From: Oceanimonas aquatica
GTDB lineage: Bacteria > Pseudomonadota > Gammaproteobacteria > Enterobacterales > Aeromonadaceae
Direction of reading: 5' to 3'
Length of the DNA: 64,000 nucleotides
Assembly: GCF_030732065.1 (NCBI RefSeq)
Contig: NZ_JAVBHX010000007.1
Coordinates: forward strand, 124,001-188,000
The position numbers were made by a program, and so were the translations under genes. The first letter of the stretch is position 1, and each line of letters starts with the position of its first letter. This document shows positions 1 through 64,000 of this stretch, piece by piece. The notes under the pieces were generated by a model. It had not been told where the DNA came from. It ran no database searches and saw only the letters and a list, made by a program, of their open reading frames with translations.

Positions 1-1
1 G

Positions 2-1690
2 CTCACCCTGGCCGGGGCCGTGTTTATCTCCGGCGTGGTGGCGCTGACCCTGTCGCCCATGATGTGTTCCAAGCTGCTCAAGCACCACGACAACCCTAAC
101 CGCTTTGAGCAAGGCGTGGAAAACACGCTGGAGCGCATTACCGGCAGCTACAGCCGCATGCTGGACGCCGTACTGGCCAAGCGCGCCGTGGTGATCGCCT
201 TTGCCCTGCTGGTGTTCGGCTCCATGCCGGTGCTGTTCAGCTTTATTCCCAGCGAGCTCGCCCCGAACGAAGACAAGGGCGCCTTTCTGATGATGGCCAA
301 GGCCCCCAACACCGCCAACCTCGACTACATCGAGAACAACATGCGCAAGGCGGTGGACGTGCTCAACAAGGACGACGCCCTGTCCACCTCCCTGACCATT
401 GCCGGCGTGCCCAACGCCAACCAGGGTCTGGCGGTGGCGGTGCTCAAGCCCTGGAGCCAGCGCGACGCCCAGAAATCGGTGATCGAGCGGCTGACCCCGC
501 CGCTGCAGGGCATACCGGCGGTGGCCATCAGTGCCTTTCCGTTCCCCGAGCTGCCCGGTGCCTCCAGCGGCCTGCCGGTGCAGTATGTACTGACCACGCC
601 CAACAACTTTGAAAGCCTCTATGAAGTGGCCGCCGAGGTGCTGCAAAAGGTCAGCCAGAGTCCGCTGTTTGTGTACAGCGAGCTGGATCTGGCGTTTGAC
701 TCGGGCACCATGAAAATCAAGGTCAACCGGGACAAGGCCGGCGCCTACGGCGTGACCATGCAGGACATCGCCCTCACCCTGTCCACCATGATGAGTGACG
801 GTTATGTCAACCGGGTGGATCTAGGCGGTCGCAGCTATGAGGTGATCCCTCAGGTGGCCCGGGCCGACCGGCTTAACCCGGACTCCATCAAGGACTACTA
901 TGTGCGCGCCCACAACGGCGACATGGTGCCCCTGGCCAACCTGGTGTCCATCACCATGGAGGCCCAGCCCCGTGCCCTGCCCCACTACAACCAGCTGAAC
1001 TCGGCCACCATCGGCGCCGTGCTCACCCCGGGTGTGAGCATGGGCGATGCCATCGGCTTTCTGGAGCAAGAGGTGACCACCGGGCTGCCCAACGGTTACA
1101 ACCACGACTACCTGGGCGCCGCCCGCCAGTTCGTCACCGAGGGCAACGCCCTGTACATGACCTTCCTGCTGGCGCTGTTCATCATCTTCCTGGTGCTGGC
1201 GTCCCAGTTCGAAAGCGTGCGTGACCCCCTGGTGATCATGGTGTCGGTGCCCCTGGCCATTTCCGGCGCCCTGGTGGCCCTGGCCTGGGGGCTGGCGACC
1301 ATGAACATCTACACCCAGGTGGGGTTGATCACCCTGGTCGGCATTATCACCAAGCACGGTATTCTGATGTGTGAGGTGGCCAAGGAAGAGCAGCTGCACC
1401 GGGGCCGGGATCGTACCGAGGCCATTCGGGTGGCGGCCCGCATTCGTCTGCGCGCCATTCTGATGACCACCGCCGCCATGGTGGCAGGCCTTATTCCGCT
1501 GCTGTTTGCGGTGGGCGCCGGCGCCTTCTCGCGCTTTGGCATGGGCATTGTGATCGTGTCGGGTCTGAGCATCGGTACCCTGTTCACCCTGTTCGTACTG
1601 CCGGTGATCTACACCTTCCTGGCCTCACGCCACCAGCCGCTGCCGGAGTTTGACGAAAGTCAGGCGCCCAAGGCACTGGCCGGTCACTGA
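2..1690 (+). CDS. RND-family multidrug efflux permease, C-terminal half (5' end outside window)
   Basis: Inner-membrane proton-driven pump of the AcrB/MexF (HAE1) type, which works with a periplasmic fusion protein and an outer-membrane channel. About 562 codons of an expected ~1,030 are visible, and the reading frame is open to the left edge. The visible part begins near the end of the first membrane half (TLSPMMCSKLL). It continues through the second periplasmic porter loop (SELAPNEDKGAF near residue 85) and the last five membrane helices, with the helix-10 lysine in IITKHGILM. The paired Asp residues of the first half lie outside the window, so the pump cannot be checked for completeness. 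The gene ends 21 bp before a strong terminator, so it is probably the last gene of its operon. The substrate cannot be told from sequence. Confidence 0.93.
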   Translation, partial: LTLAGAVFISGVVALTLSPMMCSKLLKHHDNPNRFEQGVENTLERITGSYSRMLDAVLAKRAVVIAFALLVFGSMPVLFSFIPSELAPNEDKGAFLMMAKAPNTANLDYIENNMRKAVDVLNKDDALSTSLTIAGVPNANQGLAVAVLKPWSQRDAQKSVIERLTPPLQGIPAVAISAFPFPELPGASSGLPVQYVLTTPNNFESLYEVAAEVLQKVSQSPLFVYSELDLAFDSGTMKIKVNRDKAGAYGVTMQDIALTLSTMMSDGYVNRVDLGGRSYEVIPQVARADRLNPDSIKDYYVRAHNGDMVPLANLVSITMEAQPRALPHYNQLNSATIGAVLTPGVSMGDAIGFLEQEVTTGLPNGYNHDYLGAARQFVTEGNALYMTFLLALFIIFLVLASQFESVRDPLVIMVSVPLAISGALVALAWGLATMNIYTQVGLITLVGIITKHGILMCEVAKEEQLHRGRDRTEAIRVAARIRLRAILMTTAAMVAGLIPLLFAVGAGAFSRFGMGIVIVSGLSIGTLFTLFVLPVIYTFLASRHQPLPEFDESQAPKALAGH

Positions 1691-1711
1691 GCCGGCACTC
1701 AATAACCCCAA

Positions 1712-1742
1712 GGGCTGCCTCGCGCAGCCCTTTTTATTTTTG
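1712..1742 (+). terminator. Rho-independent terminator after the RND pump
   Basis: A 7-bp perfect stem GGGCTGC/GCAGCCC (1712-1718 and 1724-1730) with a CTCGC loop is followed by a T-rich tract at 1731-1742. It separates the efflux operon from the small gene that follows. Confidence 0.9.
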
Positions 1743-1783
1743 AGCCATGCTGTAATAGCGATGTCGCCAACAAGGAGAACAAC

Positions 1784-1975
1784 ATGCTGCTATGGATTTT
1801 GCTGGCGCTGGGCATCGGCCTGGTGCTGGTGCTCGGCCAGAACCGGGCTCAGAACGAGCTGGAAACCCGGGTCGAGGAGCTGGAAGCCGAGCAGCGCCGG
1901 CTGCGCCAGCGCATCACCACCCTGGAAGAGCTGGTGCTGGAAAAGGAAAAACGCCGCCCCTTTGATGAGCTGTGA
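1784..1975 (+). CDS. Small membrane-anchored coiled-coil protein, unknown function
   Basis: A 63-residue protein. Residues 2-18 form one hydrophobic helix (LLWILLALGIGLVLVLG). Residues 22-55 are a charged amphipathic stretch rich in Glu, Arg and Leu, typical of a short coiled coil (ELETRVEELEAEQRRLRQ). The start is supported by AAGGAG seven bases upstream. The shape recalls PspB-like or FtsB-like bitopic proteins, but no family motif is recognised and no function is claimed. It follows a terminator, so it has its own promoter. Its last codons (GATGAGCTG TGA) are the first part of a 41-bp unit repeated downstream, which suggests local duplication of the gene's 3' end. Confidence 0.7.
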   Translation: MLLWILLALGIGLVLVLGQNRAQNELETRVEELEAEQRRLRQRITTLEELVLEKEKRRPFDEL

Positions 1976-2059
1976 TCATATCTCCTGCGCCATTCCAGCC
2001 ATATGATGAACTGTGACCATATCTCCTGCGCCATTCCAGTCATATGACGAGCTGTGACC
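1964..2059. repeat. 41-bp direct tandem repeat, about 2.3 copies
   Basis: Units start at 1964, 2005 and 2046, each exactly 41 bp apart. Each begins GATGAGCTGTGA or a one-base variant; full units end CCATTCCAGYCATAT. The third copy stops after about 14 bases. The first unit contains the last codons and stop of the preceding small gene, so later copies are stop-codon-bearing duplicates downstream of it. Confidence 0.9.
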
Positions 2060-2122
2060 GCGCCCCTTGCTCGCGGAAGATCCCCTGCCTACACTGCCCG
2101 TCTTGTTGCACGGGGCAATCCT

Positions 2123-3031
2123 ATGAAGAATCAGAAAAAAGCCTATCTTTACGGGCTGGGCGCGGTGGCCTGCTGGTCTACCGTGGCCAGTGCCTTCAAG
2201 CTCTCCCTCGGCTACTTTGAGCCGGCCCAGCTGCTGCTGGTAGCCACCCTCAGCTCGCTGCTGCTGCTGCTGGGCCTGCTGGCGCGCCAGGGCAAGCTGC
2301 ATCTGCTGAGCCGCACCTTCAGGCAGCGCCCGGGCTACTATGCCCTGCTGGGGCTGCTCAACCCGGCGCTCTATTACCTGGTGTTGTTTCAGGCCTATGA
2401 TCTGCTGCCGGCCCAGCAGGCCCAGACCCTCAACTACACCTGGGCCATCACCCTTACCCTGCTGGCGGTGCCCTTTCTTGGCCAGACCATTCGCCGGCAG
2501 GACTGGATCGCCATCGCGCTCGGCTATCTGGGCGCCATGGTCATCGCCACCAAAGGCAATCTGCTCAGCCTGAACTTTGAAAGCCCGTTGGGCGTGACGC
2601 TGGCGCTGGCTTCAACCCTGCTCTGGGCCGGCTACTGGATACTCAACACCCGCAACCAGGCCGACCCCCTGGTAACCCTGACCCTGAGCTTTCTGCTGGG
2701 GCTGCCGGTGGTGGTGCTGGCCACCGCCTGGCTGTCGGACTTTGCTCTCACCGCCTGGCAGGGCTGGGTGGGCGCCATTTATGTAGGCCTGTTTGAAATG
2801 GGCTTTGCCTTTGTGATGTGGCTGCTGGCCCTGCGCCATGCGGAAAACACCGCACGCATCTCCAACCTGATTTTTATCTCTCCCTTTGCCTCGCTGCTGC
2901 TGCTGCGGCTGCTGGTGGGCGAGCAAATCTACCCCGCTACCCTGGCGGGGCTGGTGATGATCGTCATGGCGCTGCTGATCCAGCAATGGCGGCCGAAAGG
3001 GCGGTTTGCCAAGCACTCGAGGGCAGAGTAG
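2123..3031 (+). CDS. DMT-superfamily (EamA) transporter
   Basis: Inner-membrane permease of the drug/metabolite transporter superfamily, usually an exporter of amino acids or metabolites. The 302-residue length and the succession of about ten hydrophobic segments fit two tandem EamA domains of five helices each. The internal LNYTWAITLTLLAVPFLGQ segment lies at the end of the first domain. I chose the ATG at 2123 because MKNQKKAYLYGLGAV starts the membrane domain properly; a longer in-frame start at 2054 lies inside the tandem repeat and is unlikely. The ribosome site is weak (GGGG ten bases upstream). The GntR gene follows 33 bp downstream on the same strand. Substrate unknown. Confidence 0.88.
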   Translation: MKNQKKAYLYGLGAVACWSTVASAFKLSLGYFEPAQLLLVATLSSLLLLLGLLARQGKLHLLSRTFRQRPGYYALLGLLNPALYYLVLFQAYDLLPAQQAQTLNYTWAITLTLLAVPFLGQTIRRQDWIAIALGYLGAMVIATKGNLLSLNFESPLGVTLALASTLLWAGYWILNTRNQADPLVTLTLSFLLGLPVVVLATAWLSDFALTAWQGWVGAIYVGLFEMGFAFVMWLLALRHAENTARISNLIFISPFASLLLLRLLVGEQIYPATLAGLVMIVMALLIQQWRPKGRFAKHSRAE

Positions 3032-3045
3032 AGTGAGCAACACCA

Positions 3046-3061
3046 AAAACGTATACGATTT
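3046..3061. promoter_or_regulatory. Candidate GntR/FadR-type operator CGTATACG
   Basis: The perfect palindrome CGTATACG (3050-3057), flanked by AAA and TTT, lies only seven bases before the GntR start codon. GTATAC cores are common in operators of FCD-type GntR regulators, so this may be an autoregulatory site. Its position means a bound protein would overlap the ribosome site or the transcription start. Confidence 0.45.
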
Positions 3062-3064
3062 TTC

Positions 3065-3724
3065 ATGAGCCGAGCCCCCTACAAAACCCTGACCCAGTCG
3101 GTGGTCGAAACCCTTCGGGCCCGCATTCTCAAGGGTGAATTCAAGGCCGGCGCCCCCCTGCGCCAAGACACCCTGGCCCAGGAGCTGAACGTCAGCCGGG
3201 TGCCGGTGCGAGAAGCGCTGATGCAACTGGAGGCCCAGGGGCTGGTGAAATTTGAGGCCCATCGCGGCGCCGTGGTCACCGAGCTGGACGCCGAGGCCAT
3301 TGACGAGCTGTTTTACCTGCGCGCCATGCTGGAAAGCGATCTGCTGTTTCAGGCCTTTGATCACCTGACCGAAGAGCACCTGAGCCAGGCCGAAGCCATT
3401 CTGGCCGAGTTCGACCAAATCCTTGAAACCGGCGATCAAATTGAACGCTGGAGCGAGCTCAACCGCCGCTTTCACACCACCCTGTACGGCCCGGCCAATC
3501 GTCCGCGCACCCTGGCGCTGGTGGACCAGATCAACCTGAGCTGCGATCGCTATATTCAGGTGGAGCTGCTGCATTCCCGCCAGGGCATCATTACCGCCGA
3601 GCGGGAACACACCCAACTGCTCAGCCTGTGCCGTCAGCGGCGCAAGTTCGAAGCTGCCGCCCTGCTGCGCCAGCATATCGAATCGGCGGGCCATTCCATC
3701 AAACACCTGCTCAACTCTCGCTAA
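3065..3724 (+). CDS. GntR-family regulator with FCD effector domain
   Basis: DNA-binding transcription factor of 219 residues. Residues 8-75 form the winged helix-turn-helix (LRQDTLAQELNVSRVPVREALMQ). Residues 85-215 are the all-helical FCD ligand domain typical of the FadR/VanR branch, which binds organic acids. The FCD metal-site residues appear in LNRRFHTTLY and REHTQLLSLC. The ATG has no convincing Shine-Dalgarno sequence, only an A/T stretch and a CGTATACG palindrome directly upstream. It ends nine bases before the aminopeptidase gene, so the two are probably co-transcribed. Its effector is unknown. Confidence 0.9.
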   Translation: MSRAPYKTLTQSVVETLRARILKGEFKAGAPLRQDTLAQELNVSRVPVREALMQLEAQGLVKFEAHRGAVVTELDAEAIDELFYLRAMLESDLLFQAFDHLTEEHLSQAEAILAEFDQILETGDQIERWSELNRRFHTTLYGPANRPRTLALVDQINLSCDRYIQVELLHSRQGIITAEREHTQLLSLCRQRRKFEAAALLRQHIESAGHSIKHLLNSR

Positions 3725-3733
3725 GGAATCACC

Positions 3734-5524
3734 ATGACCCATGCCCAACGCCTTGCCAGTGTTCGCAACGACCTGCAGCAACAGCAGCTGGACGCCTTTA
3801 TCGTGCCCCACGACGACGAGCACCTGGGTGAATACATTCCCCCCTATGCGGAGCGACTGGCCTGGCTCACCGGCTTTACCGGCTCCGCCGGCGCCGCCGT
3901 GGTGCTGGCCGGCAAGGCCGCGGTGTTTGTGGATGGCCGCTACACGGTGCAGGTGCGCCACCAGTGCGACAGTGAGCTGTTTGAATACCGCCATCTGATT
4001 GAGGAGCCGGTGCTCGACTATGTGCTGAGCGAGCTGGCTGCCGGCGCCCGGGTGGGCGTGGACCCGCGCCTGCACAGCCGGAGCTGGTTTGATGCCGCCA
4101 AAAAGAAACTGGCCGCCAAGGGCATGGAGCTGGTGCCGGTCGCCGGCAATCCCATCGACGGCCACTGGCACGACCAGCCCGAGCCACAAATTCATCCGGC
4201 CCTGCTGCTGAGCCAGGAATACAGCGGTCAGCACAGCGAGGCCAAGCGCAACCGCATCGCCGAGCAGCTTGCCGCCAACCACATAGATGCCCAATTACTG
4301 ACCCAGGCCGAGCCCATCAACTGGCTGCTCAATATTCGCGGCCGGGACATTCCCTGTCTGCCGGTGGTGCTGAGCTTCGCCCTGCTACATAACGACGGCA
4401 GCGTGCAGCTGTTTGCCGACCCCGCCAAATTTGACGACCTGGATCTCGCCGGCCACAGCGGCGTTAACGTAACCCTGGCGCCCTTTAACGAGCTGGAAAG
4501 TGCCCTGCGTGAACTGGGCAAAAAGAGCGCCCGGGTACAGCTGGATCCGGCCACTGCCAACGCCTGGAGCAGCCTGGTGCTGGAGCAGGCCGGCGCCGAG
4601 CTGGTGTTTGCCGACGACCCCTGCATGCTGCCCAAGGCCTGTAAAAATCCGGTGGAAGTACAGGGCAGTCGCACCGCCCACCTGCGCGACGGTGTGGCCG
4701 TCAGCCGCTTTCTGGCCTGGCTGGATCGCCGCCTGACTCAGGCCAACCCGGAGCAGGAAGACGAAGGTACCCTGGCCGATAAACTGCACGCCCTGCGGGC
4801 AGATGCTCACGAATTCGTGGAGCCCAGTTTCAGCACCATTTCGGCCCTGGGCCCCAACGCCGCCATGTGCCACTACCACCACGGCAACGGCACCCCGCGT
4901 AAACTGGGGCAGGACGCCATCTACCTGGTGGACTCCGGCGGCCAGTACCTCGACGGCACCACCGACATCACCCGTACCGTGGCGGTGGGCGAGCCGAATG
5001 ATGACATGCGCAAACTGTTCACTCTGGTGCTGCGCGGCCACATCGATCTGGCCCGCGCCCGCTTTCCCGCCGGCACCGGCGGCCTGCAGCTGGACGCCCT
5101 GGCCCGCATGCCGCTGTGGCAGCAGGGCTACAACTTTGACCACGGCACCGGCCACGGCGTGGGTCATTTTCTCAGCGTGCACGAAGGGCCCCAGCGCATC
5201 TCGCCCAAGGGCAGCACTGTGCCGCTGACTACCGGCATGATCGTCTCCAACGAACCCGGCTATTACCGGGAAAACGCCTTTGGCATTCGCTGTGAAAACC
5301 TGGAAGTGGTGCAGCCCGCCAGCACAGACGGCGATATTCCGGTATTTGAATTTGAAAACCTCACCTGGGTGCCCTTTGACCGCCGCCTGATCGACACCAC
5401 CTGGCTTGATGCCAGACATATTGAGTGGCTGAACAATTACCACGCCAGTGTGTGGGAAAAAATCAGCCCGCAACTGGCCGGCGAGGATCTCACCTGGCTG
5501 GAACAGGCGACGCGTCCGCTTTAA
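3734..5524 (+). CDS. Xaa-Pro aminopeptidase, three-domain aminopeptidase P type (M24B)
   Basis: Cytosolic metallopeptidase that removes the N-terminal residue from peptides whose second residue is proline. The 596-residue length and layout match the long, three-domain APP1-like form rather than the ~440-residue E. coli PepP. Residues 5-135 and 155-310 are two creatinase-like N-domains, and 315-535 is the pita-bread catalytic domain. The five metal ligands are present: Asp400, Asp411 (DGTTDITRT), His474 (GTGHGVGH), Glu507 (NEPGYY) and Glu521 (CENLE). A C-terminal extension of about 60 residues follows. The start has a ribosome site AAGGA. It sits nine bases behind the GntR regulator, suggesting joint control of peptide use. 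Confidence 0.95.
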   Translation: MTHAQRLASVRNDLQQQQLDAFIVPHDDEHLGEYIPPYAERLAWLTGFTGSAGAAVVLAGKAAVFVDGRYTVQVRHQCDSELFEYRHLIEEPVLDYVLSELAAGARVGVDPRLHSRSWFDAAKKKLAAKGMELVPVAGNPIDGHWHDQPEPQIHPALLLSQEYSGQHSEAKRNRIAEQLAANHIDAQLLTQAEPINWLLNIRGRDIPCLPVVLSFALLHNDGSVQLFADPAKFDDLDLAGHSGVNVTLAPFNELESALRELGKKSARVQLDPATANAWSSLVLEQAGAELVFADDPCMLPKACKNPVEVQGSRTAHLRDGVAVSRFLAWLDRRLTQANPEQEDEGTLADKLHALRADAHEFVEPSFSTISALGPNAAMCHYHHGNGTPRKLGQDAIYLVDSGGQYLDGTTDITRTVAVGEPNDDMRKLFTLVLRGHIDLARARFPAGTGGLQLDALARMPLWQQGYNFDHGTGHGVGHFLSVHEGPQRISPKGSTVPLTTGMIVSNEPGYYRENAFGIRCENLEVVQPASTDGDIPVFEFENLTWVPFDRRLIDTTWLDARHIEWLNNYHASVWEKISPQLAGEDLTWLEQATRPL

Positions 5525-5529
5525 AGCCG

Positions 5530-5617
5530 GAAGCCTGAAGCTGAAAGCTGGAAGTTAAAGAGAACCGCCAAGCGACTCTGAACAGCTTCCGGCTTCCAGC
5601 TGATCGCTTCAGGCTTC
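5530..5617. repeat. Intergenic inverted repeat, GAAGCCTGAAGC family
   Basis: Two 25-base arms (5530-5554 and 5593-5617) are complementary apart from a 4-base block in the middle. The left arm contains GAAGCCTGAAGC and AGCTGGAAG. A related arm lies at 29077-29101 and weaker relatives at about 9255-9330. The element occupies most of the 192-bp gap between the aminopeptidase and pssA. It may act as a transcript-end hairpin. Confidence 0.8.
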
Positions 5618-5716
5618 TCTGTGAGTTTGCTGCCCTTCCCCCTAATTCGGTAAACTGCACCGAATCTTGTCGTTTGAGTATGGTCTTAAGCGGCAACGCC
5701 ATTAATCAGGTTCATT

Positions 5717-7066
5717 ATGCAACTAGCCAACTACTACCGAAGCCTGCTGAAGCGCCTTCCCACCCTGTCGGTCGATGCCGAACAGGTGCGCGTGCTGCAC
5801 TCCGCCGCCGCCTTCCGGGCACGGCTGCTGGAGCTGATTGCCTCGGCACAAACCCGCATCTGCCTGGTGGCCCTCTATCTGCAGGACGACGACGCCGGCC
5901 GGGAAATTCTGACCGCCCTGCACGAAGCCAAGCAGACCAATCCGGCGCTGGATGTGCACCTTTATGTAGACTTTCACCGGGCCCAGCGGGGACTCATCGG
6001 CCAAAAGGGACAGGGTGGTAACCACCTGATGTATCAGGAGTTTGCCGAACGCTATGAGCACCCCATCACCATTCACGGGGTACCGGTCAAGGGCCGGGAA
6101 CTGCTCGGCGTGCTGCACCTCAAGGGCTTTGTGTTTGACGACACCCTGCTCTATTCCGGCGCCAGCATCAACGACATCTACCTGCACCAGAATGGCCGCT
6201 ACCGCTTTGATCGCTACCACGAGATCACCGACGCCAGCCTCGCCGACGCCATGATCGACTATGTGGACCGGCTGTTTGCCCACAACCCGGCGGTGCCGGC
6301 CCTGAACCAGCCCGAGATCCCCACCGCCCGCCGGCTGCGTCAGCCCATTCGCCAGTTTCGCCAGCAACTGCGCCGGGGCCAGTACCAGTTTGAACACCAG
6401 GCCCGCCGGCCCGGTGAAGTGGCGGTCACCCCGCTGGCCGGCCTGGGCAAGCGCGGCAACAAGCTCAACCGGGCCATTCGCACCCTGGTGCGCGGCACCA
6501 AAGAAAAGCTGTTTGTCTGCACCCCCTATTTCAACCTGCCCAAATCCCTGGCCCGGGACATTCGCAGCCAGCTCAAAAAGGGCCGGGAAGTCACCCTGGT
6601 GATCGGCGACAAGACCGCCAACGACTTTTACATTCCACCGGACGAGCCATTCCGCACCATAGGCGGGCTGCCCTATTTATACGAGGCCAACCTGCGCCGC
6701 TTTGCCCGGGCCAACCAGACCTTTATTTACAAGGGCAAGCTCAACATCATGCTCTGGCACCACGACCGCAACTCCTATCACCTCAAGGGGCTGTTTGTGG
6801 ATGACGATCTGGCCATGATCACCGGCAACAACCTCAACCCCCGCGCCTGGGGGCTGGATCTGGAAAACGGCCTGCTGTTGCAGGATCCCGAGCAAAAACT
6901 GCAGCCCGCCTTTGAGGAAGAAAAGGCCAACATATTGCAGCACTGCCGGCGTCTGACCCACTTTACCGAAATTGAGCAGCTCGGCGACTATCCGGAGCCG
7001 GTGCAGCGCCTGCTGAAACGGGTGCAGCGCACTCAGGCCAATGTATTGCTGAAACGACTGTTGTAA
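5717..7066 (+). CDS. pssA: CDP-diacylglycerol-serine O-phosphatidyltransferase
   Basis: Makes phosphatidylserine from CDP-diacylglycerol and L-serine, the committed step to phosphatidylethanolamine. The 449-residue length matches the gammaproteobacterial phospholipase-D-type PssA (451 in E. coli). Both HxK catalytic segments are present: HLKGFVFDD from residue 134 and YHLKGLFVDDDLAMITGNN near residue 352. The region ICTPYFNLP-like (CTPYFNLPKSL) and KTANDFYIPPDEPF are family signatures. The protein is peripheral, with many basic residues near the C terminus suited to membrane contact. It stands alone between the intergenic repeat and recG. The start ATG follows AGGTTC weakly. Confidence 0.97.
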   Translation: MQLANYYRSLLKRLPTLSVDAEQVRVLHSAAAFRARLLELIASAQTRICLVALYLQDDDAGREILTALHEAKQTNPALDVHLYVDFHRAQRGLIGQKGQGGNHLMYQEFAERYEHPITIHGVPVKGRELLGVLHLKGFVFDDTLLYSGASINDIYLHQNGRYRFDRYHEITDASLADAMIDYVDRLFAHNPAVPALNQPEIPTARRLRQPIRQFRQQLRRGQYQFEHQARRPGEVAVTPLAGLGKRGNKLNRAIRTLVRGTKEKLFVCTPYFNLPKSLARDIRSQLKKGREVTLVIGDKTANDFYIPPDEPFRTIGGLPYLYEANLRRFARANQTFIYKGKLNIMLWHHDRNSYHLKGLFVDDDLAMITGNNLNPRAWGLDLENGLLLQDPEQKLQPAFEEEKANILQHCRRLTHFTEIEQLGDYPEPVQRLLKRVQRTQANVLLKRLL

Positions 7067-7071
7067 AACCA

Positions 7072-7116
7072 GGGACTGGGGATTAGGGAATTGGGACTTG
7101 ATTCGTCCCCAGTCCC
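7072..7116. repeat. GGGACTGGGGA inverted repeat between pssA and recG
   Basis: An 11-bp perfect stem is formed by GGGACTGGGGA (7072-7082) and TCCCCAGTCCC (7106-7116), followed by ATTTT. It could end pssA transcription. The same 11-mer occurs once more at 42567-42577 after rsuA, so it may be part of a dispersed intergenic motif. Confidence 0.7.
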
Positions 7117-7169
7117 ATTTTGAATCCGGCTTTGCTATTCTCTGTACATATTTACAGTGAAGGGCCGCC

Positions 7170-9242
7170 ATGAAGCTGGACAAAATGCCCCTCAGCCTGC
7201 TCAAGGGCGTGGGCGACAAAATGCAGGAAAAGCTGCACCGGCTGGGGCTGGAAACGGTGCAGGATCTGCTGTTTCATCTGCCATTGCGCTACGAGGACCG
7301 CACCCAAATCTGCCCGGTGGCCGAGCTGCGGCCCGGCATGCATGTGTCGGTGGTGGGCGAAGTGGTCGACAGCCATATCAGTTACGGCCGCAAACGCATG
7401 CTGCTGTGCCGGCTGCGGGACGACAGCGGCACCCTGACCCTGCGTTTTTTCAACTTTGCCGCCGCCCAGAAAAACAGCCTCACCGCCGGCACCCGGCTGC
7501 GCGCCTTTGGTGAAATTCGTCCCGGCCATCACGGCCTGGAGATCATTCACCCCGAATACACCCTGCTGCAGGGCGACAACCCGGTCAGTACGGAAACCAG
7601 CCTCACGCCCGTGTACGGCACCACCGAAGGGCTGCGCCAAATCAGCCTGCGCCAGCTCACCGATCAGGCGCTGGTGCTGCTTGATCAACAACCGCTGACC
7701 GAACTGCTGCCTTCCGGCCTCTATAACCAGCAACTGCCCCTGAACGACGCCGTGCGCCTGCTGCACCGGCCGCCCCCGGACGTGGCGCAGGATCAACTCG
7801 AGCAGGGCACGCACCCGGCCCAGCAACGGCTGGTGATGGAAGAACTGCTGGCCCACAACCTGTCGGTGCTGCAGGTGCGGGAACAGGGGCAGTCACACCG
7901 GGCCCGCGCCCTGCCGCCCGCCGAGGCGCTGGTAAATGACTTTCTGGCCCGGCTGCCATTCTCTCCCACCGGTGCCCAGCAACGGGTGGTGGCGGAGATC
8001 GGCGCGGATTTACAACAAAACACCCCCATGATGCGGCTGGTGCAGGGGGATGTGGGCTCGGGCAAAACCCTGGTGGCGGCGCTGGCGGCCCTGCAGGTGA
8101 TCGGCCATCAGGGTCAGGTGGCGCTGATGGCCCCCACCGAGCTGCTGGCCGAGCAGCATGCCGCCAACTTTGCCGCCTGGCTGGAACCGCTGGGCATAAA
8201 AGTGGGCTGGCTGGCGGGCAAGGTCAAGGGCAAGGCCCGCACCGAACAGCTTGAGCGCCTGGCCAGCGGCGAGCTGGCGATGATCGTCGGCACCCATGCG
8301 CTGTTTCAGGAACAGGTGCAGTTCAACGCCCTGGAACTGGTGATCATCGACGAACAGCATCGCTTTGGCGTGCACCAGCGCCTCGCCTTGCGGGAAAAAG
8401 GCAGTCAGGGCGAGTACTACCCTCATCAGTTAATCATGACCGCCACCCCCATTCCCCGCACCCTGGCCATGACCGCCTACGCCGATCTCGACACTTCCAT
8501 TATCGACGAGCTGCCCCCGGGGCGTACCCCGGTCACGACCGTGGCCATTCCCGACACCCGGCGGGACGAGGTGATTGAGCGGGTGCGGCGAGTATGCCGG
8601 GAGCAGGGCCGCCAGGCCTACTGGGTGTGTACGCTTATCGACGAGTCGGACGTGCTCGAATGCCAGGCGGCGGAAGACACCGCCACCGCGCTTTCGGCCC
8701 GGCTGCCGGAGCTTAAGGTGGGGCTGGTACACGGCCGTATGAAGGCGGCAGAAAAGCAGGCGGTGATGGCCGGTTTCAAGGACGGCCAGCTGGATCTGCT
8801 GGTGGCCACCACCGTCATTGAAGTGGGGGTGGATGTGCCCAACGCCTCGCTGATGATCATCGAAAACCCCGAGCGCCTGGGCCTGGCCCAGCTGCACCAG
8901 TTGCGTGGCCGGGTGGGCCGGGGCGCTACCGCGTCCCACTGCGTGCTGCTCTATCATGCGCCCCTGTCGAAAACCGCCACTCAGCGGCTGGGGGTACTGC
9001 GCGACACCAACGATGGCTTTGTTATCGCCCAGAAGGATCTGGAAATTCGCGGTCCGGGCGAACTGCTGGGCACCCGTCAGACGGGCCTCGCGGACCTCAA
9101 AATTGCCGATCTGGTTCGGGATCAGGCGCTGCTGCCTGAGGTGCAACGGCTGGCCCGCTATCTCGCCGACCGCCACCCCGGCTGCGTGGAGCCGTTGATC
9201 CGCCGCTGGCTCGGCACTCGGGATCACTACGGTAAAGTTTGA
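7170..9242 (+). CDS. recG: ATP-dependent DNA helicase RecG
   Basis: Branch-migrating helicase that remodels stalled replication forks and recombination intermediates. The 690-residue length matches E. coli RecG (693). Residues 1-230 form the wedge/OB-fold domain that grips the fork junction. Walker A GDVGSGKT is at 293-300, the Walker B DEQH box at 394-397, and the helicase motif TATPIPRTLAMT at about 427-438. Motif VI is QLRGRVGRG and the RecG C-terminal signature is LEIRGPGELLGTRQ. Unlike E. coli it is not linked to spoT or trmH. It is preceded by a short gap and followed by the 490-bp repeat-bearing interval. Confidence 0.97.
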   Translation: MKLDKMPLSLLKGVGDKMQEKLHRLGLETVQDLLFHLPLRYEDRTQICPVAELRPGMHVSVVGEVVDSHISYGRKRMLLCRLRDDSGTLTLRFFNFAAAQKNSLTAGTRLRAFGEIRPGHHGLEIIHPEYTLLQGDNPVSTETSLTPVYGTTEGLRQISLRQLTDQALVLLDQQPLTELLPSGLYNQQLPLNDAVRLLHRPPPDVAQDQLEQGTHPAQQRLVMEELLAHNLSVLQVREQGQSHRARALPPAEALVNDFLARLPFSPTGAQQRVVAEIGADLQQNTPMMRLVQGDVGSGKTLVAALAALQVIGHQGQVALMAPTELLAEQHAANFAAWLEPLGIKVGWLAGKVKGKARTEQLERLASGELAMIVGTHALFQEQVQFNALELVIIDEQHRFGVHQRLALREKGSQGEYYPHQLIMTATPIPRTLAMTAYADLDTSIIDELPPGRTPVTTVAIPDTRRDEVIERVRRVCREQGRQAYWVCTLIDESDVLECQAAEDTATALSARLPELKVGLVHGRMKAAEKQAVMAGFKDGQLDLLVATTVIEVGVDVPNASLMIIENPERLGLAQLHQLRGRVGRGATASHCVLLYHAPLSKTATQRLGVLRDTNDGFVIAQKDLEIRGPGELLGTRQTGLADLKIADLVRDQALLPEVQRLARYLADRHPGCVEPLIRRWLGTRDHYGKV

Positions 9243-9254
9243 TAAAACAACGCC

Positions 9255-9330
9255 TTAAGCGGTAAGCTGATAGCAAAACGTATCTTCCAAATGAAGCCTT
9301 TCTTTTGCTGATCGCTTACAGCTGAAAGCC
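9255..9330. repeat. Weak inverted repeat related to the GAAGC-rich family
   Basis: GGTAAGCTGATAGCAAAA (about 9261-9278) is largely complementary to TTTTGCTGATCGCTTACAGC (about 9303-9322). It directly follows recG and could form a transcript-end hairpin. The match to the 5530 and 29077 elements is partial (TGATCGCTT, AGCTGAAAGC). Confidence 0.5.
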
Positions 9331-9399
9331 TGTACCTTGGTCACAAGTCGTCAAAGAGGCCGTAATGCGAAGCATCAGTGCAGTTGCACTCCGCCGACA

Positions 9400-9465
9400 C
9401 GCTACAAGTACTTCCCTGTAACGCTCGAAAATGCCATCCATGGCATTTTATGGTCGGCTACGGCA
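9400..9465 (-). repeat. Divergent inverted copy of the structured dispersed repeat
   Basis: Opposite in orientation to the copy at 9533-9657. Shared blocks are CCGACACGCTAC, TACTTCCCTGTA, GCTCG and GCCATCC-TGGC. Its central hairpin is AAAATGCCA-TCCA-TGGCATTTT (9428-9449), at the same place as the hairpin in the other copies but with different outer pairs. With the 9533 copy it forms a large imperfect palindrome. Confidence 0.65.
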
Positions 9466-9532
9466 ATCCCCACTGCTGCTTCGGGCAACATTGGGCGTTG
9501 CCTGCTTCTTGTCAGTCGGCTCTGAGTGTGCC

Positions 9533-9657
9533 GAGGAGGGCAAAGGGTGTCTGCTTCGCCGCGCCCTCTGCGCCAGGGATGGCGCAGTGGAGCCTACAGG
9601 GAAGTATTCATGGCGTGCCGGCGAAGTAGTGCGCTTTGGCCGACGGTTGTGCACGGC
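9533..9657 (+). repeat. Structured dispersed repeat, copy A
   Basis: About 125 bp matching 50750-50874 at a constant offset of 41,217 bases with no insertions or deletions. The central hairpin is CTGCGCCA-GGGA-TGGCGCAG (9568-9587). An outer stem pairs CTGCTTCGCC (9551-9560) with GGCGAAGTAG (9620-9629), including one G-T wobble. There is no convincing protein in either strand. The rest of the 490-bp gap between recG and the AsmA-like gene holds the inverted copy and no recognisable gene. Confidence 0.9.
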
Positions 9658-9732
9658 TCTGCAAACGATCATATTTTTGACTAAGAGACAGGCTGAAAGC
9701 TTAAAGTTGCCCGAAGGGCGAAGGATAAATTC

Positions 9733-11766
9733 ATGAAAAAGCTGGCCAGAAGAGGTTTGACGGGGCTGCTGGTGCTGTTGCTCGGTGGCTGGTTGCTGCT
9801 TAATCTGCTGGACGTGAACCAGCTGAAAAAGCCGGTGCTCACCTGGCTGAACGAGAACACCGAGCTGGATCTCAGCGTGGGCCGGCTGGAATTCAACCCG
9901 CTGTCCCCCTACAAACTGCTGGCGGAAGAGGTGCGCCTGGGCGACTGGTTCAGCGCCCGGCAAGTCTACCTGGAGCTGGAGCAGCTGGCGCCCCTGAACG
10001 GCCGTACTCGCGTGGCCATTCTCGATATCATCGACGGCAGACTCAACCTTGAACGAGCCCAAGCGCCCGCCCTGCCGGCCAACCTGGCCGATATTCACAT
10101 TAATGAGCTCAATACCCGCAATCTCAGCCTGGCCGGCCACGGCTGGAATGCGGGCGGCATCGAGCTCAGCATTAGGGACTGGCAGCCCCGCCGCCAGGGT
10201 CAGTGGCAATGGTGGGCCAACGCCAGCCTGAGCGGCCGGGTACGCCAGGTTTCCTATCCGGCCCTGGAGCTGTCGCGGCTGGATATCAGCGGCCATTTAC
10301 GGCAGCAGCGGCTGGAGCTCGACGACCTGCGCGGCCGATTGTTTGGCGGCCTGGTCAGCGGCGCACTGGTGCTGGATCCGGCGCGCCGGGAGCTGCATCT
10401 GGAGCAACCGCAATTCAGCCAGGTCAAACTGCAGCTCAGCGACACCCCCACTCTGCTCGACGGCTGGACATTGCTGCTGAGCCGGGCCGGGCTTGATGAC
10501 GTCAGCCTGACCACGCCGGTGCTTACCGTCAACGGCCTGCGCGGCGAACTCAGGGATCTGGAATGGAACGGCAAGGGGTTGCCCGAAGGCCGGGGTGACT
10601 GGCAGGCGGAGGAAGCCACCCTCGACTGGCTGCGCCTGGACCGCCACCGGCTGCAGTGGCTGGGGGACGGCGCACGTCAGGGCTTCACCCTCAGCGGCCT
10701 GGCCTGGGAAGGCAGCATCGAGGCCGAGCTGGGCTGGTACGCCGATCAGGGCCGACTCGATATCGACGAGCTGCAACTGGCCGGCACCAAACTGGTGTGG
10801 CAGCCGGACATGACCTGGCCCCTGCCCGAGGTGCGCATTCACAAACTCAACCTGAGCCGTACCGAGCTGTTGTCGCTGGATGATGAACTGCCGCTGTCAC
10901 TGCTGGACGGCGATCTGTTCATTACCGATCTGGCCTGGTCGGCGGGTCTGTGGCGTCCCCTGAGCGAGCAGGCCCGGCTGGAAGGCAGCGTCAGTGAGCT
11001 GGCCTGGAACAGCCTGATCGCCCGCGCCGCCCGCTTCAGCGCCCGCCTCACCGACGAGCAGTGGCTGCTCGACCACCTCAGCGGCGACTGGCTCGACGGC
11101 CGGGTGCAGCTCAAGGGTGACATGGGACTCTATGCCCCGCACCACACTCACATTGAGCTGACCGGTGAACACTGGCAGCTGCGCCACCTCAGCAACTGGC
11201 TGCGGGCCGATCAGGGCTTTGCCGGGGAGCTGAACGTCATGGCGAAGCTCACCGGCGAGCCCGCCGATACCGCCAGCTGGCAGGGTGAACTCGCCCTCGA
11301 CGGACAGGATATCTTTGTGGAGCAACTGGGGCTGGATCCCTGGCTGCGCAACCGCCTGGGCGAGGACTACGCCGAGCCCAAACGGGTGGACACCGCGCTG
11401 GCGGCACTGGACATGACACAGTACGACGGCTTTCTGTACCGGCTGGATCTGCACGGCCCGGTGCGGGACGGCCGCTGGCGGCTGGATGGCAGCGCGGTGC
11501 AGAGCGTGCGTCACCTGCTGGCCCTGCGGGGCGAGGTGGACGTCGCCGGCAACCTGGCGCTCGAGCTGGGCACCATCAACGACGCCGGCTGCCGGGAGCT
11601 GGCCATTCGGCTGACCGGCGACTGGCATGCTCCGCAACTGCGCTTGCACCAGCCGGCGCTGGCCGAGCCCTGCTCTCCCTGGTACTCGGGCCCGGTGTCC
11701 TATCCCGCCGCCGGCCTGCCCGGCAAGCTGATCGAGGCGGTACGGGCGCTGCCGGCGGCGCCCTGA
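9733..11766 (+). CDS. AsmA-family envelope protein
   Basis: A 677-residue protein with an N-terminal uncleaved membrane anchor (residues 10-27, LTGLLVLLLGGWLLLNLL) and a large periplasmic part built of repeated beta-strands. The start of the periplasmic part (LDLSVGRLEFNPLSPYKLLAEEVRLGD) matches the AsmA N-terminal pattern. AsmA-like proteins are thought to bridge the periplasm and help phospholipid movement or outer-membrane assembly. The length is close to E. coli AsmA (617). The start is supported by AAGGA eight bases before the ATG. It is convergent with the LysR gene, whose end lies seven bases away. Confidence 0.8.
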   Translation: MKKLARRGLTGLLVLLLGGWLLLNLLDVNQLKKPVLTWLNENTELDLSVGRLEFNPLSPYKLLAEEVRLGDWFSARQVYLELEQLAPLNGRTRVAILDIIDGRLNLERAQAPALPANLADIHINELNTRNLSLAGHGWNAGGIELSIRDWQPRRQGQWQWWANASLSGRVRQVSYPALELSRLDISGHLRQQRLELDDLRGRLFGGLVSGALVLDPARRELHLEQPQFSQVKLQLSDTPTLLDGWTLLLSRAGLDDVSLTTPVLTVNGLRGELRDLEWNGKGLPEGRGDWQAEEATLDWLRLDRHRLQWLGDGARQGFTLSGLAWEGSIEAELGWYADQGRLDIDELQLAGTKLVWQPDMTWPLPEVRIHKLNLSRTELLSLDDELPLSLLDGDLFITDLAWSAGLWRPLSEQARLEGSVSELAWNSLIARAARFSARLTDEQWLLDHLSGDWLDGRVQLKGDMGLYAPHHTHIELTGEHWQLRHLSNWLRADQGFAGELNVMAKLTGEPADTASWQGELALDGQDIFVEQLGLDPWLRNRLGEDYAEPKRVDTALAALDMTQYDGFLYRLDLHGPVRDGRWRLDGSAVQSVRHLLALRGEVDVAGNLALELGTINDAGCRELAIRLTGDWHAPQLRLHQPALAEPCSPWYSGPVSYPAAGLPGKLIEAVRALPAAP

Positions 11767-11773
11767 GCGCCCG

Positions 11774-12712
11774 TTACACCGTGGCCCGGACCACCGGAAA
11801 CTGCTCGGTATAGCTGAGGTTGTACAGCTCGACCAGGTAGCGCCAGAACACATCCACTTCCGGCTTGACCGTGTGCCGAAAGCGATACAGCAGAATACGC
11901 AGGTCCACGGTATGAAAGCCTTCATGCAGCACGGTGAGCTGGCCCTGGGCCAGCTCGTTCTGGATCAGTCCCGAGGGCAGCCAGGCCACGCCATAGCCCT
12001 GCAGCGCCATGGCCTTGAGGCCTTCCGCCAGGGCGTTTTCACAGACGATGCTGTACTGAAAGTCCGGCGGCAGCTTGTTCAAACAAAACTCTTTCACCAG
12101 CCCGCCCAGGTAGGAGTCGTCGGGGTAGGCCAGCAGTTTGAGCGGCGCCTTGCCGTTCACCGAAAACACCGGTGTGCCTTCCGGGGTCAGGGCCGAGACC
12201 GGCACCAGCCGGTCGGTGCCCACCTGAATACAGGTGGTGTCGTTGCGCGACAGCTGGCCCATATCGCCTGCGGAAGAAAAACTCAGCAAAAAATCGCCCA
12301 TGCCCGCCATAAAAGATTCGGTAATGTCATGCAGATTGCCGGTGCTGAGCTTGACCAGGGTGTTGCCCACCAGGGGCTCCAGGGTGCGAATCCAGTGGGG
12401 AAAAAACGACACCGCCGGCGAGTGCTGGGCGAGAAACACCATGCTCTTCTGAATCTCTTGGCCCTGCAGGCGTTTGCGCACTCGGTAGGTGTCGTGGATC
12501 ATGCGCTTGGCTTCTTCCACAAACGCCAGCCCGCTCGGAGTCAGGGTGGTGGGATGCTTTTCCCGGTCCACCAATGCCACCCCCAGCCAGTTTTCCAGCG
12601 AGCGAATGCGCCGGCTAAATGCGGGCTGGGTCACAAAACGGGCCTCGGCGGCCTTGGAGAAGCTGCCGTGCTCACTCAGGGCCACAAAGTCCTTCAACCA
12701 CTTTAATTCCAT
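11774..12712 (-). CDS. LysR-family regulator of the adjacent sulfonate/amino-acid locus
   Basis: A 312-residue transcription factor. The N-terminal helix-turn-helix (residues 18-37, SFSKAAEARFVTQPAFSRRI) and the two-lobed substrate-binding domain from about residue 90 are typical of the family. The ATG at 12712 follows AAGGAA and gives the usual MELKWLKDFVALSEHG start; a start 14 codons upstream is possible but unusual. It is transcribed away from the lyase gene across a 154-bp gap containing an inverted repeat, the normal arrangement for a LysR activator and its target operon. The inducer is unknown; the neighbours suggest a sulfonated or D-amino acid. Confidence 0.9.
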   Translation of the reverse strand: MELKWLKDFVALSEHGSFSKAAEARFVTQPAFSRRIRSLENWLGVALVDREKHPTTLTPSGLAFVEEAKRMIHDTYRVRKRLQGQEIQKSMVFLAQHSPAVSFFPHWIRTLEPLVGNTLVKLSTGNLHDITESFMAGMGDFLLSFSSAGDMGQLSRNDTTCIQVGTDRLVPVSALTPEGTPVFSVNGKAPLKLLAYPDDSYLGGLVKEFCLNKLPPDFQYSIVCENALAEGLKAMALQGYGVAWLPSGLIQNELAQGQLTVLHEGFHTVDLRILLYRFRHTVKPEVDVFWRYLVELYNLSYTEQFPVVRATV

Positions 12713-12736
12713 TAAAAACAATTCCTTACTGTCTCG

Positions 12737-12756
12737 TTTTGGCCCTATGCCCAAAA
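12737..12756. promoter_or_regulatory. Candidate LysR operator
   Basis: Inverted repeat TTTTGG-N8-CCAAAA, lying 25-44 bases before the LysR start and in the shared divergent promoter region. It fits the loose T-N11-A rule for LysR sites. No promoter elements could be fixed with certainty. Confidence 0.5.
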
Positions 12757-12866
12757 GTAATCACGGGCGAAGCCTATATAGCATTGGTCGTGCTGCGGTG
12801 ATTATTCCACCATGAAGTTGTTAACCAAATGTATTACACATGTTCAAAACGAAGAGGAATGTTAAA

Positions 12867-13877
12867 ATGCATCTAGCTCGTTATCCCCGTCTGCACTTTG
12901 CTCATCTGGCCACTCCGCTGGAGCCGATGCATCAACTCACCAAGCTGCTGGATGGTCCGAACCTGTGGATCAAGCGTGACGATTGTACCGGTCTCGCCGG
13001 TGGCGGCAACAAGACCCGTAAACTCGAGTTCCTGATGGCCGATGCCCTGGAGCAGGGCGCCGACACCATTATCACTCAGGGTGCCACCCAGTCCAACCAT
13101 GCCCGCCAGACCGTGGCCATCGCCACCAAGCTGGGCATGGAGTGCCACATTCTGCTGGAAGACCGCACCGCCTCCGAAGACGTTGACTACAACTATAACG
13201 GCAACGTCATGCTGGACCAGCTGTTCGGCGGCATGCTGCGCAAGTACCCGGGCGGTACCGACATGAACGCAGCCATGGAAGAAGTGGCCAGCGAACTGAA
13301 AGCCGCGGGCAAAAAGCCCTACATAGTGCCCGGTGGCGGCTCCAACGAAATCGGCGCCCTGGGCTATGTGAACTGCGCCCTGGAACTGCTGGGTCAGGCC
13401 AACGACGCCAGCCTGCGCATTGACCACGTGGTACACGCCACCGGCTCCGCCGGCACCCAGGCCGGCCTGGTCACCGGCCTGTCCGGCAGCAACAGCCGCA
13501 TTCCGGTACTGGGCATCGGCGTACGGGTTCCCCGTGAGCAGCAGGAAGCCAACGTGTTCCGTCTGGCCGAGCGCACCGCCGAGAAGCTGGGCATTCCCGG
13601 CGCCGTGAAGCGCGAAGACGTGGTCGCCAACTGTGACTACGTGGGTGAAGGCTACGGTATTCCCGCTCCCAGCACCCTGGAAGCCATTGAGCTGTTTGCC
13701 CGTCACGAAGGCATTCTGCTGGACCCGGTTTACTCCGGCAAAGGCGGCGCCGGCCTGATCAACCTGATCCGCAAGGGTCACTTCAAGAAGGGCGAAAACG
13801 TGGTGTTCCTGCACACCGGTGGCGCCCAGGCCCTGTTCGGCTACCGTGATGCCTTTGGTTTTGCCAAGTACGATTGA
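12867..13877 (+). CDS. cuyA: PLP-dependent L-cysteate sulfo-lyase / D-cysteine desulfhydrase family
   Basis: Fold-type II pyridoxal-phosphate lyase of 336 residues. CuyA enzymes split L-cysteate into pyruvate, sulfite and ammonium; the close homologue DcyD splits D-cysteine into pyruvate, sulfide and ammonium. Lys49 in [11 protein letters not shown] is the expected PLP lysine, and QGATQSNH (71-78) holds the substrate-binding Ser-Asn-His. The segment [20 protein letters not shown] resembles remembered CuyA ([13 protein letters not shown]) more than E. coli DcyD (RDDVTPMAMGGNK). That is why I prefer the sulfo-lyase name, with real uncertainty. The ATG at 12867 follows AGAGGA; an upstream ATG at 12840 has no ribosome site. 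First gene of a same-strand run through the racemase. Confidence 0.78.
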
Positions 13878-13884
13878 TTGACCC

Positions 13885-13906
13885 GAACGGCCGTCCGCGG
13901 CCGTTC
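13885..13906 (+). other. Intercistronic hairpin after the lyase gene
   Basis: Perfect 9-bp stem GAACGGCCG/CGGCCGTTC (13885-13893 and 13898-13906) with a TCCG loop and no T tract. It is more likely an RNA-stability or attenuation element than a terminator. Confidence 0.6.
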
Positions 13907-13964
13907 ACTCCAACGGACGCTGTTGTCAGCCAGTTGGCGCGTTTTAATTAACAGGTGACATACC

Positions 13965-15278
13965 ATGGAATATCTCAAGAGAGCGGCGGCAGAAAGTGAA
14001 GTCGCACAGGAAGATGAGCGCATTCAGGGCGTGGTCAAGGACATGCTGGCCAATATTCGCCGCAACGGTGAAACCGCGGTGCGCGAATATGCCCGGCAAT
14101 TTGATAACTGGCAGGGCGATTTCGTCCTGACCGAGCAGAAAAAGCAGGCCCTGATTGACCAGGTGCCCCAGCAGGTCAAGGACGATATCGACTTTGCCCA
14201 TCGCCAGATCAAACGCTTTGCCGAAGCCCAGCGCGACAGCCTGACCTCCTTTGAAATTGAAACCGAAGAAGGCGTACGCCTGGGGCAGCAGATACTGCCG
14301 GTGCAGTGTGCCGGCTGTTACGTGCCCGGTGGCCGCTATGCCCACGCCGCCTCTGCGCTGATGAGCGTGGCCACCGCCAAGGCCGCCGGCGTGCCCTTTA
14401 TCGTGGCCTGTTCACCGCCCCGGGGTGACAGCATCAACCCCGCCGTGGCCTATGCCATGCACGTGGCCGGTGCCGATGTGATCCTGGAAATGGGCGGCGT
14501 ACACGCCATCGCCACCATGGCCTATGGCCTCTTTACCGACCGCCCTGCCGACATTCTGGTGGGTCCGGGCAACGCCTACGTGGCCGAAGCCAAGCGCATG
14601 CTGTTTGGTGAAGTGGGCATCGACGTGTTTGCCGGCCCGACCGAGTCCGCCATTATCGCCGACAAGAACGCCGATCCCATGACCATTGCCGTGGATCTGG
14701 TGTCCCAGGCCGAGCACGGTCCCAACTCGCCGGTCTGGCTGTTTACCGACAGCCGCGAACTGGGCGAGAAGGTACTGGAAATCATGCCGCATGTGATTGC
14801 CGACATGCCCAATGCCGATGTGTGCGAAGCCGCTTGGCGCGATCACGGCGTGGTCATTCTCGGCGACAGCCGCGAAGAAGTGGCCAAAGTCAGCGACGAA
14901 TGGGCCTGTGAGCACCTGCAGGTGCTGGCGGACGATCTGGAATGGTGGAAAGCCAACCTCAACAACTACGGCTCCCTGTTCCTGGGCGAAGGCAGCACCG
15001 TCTCTCACGGCGACAAGTGCTCCGGTACCAACCACATTCTGCCCACCAAGAAGGCGGCCCGCTACAGCGGTGGCCTGAACGTGCAGAAGTTCATGAAGGT
15101 ACTGACCTACCAGGAGCTGAGCGAAGACGCCAACCTGTTGTTCAGCGCCGCCGGCTCCCGCATCTCCCGCACCGAAGGCATGGAAGGCCACGCCCGCGCC
15201 TGTGACTGGCGCCTGCGCAAGTACTTCCCCGATACCGAGTGGGATTTCCACGTTTACGATCAGAAGCGTTATTGCTGA
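13965..15278 (+). CDS. HisD-family NAD-dependent amino-alcohol/sulfopropanediol dehydrogenase (HpsN-like)
   Basis: A 437-residue member of the histidinol dehydrogenase superfamily, which oxidises a primary alcohol to a carboxylate in two NAD-linked steps. All expected catalytic positions are present: zinc ligands Gln248 and His251 (SQAEHGPNSP), Asp350 (HGDKCSGTNH) and His409 (EGHARAC), and the general bases Glu316-His317 (ACEHLQV). It resembles HpsN, the sulfopropanediol 3-dehydrogenase, in its N terminus (YLKRAA) and in KKAARYSGGL. No histidine-biosynthesis genes are nearby, so it is not an ordinary hisD. Next to a cysteate-lyase homologue, a substrate such as cysteinolate (amino alcohol to cysteate) or dihydroxypropanesulfonate is plausible but inferred. 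Confidence 0.82.
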   Translation: MEYLKRAAAESEVAQEDERIQGVVKDMLANIRRNGETAVREYARQFDNWQGDFVLTEQKKQALIDQVPQQVKDDIDFAHRQIKRFAEAQRDSLTSFEIETEEGVRLGQQILPVQCAGCYVPGGRYAHAASALMSVATAKAAGVPFIVACSPPRGDSINPAVAYAMHVAGADVILEMGGVHAIATMAYGLFTDRPADILVGPGNAYVAEAKRMLFGEVGIDVFAGPTESAIIADKNADPMTIAVDLVSQAEHGPNSPVWLFTDSRELGEKVLEIMPHVIADMPNADVCEAAWRDHGVVILGDSREEVAKVSDEWACEHLQVLADDLEWWKANLNNYGSLFLGEGSTVSHGDKCSGTNHILPTKKAARYSGGLNVQKFMKVLTYQELSEDANLLFSAAGSRISRTEGMEGHARACDWRLRKYFPDTEWDFHVYDQKRYC

Positions 15279-15286
15279 GTGATACA

Positions 15287-15306
15287 GGCAGGTGCATGCA
15301 CCTGCC
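15287..15306. other. Perfect 20-bp palindrome between dehydrogenase and aminotransferase
   Basis: GGCAGGTGCATGCACCTGCC fills most of the 41-bp gap and ends just before the ribosome site GGGAGAAG of the next gene. In RNA it would form a hairpin beside that ribosome site, which could tune downstream expression. A protein-binding role is also possible. Confidence 0.7.
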
Positions 15307-15319
15307 TTCGGGAGAAGTT

Positions 15320-16540
15320 ATGACCACCTTCAACAAGTCTTTCACCCAGCAGGAAGCCATTCCGGAAGCGGGCATCGAGCGGGCCGTGGAAGTGATGCGC
15401 AGCGGGCGCCTGCACCGCTACAATTCCGCCGCCGGCGAGCCCACGGAAACCGAGCTGCTGGAAAAGGAATTTGCCGACTATCAGGGCAGCCGCTACTGCC
15501 TGGCCTGCGCCTCGGGCGGTTATGCCCTGCACGTGGCCATGCGCGCCGTGGGTGTTAAAGCGGGCGACAAAATACTGTGCAATGCCTTTACCCTGGCGCC
15601 GGTACCGGGGGCCATTCACAACGCCGGCGGCCTGCCGGTGTTTGTGGAAACCACCGACGACTTCACCATTGATCTGGACGACCTTGAACGCAAGGCCGCC
15701 GCCGATGACGTGCACTATCTGCTGCTGTCCCACATGCGTGGCCATCTGGCCGACATGGATCGGCTGATGGCCATCTGTGATCGCCACGACGTGATCGTTA
15801 TCGAAGACTGTGCCCACACCATGGGCGCCAGCTGGAATGGCAAAAAAAGCGGCAGCTTTGGCCGGGTAGGTTGTTTCAGCACCCAGACCTACAAGCACAT
15901 GAACTCCGGCGAAGGCGGTTTTCTGACCACCGACGACGACGAGGTCATGGCCCGCGCCATCATCTATTCCGGCTCCTACATGCTGTATGAACGGCACCTG
16001 GCGGCACCGCCCAAAGAGACCTTTGCGCGCATTCGCTTTGAAACGCCCAACTACAGTGGTCGCATGGACAATCTGCGCGCCGCCATTCTGCGCCCGCAGT
16101 TGGCCGATCTCGATACCCAGTGCCGGCGCTGGAACGATCTGTACCGGGTCACCGAAGCCGGTCTGAAGCAAATACCCTGCCTGCGCCTGCCGGAACGCCC
16201 CGAGGCCGAGCAGTTTGTCGCCAGCTCGATTCAGTTTTCCCTGCCCAATCAGAGCGAAGCCGACATTCACCGCTTCATTGAACGATGCGAAGCCCGCGGG
16301 GTGCCGCTAAAATGGTTCGGTGATGCGGATCCAAAAGGCTACACCAGTCGTTTCGACAGCTGGCAGTACCTGGGCGAGCCGCCGTCTTTACCGCAAACCG
16401 AGCGGGTACTGGCCACCATGTGTGACATGCGCCTGCCCCTGACCTTTGACGAAGCGGACTGCCGGCTGATCGTACGTATTATTGCCGAGGTCTGTGACGA
16501 ACTCTTTTTGTCTGCCGCCCCCGGTGAACGCACAAACTGA
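15320..16540 (+). CDS. DegT/DnrJ/EryC1/StrS-family PLP aminotransferase
   Basis: A 406-residue fold-type I PLP enzyme. Asp163 in IEDCAHTMGA contacts the cofactor ring nitrogen and Lys192 in QTYKHMNSGEGG is the Schiff-base lysine, both as in the DegT family. Classical members transaminate keto-sugars, yet there are no sugar-nucleotide genes here. The context (lyase, HisD-like dehydrogenase, TRAP uptake) suggests a catabolic role on a small amino or keto compound. The ATG at 15320 follows GGGAGAAG; upstream in-frame starts run into the palindrome and the previous gene. It ends 48 bp before the TRAP binding protein. Its position in the pathway is unresolved. Confidence 0.82.
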   Translation: MTTFNKSFTQQEAIPEAGIERAVEVMRSGRLHRYNSAAGEPTETELLEKEFADYQGSRYCLACASGGYALHVAMRAVGVKAGDKILCNAFTLAPVPGAIHNAGGLPVFVETTDDFTIDLDDLERKAAADDVHYLLLSHMRGHLADMDRLMAICDRHDVIVIEDCAHTMGASWNGKKSGSFGRVGCFSTQTYKHMNSGEGGFLTTDDDEVMARAIIYSGSYMLYERHLAAPPKETFARIRFETPNYSGRMDNLRAAILRPQLADLDTQCRRWNDLYRVTEAGLKQIPCLRLPERPEAEQFVASSIQFSLPNQSEADIHRFIERCEARGVPLKWFGDADPKGYTSRFDSWQYLGEPPSLPQTERVLATMCDMRLPLTFDEADCRLIVRIIAEVCDELFLSAAPGERTN

Positions 16541-16588
16541 ACACGTTCCTGTTGCACGGAAGTCAAACCTGAAACCTACAGTGAGGTA

Positions 16589-17593
16589 ATGAATATGTTC
16601 TCCATGAAGCAAGTTGCCAAGTACCTGACCCTGTCCCTGGCCTGCGCCGCCACCGCCATGCCCATGCTGGCCAGCGCCAAGACCATGCGCCTGGGCATGG
16701 GCGACCCCATCGACTCGGATCAGGGTGCCTACGCCAGCCGCTTTAAGGATCTGGTCGAATACTACTCCGACGGCGATATCAAGGTAACCCTGTATCCCAA
16801 CGGTGCCATTGGTTCGGAAACCGAAATGGTGCAGAACGCCCGTCTCGGCTCCCTCGACATGACCCTGGTCGGCATCGGCAACGTGACTCCCTTCTCCAAG
16901 GAGCTGGGCATTCTGACCATGCCTTACGTGATCAAGAACTCCGCCGACGCGGTGAAAATCACCACCGGTCAGCTGGGTGATCACTGGAATGAGCTGGCGC
17001 AGAAGCAGGTGGGCGTCAACATTCTGGGCTGGACCTACTCCAACTTCCGTCATCTGACCAACTCCAAGCGTCCGGTCAAGAACCTGGAAGACGTGCAGGG
17101 TCTGAAGGTGCGGGTACCGCAAAACCCCATCATGCTGGCCACCTGGAAGGCCTGGGGCGCCAACCCCATCGCCATGGCCTGGACCGAAACCTTTACCGCC
17201 CTGCAGCAGCAGGTGGTAGACGGCCAGGACAACCCCTACATCGTGAACAACACCATGAAGTTCTACGAGGTACAGGATTACGTGACCGAGGTGCACCACC
17301 AGTACTCGCTGCAGCCCCTGCTGATCGGCAAGCGCACCTTTGACAAGCTCAGCGACGAAGAGAAAAACGTGCTGACCCGCGCCGGCCTGGAAGCCCAGCA
17401 GTACGCCCTGGTCTTCCAGATGACCGAAGCGGACAAGGCCAAGCAGAACATGATCGACAACGGCATGGAAGTCTCCACCCTGGAAGACGAAGACCAGTGG
17501 ATCAAGCTGGCCAAGGAAAAGGTATGGCCCGAGTTCTACGACACCATCGGTGGCAAGGAGAACTTTGACGCCGTACTGGAACAGCTGAAGTAA
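16589..17593 (+). CDS. dctP: TRAP transporter substrate-binding protein (DctP family)
   Basis: Periplasmic receptor of 334 residues that delivers an organic acid to the DctQM permease. Residues 1-30 are a signal peptide (hydrophobic LTLSLACAATAMPMLA, cleavage probably after ASA). The DctP core includes YPNGAIGSETEMVQNARLGSLD-like sequence near residues 70-90 and the carboxylate-binding-type region NLEDVQGLKVRVPQNP at about 163-178. The GAGG ribosome site precedes the first ATG by four bases; a second ATG six bases on is equally usable. It is followed by two strong hairpins before the small permease gene, an arrangement that favours extra binding protein over permease. Confidence 0.93.
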   Translation: MNMFSMKQVAKYLTLSLACAATAMPMLASAKTMRLGMGDPIDSDQGAYASRFKDLVEYYSDGDIKVTLYPNGAIGSETEMVQNARLGSLDMTLVGIGNVTPFSKELGILTMPYVIKNSADAVKITTGQLGDHWNELAQKQVGVNILGWTYSNFRHLTNSKRPVKNLEDVQGLKVRVPQNPIMLATWKAWGANPIAMAWTETFTALQQQVVDGQDNPYIVNNTMKFYEVQDYVTEVHHQYSLQPLLIGKRTFDKLSDEEKNVLTRAGLEAQQYALVFQMTEADKAKQNMIDNGMEVSTLEDEDQWIKLAKEKVWPEFYDTIGGKENFDAVLEQLK

Positions 17594-17615
17594 CGCTGTT
17601 CTGAATGTAAGCAAA

Positions 17616-17635
17616 CGGGCCTGGCAACAGGCCCG
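17616..17635 (+). other. Intercistronic hairpin with GCAA tetraloop
   Basis: Perfect 8-bp stem CGGGCCTG/CAGGCCCG closed by a GNRA-type GCAA loop, 22 bp after dctP and without a T tract. Such hairpins often protect the upstream transcript from 3' decay. Confidence 0.75.
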
Positions 17636-17647
17636 CAAATACACAAA

Positions 17648-17683
17648 AGGGCGGCTGGCAGAGTCACCTGCCCCGCCCTCTTT
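17648..17683 (+). terminator. Second hairpin between dctP and dctQ, attenuator-like
   Basis: Stem AGGGCGG/CCGCCCT (17648-17654, 17673-17679) continues inward as GGCAG/CTGCC (17657-17661, 17668-17672) after a 2-base bulge. It is followed by CTTTG, so it may cause partial termination. The dctQ ribosome site GGAG follows directly. Confidence 0.6.
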
Positions 17684-17697
17684 GTTGGAGCCTTGCT

Positions 17698-18300
17698 ATG
17701 CGTAAGCTGATGCTGCAGTTGGACAAGTTGGAAAATTACGTATGTCAGCTTCTGCTCTGCCTGTTCGTGGTGCTGCTGTTTGTTCAGGTGATCCTGCGAG
17801 TGGTATTCAACTACGGAATCCCCTGGAGTGAAGAGCTGTCCCGGTTTTCCTTTGTCTGGTTTGTATTCCTGGGGGCCTCCTATGCCGCCCGGCTGTCGGC
17901 CCACAACCGGGTGACCTTTCATCTTCGAATGATGCCTCCCGGCATGCGAAAAGGGGTCGAACTGGTAGGGGATCTGTTCTGGATTGCCTTCAATACCCTG
18001 ATGACTCTGAAGAGCATCGAGGTCATCGAGTCGATGATGGAGTTCACCTTCTACTCGCCGGCGCTGGACTGGTCCATGGCCTACCTGTACATGATCTTTC
18101 CCATCTCGTTCACCCTGACCACCATTCGCATCATTCAGGTCAACTACCTGAAGCTGACCGGCGCCACCTTTGACGACGTGGATGAGCCCAAGCTGGAAGA
18201 AATGGAGCAGGAACCCGATTCGGCGGCCACGCCGAACAAGGACGGGTCAACCGGCAACAAGTCCGGCAAGACCAAAAAAGGCGGAAACACCCTGGCCTGA
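17698..18300 (+). CDS. dctQ: TRAP transporter small permease subunit
   Basis: A 200-residue inner-membrane protein with four hydrophobic helices (about 18-38, 52-70, 92-108, 128-148), the DctQ layout. The motif PWSEELSRFSFVWFVFLGAS (about 42-61) is characteristic of the family. The last 40 residues are polar and rich in Glu, Ser and Lys, longer than in many DctQ proteins. It pairs with the large permease 21 bp downstream. Start chosen at the ATG preceded by GGAG. Confidence 0.93.
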   Translation: MRKLMLQLDKLENYVCQLLLCLFVVLLFVQVILRVVFNYGIPWSEELSRFSFVWFVFLGASYAARLSAHNRVTFHLRMMPPGMRKGVELVGDLFWIAFNTLMTLKSIEVIESMMEFTFYSPALDWSMAYLYMIFPISFTLTTIRIIQVNYLKLTGATFDDVDEPKLEEMEQEPDSAATPNKDGSTGNKSGKTKKGGNTLA

Positions 18301-18321
18301 GCCGGGTGAGAGGATAAAAAA

Positions 18322-19602
18322 ATGACAGCTCCCATTATCTTGTTTGGCATGTTTTTCTTTCTGCTGCTGATCGGTGCCCCCATCGTCGTGGCCCTCGGTG
18401 CCTCGGCGCTGAGCGTGTATCTGGCGGCAGGCGATGATTTTGTGTCCCTGGTGCAAACCGCCTGGAACGCCGTGGACTCCTTTCCCATCATGGCCCTGCC
18501 CGCCTTTATTCTGTCGGGTGCCCTGATGCAAAGCGCCGGCATTTCCCGCCGGCTGGTACACATTGCCGAGCTGATGGCCGGCCCCATGGCCGGTGGCCTG
18601 GGCTTTTCCGCCATTCTCGCCAGCATGTTCTTTGGCGCCATCTCCGGCTCCGGCCCGGCCACCACCGCCGCCGTGGGCATGCTGATGATCCCCGCCATGG
18701 TGGATCGGGGTTACAACCGCAGCTATTCGGCGGCCCTGACCGCCTCGTCCGGCGGTCTGGGCGTGGTGATCCCGCCGTCCATTCCCATGGTAATTTACGG
18801 CGTCACCGCCAGTGAATCCATTACCAAGCTGTTCCTGGCCGGCATACTGCCGGGCATCATGCTGGCCGGCGGCCTGATGATCGCCAACTACACCATCAGC
18901 AAGAAAAAAGGCTACACCGGCAGCCCCGAGCGCAAGCCCGGCGAACTGAGAAAGGCCTGCCGTGAGGGTATCTGGGCCATTCTGGCACCCGTGGTGATCC
19001 TGGGCGGTATCTATTCCGGCCTGTTCACCCCCACCGAAGCCGCCGTGGTCTCGGTGTTCTACACCCTGTTCGTGGGCATTTTCATTCACAAGGAGCTGAA
19101 ACTCGATGGCTTCAAGGAATCCCTGAACTCCACCACCTGGCTCACCGGCCGCGTGCTGATCATCATGTTCACCGCCACCGCCTTTGGCCGCATTCTGGTG
19201 GAGAACGACATTCCGGGCATGATCGCCGCCGGCCTGCTGGATCTGACCAACAGCCTGCCGCTGATCTGGGTGATCGTCATTGCCTTCCTGATCTTTGTCG
19301 GCATGTTCCTGGAAACCCTGGCCACCATCATGATCGTCACCCCGGTGCTGCTGCCGGTGATGGTCAGCCTGGGGGTCGACCCCATTCACTTTGGTGTGGT
19401 GCTGGTGTGCTGCTGTGAAATCGGCTTCTCGACACCACCACTGGGGGAAAACATGTTTATCGGATCCAGTATTGCCAAGGTTTCCATAGAGGAAATCTCG
19501 GTCAAGGCGCTGCCCTTTGTGCTGGTGGAGATCCTGGTGGTCATGTTGCTGGCCTTCTTCCCGGACCTGACACTGTGGCTGCCCAACCTGTTTGGCTACT
19601 GA
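18322..19602 (+). CDS. dctM: TRAP transporter large permease subunit
   Basis: A 426-residue membrane protein with roughly twelve helices, the sodium-coupled channel of the TRAP system. Family motifs include FFGAISGSGPATTAAVG (about 98-114), SSGGLGVVIPPSIPMVIYG (about 142-160) and the C-terminal CCCEIGFSTPPLGENMF. The length is normal for DctM. The start follows GAGAGGATAAAAAA. Together with dctP and dctQ it makes a complete tripartite importer devoted to the surrounding catabolic genes. Confidence 0.95.
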   Translation: MTAPIILFGMFFFLLLIGAPIVVALGASALSVYLAAGDDFVSLVQTAWNAVDSFPIMALPAFILSGALMQSAGISRRLVHIAELMAGPMAGGLGFSAILASMFFGAISGSGPATTAAVGMLMIPAMVDRGYNRSYSAALTASSGGLGVVIPPSIPMVIYGVTASESITKLFLAGILPGIMLAGGLMIANYTISKKKGYTGSPERKPGELRKACREGIWAILAPVVILGGIYSGLFTPTEAAVVSVFYTLFVGIFIHKELKLDGFKESLNSTTWLTGRVLIIMFTATAFGRILVENDIPGMIAAGLLDLTNSLPLIWVIVIAFLIFVGMFLETLATIMIVTPVLLPVMVSLGVDPIHFGVVLVCCCEIGFSTPPLGENMFIGSSIAKVSIEEISVKALPFVLVEILVVMLLAFFPDLTLWLPNLFGY

Positions 19603-19645
19603 TGCGGTCGTGACCGCTTAACCGATTGTTGAATGGAAAAGGAAC

Positions 19646-20383
19646 ATGGAAAAAGAAAAGTCTGTAGGCGTGATTGGCGGCATGGGCCCGGAAGCCACCG
19701 TGGATCTGATGCGCCGGGTCATCGCCCTGACCCCGGCCGGAGATGATGCCGACCACATTCATATGCTGGTGGACAACAACCCCAAGGTACCGTCGCGTAT
19801 CAAGGCACTGATTGAGGGCACCGGTGAAAGCCCGGGCCCCTTTATGGCGGAGATGGCGCGCGGGCTGGAACGGGCGGGGGTGGACTTTCTGGTGATCCCC
19901 TGCAACACCGCCCATATGTACCATGCCGAGGTGGCCGAGGCGGTGAACATTCCGGTGGTCAACATTCTGGATGTGACCGTGCGCCATGTGCTGAAACGCC
20001 ATCCCAGCATCAAGAAGGTGGGCCTGCTGGCCTCCACCGCGGTGGAAATGACCCGGCTGTACCATGAGAAGTTTGCCCAGAAGGGCGTGCGGGTGCTGTT
20101 TCCGGAAGCGGAGCAACAGCATGATGTAATGACCCTGATTCGGGAAGTGAAGGCCAAGAATTACGATTACGACTCCCTGGCCCGCTATAACGCGGCGGCC
20201 ACGGCGCTGAAGGCGAGGGGGGCGGAATGTCTGATCCTGGCCTGCACCGAGCTGTCCGTGATCGCCGACAAGCTGGTCTCCGACATTCCGGTGTACGATG
20301 CGTCCCAGCTGCTGGCCGAGCATATCGTCGACCAGGTCAAGGGCGAGCACAAACACGTGAAGCCGGTACTGAGCGACCGCTGA
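19646..20383 (+). CDS. Aspartate/glutamate racemase family protein
   Basis: A 245-residue cofactor-independent racemase of the YgeA/aspartate racemase type. The two catalytic cysteines are in place: Cys86 in IPCNTAHMY and Cys200 in LACTELSVI. The glycine-rich N terminus VGVIGGMGPEAT is also typical. It interconverts L- and D-forms of an acidic amino acid. Cysteate is the sulfonate analogue of aspartate, so in this locus it may racemise cysteate; that is inference. It is the last gene of the run, 43 bp after dctM, and is followed by a strong terminator. Confidence 0.87.
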   Translation: MEKEKSVGVIGGMGPEATVDLMRRVIALTPAGDDADHIHMLVDNNPKVPSRIKALIEGTGESPGPFMAEMARGLERAGVDFLVIPCNTAHMYHAEVAEAVNIPVVNILDVTVRHVLKRHPSIKKVGLLASTAVEMTRLYHEKFAQKGVRVLFPEAEQQHDVMTLIREVKAKNYDYDSLARYNAAATALKARGAECLILACTELSVIADKLVSDIPVYDASQLLAEHIVDQVKGEHKHVKPVLSDR

Positions 20384-20411
20384 TCGGGCCGAGGCTCTGC
20401 CCATATAAACG

Positions 20412-20440
20412 AAAAAAGAAGGGAGTTCCCTTCTTTTTTT
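20412..20440. terminator. Bidirectional terminator after the racemase
   Basis: GAAGGG/CCCTTC stem with an AGTT loop, flanked by a run of A on the left and TTTTTTT on the right. It can end the racemase operon on the plus strand and the convergent fabY-like gene on the minus strand. Confidence 0.9.
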
Positions 20441-20463
20441 ATGCCCGTTTTTTGTGGCCGCTA

Positions 20464-21354
20464 TCAGTGCGAGAGGATCACATAGCGTCCGGTAAACAGG
20501 GCGGCACGGGTATCACCGCTGTAGAGGGTGATGGACAGCTCCACCTTGACCCGTTCCCCCCGGGCCAGGGGCTGCAGCTGATCCCGCAGCCGGCCCTGCA
20601 CCTCTGCGGTGGGTTCATCCCACACCGGGGTCAGATACTTGATGTCACCGCTGCTCTGCACAATGTCGCCACTAAGACCGTATTCCTGCATCTGCAGCCA
20701 GATCAGCCCCCAGCCGGTGAGCACGCACTGGCTGTAAATGCTGCCGGCAAACATGGACTCGTGCAGATTGAGGTTGGCGGTCAGGTTGGCCTTGGTTCTG
20801 AGCTTGCTGCCGGTGTACTGAATGATTTTGGCGCCCATCTTTTCGCTGATGGGAATGCGTCTGTGCCACAGCCGCTGCAGCTCGTCGCACAACTCGGGTC
20901 TGTGGCTGATCTGGTGAATGGGCGTCAGCGCCTTAATCATCTGCCGGTGGGGAATTTTGCCAAAACTGATGGGCCCCTCGCCCACCACGGTAAAACCGCA
21001 ATGGCTGTAGAAAGACACCGCTTCTTCCCGGGCATTCATCACCAGCCGGCGCACCCCCTGCTGGCGTGCCACCTGCTCCAGGGCCAGCACCATGCGCGAG
21101 CCCAGGCCCTTGTCGCGGCATTCGGGAATCACCGCCATAAAGCGGATCTGGGCTTCGTCGCCGCTCACGTAGAGCCGGCCCACCGCCACCAGTCTGCCGG
21201 TGTCATCCACCATCATGCGGTGATGGGCGTATTCATCGAACTCGTCTCGTTCCGAGCCCTTGGGTTGCTGCCAGGGTTTGCGCAACAGCTGCCAGCGCAG
21301 CTGATAGTAGGCTTCCAGTTCCGCTTCCGTTTGCGGGGTGACCACACGATACAT
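20464..21354 (-). CDS. fabY: Bifunctional GNAT acetyltransferase / hotdog thioesterase (FabY/YiiD-like)
   Basis: A 296-residue fusion. Residues 1-140 are a GNAT domain with the acetyl-CoA loop ECRDKGLGSRM (about 96-106). Residues 150-296 are a YiiD-type hotdog thioesterase domain with NLHESMFAGSIYSQCVLTGW around 205-224. E. coli YiiD (FabY, 329 residues) has the same fusion and is linked to an alternative start of fatty-acid synthesis. The ATG follows AGGAGC. It is a single-gene unit convergent with the racemase and followed downstream on the same strand by dtd in a different operon. The role here is inferred from architecture. Confidence 0.82.
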   Translation of the reverse strand: MYRVVTPQTEAELEAYYQLRWQLLRKPWQQPKGSERDEFDEYAHHRMMVDDTGRLVAVGRLYVSGDEAQIRFMAVIPECRDKGLGSRMVLALEQVARQQGVRRLVMNAREEAVSFYSHCGFTVVGEGPISFGKIPHRQMIKALTPIHQISHRPELCDELQRLWHRRIPISEKMGAKIIQYTGSKLRTKANLTANLNLHESMFAGSIYSQCVLTGWGLIWLQMQEYGLSGDIVQSSGDIKYLTPVWDEPTAEVQGRLRDQLQPLARGERVKVELSITLYSGDTRAALFTGRYVILSH

Positions 21355-21451
21355 GGTCTGCTCCTGTTATGGTTATTCATGATAGTGGCTGCCGCGCTAT
21401 GTGCCGGCGATGACATTTCACCCGGTAAGCAACGACCCAAATACGCGAAGG

Positions 21452-21889
21452 CTAAACCTGCAGCCAGAAAGTGACGGGGCCGTCGTTGGTCAGGCCAACC
21501 TGCATGTCGGCGGCGAAACGACCGGACTCGGTGGGTACGCCCAGATCCCGGGCCGCCATAACGAAATAATCGTACCAGCGCTCGGCGTCGGCCGGGGCGG
21601 CCCCGCGGGAAAAGCTGGGGCGCAGGCCACTGTTGGTATCGGCGGCCAGGGTGAATTGAGACACCACCAGCAGGCTGCCGCCGGCCTGGCGCAGGTTGAG
21701 GTTCATTTTACCATTTTCATCGGGGAACACGCGATAGCCGAGCACCTTGGCCAGCAGCTTGTCGGCCTTGCTCTTGTCGTCTTCCCGCTCTACCCCCAGC
21801 AGCACCAGCAGCCCGGGTCCGATGGCTCCCACTGTGTCGCCGGCCACGGTAACGCTTGCCTGGGTCACTCTTTGTATCAGGGCTATCAT
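21452..21889 (-). CDS. dtd: D-aminoacyl-tRNA deacylase
   Basis: Removes wrongly attached D-amino acids (and glycine from tRNA-Ala) in translation quality control. The 145-residue length is exact for [11 protein letters not shown] (about 77-84) and the Gly-cisPro motif in [10 protein letters not shown] near the C terminus are the active-site signatures. Its ATG overlaps the stop of pip by four bases (ATGA), so it is translationally coupled as the third gene of the yihY-pip-dtd operon. Confidence 0.97.
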
Positions 21890-22845
21890 GGTGCCGCCAG
21901 CTCCTTTGCCATGTGATCGGTCGCCTTGACCAGGGCGTCCATAATACCCGGTTCAAAGGCCGAATGCCCGGCGCCGGGCACAATCTGCAGGCGAAGTTCG
22001 GGCCAGTGGCCGGCCAGTGTGGCGGCGGCAGCGGGCTTGCAGATGGCGTCGTAACGGCCGTGCACCAGGATCGCCGGCAACGAGCGAATGTGGTGAAGCC
22101 GCTCAATGATGTGGTTTTCCTCAAGGAAACAGTTATTTACAAAGTAGTGGCACTCCAGCCGGGCCAGCGCCAGGGCGCTGTGGGCTTCGCCGTAGTGACT
22201 GTCGGCGTCGTTTCTCGGCAGCAGGGTGGAAATGCGCCCTTCCCAGATGGCCCAGGCCCGGGCGGCATTGAGCCGGGCCAGCTCGTTGTCGCTGGTCAGC
22301 AAGCGGTAATAGCGGTTGAGCAGATCGTCCGGGTTGCCGTCCAGCGGCGCCAGAAACTCCCGGTAATAGTCGGGAAACAGCTGGGCGGCGCCCCCCTCGG
22401 GCTGATACAGCCAGTCCAGATCCTGCTGCCGGCCCAGAAACAGGCCACGCAGCACCAGCCCCAGCACGCGCTCGGGGTGTTCGATGGCATAACACAAGCT
22501 CAGGGTGGAGCCCCAGGATCCGCCAAACACCAGCCAGCGTTCAATGCCAAGATGAGTGCGAATATGCTCCATGTCGGCGATCAGGCCTTGCGTGTTGTTG
22601 TCGGTCAGCTCCGCATGGGGTGTCGACTGGCCGGTGCCGCGCTGGTCAAACAGGATAATGCGATAGCATTCCGGGTCGAAAAAGCGCCTGTGCTCGGGGC
22701 TGATGCCGGCCCCGGGCCCGCCGTGTACCAGTACCACCGGAATGCCGAGGGGGTTGCCACTTTCTTCCACGTAAAGGTGATGCAGGTCGGACACCTGCAG
22801 CCACTGCTGCTGGTTGGCGGCAATTGCCGGATAAAGGGTGCGCAT
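21886..22845 (-). CDS. pip: Prolyl aminopeptidase (proline iminopeptidase, S33)
   Basis: Alpha/beta-hydrolase of 319 residues that releases N-terminal proline from peptides. The oxyanion segment [10 protein letters not shown] (about 38-47) and the nucleophile elbow GGSWGSTLS (Ser about 112) are clear. The catalytic His is in GAGHSAFEP near the C terminus. The start codon overlaps the stop of yihY by one base (TGATG). With the aminopeptidase P at 3.7 kb the window carries two proline-specific exopeptidases. Confidence 0.95.
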
Positions 22846-23744
22846 CAGGCCGGGTCCTCGTCGTTGTCGTCGTCGTGATCAAAGCTTAGCCCGTGGCTGT
22901 GCTCGTAATCCCCCAGGCTGGCGGTGAGCTCGGCGCCAAACAGAGCAATCATCCAGCTTAAATAGACCCACACAAACAAAATGGGCACGGTGGCCAGGGC
23001 GCCGTAAATGGCCTGATAAGAGGGAAACTGGGTGATGTAAAAGGCAAAGCCACGCTTGGCGAGCTCAAACAGCACCGCCGCGACCAGGCCGCCGACAATG
23101 GCGTGGCTGAAGCGCACCCGCTTGTTGGGCACCACCATGTAAAACACCACAAACATCAGGGTGGACAACAAAAACGGCAGCATGCCCAGCAGCACGGCGC
23201 CCACCCCGAAAAAGCTGTCGCCCTGAAAAATGCGCATCGAGGTCACGTAGGAAGTTACCGCCAGGCTGGCCCCGGCCAGAATGGGCCCCAGGGTGAGGAT
23301 CATCCAGTAGGTGGAAAAGGCCACCGACCAGCGCCGCTTCTGGCTGACCCGCCAGATATGGTTGAAGTTCTCGTCAATGGCCGAGATCAGCAGCATGGCG
23401 GTCACCGCCAGCGCCGCCACGCCGATGGCGGTGGTTTTGGAGGCGTTGTCGATAAAGCCCTGAATGTTCTTTTGCACCACGTCGCCCGCCGCCGGCACAA
23501 AGTTGCTGAACACAAAGTTCTGAATGGTCTCGCGCAGCTCGGCAAACATGGGAAAGGCCGACATCATGGCGAACACCACCGCCAGCATGGGCACCAGTGA
23601 CAGCAGGCTGATATAGGTAAGGTAACCGGCGGTGATCTTGAGCCGGTCCTGTTGCATGCGTTTGAGCACAAAGCGGCTGAAGTCCACTCCATGTTCCCGC
23701 ATAAAACGCAGACGATGCCCGATACGGGCGACAACCTGGGTCAT
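22845..23744 (-). CDS. yihY: YihY/BrkB-family inner membrane protein
   Basis: A 299-residue membrane protein with six hydrophobic segments. The family signature LTYISLLSLVPMLAVVFAM lies near residues 41-60. The C terminus is unusually acidic (DHDDDNDEDPA). The family was once called RNase BN, wrongly, and its function is unknown. I chose the ATG at 23744 (MTQVVARIGHRLRF) because AGGATG lies just before it; upstream ATGs add a tail with no conservation. First gene of the yihY-pip-dtd operon, the same order as in other gammaproteobacteria. Confidence 0.9.
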   Translation of the reverse strand: MTQVVARIGHRLRFMREHGVDFSRFVLKRMQQDRLKITAGYLTYISLLSLVPMLAVVFAMMSAFPMFAELRETIQNFVFSNFVPAAGDVVQKNIQGFIDNASKTTAIGVAALAVTAMLLISAIDENFNHIWRVSQKRRWSVAFSTYWMILTLGPILAGASLAVTSYVTSMRIFQGDSFFGVGAVLLGMLPFLLSTLMFVVFYMVVPNKRVRFSHAIVGGLVAAVLFELAKRGFAFYITQFPSYQAIYGALATVPILFVWVYLSWMIALFGAELTASLGDYEHSHGLSFDHDDDNDEDPA

Positions 23745-23835
23745 GGCACATCCTGTTTGCGACAAGTGAATGGTTATTGTGGCAAATTTCACACCTGCCC
23801 GGCCAGCCATGCCGTCACACAACCGGCTTCAAACG

Positions 23836-23864
23836 AAAAACCGCCCGGCCTTGCGGCCGGGCGG
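23836..23864 (-). terminator. Terminator of the cybB-yceI operon
   Basis: Perfect 10-bp stem CCGCCCGGCC/GGCCGGGCGG (23841-23850 and 23855-23864) with a 4-base loop. Five A residues at 23836-23840 give the T tract on the minus strand, 26 bp after yceI ends. Confidence 0.92.
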
Positions 23865-23889
23865 TGATCTTTTACGGTAACCGGAATGC

Positions 23890-24468
23890 TTACTGACGCA
23901 CGCCTTCCAGGTGCATTTCCAGATAGACGGTGGCGGCCGCCGGCCCCAGATCGTAGTCGATGCCGAAATCGGCCAGTTGCAGCTCCAGCTCGCCCTCAAA
24001 GCCGCGACGGTAGCCGCCCCAGGGATCATTACCGGCCCCCACCTGCTCGATGTCAAACTCCACCGGTTTGGTGACGCCGTGCAGGGTCAAGTCGCCCTTC
24101 ACCACATATTCCCCTTCGTCGTCGCCTTGCGTCACGCTGGTGCTTTTAAAGCTGGCCTCGGGATACTGGTTCACATCGAGAAAATCATCGTCGCGCAGGT
24201 GACGGTCGCGCTCGCCATGGTTGGTATCGATGCTGGCGGTGTCGACGGTCACTTCCACGCTGTTGTTGGCGGCATTGGCTTCATCAAAGGCAAAACTGCC
24301 GTTAAAGTCGTTAAACCGGCCCACGATCCAGCTGTAGCCCAGGTGGTTAATCTTGAAGTTGATCGAGGCATGCATGCCCTTGGTATCGACGGTGTAGTTT
24401 TCCACTGCGGCAAAGGCAGGGGTTGCAGACACGGCCAGCAGGGCGGACGCGATCAGGGTCTTTTTCAT
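23890..24468 (-). CDS. yceI: YceI-family periplasmic lipid-binding protein
   Basis: A 192-residue secreted protein. Residues 1-20 are a signal peptide (MKKTLIASALLAVSATPAFA, cleaved after AFA). The remainder is a lipocalin-like beta barrel with the family pattern VDTKGMHASINFKINHLG at about residue 27 and LTLHGVTKPVEF in the middle. Members bind isoprenoid lipids such as polyprenyl quinone precursors. It lies 24 bp behind cybB, the same pairing as E. coli yceJ-yceI, suggesting a shared role in membrane redox or stress. Confidence 0.93.
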   Translation of the reverse strand: MKKTLIASALLAVSATPAFAAVENYTVDTKGMHASINFKINHLGYSWIVGRFNDFNGSFAFDEANAANNSVEVTVDTASIDTNHGERDRHLRDDDFLDVNQYPEASFKSTSVTQGDDEGEYVVKGDLTLHGVTKPVEFDIEQVGAGNDPWGGYRRGFEGELELQLADFGIDYDLGPAAATVYLEMHLEGVRQ

Positions 24469-24492
24469 TTTTTCTCTCCTTGGTGGAAAAAA

Positions 24493-25014
24493 TCACAGCA
24501 TGCGTTTCAGGGTATGGTCCCGGTCAACCCAGTGATGCTTCAGCGCGGCCAGGACGTGCAGCACCACCAGGCCGATCAATGACCAGGCACAAATTTCGTG
24601 AATGAGGCCGGCCACGTCTTCCTGATTTTCAAAGGCGGTGAACAGCACCGGAATATCGAACCAGCCAAAAAAGGACGCGGGCCTGTCGTCGGACGTTGCC
24701 ACCAGATAACCACTGGCAAAGAGGCCAAACAGCAGCAAATACAGCACCCCGTGCATCAGGTGGGCCTGCCGCCGCTCCCAGGGCTGATGAGTGTTTAGAG
24801 GGCCGGGTTGCGTCAGCAGCCAGCGACTCAGCAGGCGCAGCACAATCAGACCTGCCAGCAGAAAGCCGACGCTTTTATGCCAATAGGGCAGCACCTGATA
24901 AAGGGGATCATAGTAACCCAGGCTGCGCATCCACAGCCCCACCCCGAACAGACCAAACACCAGCAGGGCGGTGCTCCAGTGAAAAAGGCGCATTGTGATT
25001 GAATATTTCTGCAT
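24493..25014 (-). CDS. cybB: Cytochrome b561 family protein
   Basis: A 173-residue di-haem inner-membrane protein with four helices. Candidate haem-ligand histidines are in RLFHWSTAL (helix 1), YWHKSVGF (helix 2), LIHEICAW and VLHVLAALKHHW (helix 4). The ATG at 25014 follows GGAGAG; starts further upstream add residues without family similarity. Members move electrons from quinol or superoxide. First gene of the two-gene cybB-yceI operon. Confidence 0.9.
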   Translation of the reverse strand: MQKYSITMRLFHWSTALLVFGLFGVGLWMRSLGYYDPLYQVLPYWHKSVGFLLAGLIVLRLLSRWLLTQPGPLNTHQPWERRQAHLMHGVLYLLLFGLFASGYLVATSDDRPASFFGWFDIPVLFTAFENQEDVAGLIHEICAWSLIGLVVLHVLAALKHHWVDRDHTLKRML

Positions 25015-25187
25015 ATTCCGGCTCTCCCACTGCCCCGTGAACAGGCAGTGCATTCAGCTGTGCATAACAATTGTTCATCAGTCTAATGGCTTTGGCGGTA
25101 AATCAAAGCGACCTTTACTGGCTTAAAGATTCAAATAATTTGAATGTAAAACGTCAGACATCTTACGGCTTGCCTGATACAGGATCG

Positions 25188-25215
25188 AAAAAGGGGGCGC
25201 CGAAGCGCCCCCTTT
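25188..25215. terminator. Terminator of typA
   Basis: Stem AGGGGGCGC/GCGCCCCCT closed by a CGAA loop at 25192-25213. A run of A on the left gives the T tract for the minus-strand typA, and TTTATAT lies on the right. Confidence 0.9.
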
Positions 25216-25235
25216 ATATCTGCGGGTGAAGATGA

Positions 25236-27071
25236 TCAGGCGCGGCTGGCGCGCTTGCGATCGTTTTCGGTCAGCAGTTTTTTACGAATGCGAATGTGGT
25301 TGGGGGTTACTTCCACCAGCTCGTCGTCATCGATGAACTCGAGCGCGCGCTCCAGGGTCATCTTGATCGGCGGCACCAGGGTCAGCGCCTCATCGGTGCC
25401 GGCGGCACGAATGTTGGTCAGCTGCTTGCCCTTGAGGCAGTTTACGGTCAGGTCGTTGGAGCGGCTGTGAATGCCGATCACCATGCCTTCATACACTTCG
25501 GTGGCGTGCTCGATAAACAGGCGGCCACGCTCTTGCAGGTTGAACAGGGCATAGGCCAGGGCCTTGCCCTTGCCATTGGAGATCAGCACGCCGTTGTTGC
25601 GCTGACCGATGTTGCCACCCTTGTGGGGACCGTAGTGGTCAAAGGTGTGGTACATCAGGCCGGAGCCGGAGGTCAGGGTCATGAACTCGGTCTGGAAGCC
25701 GATCAGGCCCCGGGCCGGGATCATGAAGTCGATGCGTACGCGACCCTTGCCGTCCGGTACCATGTCGGTCATCTCGGCCTTGCGCTCACCCAGCTTCTCC
25801 ATGATGGAGCCCTGGCAGTCTTCTTCCACGTCCACGGTCAGGGTTTCAAACGGTTCGAGCAGCTCGCCGTTTTCTTCCTTCAGGATCACTTCGGGGCGGG
25901 ATACCGCCAGCTCAAAACCTTCGCGGCGCATGTTTTCGATCAGAATGCCCAGGTGCAGTTCACCCCGGCCGGAGACGCGGAACTTGTCGGGATCGCCGGT
26001 TTCTTCCACCCGCAGGGCCACGTTGTGTACCAGCTCCTGCTGCAGACGCTCCAGAATGTTACGGGAGGTCACGAACTTGCCGTCGAGGCCGGCAAAGGGA
26101 GAGGTGTTGACCTGGAAGGTCATGGTCACGGTAGGCTCGTCCACGGACAGCGGCGGCAGGGCTTCCACGGTGCCGGCGGCACAGATGGTGTCGGAAATCT
26201 TCAGCTCGCCCAGGCCAGTGACGGCCACGATGTCGCCGGCAGTGGCTTCGGTCACGTCGTGACGCTGCAGGCCCAGGTAACCCATCACCTGGCCGACCTT
26301 GCCGTTACGGGTTTTGCCATCGGCGCCGATTACGGTTACCTGCTGGTTTACCTTGACGGTACCGCGCTTGATGCGGCCCACACCGATCACACCCACGTAA
26401 GAGGAGTAGTCGAGCTGGGAGATCTGCATTTGCAGCTGACCGGCAGGATCGGCGTCGGGCACCGGCACCTGATCCACTATGGTCTGGAACAGGGCGGTCA
26501 TGTCTTCGGCAGGCTCGTCGGCATCGAGGGACGCCCAGCCGTTCAGGCCGGAAGCATAGACCACCTGGAAGTCGAGCTGGTCATCGGTGGCACCCAGGTT
26601 GTCGAACAGGTCAAACACCTGATCCATCACCCAGTCGGCGCGGGCGCCGGGCTTGTCCACCTTGTTGATGATCACGATGGGCTTGAGTCCCTGGGCAAAG
26701 GCCTTCTGGGTCACGAAGCGGGTCTGCGGCATGGGGCCTTCCTGAGCGTCCACCAGCAGCAGCACGGAATCCACCATGGACATGACCCGCTCTACCTCAC
26801 CGCCGAAGTCGGCGTGTCCGGGGGTGTCCACGATGTTGATGCGGTATTCCTGGCCCTCGGGCGAGGTCCAGCGAATGGCGGTGTTCTTGGCCAGAATGGT
26901 GATGCCGCGCTCACGTTCGATATCGTTGGAGTCCATGACCCGCTCTTCGGCTTCACCGCGGCTTTCCAGGGTACCGGACTGCTGCAACAGCTTGTCGACC
27001 AGGGTAGTTTTACCGTGGTCAACGTGCGCGATGATGGCAATGTTTCTCAAGTTATTGATTTCAGATGACAT
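25236..27071 (-). CDS. typA: Ribosome-associated translational GTPase TypA/BipA
   Basis: A 611-residue GTPase of the EF-G family that helps 50S assembly and stress or cold adaptation. G1 is HVDHGKT (16-22), G3 is [12 protein letters not shown] and G4 is NKVD. Domain II follows at about 205-290 and the BipA-specific C-terminal domain occupies roughly the last 125 residues ([20 protein letters not shown]-type sequence). The length matches E. coli (607). It is divergent from glnA, as in E. coli, across a 480-bp regulatory gap. Confidence 0.97.
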
Positions 27072-27337
27072 TAATTTCTTTCGCTCGCATATTTTTGAGG
27101 CGGGCGCCCGCCGGCGCAGTCGCTCTCATGAGGGTGTCCGTCGCGAGGGTTGCAGCGGAACCAAATAAAAAGGGCTGCAAATTGTACACGCTTTAGCCGC
27201 TTTCACATATTAATTTATTGCGTTTTGCGCAGGCCGGCTCACCGGCACCGGTGAAAGTGGTTTCATTTGGAGTAAAGAAAGCCCGCTATTGTCATTCAAC
27301 CGCCCGGCAGGAATGGTACTATCCGCTCTGGCACCGG

Positions 27338-27404
27338 TGCACCAGAATGGAACAAGGGGACCGGGTCGCACCAAAAGGATTCAGCGATGCACTAAACTAG
27401 TGCA
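27338..27404 (+). promoter_or_regulatory. NtrC binding sites upstream of glnA
   Basis: Three 17-bp sites resemble TGCACCAAAATGGTGCA: 27338-27354 (TGCACCAGAATGGAACA, 14/17), 27367-27383 (CGCACCAAAAGGATTCA, weaker) and 27388-27404 (TGCACTAAACTAGTGCA, a perfect inverted repeat in its six-base arms). They lie about 90-160 bp before the expected transcription start, as enhancer sites do in E. coli glnA. A further palindrome GCACCGGTGC at 27331-27340 overlaps the first. Confidence 0.85.
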
Positions 27405-27468
27405 GAGCAATAACAACCGGTTTGCAGGCCATGAAGTAATTGACTTAAATAACAGCAACTTACCAACA

Positions 27469-27484
27469 TGGCACGGTTTTAGCT
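27469..27484 (+). promoter_or_regulatory. Sigma-54 promoter of glnA
   Basis: TGGCACGGTTTTAGCT has the GG (27470-27471) and GC (27482-27483) dinucleotides separated by exactly ten bases, matching the -24/-12 rule. Transcription should start near 27495. The remainder of the 480-bp typA-glnA gap (27072-27551) holds the NtrC sites and AT-rich DNA; no gene is seen there. Confidence 0.92.
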
Positions 27485-27551
27485 TAGTAAACGGCAACTG
27501 ATGAATTTGTTCATCAGACCCTGGGATGCTTATTTTTGGAGGTCGAAATCC

Positions 27552-28961
27552 ATGTCAATCGAAACCGTAATGGACATGATCAAGGAACACGATGTCAAAT
27601 TCATCGATCTGCGCTTTACCGATATCAAGGGTAAAGAGCAACACATCAGCCTGCCTGTCAATCAGGTGAACGATGACTTCTTTGAAGAAGGCAAGATGTT
27701 CGACGGCTCATCCATGACCGCGTGGAAAACCATTCACGAGTCCGACATGGTACTGATGCCCGATCCGTCCACCGCCGTAATGGACCCCTTTACCGAAGAC
27801 GCCACCCTGAACATTCGCTGTGACGTGCTTGAGCCCGCCACCATGCAGGGCTACGACCGGGATCCGCGCTCCATCGCCCGCCGCGCCGAAGAATACCTGG
27901 TGTCCACCGGCATCGCCGACACCGTGCTGATCGGCCCCGAGCCGGAATTCTTCATGTTTGACGACGTGCGTTTCCACACCGACATGGCCGGCAGCTTCTT
28001 CAAGATTGACGATGAAGAAGCCAAATGGAACTCAGGCCGTGAATACACCGAAGGCAACAAGGGCCACCGTCCGGGCGTGAAGGGCGGCTACTTCCCGGTT
28101 GCTCCCATCGATTCTTCCCACGACATTCGCTCCGCCATGTGTCTGGTGATGGAAGAAATGGGTCTGGTGGTGGAAGCCCACCACCACGAAGTGGCCACCG
28201 CCGGTCAGAACGAAATTGCCTGCAAGTTCAACACCCTGACCAAAAAGGCCGACGAAATTCAGATCTACAAGTATGTAGTTCACAACGTGGCCCACGCCTT
28301 TAACAAGACCGCGACCTTTATGCCCAAGCCGCTGGTGGGTGACAACGGTTCCGGCATGCACGTGCACCAGTCTCTGGGCAAGAACGGTGAAAACCTGTTC
28401 GCCGGCGACCTGTACGGCGGCCTGTCCGAAATGGCACTGTACTACATTGGCGGTATCATCAAGCACGCCCGCGCCCTGAACGCCATCACCAACCCGGCCA
28501 CCAACTCCTACCGTCGTCTGGTGCCCGGCTTTGAAGCTCCGGTTATGCTGGCCTACTCCGCCCGTAACCGCTCCGCCTCCATCCGGATTCCGCTGGTAGG
28601 TTCGCCCAAGGCCCGCCGCATCGAGACCCGTTTCCCGGATCCGGCCGCCAACCCCTACCTGTGCTTTGCCGCGCTGCTGATGGCCGGCCTGGACGGCATT
28701 CAGAACAAGATCCACCCGGGCGATGCCATGGACAAGGATCTGTACGACCTGCCGGCCGAAGAAGCCGCCGAGATCCCGACCGTGGCCACCTCGCTGGACA
28801 ACGCCCTGGACAACCTGGACAAGGACCGCGAGTTCCTGACCCGTGGCGGCGTGTTCTCCGACGAGTTCATCGATGCCTACATCAAGCAGAAGCGTACCGA
28901 GACCGAGTCCATCAACATGGCGGTTCACCCGCTGGAGTTCGACCTGTACTACTCCGTTTAA
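27552..28961 (+). CDS. glnA: Glutamine synthetase, type I
   Basis: ATP-dependent ligation of ammonium to glutamate. The 469-residue length equals E. coli GlnA. Signatures include the N-terminal MFDGSSM region, metal ligands in [10 protein letters not shown], the ATP/glutamate region [16 protein letters not shown] and NRSASIRIP. The adenylylation tyrosine lies in [10 protein letters not shown] near residue 398, so the beta-type regulation by GlnE is expected. The ATG at 27552 is preceded by TTGGAGG; a start 17 codons earlier lies within the leader and is unlikely. Control by NtrC and sigma-54 is supported by the upstream sites. A terminator follows, so ntrBC is transcribed separately. Confidence 0.98.
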
Positions 28962-28998
28962 ACGGACAGCTTGAAGCCATAAGCTTGAAGCTGACAGC

Positions 28999-29028
28999 AA
29001 AAGGCCCGGGGAAACCCGGGCCTTTTTT
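28999..29028 (+). terminator. Terminator of glnA
   Basis: Perfect 10-bp stem AAGGCCCGGG/CCCGGGCCTT (29001-29010 and 29015-29024) with a GAAA tetraloop, followed by a T tract. Confidence 0.95.
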
Positions 29029-29076
29029 GTTATGAATTCGCTACGCTCATGGCCAATCCAGGCTCCACCGTTTTTA

Positions 29077-29101
29077 CTTCCAGCTTTCAACTTCTGGCTT
29101 C
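29077..29101 (-). repeat. Copy of the GAAGCCTGAAGC intergenic family
   Basis: On the minus strand this 25-mer matches the left arm at 5530-5554 at 22 of 25 positions. The plus-strand sequence 28970-29000 (AGCTTGAAGC, CTTGAAGCTGACAGC) looks like a degenerate partner arm, so the glnA terminator sits inside an imperfect inverted repeat. Confidence 0.75.
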
Positions 29102-29105
29102 CCGC

Positions 29106-30119
29106 TCACAGGATCTGATGCCGGGTGGACGGAAACAGGTTGAGCAGCTTGTGCACCAGATACACGCAGCACAGGGTGACGAGAATGGCCACCGTCATCG
29201 AACTCATGCGATAGAGGGCGCTGAACACCAGATCGTGCTCCGGCGACACATACTGGCCAAACAGAATGCCCACGGTCGTGAGGCCGGCAAAGCCCACGCC
29301 GGGCATGGCCTCACGGGCATGCCAGCGGGCGAACACCATGGTGCAGATCCAGAACGCCAGCCCCAGCAACAGCAGGTTGTGGTAATGGTCGTACAACACC
29401 AGCTGAAACAGCAGCCCCGCCGAGCAGCCCAGCAGGGTACCCATGCAGCGGGCCCGGCCCGACACCACGGCGCCGGCAAAACTCATGGGAAACAATACCA
29501 GCACGGTGGCCACCTGGGCCGACAGCGAGTCCACCAGATCCAGGGTCTGGAATACCACGAAGCTCAGGGTCGCGACGATGGCACCCAGCAGGGTCTGATG
29601 GCGCAGCACATTATCGCTTTTCTCGGGCAACGCCCGGGCGGCGGGGGCCTCCTTGTTGGGCAGCAGCGCATAGAGCACGGCGGCCACCGCCACCGACAGG
29701 CAGGACGCCACTATGTTGCTGGCGGCCATGTCGGCCAGGTGATACTGGGGATAGCTGGCAAAGTGCAGCATGATACTGAGACTCACACAGCCGCTGGCGC
29801 CAAACAGCATCAGCGGCCCCCGGGCCATCATGTAAAAACGCCACAAAAACAACAGAAACACCACCAGGGTGTAAGCCGGTGGCCAGTGCCCGAGCAGGCC
29901 CGGCAGCAGCATCACCTCCAGCGAGGTGAGCACCGACGAGCCGATAAACTGCAGCATCACAAAGCGGTTGAGCACCGGCACCATGCCCAGCAGCAACATG
30001 GGGTAAACGGTGAAAAACACCCCCATCTGCCAGTCCATCACCTTGGCGGTGAGCATGCCCGCGGTACTGCCCAGGGCAATGCGCAGACAGCCTCGCAGTT
30101 TGTCGTCGGTAAAGGTCAT
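29106..30119 (-). CDS. DUF2955-family membrane protein, probable efflux permease
   Basis: A 337-residue protein with about ten hydrophobic helices in two groups split by a short hydrophilic stretch (about 155-170). The architecture recalls the aromatic-acid exporter/FUSC group (AaeB-like), but without the large cytosolic part. It is the third gene of a MarR-HlyD-DUF2955 unit, starting 13 bases after the fusion protein ends, so it probably supplies the channel for that fusion protein. No substrate can be named. Confidence 0.78.
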   Translation of the reverse strand: MTFTDDKLRGCLRIALGSTAGMLTAKVMDWQMGVFFTVYPMLLLGMVPVLNRFVMLQFIGSSVLTSLEVMLLPGLLGHWPPAYTLVVFLLFLWRFYMMARGPLMLFGASGCVSLSIMLHFASYPQYHLADMAASNIVASCLSVAVAAVLYALLPNKEAPAARALPEKSDNVLRHQTLLGAIVATLSFVVFQTLDLVDSLSAQVATVLVLFPMSFAGAVVSGRARCMGTLLGCSAGLLFQLVLYDHYHNLLLLGLAFWICTMVFARWHAREAMPGVGFAGLTTVGILFGQYVSPEHDLVFSALYRMSSMTVAILVTLCCVYLVHKLLNLFPSTRHQIL

Positions 30120-30132
30120 GGCCGCACGCTCA

Positions 30133-31182
30133 TCAGTAGAGATAACGGAACTGGCTCACCAGCCACAGCTGGGCCCAGCCCAGCCCGTGAAGCCAGCTGC
30201 CGGCTTCGGGAAATAACTGCACCGTGGCCCGGGCGCCGGTGGCCAGCATTGGTACCGGCTCGTCGAGGGCGATATGCACCCGCAGCCGCTGGGCGTCCCG
30301 CACCCAGCGATCCGAGTTCTCGGGCTGCACCAGCTGACCGTCGGCGGGCTGCTGGCCCTGGCGCACACCGCTGTCGATACTACTGACATGACCGTCGAAA
30401 ATACGTCCCGGCAGGGCGTCAAACACCACTCCAACCTCGGTGCCGGTGGTCACATGGCGAAGACTTTTTTCCCGCAGATCGGCGATCACCGTCAGCTCGT
30501 TGGAGATCAATGCCAGCAGCGGCTGACCAGCCCGGGCCTGCACCCCCTCCTGTAACTGCAGATTACCGACGCGCCCGGCCAGTTCGGCCCGGACTCGAGT
30601 GCGCTGCAGCGCCAGTCTGGCCTGCTTGTAAGCATTGTTGGCCTGCTCATGGGCCAGCGTCGCCGCCGCCAGCGCCTGTTCGGCTTCCTGCTGCCGGGCT
30701 TCCACCGCCTGCAGGGCGCTGCGGGCCTGCTGGGCCTGATTGCGGGCCTGCTCTGCCTGCTGCACCGACATATGACCCAGGCGGTGCAGCCGCTCCATGC
30801 GGCTGGCTTCCCGGGCCAGTTCCTCGGCCCGCAGCCGCGCCTGCTCAATCTCCGCCTTGATGGTCTCCATGACCGCCTGCTGACGCTCGCTGTCGGCAGC
30901 GGCCAGCTGCTGCTGCAATTCGGCCCGGGCCAGTGCCAGCCGGTAATCGGTATCATCCAGCGCAAACAGCAGATCCCCCGCCGCCACGGGCTGGTTGTTG
31001 GTCACCGCCACCTGTGCCACCTGACCCGCCACTCTGGGTGCCACCGACAGCACGGGTCTGTGCGCCTGGGCCTGGGGCGTCATGGGGGCGTAGTTGTCGA
31101 TCAGCACGAAATACACCAGCAGCACGCCAAAGGCAGCCAGGGCAATACGCACCCAGCGGTTAAAACTTTGCTCTGCGCTCAT
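30133..31182 (-). CDS. HlyD/EmrA-type membrane fusion protein
   Basis: A 349-residue periplasmic adaptor with one N-terminal helix (residues about 10-28, VRIALAAFGVLLVYFVLI). It has split biotinyl-lipoyl motifs (RVAGQVAQVAVTNNQPVAAGDLL at about 49-71, and LQLEGVQARAGQPLL-like sequence near 207). A long alpha-helical hairpin rich in Gln, Ala, Glu and Arg lies between them (about 80-195). Such proteins link an inner-membrane exporter to an outer-membrane channel. Its start overlaps the MarR stop by four bases (ATGA). Confidence 0.9.
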   Translation of the reverse strand: MSAEQSFNRWVRIALAAFGVLLVYFVLIDNYAPMTPQAQAHRPVLSVAPRVAGQVAQVAVTNNQPVAAGDLLFALDDTDYRLALARAELQQQLAAADSERQQAVMETIKAEIEQARLRAEELAREASRMERLHRLGHMSVQQAEQARNQAQQARSALQAVEARQQEAEQALAAATLAHEQANNAYKQARLALQRTRVRAELAGRVGNLQLQEGVQARAGQPLLALISNELTVIADLREKSLRHVTTGTEVGVVFDALPGRIFDGHVSSIDSGVRQGQQPADGQLVQPENSDRWVRDAQRLRVHIALDEPVPMLATGARATVQLFPEAGSWLHGLGWAQLWLVSQFRYLY

Positions 31183-31628
31183 GATGACCCCTCTTTGTCA
31201 CCCAGTTGTTCGCTTATTTTTTGCAGATTGGCGCCGATATGGCACACCATCCGCTCCAGCTCGGCCAGCTCCGCCTCGCTCAGCCCGTCCAGCACCTGCT
31301 GTCGAGTATGGTCCAGCACGGCATCCATTTGCGACAGCAGCGGCTGTACCGCCGGGGTCAGGTGCACTGTCTTGCCCCGGCGGTCGTTGGCGCAGGGACG
31401 GCGCTCCACCAGCCCCAGCTGCTCCAGGCCGTCCAGGGTGCGCACCAGTGACGAGCTTTCCACCCCGACCCGCCGCGCCAGCTGGTGCTGCAGAATGCCG
31501 TCTTCCTGCTTCAGGTGGGTCAGGGTGATCCAGCGGCTTTGTGTCAGCCCCAGGGGTTTGAGGCGCTCGTCATTGATCAGCCGCCACTGACGCACCAGAT
31601 TCGACAAAGCCATGCCCAGCGTTTTCAT
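31179..31628 (-). CDS. MarR-family regulator of the efflux unit
   Basis: A 149-residue winged-helix repressor. The recognition region LKQEDGILQHQLARRVGVESSSLVR lies near residues 38-62 and the wing DRRGKTVHLT near 82-91. MarR proteins usually repress their own operon and release DNA when bound by an aromatic acid or drug. A perfect 12-bp palindrome 18-29 bases before the start codon is the likely operator. It heads the efflux unit on the minus strand. Confidence 0.92.
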   Translation of the reverse strand: MKTLGMALSNLVRQWRLINDERLKPLGLTQSRWITLTHLKQEDGILQHQLARRVGVESSSLVRTLDGLEQLGLVERRPCANDRRGKTVHLTPAVQPLLSQMDAVLDHTRQQVLDGLSEAELAELERMVCHIGANLQKISEQLGDKEGSS

Positions 31629-31645
31629 GTTTCACTCCCATTTAG

Positions 31646-31657
31646 TTAGCTAGCTAA
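31646..31657. promoter_or_regulatory. Candidate MarR operator TTAGCTAGCTAA
   Basis: Perfect 12-bp palindrome within AT-rich DNA just before the MarR start codon; TAGTTAGCTAGCTAATTA extends it imperfectly. Its length and AT content fit MarR-type sites. Confidence 0.6.
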
Positions 31658-31754
31658 TTATATTCACACTATCATTATTTGCAAAGGGCTGGCGGGCAAG
31701 GTTCTTGCAACGGTGTTCACCAGGGCCTGGTGTGCCGGCCAAATCGCTACAAGC

Positions 31755-31814
31755 TGCACCATAATGTAGCAATTATCGAGTCATGGGTTACACTGACCGC
31801 ACCACATTGGTGCA
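31755..31814 (+). promoter_or_regulatory. NtrC sites at the ntrBC promoter
   Basis: CGCACCACATTGGTGCA (31798-31814) matches the consensus at 14 of 17 positions, including both half-sites. TGCACCATAATGTAGCA (31755-31771) matches at 14 of 17. A possible -10 TACACT (31789-31794) lies between them. Bound NtrC would cover the -35 region and the transcript start, consistent with the known repression of the E. coli glnL promoter by NtrC. Confidence 0.75.
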
Positions 31815-31838
31815 AATGTCCACGAGAGGACTTCACGC

Positions 31839-32888
31839 GTGAAAAGCCGGATCAACATTCAGACCATTATCGACAGCCAGCTCACGGCCGTGCTGGTGGT
31901 CGACGGCGACCTGGTGGTGCACTTTGCCAATACCGCCGCCGAGCAATTGCTGACCCTGAGTAAACGCCGGCTGCAGGATGCCCGGCTGGATCAGGTGGTG
32001 GAAGACATTTCCCTCGATATGCGCCGCATTCAGCGCTGCATCGAGCTGGAGCAGAGCTTTACCAACAGCGAGGTGCAGGTGGTGATCGACGGCCTGCCCC
32101 GCTGGGTGGACGTGAGCGTGACCGCCTTTACCTTTGAAAAACAGACCCTGGCGCTGATGGAACTGCGGCTGATTGACCAGCAGAAAAAAATCAGTCAGGA
32201 ATTGCAGCAACGGGCCCAGCAGCAGGCGGCCCGGGAACTGGTGCGGGGCCTGGCCCACGAAATCAAGAACCCCCTCGGCGGCCTGCGCGGTGCCGCCCAG
32301 CTGCTGGAGCGGGAGCTGGAAAAGGAAGAACTCAAGGAGTTCACTCACCTGATCATCGCCCAGGCCGACCGGCTGCGTAACCTGGTGGACCGGCTGCTCG
32401 GCCCCCAGCGTCCGGGCAAGCAGGAGGTGATCAACCTGCACTCGGTGCTGGAGCAGGTACGCCGGCTGGTGAGCATGGACATTCCGCCCGGCATCAGCCT
32501 TAACCGCGACTACGATCCCAGCATTCCCGATATGGAAATGGACCCGGAGCAACTGCAGCAGGCCTTTCTCAACATGGTGCGCAACGCCGTGGAAGCCCTG
32601 GGCGATCACGGTCACATTACCATTCGCACCCGCACCGCCTTTCAGGTGATGCTGCAGGGCAAGCGCTACCGGCTGGCCGCCGAGGTACGCATTATCGACG
32701 ACGGCCCGGGCATTCCCGCCGCCCTGCACGACACCCTGTTCTACCCCATGGTCACCGGCAAGGACGGCGGCACCGGCCTGGGGCTATCCATCGCCCAGGA
32801 GCTGATCCACCAGCATCAGGGCCGCATTGAATGCCAGAGCCGCCCGGGCCACACCGAATTCATTGTTTATCTGCCGCTAAGACGATAG
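31839..32888 (+). CDS. glnL: Nitrogen regulation sensor kinase NtrB
   Basis: A soluble histidine kinase/phosphatase of 349 residues that phosphorylates NtrC when PII signals nitrogen shortage. An N-terminal PAS domain (about 8-115) is followed by the H-box RGLAHEIKNPLGGLRGAA with His140. The N-box is in FLNMVRNAVEAL and the G-boxes are DDGPGIPAAL and GTGLGLSIAQ. The start is GTG at 31839 with GAGAGGA upstream. NtrC follows nine bases after the stop. Separation from glnA by an unrelated unit is unusual for this group. Confidence 0.96.
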   Translation: MKSRINIQTIIDSQLTAVLVVDGDLVVHFANTAAEQLLTLSKRRLQDARLDQVVEDISLDMRRIQRCIELEQSFTNSEVQVVIDGLPRWVDVSVTAFTFEKQTLALMELRLIDQQKKISQELQQRAQQQAARELVRGLAHEIKNPLGGLRGAAQLLERELEKEELKEFTHLIIAQADRLRNLVDRLLGPQRPGKQEVINLHSVLEQVRRLVSMDIPPGISLNRDYDPSIPDMEMDPEQLQQAFLNMVRNAVEALGDHGHITIRTRTAFQVMLQGKRYRLAAEVRIIDDGPGIPAALHDTLFYPMVTGKDGGTGLGLSIAQELIHQHQGRIECQSRPGHTEFIVYLPLRR

Positions 32889-32897
32889 GAGCACTTT

Positions 32898-34331
32898 ATG
32901 GCTGAACTGATTTGGGTCGTCGACGACGACAGCTCCATTCGCTGGGTACTGGAACGGGCCCTGGCCCAGGCCGGGTTTCGCTGCCGCAGTTTTGAAGACG
33001 GCGAAAGTGTGCTCGACGCCCTCGCCGGTGCCCACCCCGACGTGGTGATCTCCGATATTCGCATGGGGGGCATGGACGGCCTCACCCTGCTGGGCGCCAT
33101 TCACCAGCGCGCTCCCGAGCTACCGGTGATCATCATGACCGCCCACTCGGATCTCGACAGCGCGGTCAATGCTTACCAGCGCGGTGCCTTTGAATACCTG
33201 CCCAAGCCCTTTGATATTGACGACGCCGTGGCCCTGGTGCAGCGCGCCGTGGCCTTTGTAAAGGAAAGCCGGCGCAAGGCCCCGAATGCCCAGCAGGAAG
33301 CGGTACGCACCCCCGAGATAATCGGCGAGGCGCCGGCCATGCAGGAAGTGTTTCGCGCCATCGGCCGGCTGGCCCGATCCTCCATCTCAGTGCTGATCAA
33401 CGGCCAGAGCGGCACCGGCAAGGAGCTGGTGGCCCATGCGCTGCACAAGCACAGCCCACGGGCCGAGCAACCCTTTATCGCCCTGAACATGGCGGCCATT
33501 CCCAAGGATCTGATTGAATCGGAGCTGTTCGGCCACGAAAAAGGCGCCTTTACCGGCGCCAACAACGTGCGCCGGGGCCGCTTTGAGCAGGCCGACGGCG
33601 GCACCCTGTTTCTGGACGAGATCGGCGACATGCCGCTGGACATTCAGACCCGGCTGCTGCGGGTGCTGGCCGACGGCCAGTTCTACCGGGTGGGCGGTCA
33701 CCAGCCGATCAAGGTGGACGTGCGCATTATCGCCGCCACCCACCAGGATCTGGAGCAAAAGGCAGCCGAAGGCGACTTTCGCGAAGATCTGTTTCATCGC
33801 CTCAACGTGATCCGCATTCACATGCCGGCACTCAGGGAGCGGCGGGAAGACATTCCCAAGCTGGCCCGGCACTTTCTGGGCCTGGCGGCCCGGGAGCTGA
33901 GCGTGGACGCCAAGTCCCTGCACGCCGATACCCAGGCCTTGCTGCAATCCCTGCCCTGGCCCGGCAACGTGCGCCAGCTTGAAAACGTGTGCCGCTGGCT
34001 CACTGTCATGGCCTCGGGCCAGGAAGTGCTGGTCTCCGACCTGCCTGCCGAACTGCTGAAGCGGGAACCCGAGCCCGAGCCGGCCGCCGCCGGCCAGCCT
34101 GCGGACTGGCGGCGAGCACTGAAAAACTGGGCCAGCGATGAGCTGGCCCGGGGTCGCAAGGATCTGCTGGCCGAGGCCCTGCCCGAGTTCGAGCGCATTC
34201 TGCTCGACTGCGCCCTGACCCAGAGCGGCGGCCACAAGCAGGAAGCCGCACGGCTGCTGGGCTGGGGCCGCAACACCCTGACCCGCAAGCTGAAGGAGCT
34301 GCAACCGGAAGAATCGGCGACAAAGGAGTAA
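32898..34331 (+). CDS. glnG: Nitrogen regulator NtrC, sigma-54 activator
   Basis: A 477-residue enhancer-binding protein. The receiver domain has acidic residues 10-11 and phospho-acceptor Asp53 (VISDIRMGG). The AAA+ domain has Walker A GQSGTGKE (169-176), the sigma-54-contacting GAFTGA loop (216-221) and Walker B GGTLFLDEIG. A Fis-type helix-turn-helix is at the C terminus (KQEAARLLGWGRNTLTRKLKEL). It should act at the sites before glnA and at its own promoter. Confidence 0.97.
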   Translation: MAELIWVVDDDSSIRWVLERALAQAGFRCRSFEDGESVLDALAGAHPDVVISDIRMGGMDGLTLLGAIHQRAPELPVIIMTAHSDLDSAVNAYQRGAFEYLPKPFDIDDAVALVQRAVAFVKESRRKAPNAQQEAVRTPEIIGEAPAMQEVFRAIGRLARSSISVLINGQSGTGKELVAHALHKHSPRAEQPFIALNMAAIPKDLIESELFGHEKGAFTGANNVRRGRFEQADGGTLFLDEIGDMPLDIQTRLLRVLADGQFYRVGGHQPIKVDVRIIAATHQDLEQKAAEGDFREDLFHRLNVIRIHMPALRERREDIPKLARHFLGLAARELSVDAKSLHADTQALLQSLPWPGNVRQLENVCRWLTVMASGQEVLVSDLPAELLKREPEPEPAAAGQPADWRRALKNWASDELARGRKDLLAEALPEFERILLDCALTQSGGHKQEAARLLGWGRNTLTRKLKELQPEESATKE

Positions 34332-34364
34332 GCTGTACGGTGCCACCTTTCAACGGGAGCCTTC

Positions 34365-35369
34365 ATGATTGACACCAGCCTGCCCCTGCTCGACCTGCAC
34401 CGTCACCTGGACGGCAATATTCGTCCGGCCACCATACTGGAACTGGGCCGGGCCTTTGATCTGGCCCTGCCCGCCGATACCCTGAGCGAACTGCTGCCCC
34501 ATGTGCGAGTTCAGGGCAACACCCCCGATCTGCTGTCCTTTCTGGCCAGGCTCGACTGGGGGGTAAAGGTGCTCGGCAGTTACGATGCCTGCCGCCGGGT
34601 GGCCTATGAAAACGTGGAAGATTTGCAGCTGGCGGGCATCGACTACGCCGAGCTGCGCTTCAGCCCGGGTTACATGGCCATGACTCACCACCTTGAGCCC
34701 GAAGGGGTGGTGGAAGCGGTGATCGACGGCGTGGCCGCCGGCAGCCGGGACTTCGGCGTGCCGGTAAAACTCATCGGCATCATGAGCCGCACCTTTGGCC
34801 AGAGCGCCTGCGAGCGGGAGCTGAATGCCTGCCTGGCCCATGCCGGCAGACTGGTGGCCATGGATCTGGCCGGAGACGAAAGTGGTTTTCCCGGCGAGCT
34901 GTTCACCGAGCACTTTCGCCGGGTGCGGGAAGCCGGGCTGAACGTCACCGTGCATGCCGGTGAGGCCGCCGGCAGCGCCAGCGTCTGGCAGGCGGTACGA
35001 GAGTTGGGTGCCAGCCGTATCGGCCACGGCGTGCGGGCGGTGGAAGACGAGCGTCTGCTCGACTATCTGGCGAAGCACCATATCGGCATTGAAACCTGCC
35101 TGACCTCCAACCTGCAGACCAGCACGGTCACCGAACTGGCTCAACACCCCATTCACCGTTTTCTCGAAAAAGGCATTCCCGTCTGCCTGAACACCGACGA
35201 TCCGGCGGTGGAAGGCATCGAACTGCGCCACGAATACATGGACACAGCAGTGCGCGCCGGCCTGAGCCCGCAACAGACCCGCCGCTGCCAGGAAAACGCC
35301 CTCAATATGGCCTTTATCAGCTCACAAGAAAGAGCAGCCCTGCTGCTGGCCTGCGCCGAGCGGGAGTGA
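34365..35369 (+). CDS. add: Adenosine deaminase
   Basis: Zinc hydrolase of 334 residues that converts adenosine to inosine and ammonia. Zinc ligands lie in DLHRHLDGN (His13 and His15 region), the substrate/catalytic site in VHAGEAAGS, the catalytic His in IGHGVRA and the Asp pair in [10 protein letters not shown]. It starts 33 bp behind ntrC on the same strand. It releases ammonium, so read-through from ntrBC would make sense, but no shared control is shown. Some bacterial homologues prefer adenine or modified adenosine; the HLDGN variant of HLDGA/HLDGS is noted. Confidence 0.92.
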
Positions 35370-35448
35370 CGAGGCGGTGGCATTACTACATTGATGACTA
35401 TCCTTGAATATGTTTCCACCAATTCCAAGGAAACTAAGGAAGGTCATC

Positions 35449-37317
35449 ATGTTCAGATTTATTCCGCTGGCGCTGGCCGGGCTGCTTGCCATGCATGTCC
35501 AGGCTGCACCCGAGCCCCGCCCGCTTAAGCCTTATGCAGACAACCGCATCCTGGTGAAATTCGAACCCGGCACCGCCGCCACCGAGATGGGTAAAATCCA
35601 CCGGAGGCTGGGCGGAAAATCGCTGAAAACCATACCCGGCATCGACGTCAAGGTCATACAGGTACCCATCGGCTCGGTGCCGGAAATGGTGGACGCCTAC
35701 AACAACAACCCCAATGTGGTTTATGCCGAGCCCGACTACTACCGGCTGCTGGTGGTACCCAACGAAGAAGCGGGGCCTACCCCGGCCGGCGGCAGCAATT
35801 TCTTTGAGGAGCAATGGGCGCTGCACAATACCGGACAGGATCACACCTATGTGCGCCAGAGTCTGTTCGGGGCGCAGCTGAGCACCACCCGCGGCACCCC
35901 CGATGCAGACATCAACGCGCCCGAGGCCTGGGACTGGCTGGACGCCAATGGCATACTCGATAAAGCGACCAACAAGCTGCCGGCAGTGGCGGTACTGGAC
36001 AGCGGTGCCGACTGCAATGCGCTGGAGTTGAAGGACAAGTGTCTGGACCAGGAAGATATTGTTGATACAGCAGGAGCGACTTGGGACTGCAATGATCCTG
36101 TTGCCTGCGACACCCTGGGTCACGGTACCTTTGTGGCTTCTGAAATCGCCGCCAACACCGATAACGGCAAGGGCATTGCCGGAGCCGCCTGGAATGCCGG
36201 CGTGGGTGTATTCAAGGTCTGCTACCAGGAACTGATCACCGATGGCCTTAATTACTTTTTTGTTGGCCTTTGCCCGGTATCGGCGTCGGCCGAGGGCATT
36301 GCCCGCGCCGCCGAGCTGGGCTACAAGGTCATCAACATGAGCTACGGCAGTGACTTGATCGACGTCGCCGGTAATATCTTTGCAACCGACCCGTCCACCG
36401 CCGAGTGCGAGGCCGTACAGGCAGCAAGGGATCAGGGTGTGGTGCTGGTGGCCGGTGCCGGCAACAACGGCGACCAGGTAAAAACCTATCCCGCCGCCTG
36501 CCTGTCGAATAGTGGCGAGTCCACCGTGATGGCCGTGGCGGCCACGGATCACAATGATGACCGAGCGTCATTTTCAACCTACGGCAGCGACTGGGTCAGC
36601 CTGAGTGCACCGGGCCAAGATATTATCGGCGTGGTACCCGATGCCCACTGTGGAACCTATACACCAGGCACCGACAGCTGTGTCGACTGGTGGAGCGGCA
36701 CCTCCATGTCGTCGCCCCTTGTAGCGGCCGGAGCCGCTCTGGTCTGGCTGGGTATTGATGCAGAAGGGCTGATCACAAATTCCAGTGCCGTTCCTACTCA
36801 GTGTGGTGATATACCCTGCCATGAGCTGGTACGTTACCGGCTGGAGCAGAGCACCGACAAGACCGGCGCCAAAGGTCAGGACCTGCAGGGCTGGACGCAA
36901 CATGGCCGGCTTAACCTGGCGGCCGCCCTCTCGTTTGATGCTGCGCCGCCCCCGCCGGGATCCGATGCTGCCCCTGTTGCGGCCTTCAGCTACCGCTGCA
37001 ACAAACTGTCCTGTAGCTTTGATGCCTCCGCCAGTAGTGACGATATCGGTATCGACAGCTATACATGGAATTTTGGAGATGGCGGCAGTGCTGGCGGGAT
37101 CACTCAGAGTCATGATTACAGTACCCCCGGCGATTATCAGGTCACCCTCACCGTGACCGACACAGCAGGGCAAAGTGCAGACACCAACCTGATACTGAGC
37201 GTAAAAAACAGGGGGCGTACCAGCGGAAGCACCTCGGATGACGGTGGTGGGGATGGCGGTGAGACCGGCGGCGATACCAACTGCCCACCCGGCAAGGCCG
37301 CCAAGGGAAAGTGCTGA
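35449..37317 (+). CDS. Secreted subtilisin-like serine protease with PKD domain
   Basis: A 622-residue exported S8 protease. Residues 1-19 are a signal peptide (cleaved near VQA). Residues 30-100 are an inhibitor-like propeptide (ILVKFEPGTAATEMGKIHRRLG). The catalytic triad is Asp184 (VAVLDSGAD), His225 (LGHGTFVASEIA) and Ser419 (SGTSMSSP), with the oxyanion Asn in AGAGNNG. Many Cys in the catalytic part suggest disulfides. A PKD fold spans about 508-585 (YTWNFGDGG). A Gly/Asp/Thr-rich linker leads to a short tail CPPGKAAKGKC. I chose the ATG at 35449 because AAGGAAGG precedes it and the signal peptide begins there. Parts of the gene are less GC-rich than its neighbours. Confidence 0.92.
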   Translation: MFRFIPLALAGLLAMHVQAAPEPRPLKPYADNRILVKFEPGTAATEMGKIHRRLGGKSLKTIPGIDVKVIQVPIGSVPEMVDAYNNNPNVVYAEPDYYRLLVVPNEEAGPTPAGGSNFFEEQWALHNTGQDHTYVRQSLFGAQLSTTRGTPDADINAPEAWDWLDANGILDKATNKLPAVAVLDSGADCNALELKDKCLDQEDIVDTAGATWDCNDPVACDTLGHGTFVASEIAANTDNGKGIAGAAWNAGVGVFKVCYQELITDGLNYFFVGLCPVSASAEGIARAAELGYKVINMSYGSDLIDVAGNIFATDPSTAECEAVQAARDQGVVLVAGAGNNGDQVKTYPAACLSNSGESTVMAVAATDHNDDRASFSTYGSDWVSLSAPGQDIIGVVPDAHCGTYTPGTDSCVDWWSGTSMSSPLVAAGAALVWLGIDAEGLITNSSAVPTQCGDIPCHELVRYRLEQSTDKTGAKGQDLQGWTQHGRLNLAAALSFDAAPPPPGSDAAPVAAFSYRCNKLSCSFDASASSDDIGIDSYTWNFGDGGSAGGITQSHDYSTPGDYQVTLTVTDTAGQSADTNLILSVKNRGRTSGSTSDDGGGDGGETGGDTNCPPGKAAKGKC

Positions 37318-37345
37318 CAACACCGCCGTAAGCCATAAACAAACC

Positions 37346-37374
37346 GGGCCATGCGTACATTATGCGCATGGCCC
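37346..37374. terminator. Hairpin between the convergent protease and hemN genes
   Basis: Perfect 10-bp stem GGGCCATGCG/CGCATGGCCC (37346-37355 and 37365-37374). There is no T tract on either strand, so termination strength is uncertain. Confidence 0.6.
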
Positions 37375-37385
37375 TGTGCCCGCAT

Positions 37386-38753
37386 TTAAATTACTCGTGA
37401 GAACTGCTGGCGGCGAGCCTGTTTGCGGGAATGCACGTCAAAGCACATGCAGATGTTGCGGATCAGCAGCCGGCCCTTGGGGGTGACGCGAATTGCACCC
37501 GCTTCCCGTACCACCAGGCCGTCGTCCACAAAGGTCTGCAGCAATTGCAGATCTTCGGCGAAGTAGTCGTCAAAAGCGATGCCGTATTGCTGTGCCAGGG
37601 GCGCGAACTCCAGCTCGAAGTTGCAGATCAGGGTCTTGATCAGATCCCGGCGCAGGCAGTCATCCTCGTTCAGGGCGTAACCCACAGTCTGGGCATGACC
37701 CAGCTCGTCGAGCTGGGCGTAATACTGCTTCAGATCCTTGTGATTCTGCGAATAGGCATCGCCAATCATGCTGATGGACGAGACCCCCAGCCCCAGCAAA
37801 TCGCATTCGCCCTGGGTGGTGTAACCCTGAAAGTTGCGGTGCAGCTCACCGTTGCGCTGGGCCACCGCCAGGCTGTCGTCGGGCAGGGCAAAGTGATCCA
37901 TACCGATAAACTGATAGCCTTGGCCGGTGAGGTAGCGAATGCTGTCCTGCAGCATGGCCAGCTTCACCGCCGGGGCCGGCATGTCTTCGTCTTTCAGCTT
38001 GCGCTGGGCGGAGAAACGGCTGGGCAGGTGGGCGTAGTTGAACACCGACAGCCGCGCCGGCTGCATGGCCACCACCTGCTCCAGGGTGTGATGAAAGCTC
38101 TCTTTGGTCTGCAGCGGCAGGCCGTAGATCAGGTCCAGGTTGGTGGAGACAAAGCCCAGCTCATTGGCCCGGGCCACCAGCGCCTTGATAAAGTCGTTGT
38201 CCTGCTCCCGGTTAACGACCTTCTGCACGTCCTTGTTGAAGTCCTGCACCCCCAGGCTGATACGGTTAAAGCCCTCTTCTTTCAGCACATCGAGCAGGTC
38301 AAGCTCGATTCGGCGGGGATCGATTTCGATGCTGAATTCGCCCTCAGCGGCAAAGTGAAAATGCCGGCGCAGCAGGCCGTTCAGGCGCCGAATCTGGGGG
38401 GCGGTGAGAAAGGTGGGGGTGCCGCCACCCCAGTGCAGCTGGGTCACGGTGCGGCCGGTAAAGCGCGGTGCCATGGCCTCGATTTCCCGTTCCAGGAAGT
38501 CCAGGTAGATATCGGCCTTGCCCTGATGACGGGTGATCACCTTGTTGCAGCCGCAGTAGTAGCAGAGCTTGTGGCAGAACGGAATGTGCACATAGAGCGA
38601 CAGCGGGCGCTCGGGGTAACGGGCGGCGGCGGCATCGAACTCTGCCATGCCAAAGTTGCCGGTGAACTCGAGGGCGGTAGGGTATGAGGTATACCGCGGC
38701 CCCGAGTAATTGTATTTTTCGATGAGGGCTTGATCCCACTCAATCGCTGACAT
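37386..38753 (-). CDS. hemN: Oxygen-independent coproporphyrinogen III oxidase
   Basis: Radical-SAM enzyme of anaerobic haem synthesis that converts coproporphyrinogen III to protoporphyrinogen IX. The 455-residue length matches E. coli HemN (457). The cluster-binding cysteines are Cys60, Cys64 and Cys67 in PFCHKLCYYCGCNK, with the extra Cys69 typical of true HemN rather than HemW. The N-terminal YNYSGPRYTSYPTAL is also specific to HemN. It is the last gene of a minus-strand run beginning at the methyltransferase or cytochrome c4 gene. The gap to DUF2489 is 14 bp. Confidence 0.97.
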   Translation of the reverse strand: MSAIEWDQALIEKYNYSGPRYTSYPTALEFTGNFGMAEFDAAAARYPERPLSLYVHIPFCHKLCYYCGCNKVITRHQGKADIYLDFLEREIEAMAPRFTGRTVTQLHWGGGTPTFLTAPQIRRLNGLLRRHFHFAAEGEFSIEIDPRRIELDLLDVLKEEGFNRISLGVQDFNKDVQKVVNREQDNDFIKALVARANELGFVSTNLDLIYGLPLQTKESFHHTLEQVVAMQPARLSVFNYAHLPSRFSAQRKLKDEDMPAPAVKLAMLQDSIRYLTGQGYQFIGMDHFALPDDSLAVAQRNGELHRNFQGYTTQGECDLLGLGVSSISMIGDAYSQNHKDLKQYYAQLDELGHAQTVGYALNEDDCLRRDLIKTLICNFELEFAPLAQQYGIAFDDYFAEDLQLLQTFVDDGLVVREAGAIRVTPKGRLLIRNICMCFDVHSRKQARRQQFSRVI

Positions 38754-38767
38754 TGTCTCCTCCCCGG

Positions 38768-39226
38768 TCAGCGACCGGGCAGTTCCAGACTGGCCAGGCG
38801 CTCGACCTCAATTTTAATGGTGGCTTCCAGCTCGCCTTCATGGCCGGCCCGTTCCAGGTCCAGGCGCATGAGTTCGTTGCGCTTCAGCTGTTTGCGGGCG
38901 TCGTGGGTCGGCATTTCTTTCACTCTGTCATAGAGATCGTAGAGGCCGGGGTACTCGACGGCAAAATCCTTGGGCCGGTCAAACTGCAGGGCATTCAGCA
39001 GATTGGTCAGGCGGATGGCGCCTTCCGACAGGTTGCACTGATCTTCGCGAACGGCCTGGGCAATGACCCGCACGCTTTCAAGAATGCGGTCGTTGCGTTT
39101 GGCGATGGCCTTTTGCCGGTATTGTGTCTGCTGGCGCAGTTTCGCCAGCAGAATGCCCGCATACACGGCCAGACCCAAAATGATGACGCCACCCGCCAGG
39201 GCGGCAATCAGCCAGGGTGAGATCAT
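38768..39226 (-). CDS. DUF2489 family protein
   Basis: A 152-residue protein with one N-terminal transmembrane helix (about 4-27, PWLIAALAGGVIILGLAVYAGILL) followed by a cytosolic, mostly helical region. The family is known mainly from its position beside hemN and yihI in Vibrio and relatives; no function is established. Its ATG overlaps the yihI stop by four bases, so it is translationally coupled. Confidence 0.85.
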   Translation of the reverse strand: MISPWLIAALAGGVIILGLAVYAGILLAKLRQQTQYRQKAIAKRNDRILESVRVIAQAVREDQCNLSEGAIRLTNLLNALQFDRPKDFAVEYPGLYDLYDRVKEMPTHDARKQLKRNELMRLDLERAGHEGELEATIKIEVERLASLELPGR

Positions 39227-39774
39227 GACTTGTCTTCCTCCTCCCGATATTGAGCAGGATCAAGCTCGGCGTCCATAAAGCGGTCCCAGAGGTCATCACC
39301 GGGCTCGGCGTCTTCTTCTTCCTCATCCAGCAGGCCGAGTTGCTCCAGCAATTGCTGGTGGCGGGCCAGGGTACGGTCGAGCCAGACCTTGTCGGCTTTA
39401 TCCAGTTTGTCGCCCGCTTCCACCCGATCCAGCAGGATGTTGAGGCGCTCGTCGCTCTCGAGCTGCTCCAGTTCCTGCTCGGGAGAGAGCTTAAGGGCCT
39501 TGGTCAGCGGCTTGACTCTGGGCGCAGCGGCGGTATCGCGGGCGGCGTCTTCCTGCACCAGGGCCACAGGCTTGCGCGAGCCCAGGCGCGGATCCTGAGG
39601 GGCTTTTGGTGCCTTGCCGCCCTGGTTACCGCCTTCCACATTGTGGCGCGACCCCGGGGTCAGGCCCTTGCGTCTGGCCTTGCGCTTGCGTTCCCTGCTC
39701 TGCTCGGCGGTTTCCCAGTTTTCCTTGCGGGCACCGATACGGCCCGGACTACGAACCTTCTTAATACGTGTCAT
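39223..39774 (-). CDS. yihI: Der GTPase-activating protein YihI
   Basis: A 183-residue protein that stimulates the GTPase of Der/EngA and so moderates 50S ribosome assembly. The basic N terminus (TRIKKVRSPGRIGARKENW, with KRKARRKGLTPGSRHN) and the acidic C-terminal region (EEEEDAEPGDDLWDRFM) are the family layout. The ATG at 39774 overlaps the methyltransferase stop by four bases. A longer frame upstream of it is only overlap with that gene. Another ribosome-assembly GTPase, EngB, is encoded 1.5 kb away on the other strand. Confidence 0.93.
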   Translation of the reverse strand: MTRIKKVRSPGRIGARKENWETAEQSRERKRKARRKGLTPGSRHNVEGGNQGGKAPKAPQDPRLGSRKPVALVQEDAARDTAAAPRVKPLTKALKLSPEQELEQLESDERLNILLDRVEAGDKLDKADKVWLDRTLARHQQLLEQLGLLDEEEEDAEPGDDLWDRFMDAELDPAQYREEEDKS

Positions 39775-40436
39775 AACGACTCCGGTTTGTGCAGAAGAAT
39801 GACATCGGCACCGACGAATTCGATGCCGAGCCCATCCCGTTCTGCCAGCCACAGAAAGGTGTCGCGGCTGAAAAAGCAGACATGGGTGGGATCCTGTTTG
39901 TAATGCCAGGTGGCAAAGGCCGCCTGATCCCGGGCCAGCTTGGTCATCAGCCCCAGCCAGCCACCGGGCCGGATCATGGCCAGCAAGCGCTGCCACTCCC
40001 GCCCGGGAAAATAAAAATGCTCAATCGCCTCGGTACAGGTTACAAAATCGTATTGTCGCTGCAACCGCTCCGGCCGATCCGCATAGTAAGGGTCGTAGGT
40101 AGTCACCGCAAAGCCTGCTTCATTAAGCATGGCCGCCAGTGCCGGGCCGGGCCCGCAACCAAAGTCCAGCCCCTCACTGCCCGGGGCCAGCCGCGCCGTG
40201 AGCGGCGTTGCCAGCCGGCTCAGAAAGCGCCGGTAGCCCCCATCCTGCGGGTCGTTGTCATGCAGATCGTACTCGGCCTTTTCCGCCTCATGGGTCAGCC
40301 GCTGGCCGGGCTCCACAAAAATCAGCCGGCAGCGCGCGCACTGATGGTAACGGCGGCGATCCTGGTGAAACAGGGCATGGTCGGGAAAGTCGCAGAGCGG
40401 ACAACAAAAGGAAGGCGGGAAAGAAGACATCAACAA
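39771..40436 (-). CDS. Class I SAM-dependent methyltransferase with N-terminal zinc ribbon
   Basis: A 221-residue protein (219 if the second ATG at 40430 is used). Four cysteines near the N terminus (CCPLCDF and YHQCARCRLIF) form a likely zinc ribbon. The SAM-binding motif I is GLDFGCGPGPALAAML, and TCTEAIEHFYFP is the post-motif region. The substrate is unknown. It overlaps yihI by four bases and so belongs to the methyltransferase-yihI-DUF2489-hemN run. Confidence 0.85.
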   Translation of the reverse strand: MLMSSFPPSFCCPLCDFPDHALFHQDRRRYHQCARCRLIFVEPGQRLTHEAEKAEYDLHDNDPQDGGYRRFLSRLATPLTARLAPGSEGLDFGCGPGPALAAMLNEAGFAVTTYDPYYADRPERLQRQYDFVTCTEAIEHFYFPGREWQRLLAMIRPGGWLGLMTKLARDQAAFATWHYKQDPTHVCFFSRDTFLWLAERDGLGIEFVGADVILLHKPESL

Positions 40437-40446
40437 ACCGGGTTAA

Positions 40447-40467
40447 GCGGGGGGCATGGCCCCCCTT
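40447..40467 (-). terminator. GC hairpin between cytochrome c4 and the methyltransferase
   Basis: GGGGGG (40449-40454) pairs with CCCCCC (40460-40465) around CATGG. On the minus strand it lies seven bases after cytochrome c4 ends and is followed by a weak T-containing stretch. Partial termination is likely. Confidence 0.5.
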
Positions 40468-40473
40468 GAGCGA

Positions 40474-41091
40474 TCAGTGCAGGCCGGCCACGTACTGGGA
40501 CAGCACGGCAATGTCGTCATCGGTCAGCTTGGTGGCGATGCCACGCATCATGCCGTTGGGATCATTGGCGCGCTCACCGCTGCGGAACATTTCCAGCTGG
40601 GCCTTGATGTAGGCCGGATGCTGGCCGCTCAGGCTGGGGAACTTGGCGGACTCCAGACCTTCGCCACGGGGGCCGTGACAGGCAATGCAGGAAGTAATAC
40701 CGCGCTCGATGTCACCGCCCTGATACAGGGCAGCACCGCGCTCGATCACCGCTTCGTCTACCGGCACCGGCGTGATGGCCTGGCTGGCGTAGTAGGCACC
40801 CAGGTCCGCCATGTCCTGCTCTGACAGCGGCATGGCCATGCCGCCCATGATGGCGTTGGCGCGGCCTTCACCACCGGTAGCGGCGGCCTTGAACTCGGCC
40901 AGCTGCTTCGCAATGTAGGAAGCGTGCTGTCCGGCCAGTTTGGGATACATGTCGGTCGGGCTGTTGCCGTCGGCACCGTGACAGGCGGCACAAGCGGCGG
41001 ATTTGGCCTTACCGGCTTCAACATCGCCCTGGGCCTGTGCGGTACCGGCCACTCCGAGCATTAAGGCTAGCGTGAAAACAATTTTTTTCAT
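40474..41091 (-). CDS. Dihaem cytochrome c4
   Basis: A 205-residue periplasmic electron carrier. Residues 1-20 are a signal peptide (cleaved after AQA). Two class-I c-haem domains carry CAACH (34-38) and CIACH (135-139). Methionine ligands are likely in the GGMAMP and GMMRGIA segments. It passes electrons from the bc1 complex to terminal oxidases. The ATG at 41091 starts the signal peptide; the frame extends upstream without family similarity. It is divergent from engB, the usual neighbour in Vibrio and Pseudomonas. Confidence 0.95.
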   Translation of the reverse strand: MKKIVFTLALMLGVAGTAQAQGDVEAGKAKSAACAACHGADGNSPTDMYPKLAGQHASYIAKQLAEFKAAATGGEGRANAIMGGMAMPLSEQDMADLGAYYASQAITPVPVDEAVIERGAALYQGGDIERGITSCIACHGPRGEGLESAKFPSLSGQHPAYIKAQLEMFRSGERANDPNGMMRGIATKLTDDDIAVLSQYVAGLH

Positions 41092-41233
41092 GACGTTCCG
41101 ACTTCTCGTTGTTAGAGCTTCCAGGTCACATACCTGCAAGGGCATGTTACAATGCGATTCAAAAAACCGCACTATTCTACACAATTTTGCCAGAAAGTAA
41201 TCAGGGCGGCTTCATAACCTCGGGGAATTCACA

Positions 41234-41872
41234 TTGAACAACAACAAGATAAACTTTAACGCCGCCCGCTTCATTACCAGCGCGCCCAACATACGGCAGA
41301 TGCCCGCCGACACGGGTGTTGAGATCGCCTTTGCCGGCCGTTCAAACGCCGGAAAATCCTCTGCGCTGAACACGATCACCCAGCAGAAATCCCTGGCACG
41401 GACCAGTAAAACCCCGGGCCGAACCCAGCTTATCAATGTGTTTGAGCTGAGTGAAGGCAAACGTCTGATCGACCTGCCCGGTTACGGTTACGCCAAGGTG
41501 CCGGAAGAAATGAAGCTGAAGTGGCAGGAAGCGCTGTCGGAATATCTGCAACAGCGCGACAGCCTCAAGGGGCTGGTGGTGCTGATGGACATTCGCCACC
41601 CGCTGAAAGACATCGACCAGCAGCTGCTGCAATGGGCCAGCGACTGCGAACTGCCGGTGCTGGCGCTGCTGACCAAGTGCGACAAGCTTAAATCCGGCGC
41701 CCGCAAGGCCGAGGTGCTGCGCGTGCGCGAAGCCGTGGCCATCTTTGGCGGCAGCATTCGGGTTGAGGCGTTCAGCTCACTCAAGGGCCTGGGCGTGGAT
41801 CAGGCCAAGGAAGTGCTGACCGAGTGGCTGCTGCAGCATGACCAAACCGACACCGAGGAAGAACTCGCCTGA
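41234..41872 (+). CDS. engB: Ribosome biogenesis GTPase EngB (YsxC/YihA)
   Basis: An essential GTPase for 50S assembly, 212 residues (E. coli 210). G1 is GRSNAGKS (35-42), G2 is KTPGRTQ, G3 is DLPGYGYA and G4 is TKCD. The start appears to be TTG at 41234, with CGGGGA nearby; no in-frame ATG or GTG gives a complete N terminus. Its stop overlaps the rsuA start by one base (TGATG). Spot 42, which sits beside engB and polA in E. coli, is not here but beside polA 17 kb away. Confidence 0.95.
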
Positions 41873-42561
41873 TGCGCCTGGATCGCTTTTTGTGTGAAGC
41901 TACCGGCCTGACCCGCTCTCTGGCCAAAAAGGCCCTGTCCCGGGGCGAGATCACGGTGAATGGCGAAGTGGTCAAAAAGGGCGATATCAAAATCGACGAG
42001 CAGCTGGTTTGTCTGGAAGGCCGCCTGCTGAGCCTGCGGCCGCCCCGCTACATTATGCTGCACAAGCCGCAAGGGTACATCAGCGCCAGCCAGGATGACG
42101 TGCACCCCTGCGTGCTGCAATTGCTGCCAGCGGAGCTGGCTGCCGGCCTGCAATGCGCCGGGCGACTCGATCTGGACACCACCGGCCTGCTGCTGCTCAC
42201 CGACGACGGCCAGTGGTCACACCGGCTGCGCTCTCCCCGCCGGGCCTGCCATAAAACCTACCGGGTGGATTTGGCCGAGCCATTGGCGGCCGGTACCATT
42301 GAGCGCTTTGCCGAGGGCGTGCTGCTACACGGCGAAGACAAGGCCACGCTGCCCGCCACCCTGGACATGCTCACCCCCACTCAAGTACTGCTGACCATTC
42401 AGGAAGGCAAATACCATCAGGTCAAGCGCATGTTTGCCGCCGCGGGCAATCGGGTGACCGCCCTGCACCGGCTGCAAATTGGTGACATCCTGCTGGATGA
42501 TACCCTGGCCGAGGGCGCGTGGCGCCACCTCACCCCCGAAGAAGTGGCGTCCATTCAATAA
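41872..42561 (+). CDS. rsuA: 16S rRNA pseudouridine(516) synthase
   Basis: A 229-residue pseudouridine synthase. Residues 1-60 are an S4 RNA-binding domain. The catalytic Asp is in GRLDLDTTGLLLLTDDG (motif II, about 100-116). KTYRVDL and EGKYHQVKRMF are the remaining signatures, and the last resembles RsuA rather than RluB or RluE. It is translationally coupled to engB, so both genes serve ribosome maturation. Confidence 0.93.
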   Translation: MRLDRFLCEATGLTRSLAKKALSRGEITVNGEVVKKGDIKIDEQLVCLEGRLLSLRPPRYIMLHKPQGYISASQDDVHPCVLQLLPAELAAGLQCAGRLDLDTTGLLLLTDDGQWSHRLRSPRRACHKTYRVDLAEPLAAGTIERFAEGVLLHGEDKATLPATLDMLTPTQVLLTIQEGKYHQVKRMFAAAGNRVTALHRLQIGDILLDDTLAEGAWRHLTPEEVASIQ

Positions 42562-42566
42562 AATCC

Positions 42567-42577
42567 GGGACTGGGGA
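42567..42577. repeat. Single GGGACTGGGGA motif after rsuA
   Basis: Identical to the left arm of the inverted repeat at 7072-7116, five bases after the rsuA stop. No matching second arm was seen here. Confidence 0.5.
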
Positions 42578-42612
42578 AATGCAGGTTGGCGATAAGTGCA
42601 GCGAATCCCAAC

Positions 42613-45456
42613 CTACTTTTGCTCCTCACCGGCTACCGGAATATCCAGCCAGAAACAGGCGCCTTCGCCTTCTGTCGAGTCAAAGCCAACGGCGCCATTC
42701 ATCTGCTCCATCAGCTCCCGCGTGATCGCCAGCCCCAGACCGGTACCGCCTTTCTTGCGGGTGTCCGAACTGTCGGCCTGGGCAAACTTTTCAAAAATCC
42801 GCGCTCGGAAACTCTCGGGCACACCATCGCCCTGATCCTGCACCCGAACCCGCAGCCGGCCATTGCCGGTCGTTTCGGTGCTGATGCACACCTCGCCGCC
42901 GTCGGGAGAAAACTTGACCGCATTGGACAACAGATTGGCCAGCGCCTGGGTCAGCCGATCCCGGTCCGCCAGCACGAGCACACCGGCCCGTTGCGCGCCT
43001 AGCGCAAGGGTGACGCCCCGGCTAGCCCCCAAGGGCCGGTGGCTGTCCACCAGCTCCCGCAGCAGCGTCGCCAGATCATGAGGCTGCATATCAAAGTGCA
43101 TCTTGCCGGCCACCAGTTTTTCCATATCGAGCAAATCATTGATCAGCAGGTTCAGCCGCCGGCTGTTGGCATGGGCCACGTCGACCAGCCGGGCCACCTG
43201 AGGCGCCAGCTCGCCCACAGCGCCCAGGCCCAGCAGCCCCAGGGCACCGCTGATGGCGGTCAGCGGCGTGCGCAGCTCGTGACTGACCGTGGACACGAAT
43301 TCCTTTTGCATGCGCGCCACCCTTTTCAGCTCGGTAACGTCTTCCATCAGGGTCCATACCAGCTGCCGACCGCCTGCATCCTCGATACGCATGCCCTGCT
43401 GGCGCACCGGAAACCGGGCGCCGCTGCGGTGCCTGAGTTCCTTTTCAAAGGGAGCATAACGGCCATCCTGCGCCAGCATGCGCTGGGCGTCGGCCTCCTG
43501 CTGCCGGTACTCCGCCGGGGTCAGCGCCGGCAGTGTCAGGCCCAGCAGTTCGGCCTTGCCGTAACCGGTGGCTTCAAGCAACGCCCGGTTTACATCCAGA
43601 ATACGGCCGGAGCCGGCCTCGCTCAGGGCAATACCGATGGACGACAGCTCAAACAGCCCTCGCAACCGCTGCTCGCTGGCGGCCAGGGCCAGCTCCGCCC
43701 GCTTTTCGTGCTCGATATCGGTGAGGTAGCCATGCCAGATGGTGCTGCCGTCTTCCAGCCGCTCGGGCCGGGCCCGGCCTTCCACCCAATGGGTGCTGCC
43801 GTCGGTCCGTCGCACCCGGTACTGGGCGTGCCAGTCCGACAGCGCCTGTTCGGAGCGGGTAATGCTGTCGGCAACCGAGCGCAGATCCTGTGAGTAAATG
43901 CGCTCAAAGACCGCCTCCGCACTGTCCCGCACCGCCTCGGGAGACAGTTGGTACACCTGCTCGATGCCGGCACTGCTGTAGGGAAAGGCACTGTGGCCAT
44001 CGGGCCAGCGCCGGTACTGGTAGATCATGCCGGGCAACTGGGTGGCCAGCTTGTCGAGCCGGGCCTGCTGGCGCCGGCGGCTGAGCAGATCACCCAGCCA
44101 GCGCGCCATCAGCGCCAGAAACATGAGATCGGTCACATCAAAGGGCCGTTCGCGCGCGGCGCCGGAAGAAAAATTCAGGGTACCGAACAGCTCGCCGTCC
44201 ACCATTAGCCGGGTGGCAATATAGGACTCCAGCCCCATGGTGCGATAACAGACGCTATCGGCAAAGTCGGAGCGGCCCATGTGGTCGATGGCCAGCACCC
44301 CGTCCTGGGCCAGCATCAGCCGGCAGTAGGTCTGCTCCAGCTCAAAGTGCAGGCCGGGGGCAATGCCGGCCTCATCGGGTGCCGACACCCAGCGCACCAC
44401 GTAGACGTCACCGATGATTTCGCTGGCAATGGCCACCTCCAGCTGCAGAAATTCCCGCCCCAGCGCCAGCGCCTGGGTAATGCGCTCGTCCACCGAGCCT
44501 TCCAGCTTGAAGGCCATGCGGTTAAGCATGGCCAGGGCCCGGTTGCGCCGCTCCAGCTGGGCCAGCGCCTCCTGCTCGGCGCTGATGTCGATATGGGTGC
44601 CATAGATAATGCCCGGCTTGCCATCGGTGCCGCACTCGAGCAGCCGCCCGCGGCTGTGCACCCAGACCCAGTGGCCGTCCCGGTGACGCATTCTCAACCG
44701 GCATTCATAAACCGGGTTCAGGCCCTTGATATGCCGCTCCAGCATGTCTTCGGCCACCGCCAGATCCTCTGAGTGTACCCGGCTTTTCCAGGTGTCGAGA
44801 CTGGTGGCGCCCAGCTCATCCAGCCGGTAGCCCAGCATGTCGGCCCAGCGGTCGTTAAAGTGGCACTGGCCAGTCTGCATATCGCACTGCCAGGTACCGA
44901 TATTGGCCCCCTCGATAATCAGCTGGGCGCGGTATTCGCTCTCGGCCAGGCTTTTGCGCAGCTCTTCCAGCCGCTGCCGGCTGAGCTGCTCTTCCACGCA
45001 GTCGGCCAGGTTGCGCAGCAGCTCACGGTCGCGCTCGTCAAAGCGGCGGGGACGGAAGTCGATCACGCACAGGGTGCCGATACGAAACCCCTCGAGGCTG
45101 TGCAGGGGAGCACCGGCATAAAAACGAATATGAGGGGCGCCGGTCACCAGGGGATTGTCGGCAAAGCGTTCGTCCCTTGCGGCGTCTTCCACCACAAAGA
45201 GCCGGCTGTCGAGAATGGCATGACCGCAAAAGGAGATGTCGCGGCCGGTTTCACAGGCATCCAGACCCTGGGCCGACTTGAACCACTGGCGTTCGCTGTC
45301 GACCAGCGACACCAGGGCGATGTCGACACCAAAGCTCTGTTGCGCAATACGGGTCAGCCGGTCAAAGCGGGCCTCGGGAGGGCTGTCGAGCAGGCCGGTA
45401 CGCAGCAGTGCCTGTAATCGTTGTTGCTCGTCAAAGGGCAAGGCGGGTGTTTTCAT
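42613..45456 (-). CDS. Soluble multi-PAS/GAF sensor histidine kinase
   Basis: A 947-residue kinase without membrane helices. Domains in order: GAF (about 20-160), PAS/PAC (about 175-300), GAF (about 315-465), two PAS/PAC modules (about 475-590 and 595-710), dimerisation/H-box STVSHELRTPLTAISG with His726, and an ATPase domain with N-box LLSNAVKFSP and G-boxes DQGDGVPE and GGTGLGLAI. The C terminus has no receiver domain. The start is coupled to the upstream kinase by a one-base stop/start overlap (TGATG). A partner is probably among the three receiver proteins encoded divergently. Several GAF/PAS modules suggest cytoplasmic redox, light or small-molecule input; the signal is not known. Confidence 0.92.
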   Translation of the reverse strand: MKTPALPFDEQQRLQALLRTGLLDSPPEARFDRLTRIAQQSFGVDIALVSLVDSERQWFKSAQGLDACETGRDISFCGHAILDSRLFVVEDAARDERFADNPLVTGAPHIRFYAGAPLHSLEGFRIGTLCVIDFRPRRFDERDRELLRNLADCVEEQLSRQRLEELRKSLAESEYRAQLIIEGANIGTWQCDMQTGQCHFNDRWADMLGYRLDELGATSLDTWKSRVHSEDLAVAEDMLERHIKGLNPVYECRLRMRHRDGHWVWVHSRGRLLECGTDGKPGIIYGTHIDISAEQEALAQLERRNRALAMLNRMAFKLEGSVDERITQALALGREFLQLEVAIASEIIGDVYVVRWVSAPDEAGIAPGLHFELEQTYCRLMLAQDGVLAIDHMGRSDFADSVCYRTMGLESYIATRLMVDGELFGTLNFSSGAARERPFDVTDLMFLALMARWLGDLLSRRRQQARLDKLATQLPGMIYQYRRWPDGHSAFPYSSAGIEQVYQLSPEAVRDSAEAVFERIYSQDLRSVADSITRSEQALSDWHAQYRVRRTDGSTHWVEGRARPERLEDGSTIWHGYLTDIEHEKRAELALAASEQRLRGLFELSSIGIALSEAGSGRILDVNRALLEATGYGKAELLGLTLPALTPAEYRQQEADAQRMLAQDGRYAPFEKELRHRSGARFPVRQQGMRIEDAGGRQLVWTLMEDVTELKRVARMQKEFVSTVSHELRTPLTAISGALGLLGLGAVGELAPQVARLVDVAHANSRRLNLLINDLLDMEKLVAGKMHFDMQPHDLATLLRELVDSHRPLGASRGVTLALGAQRAGVLVLADRDRLTQALANLLSNAVKFSPDGGEVCISTETTGNGRLRVRVQDQGDGVPESFRARIFEKFAQADSSDTRKKGGTGLGLAITRELMEQMNGAVGFDSTEGEGACFWLDIPVAGEEQK

Positions 45457-47258
45457 CACGGATGTCCCTCGCTTGAGGCGCCGCCGATCCCGGTTTCGGT
45501 ACCGGCCGGCCATTCAATCCACAGGTGGGCGCCGCCTTGATTATAAAAACCGATACGTCCGCCCATCAGCTCCACCAGCTCCTTGCAGATGGCCAGTCCC
45601 AGCCCGGTACCCTGGACCGCGCGCATGGTGCCGTGTTCGGCCTGGGCGAAGCGATCAAACAGCCGGTCGGCAAAGGCCTCGGGAATGCCCCCGCCCTGAT
45701 CGCTGACGATCAGCCGCAGCCGGTCTCCCTGAGGCCGCTCCACCGATACCGTGACCCGGCCGCCGGCGGGGGAAAACTTGATGGCATTGCTGATCAGGTT
45801 GTCCAGCAGCTGGCGCACCCGCAGCGGATCCAGCACCACCGGCAGCGGCCGGCCGTACGCATTGCGCAGGGTCACCTCGTGCTCTTCGGCCATGGGGCCG
45901 TTTCCGGTAACGGCTTCATCGATCAGCCCGTTAAGGCAGCAGGGCACCGGCGCCAGTTCCAGCTTGCCGGTGCTGAGCTTGCTGAAATCCAGCAGATCGT
46001 TGATCAGATGCTGCAGTCGCTCGCCGTTGCGCAGCGCCAGCTCCACCAGCTCGCCGGTTTTCTGCGGCAAGGGCCCGGATACCCCCGAGTTTACCAGCCG
46101 CAGGGCGCCGTTGATGGAGGTCAGCGGCGTACGCAGCTCGTGACTGACCACGGCCACAAAATCGTCTTTTACCTGACTCAGGGCCCGGCGCTCGGCGGTC
46201 AGCCGGTTAAAGGCCCGGGCCAGCCGCACCAGCTCGGGCACCCCGGTTTCCGGCAGGGGCTGATCGTTGCCGGCCCGGGATGCCATGGTGTGAATGCGCC
46301 GGGTCATGGCCTCCAGCGGCCGCATGGCGCTCCAGGCCATCCAGAAGGCGACCAGCGCCAGACCGGCGCCAATCAGCACACTGATGCCGGCAAACCGCAT
46401 AAAAAAGGCCCGGGCTGGCGCCACCACCTGTTTGTGCGGCAGCGCCCGCACAAACAGCCACCCCAGCTGCTGCAGGTGGGTAGTGGCATACACCCACTGC
46501 TTTTCACCATGGCGCTCGATCACCCCCAGGCGCTCGCCGGCCAGGGCGGCGTCGATCAGCGGGTCCTGGCCCGGTGGCGGCAGCGGCTGCAGCTCACTCG
46601 CCAGCTCCCGGCCGTTATACACATACACCTGGTTCTCGGTGTCGAGGATCCTGAAGTTCACGCCTTCACGCAAGGCTTCGGTCAGCCGTTGTTCGGGCAA
46701 AATGGAGGTCTTGGCCAGGTTGAGCACGCCCCCCAGTATGCCCAGCAGGTCGCCGTCATCGGACAGAATAGGACTCAGAAAGGACACCAGCGGCGTACCG
46801 GTGGTGCGGCCGACAATGGGGTGACTGATCACCGCTTCATGGGTGCGCATCAGGGCCTTGAAATGAGCGCGGTCGGCGTAGTTGGTGCCCAGCCGGCCCG
46901 GCACCGGGGTGGTTTCGGCAATGGCGGTGGCGTTGGCATCAAACACCATGACGCCGTCGGGAAACAGCCGTTGCAGGGCGGAATGACGTTCCAGCCGGGC
47001 CAGCAGGCCGGCCAACGGATACATACTGATGCCATTCGACAGCTGGGGGGACAGGCTTTCCAGGGTCTGCTGGCGCAACGCCAGAGCCTGCTCCACCTGC
47101 TCGGCAGCGCGGACAGTTGCATTGAACTGGCGCTGGCTGTATAGCTGTTCAAAGTCGTCCACCAGCGAATGATAGGCAGTGGCCAGCACACCGAGCACGG
47201 TGAGCAGGGCGCCGGTCAGCATGATCAGCGCGATACGTCCCTTGAGAGATAATCCCAT
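45456..47258 (-). CDS. Membrane sensor histidine kinase with periplasmic Cache-like domain
   Basis: A 600-residue kinase. Membrane helices lie at about 9-30 and 285-305 and enclose a ~250-residue periplasmic sensor. The sensor includes DRAHFKALMRTHEAVISHPIVG, a double-Cache pattern often seen for amino acid or organic acid ligands. A HAMP-like segment and a coiled coil follow. The H-box is VVSHELRTPLTSINGA and the ATPase boxes are LISNAIKFSPAGG, DQGGGIPEAF and GTGLGLAICK. I chose the ATG at 47258 (MGLSLKGRIALIML) after AAGG. It is first in a two-kinase operon, divergent from the receiver genes. Confidence 0.92.
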   Translation of the reverse strand: MGLSLKGRIALIMLTGALLTVLGVLATAYHSLVDDFEQLYSQRQFNATVRAAEQVEQALALRQQTLESLSPQLSNGISMYPLAGLLARLERHSALQRLFPDGVMVFDANATAIAETTPVPGRLGTNYADRAHFKALMRTHEAVISHPIVGRTTGTPLVSFLSPILSDDGDLLGILGGVLNLAKTSILPEQRLTEALREGVNFRILDTENQVYVYNGRELASELQPLPPPGQDPLIDAALAGERLGVIERHGEKQWVYATTHLQQLGWLFVRALPHKQVVAPARAFFMRFAGISVLIGAGLALVAFWMAWSAMRPLEAMTRRIHTMASRAGNDQPLPETGVPELVRLARAFNRLTAERRALSQVKDDFVAVVSHELRTPLTSINGALRLVNSGVSGPLPQKTGELVELALRNGERLQHLINDLLDFSKLSTGKLELAPVPCCLNGLIDEAVTGNGPMAEEHEVTLRNAYGRPLPVVLDPLRVRQLLDNLISNAIKFSPAGGRVTVSVERPQGDRLRLIVSDQGGGIPEAFADRLFDRFAQAEHGTMRAVQGTGLGLAICKELVELMGGRIGFYNQGGAHLWIEWPAGTETGIGGASSEGHP

Positions 47259-47403
47259 TTGGCCTTTTCCTTGTTCAATGGCGGGGCAAAACGGAACCTC
47301 CCTCTTACAAACAGGTCCCGTACGAAACTTTATCAACATATAATGGCCATGACCACGCAGAACAGGGTCACATGAATTTCACTCAATGTCCCGGGAGCCG
47401 CTA

Positions 47404-49056
47404 ATGTCCGATACCAAGCCACTGGAACAACAGCTGGTCCTGCTGCGCGAGCGCTTTGGCGAACGCACCCTGACCCAGCTGCGGGAACTGCTGGACCGGC
47501 TCAGCGCCTGGCAACCGGCCCAGCCTCCCCAGCCGCTGCTGGAAGAGGTAAACCAGCTGCAGCACCGGCTGGCCGGCTCGTCGGGCACCTTTGGCCTGAC
47601 CGAGCTGGGCCGGCAGGCCTCGGCTCAGGAGCTGGCGCTCAAGGCCCGGCTGACCCCGGGGAAACTGGCCGACGAAGGCGCCGCCGCCCTGCTCGACCAG
47701 GCCCGACACGATCTGACCCTGCTGATGGGGTTACTGCAGCCGCCCCCGCAGCCGGTGTCCGTTCCTCCTCCCCAGGCTCCCGCCGCCGCCGAGGCCGGCC
47801 ATGAATTGCTGGTACTGGGCCAGCGGCTGAGTGCCCTGGCCGACGCCCTGCTCCATTACGGTTACCGGGTGCACACCAGCAGCAGCCAGGCGCTGCAGCC
47901 GTCGGACTGGCACGACGGTCTGATCATGCTCACCGACGACTCGCAGTTGCAGGCCGCCACTGACTGGAACCGGCAACAGGCCATGCGGGCCGGCGGCAAG
48001 GCGGTCCCGGTGTTGTGTGCCGGCGCCGGGACCGACTTTGCCAGCCGCTACCAACTGGCCGAACTGGGCGTGGACGGCCTCTTTACCCTGCCGGCAGACG
48101 TTCCCGAGCTGGTGGAACGCATTGAGCGGCTGCGCCGAGAGCGTCTCGACACAGGCAGGGCCAGGGTGCTGCTGCTGGATGACGACGAAGATCTGGCCGA
48201 ACGTTACCGCCTGGTGCTGACCGGCGCCGGCATGGTTGCCCGCGTGCTGAACCGTCCCGAGGCCCTGATGACGGAGCTGGCCGAGTTCCGCCCCGATATT
48301 TTGCTGATGGACATTCACATGCCGCCCTGGTCGGGCACCACCCTGGCGCGCATGGTTCGCTTTGAGCCCCAATGGCTGAGCCTGCCCATCGTTTACCTGT
48401 CGTCGGAGCAGGACCGGGATCGCCAGCTCAGCGCCCTAGCTCAGGGGGCCGACGAGTTCATCACCAAGCCCATTTCCGATGAGCGGCTAATCCGCACCGT
48501 CAGCATTCTCTGCCAACGGGCCCGCCAGCTGGGTCAGCTGCTGTCGAGCGACGGCCTCACCGGCCTGCTCAACCACCCCCATATCAAGCAGGCCCTGGCC
48601 CAGGAACACGCCCGGGTGCGCCGGCTGGGCCATGCCACCATGGTGGCCATGCTCGACCTGGATCATTTCAAGCGGGTCAACGACACCCATGGTCATGCCA
48701 CCGGTGATCTGGTGATCCGCACCCTGGCCCACCTGCTGAAGCGGCGCCTGCGTCATACCGACCGCCTGGGCCGCTATGGCGGCGAAGAGTTTGTAGCGGT
48801 GCTGCCCGACTGCGAACCGGACCAGGCCCGCGCCCTGTTTGAGCAGTTGTGCCGGGACTTTGCCGCCCTCAATTTTCACGGTCCGCAGCAAGCGTTTCAT
48901 GTCACCGTCAGCGTGGGCCTGGCCCGGCTTAACGACTTCACCTGCGCCGAGCAGGGTCTGAATGCCGCCGACAGCGCCCTGTATGAGCGAAAACGACTCG
49001 GACGAAACGGCGTGACCGACTATGCTGAGACGTGTCTGCCGGAATCAAATGAGTAG
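47404..49056 (+). CDS. Hpt-REC-GGDEF diguanylate cyclase response regulator
   Basis: A 550-residue protein. An Hpt-like helical domain with His54 in QLQHRLAGSSGTFGL comes first (about 5-110). A degenerate receiver-like segment (about 133-245) follows a Pro-rich linker. A full receiver has acidic residues DDDED at 259-263 and phospho-Asp303 in LMDIHMP. The GGDEF domain (about 380-545) has active-site GGEEF (459-463) and the inhibitory RxxD site (450-453) five residues before it. It should make cyclic di-GMP when phosphorylated and be product-inhibited. The ATG at 47404 follows GGGAG; an ATG 18 bp upstream lacks a ribosome site. No catalytic residue is missing. Confidence 0.92.
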   Translation: MSDTKPLEQQLVLLRERFGERTLTQLRELLDRLSAWQPAQPPQPLLEEVNQLQHRLAGSSGTFGLTELGRQASAQELALKARLTPGKLADEGAAALLDQARHDLTLLMGLLQPPPQPVSVPPPQAPAAAEAGHELLVLGQRLSALADALLHYGYRVHTSSSQALQPSDWHDGLIMLTDDSQLQAATDWNRQQAMRAGGKAVPVLCAGAGTDFASRYQLAELGVDGLFTLPADVPELVERIERLRRERLDTGRARVLLLDDDEDLAERYRLVLTGAGMVARVLNRPEALMTELAEFRPDILLMDIHMPPWSGTTLARMVRFEPQWLSLPIVYLSSEQDRDRQLSALAQGADEFITKPISDERLIRTVSILCQRARQLGQLLSSDGLTGLLNHPHIKQALAQEHARVRRLGHATMVAMLDLDHFKRVNDTHGHATGDLVIRTLAHLLKRRLRHTDRLGRYGGEEFVAVLPDCEPDQARALFEQLCRDFAALNFHGPQQAFHVTVSVGLARLNDFTCAEQGLNAADSALYERKRLGRNGVTDYAETCLPESNE

Positions 49057-49065
49057 GTATTTTCC

Positions 49066-50223
49066 GTGAACATACTGCTGCTTGAAGACGACGAACTGAT
49101 CGCCGATCTGGTGGAAGCCGTGGTCACCGGCCTGGGCTCACACATTCGCGTGACCCACGCCACCACCCTGACCGCCGCCCGTAACGCCTGGCAACGCCAG
49201 GGCGCCGACCTGGTGCTGTGCGACTGGAACCTGCCCGACGGCTCCGGGCTCGATCTGGTCCGGCTTATTCGCCACAACGACCAGGCCACCCCGGTGATCA
49301 TCATCAGCGCCAGCTCCGACCGGGAGCACGTTAAGCTGGCGCTGCATCAGGGCATTACCGACTTTATCGCCAAGCCCTTTGACGTGGCCATGCTGCACCA
49401 GCGGCTGCAGCCGGTACTGAACACAATACGTGAAGCGAATTTGGCGAACACGCCCTCGGTGCCCCCCCTGGCGCAGTGGCTGGAACAGGCCCTGGGCGAC
49501 AAGCTGCAACTGCCGGGCGCGCTGTCCGCCGACCAGGTGGTGCCCTTGCTCGGCAAGCTCGAGGAGCTGACCGCGGTGGAGCTGGCCAGCCAGTGGAAAA
49601 ACCAGACCGCCCTGATTACCCGCTTGCTGCAACTGGCCAACAATATTTCCCTCAAGCGCAGCGGCCGGCCGGTATCGAAACCGAGCGAGGCCATCGCCAT
49701 TCTCGGAGTGCCCATGGCCGTCAATTGCGCCATGGCCATGGCGCTGAACATTGCCGGCGGCCTGCACAGCCCGATACTGAAGGAGCGGGCTCGCCACTAC
49801 CAGACTCACTCCGAGCAGGTGGCCGCCATCGCCCGGGCCATGGCCCTGAGCCTGGATCTGGAGGCCGCCAGCTGCCACGCCGCCGGCCTGCTCAGCCGTT
49901 GTGGAGAGCTGGCGCTGCTGCGCACCCTGCAGGCCTACATCGATCAGGGTGGCCAGCCCGATGAAAGCACACTGGATGCCCTGCTGCAGGAATGGGGGCC
50001 GCGCTACGGCAACCGATTAAAGATTCAGTGGGGTCTTCCCATTCCGTTACGGGAGCTGGCCGGTGCCGTGCACATGGCGCCGTCTCACGCCACCCGCAAG
50101 GCCCTGATGGTCATGCACCTGGCCGGGCTGCGGGTGGCCTCCAAACTACACGGCCCCGACGCCGAGCGCCTGCTGCGCCGCGCCGGGCTGGATCCGGACA
50201 AATGGCTGGACGCCCCGGCCTGA
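49066..50223 (+). CDS. REC-HDOD response regulator
   Basis: A 385-residue protein. The receiver domain (1-120) has acidic residues 8-9 and phospho-Asp53 in LCDWNLPDG. An HDOD-like helical domain spans about 135-335 (SVPPLAQWLEQAL, LLQLANNISLKRSG, AIAILGVPMAVN). HDOD proteins act as signalling scaffolds, often alongside cyclic di-GMP pathways, and lack the HD metal residues. The start is GTG at 49066, nine bases after the diguanylate cyclase stop, so the genes are co-transcribed. The assignment of HDOD is by motif only. Confidence 0.82.
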   Translation: MNILLLEDDELIADLVEAVVTGLGSHIRVTHATTLTAARNAWQRQGADLVLCDWNLPDGSGLDLVRLIRHNDQATPVIIISASSDREHVKLALHQGITDFIAKPFDVAMLHQRLQPVLNTIREANLANTPSVPPLAQWLEQALGDKLQLPGALSADQVVPLLGKLEELTAVELASQWKNQTALITRLLQLANNISLKRSGRPVSKPSEAIAILGVPMAVNCAMAMALNIAGGLHSPILKERARHYQTHSEQVAAIARAMALSLDLEAASCHAAGLLSRCGELALLRTLQAYIDQGGQPDESTLDALLQEWGPRYGNRLKIQWGLPIPLRELAGAVHMAPSHATRKALMVMHLAGLRVASKLHGPDAERLLRRAGLDPDKWLDAPA

Positions 50224-50250
50224 CTCATACCATTACACCAAGGACAGGAC

Positions 50251-50646
50251 ATGCAACCGAGTACCGAGCCCAAGCGCATACTCTATGTGGAAGACGACGA
50301 GGACATTCGCGAAATCGCCCGGCTGGCGCTGGAAGTGGTGGGCGGATTTGACGTGATGCTGTGCGCCTCCGGTGAGCAGGCACTGGCCGACGCCGCCGCC
50401 TTTAACCCCGACATTATTCTGCTGGATGTCATGATGCCGGGCATGGACGGCCCGACCACCCTCTCCGCCCTGCGCCGGCAGCCGGCGGTCAGCCGCACCC
50501 CGGTCGCCTTTATGACCGCCAAGATCCAGCCCCAGGAGATCGCCGCCTACAAAGAGATGGGTGCGGTGGATGTGATCGCCAAGCCCTTTGATCCCATGAC
50601 CCTGCCCGAGCAGATTCGGGATATCTGGCACGCGGCCAGGGCGTAG
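50251..50646 (+). CDS. Single-domain response regulator (CheY-like)
   Basis: A 131-residue stand-alone receiver. EDDED (14-18), phospho-Asp59 (ILLDVMMPGMDG), Thr in FMTAK and Lys in IAKPFDP are all present. It has no output domain, so it may shuttle phosphate or bind a target protein. Third gene of the divergent signalling set, 27 bp after the REC-HDOD gene. Confidence 0.93.
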   Translation: MQPSTEPKRILYVEDDEDIREIARLALEVVGGFDVMLCASGEQALADAAAFNPDIILLDVMMPGMDGPTTLSALRRQPAVSRTPVAFMTAKIQPQEIAAYKEMGAVDVIAKPFDPMTLPEQIRDIWHAARA

Positions 50647-50749
50647 GCAGCCAACTTTTCAGTCACAAGCCACCGAGAACAACCACGCTGCTGATTCGTA
50701 AAGCTCCGATGCTGTCTGCCAAATACCGACAGTCAACTTGATACCCAAC

Positions 50750-50874
50750 CAGGAGGACAAAGGGTGTCTGCTTCGCCGCGCCCTTCGCGCCAGGGATGGC
50801 GCGACGGAGCCTACATGGAGGTATTCACGGCGTGCCGGAGAAGCAGTGCGCTTTGGCCGACGACAGTACACGGC
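50750..50874 (+). repeat. Structured dispersed repeat, copy B
   Basis: Gap-free match to 9533-9657. The central hairpin is TCGCGCCA-GGGA-TGGCGCGA (50785-50804). Relative to copy A, two outer base pairs have changed on both sides so pairing is kept. The outer stem CTGCTTCGCC (50768-50777) with GGAGAAGCAG (50837-50846) has one mismatch. It fills the 252-bp gap between the receiver gene and the end of mrpG; no gene is seen in that gap. Confidence 0.9.
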
Positions 50875-50898
50875 CGGACAACAATTTAAGGTTTAATA

Positions 50899-51273
50899 TC
50901 AGTCATCCCGCTTGCGGGCGGAACTGCCGAGCTTGTGGGTCTTGAGATCGTAGCGTTCCTTGATCACGTCCTTGACCGTGCCTTCCCACAATTTAATGCC
51001 CACGAAATAGCCGGCCCGGGCCAGCACATGGGCCGCCACCGGCGCCGTCATGATCACGAACACCACCACCGCCAGTGCCCGCACCACCAGGCTGGCCTCG
51101 GGAAAATACACCGCAAAGCCGCAGGCCATCAGGCCGGCCCCCAGGGCGCCGGCCTTGCTGGTGGCGTGCATGCGGGTCAGCAGGTCGGGCATGCGAATAA
51201 TGCCGATGCCGGCCAGCAGCATCAGAAAGGAGCCCAGCAGCAGAAACAGGCTGGTAATGATTTCAGTCATCAT
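50899..51273 (-). CDS. mrpG: Na+/H+ antiporter subunit MrpG
   Basis: A 124-residue membrane subunit with three helices, last of the seven Mrp subunits. GIGIIRMPDLLTRMHATSKAG is the family signature (about 26-46). The ATG at 51273 is preceded by GGGAGG; the adjacent ATG at 51270 is an alternative. It overlaps mrpF by about 11 bases. The polar C-terminal tail (DLKTHKLGSSARKRDD) faces the cytosol. Confidence 0.95.
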   Translation of the reverse strand: MMTEIITSLFLLLGSFLMLLAGIGIIRMPDLLTRMHATSKAGALGAGLMACGFAVYFPEASLVVRALAVVVFVIMTAPVAAHVLARAGYFVGIKLWEGTVKDVIKERYDLKTHKLGSSARKRDD

Positions 51274-51538
51274 CGCGCTGGCCTCCCTGCTCCAGGTAAC
51301 GGGCAAAGCCCACCGCCGCCATAAAGGAGGTCAGCGCCAGCACGATCACCACATCGATCAGCACCGGGGTATCAAAGGCCACGCTGTACAGCAAAATAAA
51401 GCCGATGGTCAGCGAGGCGATCACTTCCAGCGCCACCACCCGGTCCGGCAGGGTGGGGCCGATCAGCAGCCGCACCGTGGCCAGCACCAGGCCCAGGCTC
51501 AGAAAGATAAACGACAGGGTCAGGGCAAGTTCAAACAT
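51263..51538 (-). CDS. mrpF: Na+/H+ antiporter subunit MrpF
   Basis: A 91-residue subunit with three helices. The conserved RLLIGPTLPDRVVALE segment (about 25-40) is diagnostic. The ATG at 51538 follows GGGATGAG and lies four bases after mrpE ends. Confidence 0.94.
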   Translation of the reverse strand: MFELALTLSFIFLSLGLVLATVRLLIGPTLPDRVVALEVIASLTIGFILLYSVAFDTPVLIDVVIVLALTSFMAAVGFARYLEQGGQRDDD

Positions 51539-51542
51539 GGGC

Positions 51543-52016
51543 TCATCCCAGCAAATCGATAACACGGGCCTCAAGGGCCTTGAATTCCGCCAGCTGACGG
51601 GACTCGTCTTCCAGGTACATCAGGTGCACATACAGCACCCGGCGGTCGCTCGACACGTCCAGGGTCAGGGAGCCCGGGGTGGCGGTGATCAGGTTGGCCA
51701 GTATGGTAATGCCGCCCTCGTCCTTCAGATCCAATGGAATGGCGATCACCCCCGGTCGCATCAGGTGAGTGGGGGTCAGCACGTCGTAGGCCACCCGGGC
51801 GTTGGACTTCACCAGATCCCAGATAAAGAACAGCACAAAATTCACGATGCGCGGCGCCTTGCCGAAATAACGGGCAAAGGTGGGTTTGTCACGGCCCACA
51901 TAGGCCAGCACCAGATAACTGAGCAGAATGCCGATCACCAGGTTACTGATGCTGTAGGTGCCCGAGAGTACCACCCAGGCCATGGCCAGCAGCATGTTCC
52001 ATCCAAAGGCTTTCAT
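51543..52016 (-). CDS. mrpE: Na+/H+ antiporter subunit MrpE
   Basis: A 157-residue subunit with two or three N-terminal helices and a cytosolic C-terminal part. The family sequence includes [23 protein letters not shown] (about 112-134). Its start overlaps mrpD by four bases. Confidence 0.94.
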
Positions 52017-53515
52017 CGCTCACCTCCCAGCACCGCATCGATATAGCCCGCCGGCGACAGCAACTGCTCCGCCGTGGCCATGGCCAGTTGCACAAACCAC
52101 TCGGCGCCAAAACCTATGGTCAGGGTGATCAGCGCCAGCCCGGCAATGGGTACATAAAGCACGTACAGGTGGGGATCTTTTTCGCCCCGCATGGGCTTGG
52201 CGCCCTCGGGCAGCCCCTTCCAGAACGCCTCGGCCCAGATCTTGACCATGGAATACAGGGTCAGCAGACCCACGATCAGCGCCATGGCCACCATCAGCCA
52301 GTGGCCCTCGAGCACACCCGCCTTGATCACCGTAAACTTGGCAAAAAAGCCCGACAGCGGCGGCAGCCCCGCCAGCGACATGGCCGGAATCATGAACAGG
52401 GCCGCCAGCCAGGGCGCCGAACGATAGAGGCCGCCGAGGTGGGCCAGATCATAGCTGCCGTGATAGCGGTACATGACCCCGCTCACCAGGAACAGGTTGG
52501 TCTTCACGATAATGTGGTGAAAGATGTAGAACACCCCGCCGGCCACCGCCAGGGGGGTGAACAGCGCCAGTCCCACCAGCATGTAGCCAATCTGGCTGAT
52601 GATGTGAAAGGACAGAATGCGCCGCACCTCAAACTGGGCCGCCGCCCCCAGCACCCCGGTCACCATGGTGAAAATGCCCATGGCCATCAGCACGGTACCG
52701 TGAGTAAAGCCGGTGTCCTGCACAAAGATCAGGCTGAACACTCGGTACAGGGCGTACACCCCCACCTTGGTGAGCAGGCCGGCAAACACCGCCGAAATGG
52801 CCACCGGGGGCGTGTGGTAAGACGCCGGCAGCCAGAAGAACAGCGGAAACGCCGCCGCCTTGATGCCAAAGGCCACCAGGAACAGCATGGCGATCACCGT
52901 CACCAGTCCGGACTGCTCGGCACCATTCAGCTTCACCGACAGATCCGCCATGTTCAGGGTGCCAGCGTAACCGTACAGCAGACCCACGGCGGTGAGGAAC
53001 ATGGCCGAGGAGATCAGGTTAAGGGTGACGTACTTGATCGCCCCCTCCATCTGCGCCCGTTCGCCTCCCAGAATCATCAAACCAAAGGAGGCGATCAGCA
53101 GTATCTCGAACCACACATAGAGGTTGAAAATATCCCCGGTGAGAAAGGCGCCGGCCACCCCCGCCAGCATCAGGTGCAGCAGTGGATAATAGCCAAAGGC
53201 CTCGTGACTGCGGGACATGGTGGCCAGGGAATAGACCGCCACCGCCAGGCCGATGGTGCCGGTGACCACCACCATGATGGCGCTAAGCAGATCCGCCACC
53301 AGGGTAATGCCGTAAGGGGCAGGCCAGCTGCCCATGTAGGCCACCTGAATGCCGTCGGTCTGCACCTGGTGCAGCAGCACCAGCGACGCTGCCAGCAGGC
53401 CGGCGCCCGACAGCACGGAAATCCAGCGCTGAACCAGCCGCCAGCGCCAGCAGGTGAGGCACAGGGCCCCGGCCAGCATGGGAATAAGAATGGGTATAAT
53501 GACTTCTGCGTTCAC
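52013..53515 (-). CDS. mrpD: Na+/H+ antiporter subunit MrpD
   Basis: A 500-residue polytopic subunit related to complex I NuoN/NuoM, with about fourteen helices. The conserved glutamate in [16 protein letters not shown] and the lysine in [21 protein letters not shown] are the proton-path residues. Overlaps mrpC and mrpE by four bases each. Confidence 0.96.
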
Positions 53516-53859
53516 GAATCCGTGCTCTTCATTTTGTTGACGTCGTCGGCACCGATCACTTCATAAGCCCGGTGAATAAGCACCACTGCAAAGGCCAGCA
53601 CCCCGAAGCTGATCACGATGGCGGTAAGGATCAGCGCCTGGGGCAGCGGGTCGGCAATCACCCCCGCCGGCTGATACAGGCCTTCCGGGATCAGCGGCGG
53701 CGCGCCCCGCACCAGGCCACCGCTGGTGAAGATCAGCAGGTTGGCGGCGTTCGACAGAATAATCAGACCGATCACCAGTTTGACGATGCTGCGCCTGAGC
53801 ATCATGAACAGGGCGGTGGCGTACAGACCGCCCACCACAAAGGCAAACAGGTTTTCCAT
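53512..53859 (-). CDS. mrpC: Na+/H+ antiporter subunit MrpC
   Basis: A 115-residue NuoK-like subunit with three helices. [20 protein letters not shown] and [17 protein letters not shown] are the family signatures. It starts directly after mrpB ends. Confidence 0.96.
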
Positions 53860-54291
53860 TTATTCCTCCACCTTGGCCAGGGACAGCATGATGGTGGTGA
53901 CCACACCGATCACCACCAGAAACACGCCGATATCAAAAAACAGCGGCGTGCTCAGTTTGAGCTCGCCGATGCCCGGCACATACAGGGTCCACCACTGGCT
54001 GGACAGAAACGGCTGGCCGTTGAGCACCATGCCCACCACGCCGCTGGCCAGCGCCAGCAGCAGGCCGCAGCCCATCAGCAACTGGCTGTCCACTCCCATC
54101 AGCTTGCGGGTGCTGCTGGCATCAAAGGCAAACAGGTGCAGGGCAAAGGCCCCCGAGGCCACCAGACCGGCAATAAAGCCGCCCCCCGGCTCGTTGTGCC
54201 CGCGCAGCAGCAGAAACACCGCAAACAAAAACAGCAGCGGCACCAGAAAACGGGTGGCGGTCTGCAGGATCAGCGAAGAGCCTAACATCAT
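53860..54291 (-). CDS. mrpB: Na+/H+ antiporter subunit MrpB
   Basis: A 143-residue subunit with four helices. The signature [20 protein letters not shown] (about 28-47) is clear. Its start overlaps the mrpA stop by four bases (ATGA), and a second ATG three bases later is possible. Confidence 0.96.
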
Positions 54292-56591
54292 CGGTAGTCC
54301 TCCCAGCGAAAGCGGATCATGGCGCTGACACCAATGGCCGCCAGGGCCAGCACGAAAATTTCCCCCAGGGTATCGAGGGCACGGTAGTCCACCAGGATGA
54401 CGTTGACGATATTGCGGCCATGAGCCACCTCATAGCTGTTGGCCACCAGGTAGTCGCTGATGCCGCCCCCCAGGGAAGACTGGTTGACGGTGAGTACCAT
54501 CATGGTCACCAGCACGCCAAACACCCCGGCCACGACGGCGTCGCGCCAACGCACCCCCGGGGTGGACAGGTCCTGAAACCCGGGCAGACGGAACAGCACC
54601 AGTACCAGCAGGATCACCGTCAGGGTTTCCACCAGCACCTGGGTAATGGCCAGATCCGGCGCGCTGAAGAACACGTAGATCAGCGCCATGGCAAAGCCCA
54701 GCACGCCCACCGCTGCCACCGAGCCCAGCCGCAGGTGGGTGGCACTGGCATAGATCACCGCCACCAGCATCAACAGGCAGATCACCACCTCGTACAGGTG
54801 CACGCCCTTGAAGGACAACGAATACACAAAGGCATCGTGGGCCCAGAAGGCATACACCAGCAGGCCGATGGCGGTGACCAGTATGGTCATGATGTAGTTG
54901 GTCATGTAGCCGTTTTGCAGCAACCGGGTTTGCCAGCGGGCCAGCCGCACCAGGCCATCCATCATGTGCTCATAGCCCCGCTCGGGACCGTAAGCAAGGG
55001 GATAAATGGCCTGACCAAGTGGCTGATACACCCGGTCCCAGCTGCGGTAAAGCAGGGCACCGGCCACCAGCGCCAGCGCACTGAGCAACAGCGGCAGGTT
55101 GAGGCCGTGCCACAACGCCAGGTCCAGATCGGCGGCGGGCGCGCCGCTGATGGCGGTGACCGCCGCCGCCAGCAGCGGCTCGGCCAGGCCAGGCACCAGC
55201 CCCAGCAGCAGACTTAGCAGCGCCAGCACACTGAAGCCCAGACGCATGGCCGCCGGCGCCTCGTGAGGCGTTTTGGGCGTGGGTTTGTTGTCACCCCAGA
55301 AGGGCTTGATGGCCACCAGGGCGCTGGCAGCGACGATGCTCACGGCGGTGATCATGGCCAGCGCCACCAGCAGAGCCGACAGGGCCGTTGCGCCCAGTGC
55401 CGCCTCGAACATCAGCTCCTTGGCAATAAAGCCGAACAGCGGCGGAATACCCGCCAGGGACAGCGCCGCTACCCACAGGAACAAGGCCGTGTGTGGCATG
55501 TGGCTGCGCAGACCGCCCAGCTCGCGCACGTCCTTGGTGCCGGTGGCGTGATCCAGGGTGCCGGCGGCCATAAACAGCGCGCCCTTGTACAGGGCATGGG
55601 CCAGCAGGAACACCATGGCCGCCTTCAGCGCCACCGGGGTGCCGATGCCGATCAGCATGGTCAGGGTGCCCAGGGCCATGATGGTGGAAAAGGCCAGAAT
55701 GCGCTTGAGATCCGTGCTGCATACCGACATCACGGCGCCCACCGTCATGGTGACGGCGCCCACCGCCGACAGCGTCAGCAGCCAGGCCTCGCTGCCGGCC
55801 ATCACCGGCTGCAGCCGGGCCATCAGAAAGACCCCGGCCTTGACCATGGTGGCCGAGTGCAGGTAGGCACTCACCGGTGTGGGCGCGGCCATGGCATTGG
55901 GCAACCAGAAATGAAACGGAAACTGGGCCGACTTGGTAAAGGTGCCCAGCAAAATCAGCCCCATCATGGGCAGGAACAGCGGGTGCTGCTGCAGTGCCGT
56001 CCCCTGGGCCAGCACCTCGGTGAGCTCGAAGCTGCCGGCCATCCAGCCCAGCATGACCAGCCCGGTCATCAGCGCCAGACCGCCACCCATGGTGACAAAC
56101 AGGCCCTGCAGCGCCGCCTTGCGGGCCTTTTCCTGCTCGTGGTTAAAGCCGATCAGCAGGTAGGAGGTAATGCTGGTGAGCTCCCAGAACACGAACAGAC
56201 CAATGAGATTGCTGCACAGCACCACCCCCAGCATGGCGCTCATAAAGGCCAGCAGGTACATCAGCAGCTTGTGCCTGTCCTTGTTGCCTTCGAGGTAGCG
56301 GCCGCCATAGATAAGAATGAAGGTGCCGATGCCGGTGATCAGCAGGGCGAACATCAGGCCGAGACCATCGAGCAGAAAGCTCAGGCTGACGTTAAGGCTG
56401 GGAATCCAGTCGTAATGAAACACCACCGCTTCGCCGCCGGTGACCCGGGGCCAGAAGCTGGCGAAATAACCAAACAGGGCAGCGGGAAGTGCCGCCAGAC
56501 ACCAGCCGATATGCCGGCCAAGCCGGGGGCTCAGCAGCGGCACCAGGGCGGCCAGAACAAAACCTGCCAATACGGCAACAAGCATACGCAA
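54288..56591 (-). CDS. mrpA: Na+/H+ antiporter subunit MrpA
   Basis: A 767-residue subunit with about twenty helices. The N-terminal ~500 residues are NuoL-like, with [15 protein letters not shown] (glutamate) and [28 protein letters not shown]-region residues (lysine). The C-terminal part contains the MbhD- and MbhE-like segments fused in true Mrp antiporters ([33 protein letters not shown]). With B to G it forms a complete seven-subunit Na+/H+ antiporter for sodium and alkaline tolerance, fitting a marine lifestyle. Confidence 0.96.
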
Positions 56592-56657
56592 GGCTCCTTT
56601 TTAGGCCCGTGCAAGGCGTCAGGATCGGCGAATATAAAGGAGAGACTCTGAATGCAG

Positions 56658-56703
56658 ACTATAGCAGTGAACATATTTGGATTAACTATCAGGGAGTTAA
56701 TCC
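56658..56703 (-). promoter_or_regulatory. mrpA promoter with overlapping inverted repeat
   Basis: On the minus strand, TATAGT (56663-56658) is a good -10 box, with TTAATC (56685-56680) as a weak -35 at 16-bp spacing. GGATTAACT (56679-56687) and AGTTAATCC (56695-56703) form a perfect 9-bp inverted repeat around 7 bases that covers the -35. A repressor or activator could bind there. On the plus strand the repeat is followed by GTTTTTT, so a terminator reading is also possible. Confidence 0.5.
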
Positions 56704-56783
56704 GTTTTTTATTGATTATTGGCGAAATGCATACTACAAGCCGCTCCGGCCGGACGCAAGCGGACCGGGGCAATAAGGCTCAC

Positions 56784-57590
56784 TCAGCGGGCGAAGAAGT
56801 GCTCCACCGGGCCGCGGCCCTGACCGATTTTCAAGTGAGCACCGGCCTCGATGGCCTTTTCGATATAGTGCTTGGCCGAGGACACCGCCAGCTCCAGAGA
56901 GAGCCCCTGGGCCAGATAGGATGCCAGGGCGCCGGACAGGGTACAGCCGGTGCCATGGGTGTTGGCGGTCACCACTCTGGGGGTGTCAAAACAACGCACC
57001 TCATCACCATGCAGCAGCCAGTCGGGGCTGCGCGGCTCCTGTTGCAGAAAACCGCCCTTGAGCAGTACCGCCCGGCACTCCAGCTCGTCCAGGGCGGTCA
57101 GCAGCGGCTCCACCTCGCGCAATGACGCCGGCACCGGCCGACCCGTGAGGCAGGCGGCTTCCGGCAGATTGGGGGTGATCACGTCCGCCAGCGGCAGCAG
57201 CCGCTGCTTGAGGCAGTCCACCGCTTCGGGGGCCAGCAGCATGTCGCCATTGGCACTGACCATCACAGGATCCACCACCAGGTGTTGCGGCCGGTATTGT
57301 TCCAGGGCATCCGCTACCGTGTTGATGGTATCCACGTCGCCCAGCATGCCCACCTTGACCGCGGTCACCGGCAGATCGCCGAACACGGCATCGAGCTGGG
57401 CGCGAATGATGTCTTGCGGTACCGGGTGCACGGCGGTCACCCGCTGAGTATTCTGGGCAGTAATGGCGGTGATCACCGAGCAGGCATAGCCGCCGGTGGC
57501 GGAAATGGCCTTGATGTCGGCCTGAACACCGGCGCCGCCGCCGCTGTCGGAACCGGCAATGGAGAGAATAATGGCTTTGCTGCTGTGCAT
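56784..57590 (-). CDS. thiD: Hydroxymethylpyrimidine/phosphomethylpyrimidine kinase
   Basis: A 268-residue ribokinase-fold enzyme that phosphorylates HMP twice for thiamine synthesis or salvage. SIAGSDSGGGAGVQADIKA (about 9-27) is the N-terminal signature. DPVMVSANGD, TPNLPEA and the anion-hole/catalytic TANTHGTGCTLSGALASYLA are all present. It stands alone here and is preceded by a TPP riboswitch, so its expression falls when thiamine pyrophosphate is plentiful. Confidence 0.96.
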   Translation of the reverse strand: MHSSKAIILSIAGSDSGGGAGVQADIKAISATGGYACSVITAITAQNTQRVTAVHPVPQDIIRAQLDAVFGDLPVTAVKVGMLGDVDTINTVADALEQYRPQHLVVDPVMVSANGDMLLAPEAVDCLKQRLLPLADVITPNLPEAACLTGRPVPASLREVEPLLTALDELECRAVLLKGGFLQQEPRSPDWLLHGDEVRCFDTPRVVTANTHGTGCTLSGALASYLAQGLSLELAVSSAKHYIEKAIEAGAHLKIGQGRGPVEHFFAR

Positions 57591-57637
57591 GTCCTTATGG
57601 TCCTTGTGAGGCGCAGAACCCCAAGGCCATCGGCCAT

Positions 57638-57718
57638 CGGTTCCCTACGCCAGTGTTAACTGGATCAGGTTCAACGGGTTCGGCATGATGCCGTCTCGGC
57701 CTTTCGGCTCCCCGACCA
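57638..57718 (-). promoter_or_regulatory. TPP riboswitch controlling thiD
   Basis: Read on the minus strand, the aptamer begins with GGTCGGGGAGCC and CCGAGA near 57718-57694. It ends with the conserved CCTGATCCAGTTAACACTGG, then CGTAGGGAA (57671-57641). These are the two halves of the THI-box. The thiD start lies about 50 bases beyond, which leaves room for control of translation. Confidence 0.93.
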
Positions 57719-57845
57719 ATGGCAGAATCATACCCAGCCCACCGGTCAAATGCCAGCCGCTCCACACGCACACAAAAATGTAACTAAATAACAAAAATTA
57801 TTCGATTGTATACAAAACAAAGGCTCATCCGGAGAAACTCGCCCA

Positions 57846-57947
57846 TAAAAAAACGCCTTCAGCAGGTTTGCTGAAGGCGGCCTGAGCAGCATATGAAGTA
57901 AATGCAAAAAGCGCGGCAGGGTGGGTTCCCCTGCCTCTGTACCTGAC
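57846..57947 (-). ncRNA. spf: Spot 42 small RNA
   Basis: About 102 nt on the minus strand, starting 48 bp after polA and in the same direction, the position of spf in E. coli. The 5' end GTCAGGTACAGAGG matches Spot 42 GUAGGGUACAGAGG at all but two or three positions. A hairpin CAGGGG-AACC-CACCCTG-like region follows, then a single-stranded TTTACTTCA element (also in E. coli) and GCCGCC. The RNA ends with the terminator CGCCTTCAGCA/TGCTGAAGGCG and seven T. Spot 42 is an Hfq-dependent repressor of secondary-carbon metabolism in enterics. No clear CRP site was found upstream. Confidence 0.88.
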
Positions 57948-57994
57948 GCCACTTTAACGTAATATTATTTCATTATCGTTACTTATTTGTCAGA

Positions 57995-60727
57995 TTAGTG
58001 AGCCTGATCCCAGTTGTCACCCACCCCGGCTTCCACCAGCAGGGGCACATCCAGGCTGGCGGCCTGCTGCATCAATTCACAGATTTTTTCCCGGTACGCA
58101 TCCACCCTGTCTTCGCAAATCTCAAACACCAGTTCATCGTGCACCTGCATCAGCATGCGCACCTCGCCCTCCGGCAGCTCGGCCAGCCAGCCGTTTACCC
58201 GAATCATGGCTTTCTTGATGATGTCGGCGGCGGTGCCCTGCATGGGCGCGTTGATGGCGGCACGCTCGGCACCCTTGCGCCGGGCGCCGTTCCTGGACTT
58301 GATTTCCGGCAGGTAGAGGCGTCGGCCAAACAGGGTGGAAACATAGCCCTGCTCGTTGGCCTGCTCGCGGGTTTCCTCCATGTAGCGCAGCACACCCGGG
58401 TAGCGCTCGAAGTAGATATCCATGTACTGCTGGGCCTCGTTACGGCCAATGCCCAGCTGACGGGCCAGACCAAAAGCGCTCATGCCATAGATCAGGCCGA
58501 AGTTGATGGCCTTGGCCCGGCGGCGCTGTTCGGTGGTCACTTCGTCGAGGGCCACGCCAAACACTTCGGCGGCGGTGGCCTTGTGAATGTCCTTGCCGTG
58601 GGCAAAGGCATCGAGCAGGCCCTTGTCCTGGGACAGATGCGCCATGATACGCAGCTCAATCTGGGAGTAGTCGGCCGCCACCAGCTTGTAGCCGGGCTCG
58701 GCCACAAAGGCCTGACGAATTCGCCGTCCTTCGGTTGTGCGAATGGGAATGTTCTGCAGGTTGGGATCCGATGACGACAGCCGGCCGGTGGCGGTGTTGG
58801 CCTGGTGATAGGAGGTGTGAATGCGGCCGCTGTGCTCGTTCACCATCTGCGGCAGCTTGTCGGTATAGGTGGACTTGAGCTTGCTTAAGCCCCGGTATTC
58901 CATCAGCAGCTTGGGCAGGGGGTAATCCAGCGCCAGCTCCTGCAGCACCTCCTCGGCGGTAGACGGTGCGCCCTTGGGAGTTTTCTTGATCACCGGCAGC
59001 GCCAGCTTGGTAAACAGTATCTCACCCAGCTGCTTGGTGGAGCTCAGGTTAAAGGACTCGCCGGCAAGCGTGTGGGCCTCCTGCTCCAGCTCCTTGAGGC
59101 GTTTGGTAATTTCGTCGCTCTGGGTGGCCAGCAGCTTGCTGTCGATGCGCACCCCCGTGTATTCCATGCTCGCCAGTATCGGCACCAATGGCATTTCGAT
59201 GTCGTTGAACACGCTTTCCAACGCCGGTTCGGCGGCCAGCTGTTCGCTCAGATGATGGTGCAACCTAAGGGTAATGTCGGCATCTTCCGCCGCATAGGGG
59301 CCGGCCTGCTCCAGGGGGATCTGGTTAAAAGTGAGCTGCTTGGCGCCCTTGCCGGCAATGGACTCAAACGACGTGGTGCCGTGATTGAGAAAGAAGGCCG
59401 CCATGCTGCCCATGTCGTGCCGGGTCTGCACCGAATTCAGGGCATAAGACTCCAGCATGGTGTCGAGCAATGTGCCCTTCATGTGAATGCCGTGATTTTT
59501 CAGTACATTGATGTCGTACTTGAGGTTCTGGCCCAGCTTGATGTGCTGGTCGTCTTCCAGCAACGGCTTGAGCGCGCCCAGCACGGCGTCTTCGCTCAGC
59601 TGCTCGGGGGCATCCAGGTAGTCGTGGCCAAAGGGCACGTAGGCGGCCTGCCCCGCCTCCACCGCGAACGACACCCCCACCACCCGGGCGTCCCGGTAGT
59701 TGAGGCTGGTGGTTTCGGTATCAAAGGCAAACAGCGGCGCCGCCTTGAGCTTTTTGATCCAGGCATCCAGCTCGGCCTGTTCGGTCACCAGCTGGTAGTC
59801 AGTGGCCAGTGCCGGGGCGGCCGGGGCGGCTTCCTCGGCCTCGGGATCCAGCTCGGCCAGCAGGTTGCGGAACTCATATTCCTGATACAGGGCGCGCAGG
59901 GCTTCAACATCCGGCTCGCTCTGCTGCAGATCGGCGGGGCCCACGTGCAGTGCCACGTCGGTCTTGATGGTGGCCAGGGTATAGGACAGCCGCACCATCT
60001 CCTCGTGCTCGGCGAACTTGGCGGCAAAGGACTTGGATCCGCGAAAGCCGAGCGCCGCAATCTTGTCGGTGTTGGCGGCAATGTCGTCGATGGATCCCAA
60101 CCCCTGCAGCAGCGCCAGGGCGGTTTTCTCGCCTACGCCGGGCATGCCGGGAATGTTGTCCACCTTGTCGCCCACCAGTGCCAGCAGATCGATGATCAGC
60201 TCTGGCGGCACGCCGAATTTCTCCACCACGGCGTCCCGATCGAGAAAGCTGTTTTTCATGGTGTCCATCAGCAGCACATGGTTCGACACCAGCTGGGCCA
60301 TGTCCTTGTCGCCGGTGCTGATCACCACGTCCAGCTGCTGCTCGGTAGCCTGCCGGGCCAGGGTGCCGATCACATCGTCCGCTTCCACCCCTTCCTCGAT
60401 CAGCAGCGGCAGCCCCATGGCACGAATAATGTCGTGAATGGGCTTTATCTGCTCCCGAAGATCGTCCGGCATCGAGGGCCGCTGGGCCTTGTATTCCGGG
60501 TAGATGTCGTCACGAAAGGTCTTGCCCTTGGCATCGAACACCACCGCCACCCGGGACTCGGGAAACTGCTTGTGCAGGCTGCGCAGCATGTTGGTGACCA
60601 CGCGAATGGCCCCGGTGGGGCGGCCGTCACTGGTGCGCAGATCCGCTTGCTGAGACGCAAAATAGGCACGATAAAGATAGGAGGATCCATCGACCAGGAT
60701 CAGGGGTTTGGCAGGAATGGCAACCAT
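57995..60727 (-). CDS. polA: DNA polymerase I
   Basis: A 910-residue repair and Okazaki-fragment polymerase. Residues 1-290 are the 5'-3' exonuclease ([34 protein letters not shown]). About 320-500 is a 3'-5' exonuclease that keeps the Asp-Glu pair in [11 protein letters not shown]. The rest is the polymerase, with [12 protein letters not shown] (motif A), [15 protein letters not shown] (motif B) and [11 protein letters not shown] (motif C). I chose the ATG at 60727; an upstream frame extension lacks similarity. Spot 42 follows directly. Upstream lies a cluster of DnaA-box-like sites. Confidence 0.98.
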
Positions 60728-60806
60728 GGTGTTGTTCTCGTTAATGCGTTGGCCGCTAGCATGCCACAGCGGGCCGCCGGACTCCATGTCGATGCCATGT
60801 GAGGCC

Positions 60807-60950
60807 TGTGGATAACTCTGTGAAAGGACGATCCGAAGCGGATCAGGATAAAAAGCAGTAAGCTTTAAATATCATATACTTACAACTAATCAACGGATCT
60901 TGATAAGGGATCCGTTATTGTGGAAAATCGACAGGGAAGGAATGTTGCAC
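60807..60950. promoter_or_regulatory. DnaA-box and GATC cluster between polA and elbB
   Basis: TGTGGATAA at 60807-60815 is a perfect DnaA box. TGTGGAAAA at 60919-60927 fits TGTGNAWAA, and TGTTGCACA at 60942-60950 is one mismatch from the reverse form. Four GATC sites lie at 60830, 60841, 60896 and 60909. The hairpin AACGGATC/GATCCGTT (60892-60899, 60909-60916) lies between. The 312-bp gap (60728-61039) holds this cluster and presumably both divergent promoters; no gene is seen. Confidence 0.55.
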
Positions 60951-61039
60951 AAAGATTAACCGCGAGTAATCCTAGCACAAGCTGATCCCTTCAGCCCGAC
61001 CCGGGTCACAAAAAACGAACCCTGAACGAGGAGAGCAAA

Positions 61040-61687
61040 ATGAAAAAAGTTGCCGTTATTCTGAGCGGCTGCGGCGTGTACGACGGCGCAGAAATTTACG
61101 AGACCGTACTCTGCCTGCTGCATCTGGCCCGCAACGGGGCCCGCTACCAGTGTTTTGCCCCCGACCAGCCCCAGCATCACGTGATCGACCACCGCACCGG
61201 CGAGGAAAGCGGTGAGCAGCGCAACGTGCTGACCGAGGCTGCCCGCCTCGCCCGGGGCGACATTCAGCCCCTGAGCGAGCTCAAGGCCGATGACTTTGAT
61301 GCCCTGCTGCTGCCCGGTGGCTTTGGCGCTGCCAAAAACCTGTGCAATTTTGCCTTTGAAGGGGCGGAATGCGAGGTGGACAACGAGGTGCTGGCCGCCT
61401 GTAAGGCCTTTGCCCAGGCCCGCAAGCCCGCCGGCTATTGCTGCATTGCCCCTGTACTGATCCCCAAAATCTACCCGGCGGGAGTCAAGGGCACCATCGG
61501 CACCGATGCCCCCACCGCCGAAGCCTTTGCCGCCATGGGCGGCGAACACATCGGCTGCGCCGTCACCGACGTGGTGGAAGACGAGCACTACCGGGTGATC
61601 TCCACCCCCGCCTATATGCTGGCCCGAAGCATTACCGAGGCCGACACCGGCATCGGCAAGCTGGTGAAACGCCTTTTAGAAATGTAA
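61040..61687 (+). CDS. elbB: ElbB (isoprenoid biosynthesis-associated, DJ-1/PfpI glyoxalase-like)
   Basis: A 215-residue class-I glutamine-amidotransferase-like protein. VILSGCGVYDGAEIYET at the N terminus and LLLPGGFGAAKNLCNFA are diagnostic of ElbB. The nucleophile-elbow cysteine lies in AGYCCIAPVL (about 133-142). E. coli ElbB has weak glyoxalase activity and was found through effects on isoprenoid yield. The ATG follows CGAGGAGAG. It is divergent from polA. Confidence 0.95.
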   Translation: MKKVAVILSGCGVYDGAEIYETVLCLLHLARNGARYQCFAPDQPQHHVIDHRTGEESGEQRNVLTEAARLARGDIQPLSELKADDFDALLLPGGFGAAKNLCNFAFEGAECEVDNEVLAACKAFAQARKPAGYCCIAPVLIPKIYPAGVKGTIGTDAPTAEAFAAMGGEHIGCAVTDVVEDEHYRVISTPAYMLARSITEADTGIGKLVKRLLEM

Positions 61688-61701
61688 CCCCCAATATCCA
61701 G

Positions 61702-61817
61702 GAGCGTCGCGAGCGAAAGTCAGACGAGGCGAAAAGTGGCGAAAAAGCGGAGTGTACTTGTAGTACATGAGCATTTTGAGCCACTGTTCAACGGCGTATA
61801 ACTGAGCGCAGCAGCTC
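61702..61817. repeat. 116-bp imperfect palindromic element after elbB
   Basis: The arms 61702-61740 and 61780-61817 are imperfectly complementary. They begin GAGC/GCTC and close with AGTGGC/GCCACT. The centre folds into its own hairpin, TGTACT-TGT-AGTACA (61753-61767). There is no open reading frame. The structure recalls small non-autonomous palindromic repeats; only one copy was seen in this window. Confidence 0.7.
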
Positions 61818-61825
61818 AAACACGG

Positions 61826-61940
61826 ATAAAAAAAGGGCCGGCATCAAGCCGGCCTAAATACTCTGGAAGCAATGTGAGCAATGTCGTGCCTTCGCAAGCT
61901 GCCGTGCCCTGTGTTAGATGGGAGGCCGTGTTCGGAAAGC
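61826..61940 (-). ncRNA. ryhB: RyhB iron-responsive small RNA
   Basis: The minus strand at 61889-61865 reads GCACGACATTGCTCACATTG then CTTCC, the invariant core of enterobacterial and Vibrio RyhB. The terminator GGCCGGC/GCCGGCC (61836-61842, 61848-61854) with seven T follows, about 115 nt from a predicted start at 61940. A Fur-box-like promoter lies directly upstream. RyhB works with Hfq to shut down iron-using proteins such as Sdh and Fe-superoxide dismutase when iron is scarce. The 361-bp gap 61688-62048 holds this RNA, the palindromic element and the yhhQ terminator. Confidence 0.92.
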
Positions 61941-61946
61941 AAGTTA

Positions 61947-61975
61947 ACGATAATTGTTATCATTTATAATTGCAA
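61947..61975 (-). promoter_or_regulatory. Fur-regulated promoter of ryhB
   Basis: On the minus strand, TTGCAA (61975-61970) and TATCGT (61952-61947) form -35 and -10 boxes with 17-bp spacing. GATAATTGTTATCATTTAT (61949-61967) matches the 19-bp Fur box GATAATGATAATCATTATC at 13 of 19 positions and covers the promoter. Confidence 0.8.
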
Positions 61976-62003
61976 CCTTTTTTCCGGCCCGAACGGCGGG
62001 CAT

Positions 62004-62027
62004 AAAAATGCCGGGCAAGCCCGGCAT
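62004..62027 (-). terminator. Terminator of yhhQ
   Basis: ATGCCGGGC (62008-62016) pairs with GCCCGGCAT (62019-62027). Five A on the left give the T tract on the minus strand, 22 bp after the yhhQ stop. Confidence 0.88.
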
Positions 62028-62048
62028 CAAAACGGTCAACGAGAGCAC

Positions 62049-62708
62049 TCAGGCATTGGTTTGCAGCGCGGCCTGTTCGTCGCCCAGCACCCGGCGGCTC
62101 AGGTATTTCAGCAGCAGGCCGTAGGCGGGCACGAACAGGCCTAAGCTGAACACCAGCTTGAAACCGTAATCCACCCAGGCGATTTCCACCCAGTGCTCGG
62201 CCATAAAGGGATCCGGCGAACGCCAGAACGCCAGACTGAAAAACGCCAGGGTATCCACCAGGTTGCCGAAAATGGTGGAGCAGGTGGGTGCCACCCACCA
62301 GGCCTTGATTCGGCGCAGCCGGTTAAACACCGACACATCCATGATCTGCCCCAGCACATAGGCCATAAAGCTGGCCAGGGCGATGCGGGCCACGAACAGG
62401 TTGAACTCCGACAGCGCCCCCAGGCCCTGATAGCTTGCCTCAAAAAACAGCACCGACAACACATAGGAGCTGGCCAGGGCCGGCAGCATCACCGCAAAGA
62501 TAATGCGCCGGGCCAGTCCGGCACCAAAAATGCGCACCGTCAGATCCGTGGCCAGATAAATAAAGGGAAAGCTGAGCGCGCCCCAGGTGGTATGAAAGCC
62601 AAACAGGGTAAAGGGCAGCTGCACCAGGTAGTTACTGGCGGCGATGACCGCGATATGAAACAACGACAGGCGGATCAGCGCCGTGCGGTATTGAGAGGCA
62701 GAAATCAT
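62049..62708 (-). CDS. yhhQ: 7-cyano-7-deazaguanine (queuosine precursor) transporter
   Basis: A 219-residue membrane protein of the YhhQ/VUT family with six helices that imports preQ0/preQ1 for queuosine tRNA modification. Signatures include LPFTLFGFHTTWGALSFPFIY (about 31-51), TDLTVRIFG and STIFGNLVDTLAFF. A preQ1-like aptamer overlaps its ribosome site. It is a single-gene unit ending at its own terminator. Confidence 0.95.
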   Translation of the reverse strand: MISASQYRTALIRLSLFHIAVIAASNYLVQLPFTLFGFHTTWGALSFPFIYLATDLTVRIFGAGLARRIIFAVMLPALASSYVLSVLFFEASYQGLGALSEFNLFVARIALASFMAYVLGQIMDVSVFNRLRRIKAWWVAPTCSTIFGNLVDTLAFFSLAFWRSPDPFMAEHWVEIAWVDYGFKLVFSLGLFVPAYGLLLKYLSRRVLGDEQAALQTNA

Positions 62709-62714
62709 CCGATA

Positions 62715-62748
62715 CCTTTTTGATTAATGGGGTCAGGGAACCCATTCC
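62715..62748 (-). promoter_or_regulatory. Probable preQ1-I riboswitch overlapping the yhhQ ribosome site
   Basis: On the minus strand, P1 is ATGGG (62745-62741) paired with CCCAT (62731-62727). It encloses the loop TTCCCTGAC, giving the GGGTTC hallmark, and is followed by TAATCAAAAAGG. The tail AGG can pair with CCT of the loop to close the H-type pseudoknot, and it is also the Shine-Dalgarno of yhhQ six bases before the ATG. Ligand binding would thus block translation. The compact form resembles class I aptamers such as the Thermoanaerobacter one. Confidence 0.72.
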
Positions 62749-62855
62749 GGACTGAAAACACTGAAGGCCGTTTGTTTATTCACCACCCGGAATGCGCAGT
62801 GGCGATATTCTAGCCGTTCTTCGAACAATTGTCTTCACTTGAAGTGACTTTTCGA

Positions 62856-63116
62856 TCAGCCCTGATTCCACTGGTCGGTAAGCCAGGCGGCCACCTCTTC
62901 GTCCTGCCCGCTCAGGGCTTCCAGCCAGGCGCAGTCGGCATAGTGCTGAAAGCACAAAAACAGCCGGCTGCTTTCAAAGTCCACCAGCCACTGGTGGTAG
63001 TCGGCACCGGCTTCACGCTCCAGCACGGTCAGCTCCAGTGCCTGCACCAGCGCAGTGGCCCAGTCGGGAAAGGCTTCAATGGTCAGGGGTGATTGGCTTT
63101 TTAACGGGGTCATCAT
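62856..63116 (-). CDS. Small DUF3630-like protein
   Basis: An 86-residue acidic cytosolic protein without membrane segments, rich in Trp, Asp and Glu (ADYHQWLVDFESSRLFLCF, ADCAWLEAL). I recall similar short proteins named DUF3630 in Vibrio and Aeromonas; that name is tentative and the function unknown. The ATG at 63116 overlaps the selO stop by one base (TGATG); a second ATG follows three bases later. Coupling to selO suggests a shared transcript. Confidence 0.65.
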   Translation of the reverse strand: MMTPLKSQSPLTIEAFPDWATALVQALELTVLEREAGADYHQWLVDFESSRLFLCFQHYADCAWLEALSGQDEEVAAWLTDQWNQG

Positions 63117-64000
63117 CAGGAACTGCAGGAAATACACAGGGATGCCGCCCACTCCGGGGCCGGCTCGGCATAGGCGTCAAAATCGGGCTGGTCATCAAAA
63201 GGGTTTGCCAGCAATTGCAGCAGGGTGTCGGCTTCCGCCATGTCGCCCTGCTCGGCGCGCTCAATGGCGCGCTGGGCCAGATGATTACGCAACACGTATT
63301 TGGGATTGACCGCCTCCATGGCCGCCCGGCGCTCGGCCTGAGGGCGGTTTTCCAGCGCCAGCCTAGCCCGGTAGCGGACAAACCAGTCACTCCAGGCGTC
63401 AGGCTCAGACAACAGCGCCGCCAGACGTTGCGGCAACTCCCCCTCGGGCTCGAGCCGGGACAGGCGCCGAAACCAGCAGTTGTAGTCCACCTGGTGTTTG
63501 GCCATCAGCGTAAACATGTCCCGGAACAGGGCCGGATCCTCGTCCTGCCACTGCTCAAGCCCCAGCTTTTGACGCATGCGCTCGGAATAGGCGGTCAGCA
63601 ACCGGTGTTCGTATTGCCCCAGGGACTGTTGCAGCGCCTCCAGCTCAATGTGGCCCGACAGTGCCTGAGCCAGCCGCTGCAGATTCCACAGCCCCACCGC
63701 CGGCTGCTGATCGTAGGCGTAGCGACCGGCGTGATCGGAATGGTTGCAGATATGACCGGGATCGTAGGCGTCGAGAAAACCGTAGGGGCCGTAGTCCAGG
63801 GTCAGGCCCAGCATCGACATGTTGTCGGTGTTCATCACTCCGTGGCAAAAGCCCGCCGCCTGCCAGTGGGCGATCAGTTCGGCGGTGCGCAAAACCACCC
63901 GCTCAAACAGCTCAGCATAGCCCTGGAGGCTTTTGTCCAGATCCGGCCACTGGGTGTCGATCAGGTAGTTCAGCAGTTCGGGAATACGCTCGGGCTGGCT
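63116..64000 (-). CDS. selO: SelO/YdiU protein adenylyltransferase, C-terminal part (5' end outside window)
   Basis: Pseudokinase-fold enzyme that transfers AMP from ATP to Ser, Thr or Tyr of target proteins, with a role in redox stress. The visible 294 codons run from SQPERIPELLNY at the right edge to the stop. GVMNTDNMSMLGLTLDYGPYGF carries the metal-binding Asn and Asp of the kinase-like site. The C-terminal CISCSS is the bacterial Cys version of the selenocysteine tail in eukaryotic SelO. The N-terminal P-loop half is not in the window. Confidence 0.95.
   Translation of the reverse strand, partial: SQPERIPELLNYLIDTQWPDLDKSLQGYAELFERVVLRTAELIAHWQAAGFCHGVMNTDNMSMLGLTLDYGPYGFLDAYDPGHICNHSDHAGRYAYDQQPAVGLWNLQRLAQALSGHIELEALQQSLGQYEHRLLTAYSERMRQKLGLEQWQDEDPALFRDMFTLMAKHQVDYNCWFRRLSRLEPEGELPQRLAALLSEPDAWSDWFVRYRARLALENRPQAERRAAMEAVNPKYVLRNHLAQRAIERAEQGDMAEADTLLQLLANPFDDQPDFDAYAEPAPEWAASLCISCSS

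Follow-up and report, generated by a model that had tools for sequence, protein, structure and literature searches.

The window analysed here is a stretch of 64,000 nt of the Oceanimonas aquatica genome (contig NZ_JAVBHX010000007.1, positions 124,001 to 188,000), and all coordinates below are counted within it. It carries yhhQ on the minus strand, the 219 aa product of which scores 362.2 bits with NCBIfam NF008406, whose cut-off is 252; the queuosine-precursor importer proposed as target gene by a first-pass annotation, made from the sequence alone, is thereby confirmed. Among the best 80 of 491 loci, the closest named relatives of this YhhQ belong to Oceanimonas and share 93-95% protein identity with it. 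QueF and TGT are both encoded in the host genome, so that synthesis of preQ1 and its insertion into tRNA are probably within the capacity of the organism. The gene and its leader consist of the following parts, given in the direction of transcription.

62807-62835, minus strand: weak sigma-70-like promoter candidate (AAGACA-17-TAGAAT), consensus scan, 9/12 matches
62741-62746, minus strand: 5' strand of the P1 stem, AAUGGG, from the sequence; covaries with 62726-62731 among relatives
62732-62740, minus strand: pyrimidine-rich loop UUCCCUGAC, from the sequence; numbering and roles after PMC10622847
62735-62737, minus strand: anti-Shine-Dalgarno C9 C10 U11, 5' strand of the P2 pseudoknot, complementary to 62717-62715 (A28 G29 G30)
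62726-62731, minus strand: 3' strand of the P1 stem, CCCAUU, from the sequence and covariation
62722-62725, minus strand: variable L3 linker AAUC, from the sequence
62715-62721, minus strand: conserved A-rich strand and Shine-Dalgarno sequence AAAAAGG, from the sequence and PMC10622847
62709-62714, minus strand: 6-nt spacer UAUCGG between the Shine-Dalgarno sequence and the start codon, from the sequence
62708-62706, minus strand: AUG start codon of yhhQ, from the sequence
62049-62708, minus strand: yhhQ, 219 aa, 7-cyano-/7-aminomethyl-7-deazaguanine (preQ0/preQ1) transporter, NF008406

The promoter candidate is tentative, about 0.7 such matches being expected by chance within the scanned region. 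Downstream of it, from 62746 to 62715 on the minus strand, the yhhQ leader reads AAUGGG-UUCCCUGAC-CCCAUU-AAUC-AAAAAGG, and its 3' end lies 6 nt from the start codon at 62708. The sequence quoted in the first-pass annotation is present on this strand, and the interval given there, 62715-62748, is correct within 2 nt. Numbered like the E. coli construct that was crystallized (PMC10622847), the loop reads U6 U7 C8 C9 C10 U11 N12 A13 C14. The leader combines a P1 stem of 5-6 bp with a short pyrimidine-rich loop that opens with UU, and AC (A62733 C62732) precedes the 3' strand of P1, as in the definition of type III in PMC11625349. Type III further has 4-5 A residues and then an AAGG; the window has AAAAAGG (62721-62715), the end of which could pair with CCU of the loop (62737-62735) in a pseudoknot predicted by sequence complementarity. 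The site lies 5' of yhhQ (NF008406), the place expected for type III in gamma-proteobacteria. The AAGG (62718-62715) doubles as ribosome site and as 3' strand of P2, according to this complementarity and to PMC10622847. The earlier idea that the Shine-Dalgarno sequence is also the pseudoknot strand fits E. coli type III, with the correction that the sequestered stretch is AAGG and extends beyond the AGG originally named; the hairpin ATGGG/CCCAT was likewise recognized rightly, and P1 may reach 6 bp with the addition of A62746-U62726. The subtype, type III, is a level absent from that annotation. Subtypes of class I are reportedly treated by McCown et al. (2014).

The E. coli yhhQ element of type III has been described with a 2.3 Å structure, a KD of 58 nM for preQ1, one preQ1 bound per RNA and switching in the cell (PMC10622847). 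In this structure A27 of the Shine-Dalgarno sequence touches preQ1, A28, G29 and G30 pair with U11, C10 and C9, and the ligand amine contacts the phosphate at position 12 (PMC10622847). The leader of E. coli K-12, UUGGG-UUCCCUCAC-CCCAA-UGGUUAAUC-AAAAAGG-UACAAU-AUG, shares with the window the yhhQ target, the loop UUCCCU-N-AC, the GGG/CCC core of P1, the AAAAAGG tail and the 6-nt spacing to AUG. All bases named for E. coli recur in the window (U62740, U62739, C62738, C62737, C62736, U62735, A62733 and C62732, as well as A62718, A62717, G62716 and G62715), and by homology with the element of PMC10622847, C62732 would be the preQ1 specificity base and A62718 the preQ1-contacting A27. The two copies differ at loop position 12 (G in the window, C in E. 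coli), at the fifth P1 pair (A-U versus U-A) and in the linker, where the E. coli wild type has GGUUAAUC, 4 nt more than AAUC, and the E. coli 33-mer construct has UAAUC, 1 nt more (PMC10622847). When the E. coli linker was cut to UUAAUC, binding became 4.2 times tighter, and with UAAUC 1.9 times, according to the same paper; the analogy suggests that the window copy might bind preQ1 more tightly than E. coli.

The other two types were compared with the window from their descriptions in PMC10622847 and PMC11625349. Type II (Thermoanaerobacter, B. subtilis) shares the H-type pseudoknot and the AC before the P1 3' strand (PMC11625349), but its loop is larger, with a guanine over the pocket, and its Shine-Dalgarno sequence is less fully buried (PMC10622847). 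Type I (Carnobacterium, Haemophilus, Neisseria) has UU atop the P1 5' strand like the window (PMC11625349), but carries UC rather than AC before the P1 3' strand, three extra loop nucleotides and two stacked preQ1 molecules (PMC10622847, PMC11625349).

We regard the element as very probably a class I type III preQ1 riboswitch that serves as a translational OFF switch in the yhhQ leader. The assignment to preQ1-I and the compact size of ~34 nt, both already put forward in the first-pass annotation, are consistent with what is published on the type III preQ1-I riboswitch of E. coli and with the comparative evidence given below. Our own analysis supplies the sequence, the match to E. coli, the position before yhhQ, the covariation of P1 and one P2 change in relatives. 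When preQ1 is scarce, the P1 hairpin would form alone, AAGG would be exposed and the importer would be translated. When preQ1 is plentiful, the ligand would enter the loop, forming a Watson-Crick pair with C62732 and being contacted by A62718, and C62737-C62736-U62735 would pair with G62715-G62716-A62717. The closed pseudoknot would then bury the Shine-Dalgarno AAGG, and translation of the importer would stop. Queuosine-precursor import in Oceanimonas and its relatives would thus be placed under apparently the same feedback switch of 30-odd nt as in E. coli. Type, target and mechanism are already in print for E. coli, and the Oceanimonas copy is one more, unexceptional example from a known family. 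Our literature search, which covered few subscription papers, found none that treats preQ1 together with Oceanimonas and two that combine preQ1, riboswitch and Aeromonas, either of which mentions preQ1 once; the copy may figure in a published list.

By analogy with E. coli, the window copy is expected to bind its ligand, to prefer preQ1 to preQ0 and to act as a repressing switch in the cell. YhhQ also carries preQ0, and a working switch could have preQ0 or a related 7-deazaguanine, instead of preQ1, as its main natural signal. This is unlikely, as the E. coli element has an affinity for preQ0 ~138-fold below that for preQ1, and the pocket bases named for E. coli are identical in the window (PMC10622847). 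A second alternative concerns the level of control, since type II members of B. subtilis act on termination (PMC11625349) and the hairpin could form part of a terminator in a transcriptional attenuator. A consensus scan of the leader found no terminator-like site between the promoter candidate and yhhQ, and AAGG is only 6 nt from the start codon; the terminator route is for these reasons barely credible.

The Rfam PreQ1 model, proposed earlier as a check of the riboswitch, failed to find it. Model RF00522 gave no match at the element, either over the 64 kb at the gathering cut-off of 39 bits, which the element does not reach, or with 1.6 kb or 81 nt at E<=10. The yhhQ leader of E. coli, a proven riboswitch, was equally without a match when 81 nt of it were searched in the same way, and at gathering no PreQ1 match was obtained in any of 20 motif-bearing loci, E. 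coli among them. The Rfam result is therefore uninformative and is not counted against the element. Six sub-threshold RF00522 matches in the Oceanimonas genome (best 18.1 bits), none of them at the element, were treated as noise, as the same search gave matches in 14/14 control genomes (above the cut-off in 1). The PreQ1 model of Rfam 15 skips type III in all the motif-bearing loci that were tried, so that annotations based on Rfam may leave yhhQ leaders without a label.

The riboswitch motif recurs before yhhQ well beyond the window. A scan of named genomes found it before yhhQ in 80/80 loci, these being the best 80 of 491 confirmed candidates and hence the nearest relatives; GGGUUCCCU and the loop UUCCCU are invariant in all 80. 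In a same-genus sample, which overlaps the named-genome set in some genomes, it precedes yhhQ in 23/23 genomes; a second match in one of these (L111) is a gene fragment without a leader. At the level of the order, the core pattern gave 125 matches, one in each of 125 of the 247 genomes, compared with 3 for the reversed control, and 123 of the 125 share a strand with a YhhQ match and sit 6-97 nt before it. The remaining two, in G343 and G351, have no listed YhhQ match next to them and appear to be chance occurrences.

A YhhQ match was present in 168 of the 247 order genomes, preceded by the core pattern in 123 and lacking it in 45, of which 44 were inspected (G348 was left out). A variant element was recognized in 24 of the 44: ten have UCU/AGA, ten have U or A at position 9 together with AAGG, three have a long linker and one has an A-U inner P1 pair. 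One further genome has a specificity base changed from C to U (L196) and one a broken P1 (L195). The parser described below found no element in 18 of the 44, namely L183, all 12 of the 12 genomes of family f174 and five with remote YhhQ matches, which may not be orthologs. In a sample of the class, 12/274 genomes match YhhQ at E<1e-50, and the element is absent in 5 of these 12 strong matches (L112, L114, L117, L120, L122). The element is thus common, not universal, before yhhQ.

Pairing in P1 was counted in 88 of the 123 yhhQ-linked matches, those with flanks fetched, the window included and none selected for P1. The MAFFT alignment A1 misplaced the tail and was discarded for pair counts; each leader was parsed instead. 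Pairs 1-3 form in 88/88 leaders, pair 4 in 86/88, pair 5 in 76/88 and pair 6 in 25/88, where the pattern fixes pair 1 and partly the 3' letters of pairs 2-3, and each leader was read with whichever loop length, 9 or 10 nt, fitted better. Pair 5 occurs as U-A, A-U, G-C, C-G and G-U in these leaders, pair 4 as U-A, C-G and A-U, and pair 2 as G-C and A-U; pair 3 is A-U in L188. By these sequence changes P1 covaries, clearly at pairs 4 and 5 and rarely at pairs 2 and 3.

The parser for the wider set of leaders, which requires TTCNCT, at least 4 pairs in P1, C before the P1 3' strand and AAAAG[AG], so that other loops would escape it, succeeded in 221/267 loci. Of the 85 distinct leaders parsed, all thus selected for 4 or more pairs in P1, 66 form pair 5, where shuffles average 32 and reach 45 at most; P1 pairs 1-4, U11-A28 and C10-G29 form by construction, because the parser demands them. 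U11-A28 and C10-G29 never vary and their letters are required, and they give no covariation evidence. The parser leaves the C side of the C9-G30 pair free and admits A or G as its partner; this pair is C-G in 75, U-A in 5, U-G in 4 and A-G in 1 of the 85 leaders, and it is Watson-Crick in 80/85, where shuffles average 71 and reach 76 at most. These shuffle tests of pairs ignore shared descent. In P2 one pair has undergone a compensatory change, from C9-G30 to U9-A30, in the relatives L171-L179 and L189; as the U-A state is confined to two families it may represent one event. It lends independent, if limited, weight to the pseudoknot found in the E. coli crystal structure.

These counts also bear on the possibility that the leader is merely a conserved ribosome-binding site with a fixed hairpin, free of any ligand. 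The folding energy of the hairpin, which is not better than that of shuffles (z -0.07), would suit this explanation, and because it is ordinary the evidence consists of conservation and covariation, not of stability. A ligand-free site is nevertheless highly improbable given the loop UUCCCU invariant in all of the best 80 loci, the covariation of P1 and of one P2 pair, and the binding of preQ1 by the E. coli homolog (PMC10622847). The pattern GTTCCCTNNNCYC-N(4-22)-AAAAAGG, composed after the element and its relatives had been seen, has 1 match in the window and 0 in 100 shuffles; in the 3.45-Mb genome the same core pattern has 1 match and its reverse 0.

Several relatives depart from the type III riboswitch of the window in their details. 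The yhhQ leaders of L171-L179 and L189 have the loop UUCUCU and the tail AAAAAGA, with U9-A30 in place of C9-G30, and another AGG a few nt downstream is their likely Shine-Dalgarno sequence. If they are read so, ligand binding would hide the ribosome site only indirectly, because this AGG sits further downstream. L196 carries a yhhQ leader with the loop UUCUCUCAU, in which the preQ1 specificity C is changed to U, and in L195, placed in the same tool-given genus, P1 is broken beside the loop; decay or a changed ligand are possible explanations. It is rather doubtful that the short linker and G12 of the window set the threshold below that of E. coli or shift the preQ1/preQ0 balance relative to it, and we extend this doubt to the leads from the indirect hiding in the UCU/AGA leaders and from L196. 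Position 12 is A, C, G or T among leaders with a 9-nt loop. The leaders of Vibrionaceae (L030-L087) have a 10-nt loop, one nt longer, in 58/58, and the base before the specificity C is C in 53 and A in 5 of them; it is A in the window and in E. coli. In L185, L186 and L187 the L3 linker measures 33-44 nt, and an additional hairpin seems to separate P1 from the A-rich tail.

Two further RNA elements were detected on the minus strand of the window. A TPP riboswitch lies at 57625-57724 (RF00059, 74 bits). The small RNA RyhB lies at 61829-61893 (RF00057, 73.6 bits), on the same strand as yhhQ and starting ~155 nt past its end. The sequence GATAATTGTTATCATT (61949-61964), ~55 nt upstream of RyhB, resembles a Fur box. 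RyhB at or above gathering was found downstream of yhhQ, within a 2-kb flank, in 11/21 relatives (L008-L015, L017, L018, L026), and in L057 and L064 it lies downstream of yhhQ with scores slightly under gathering.
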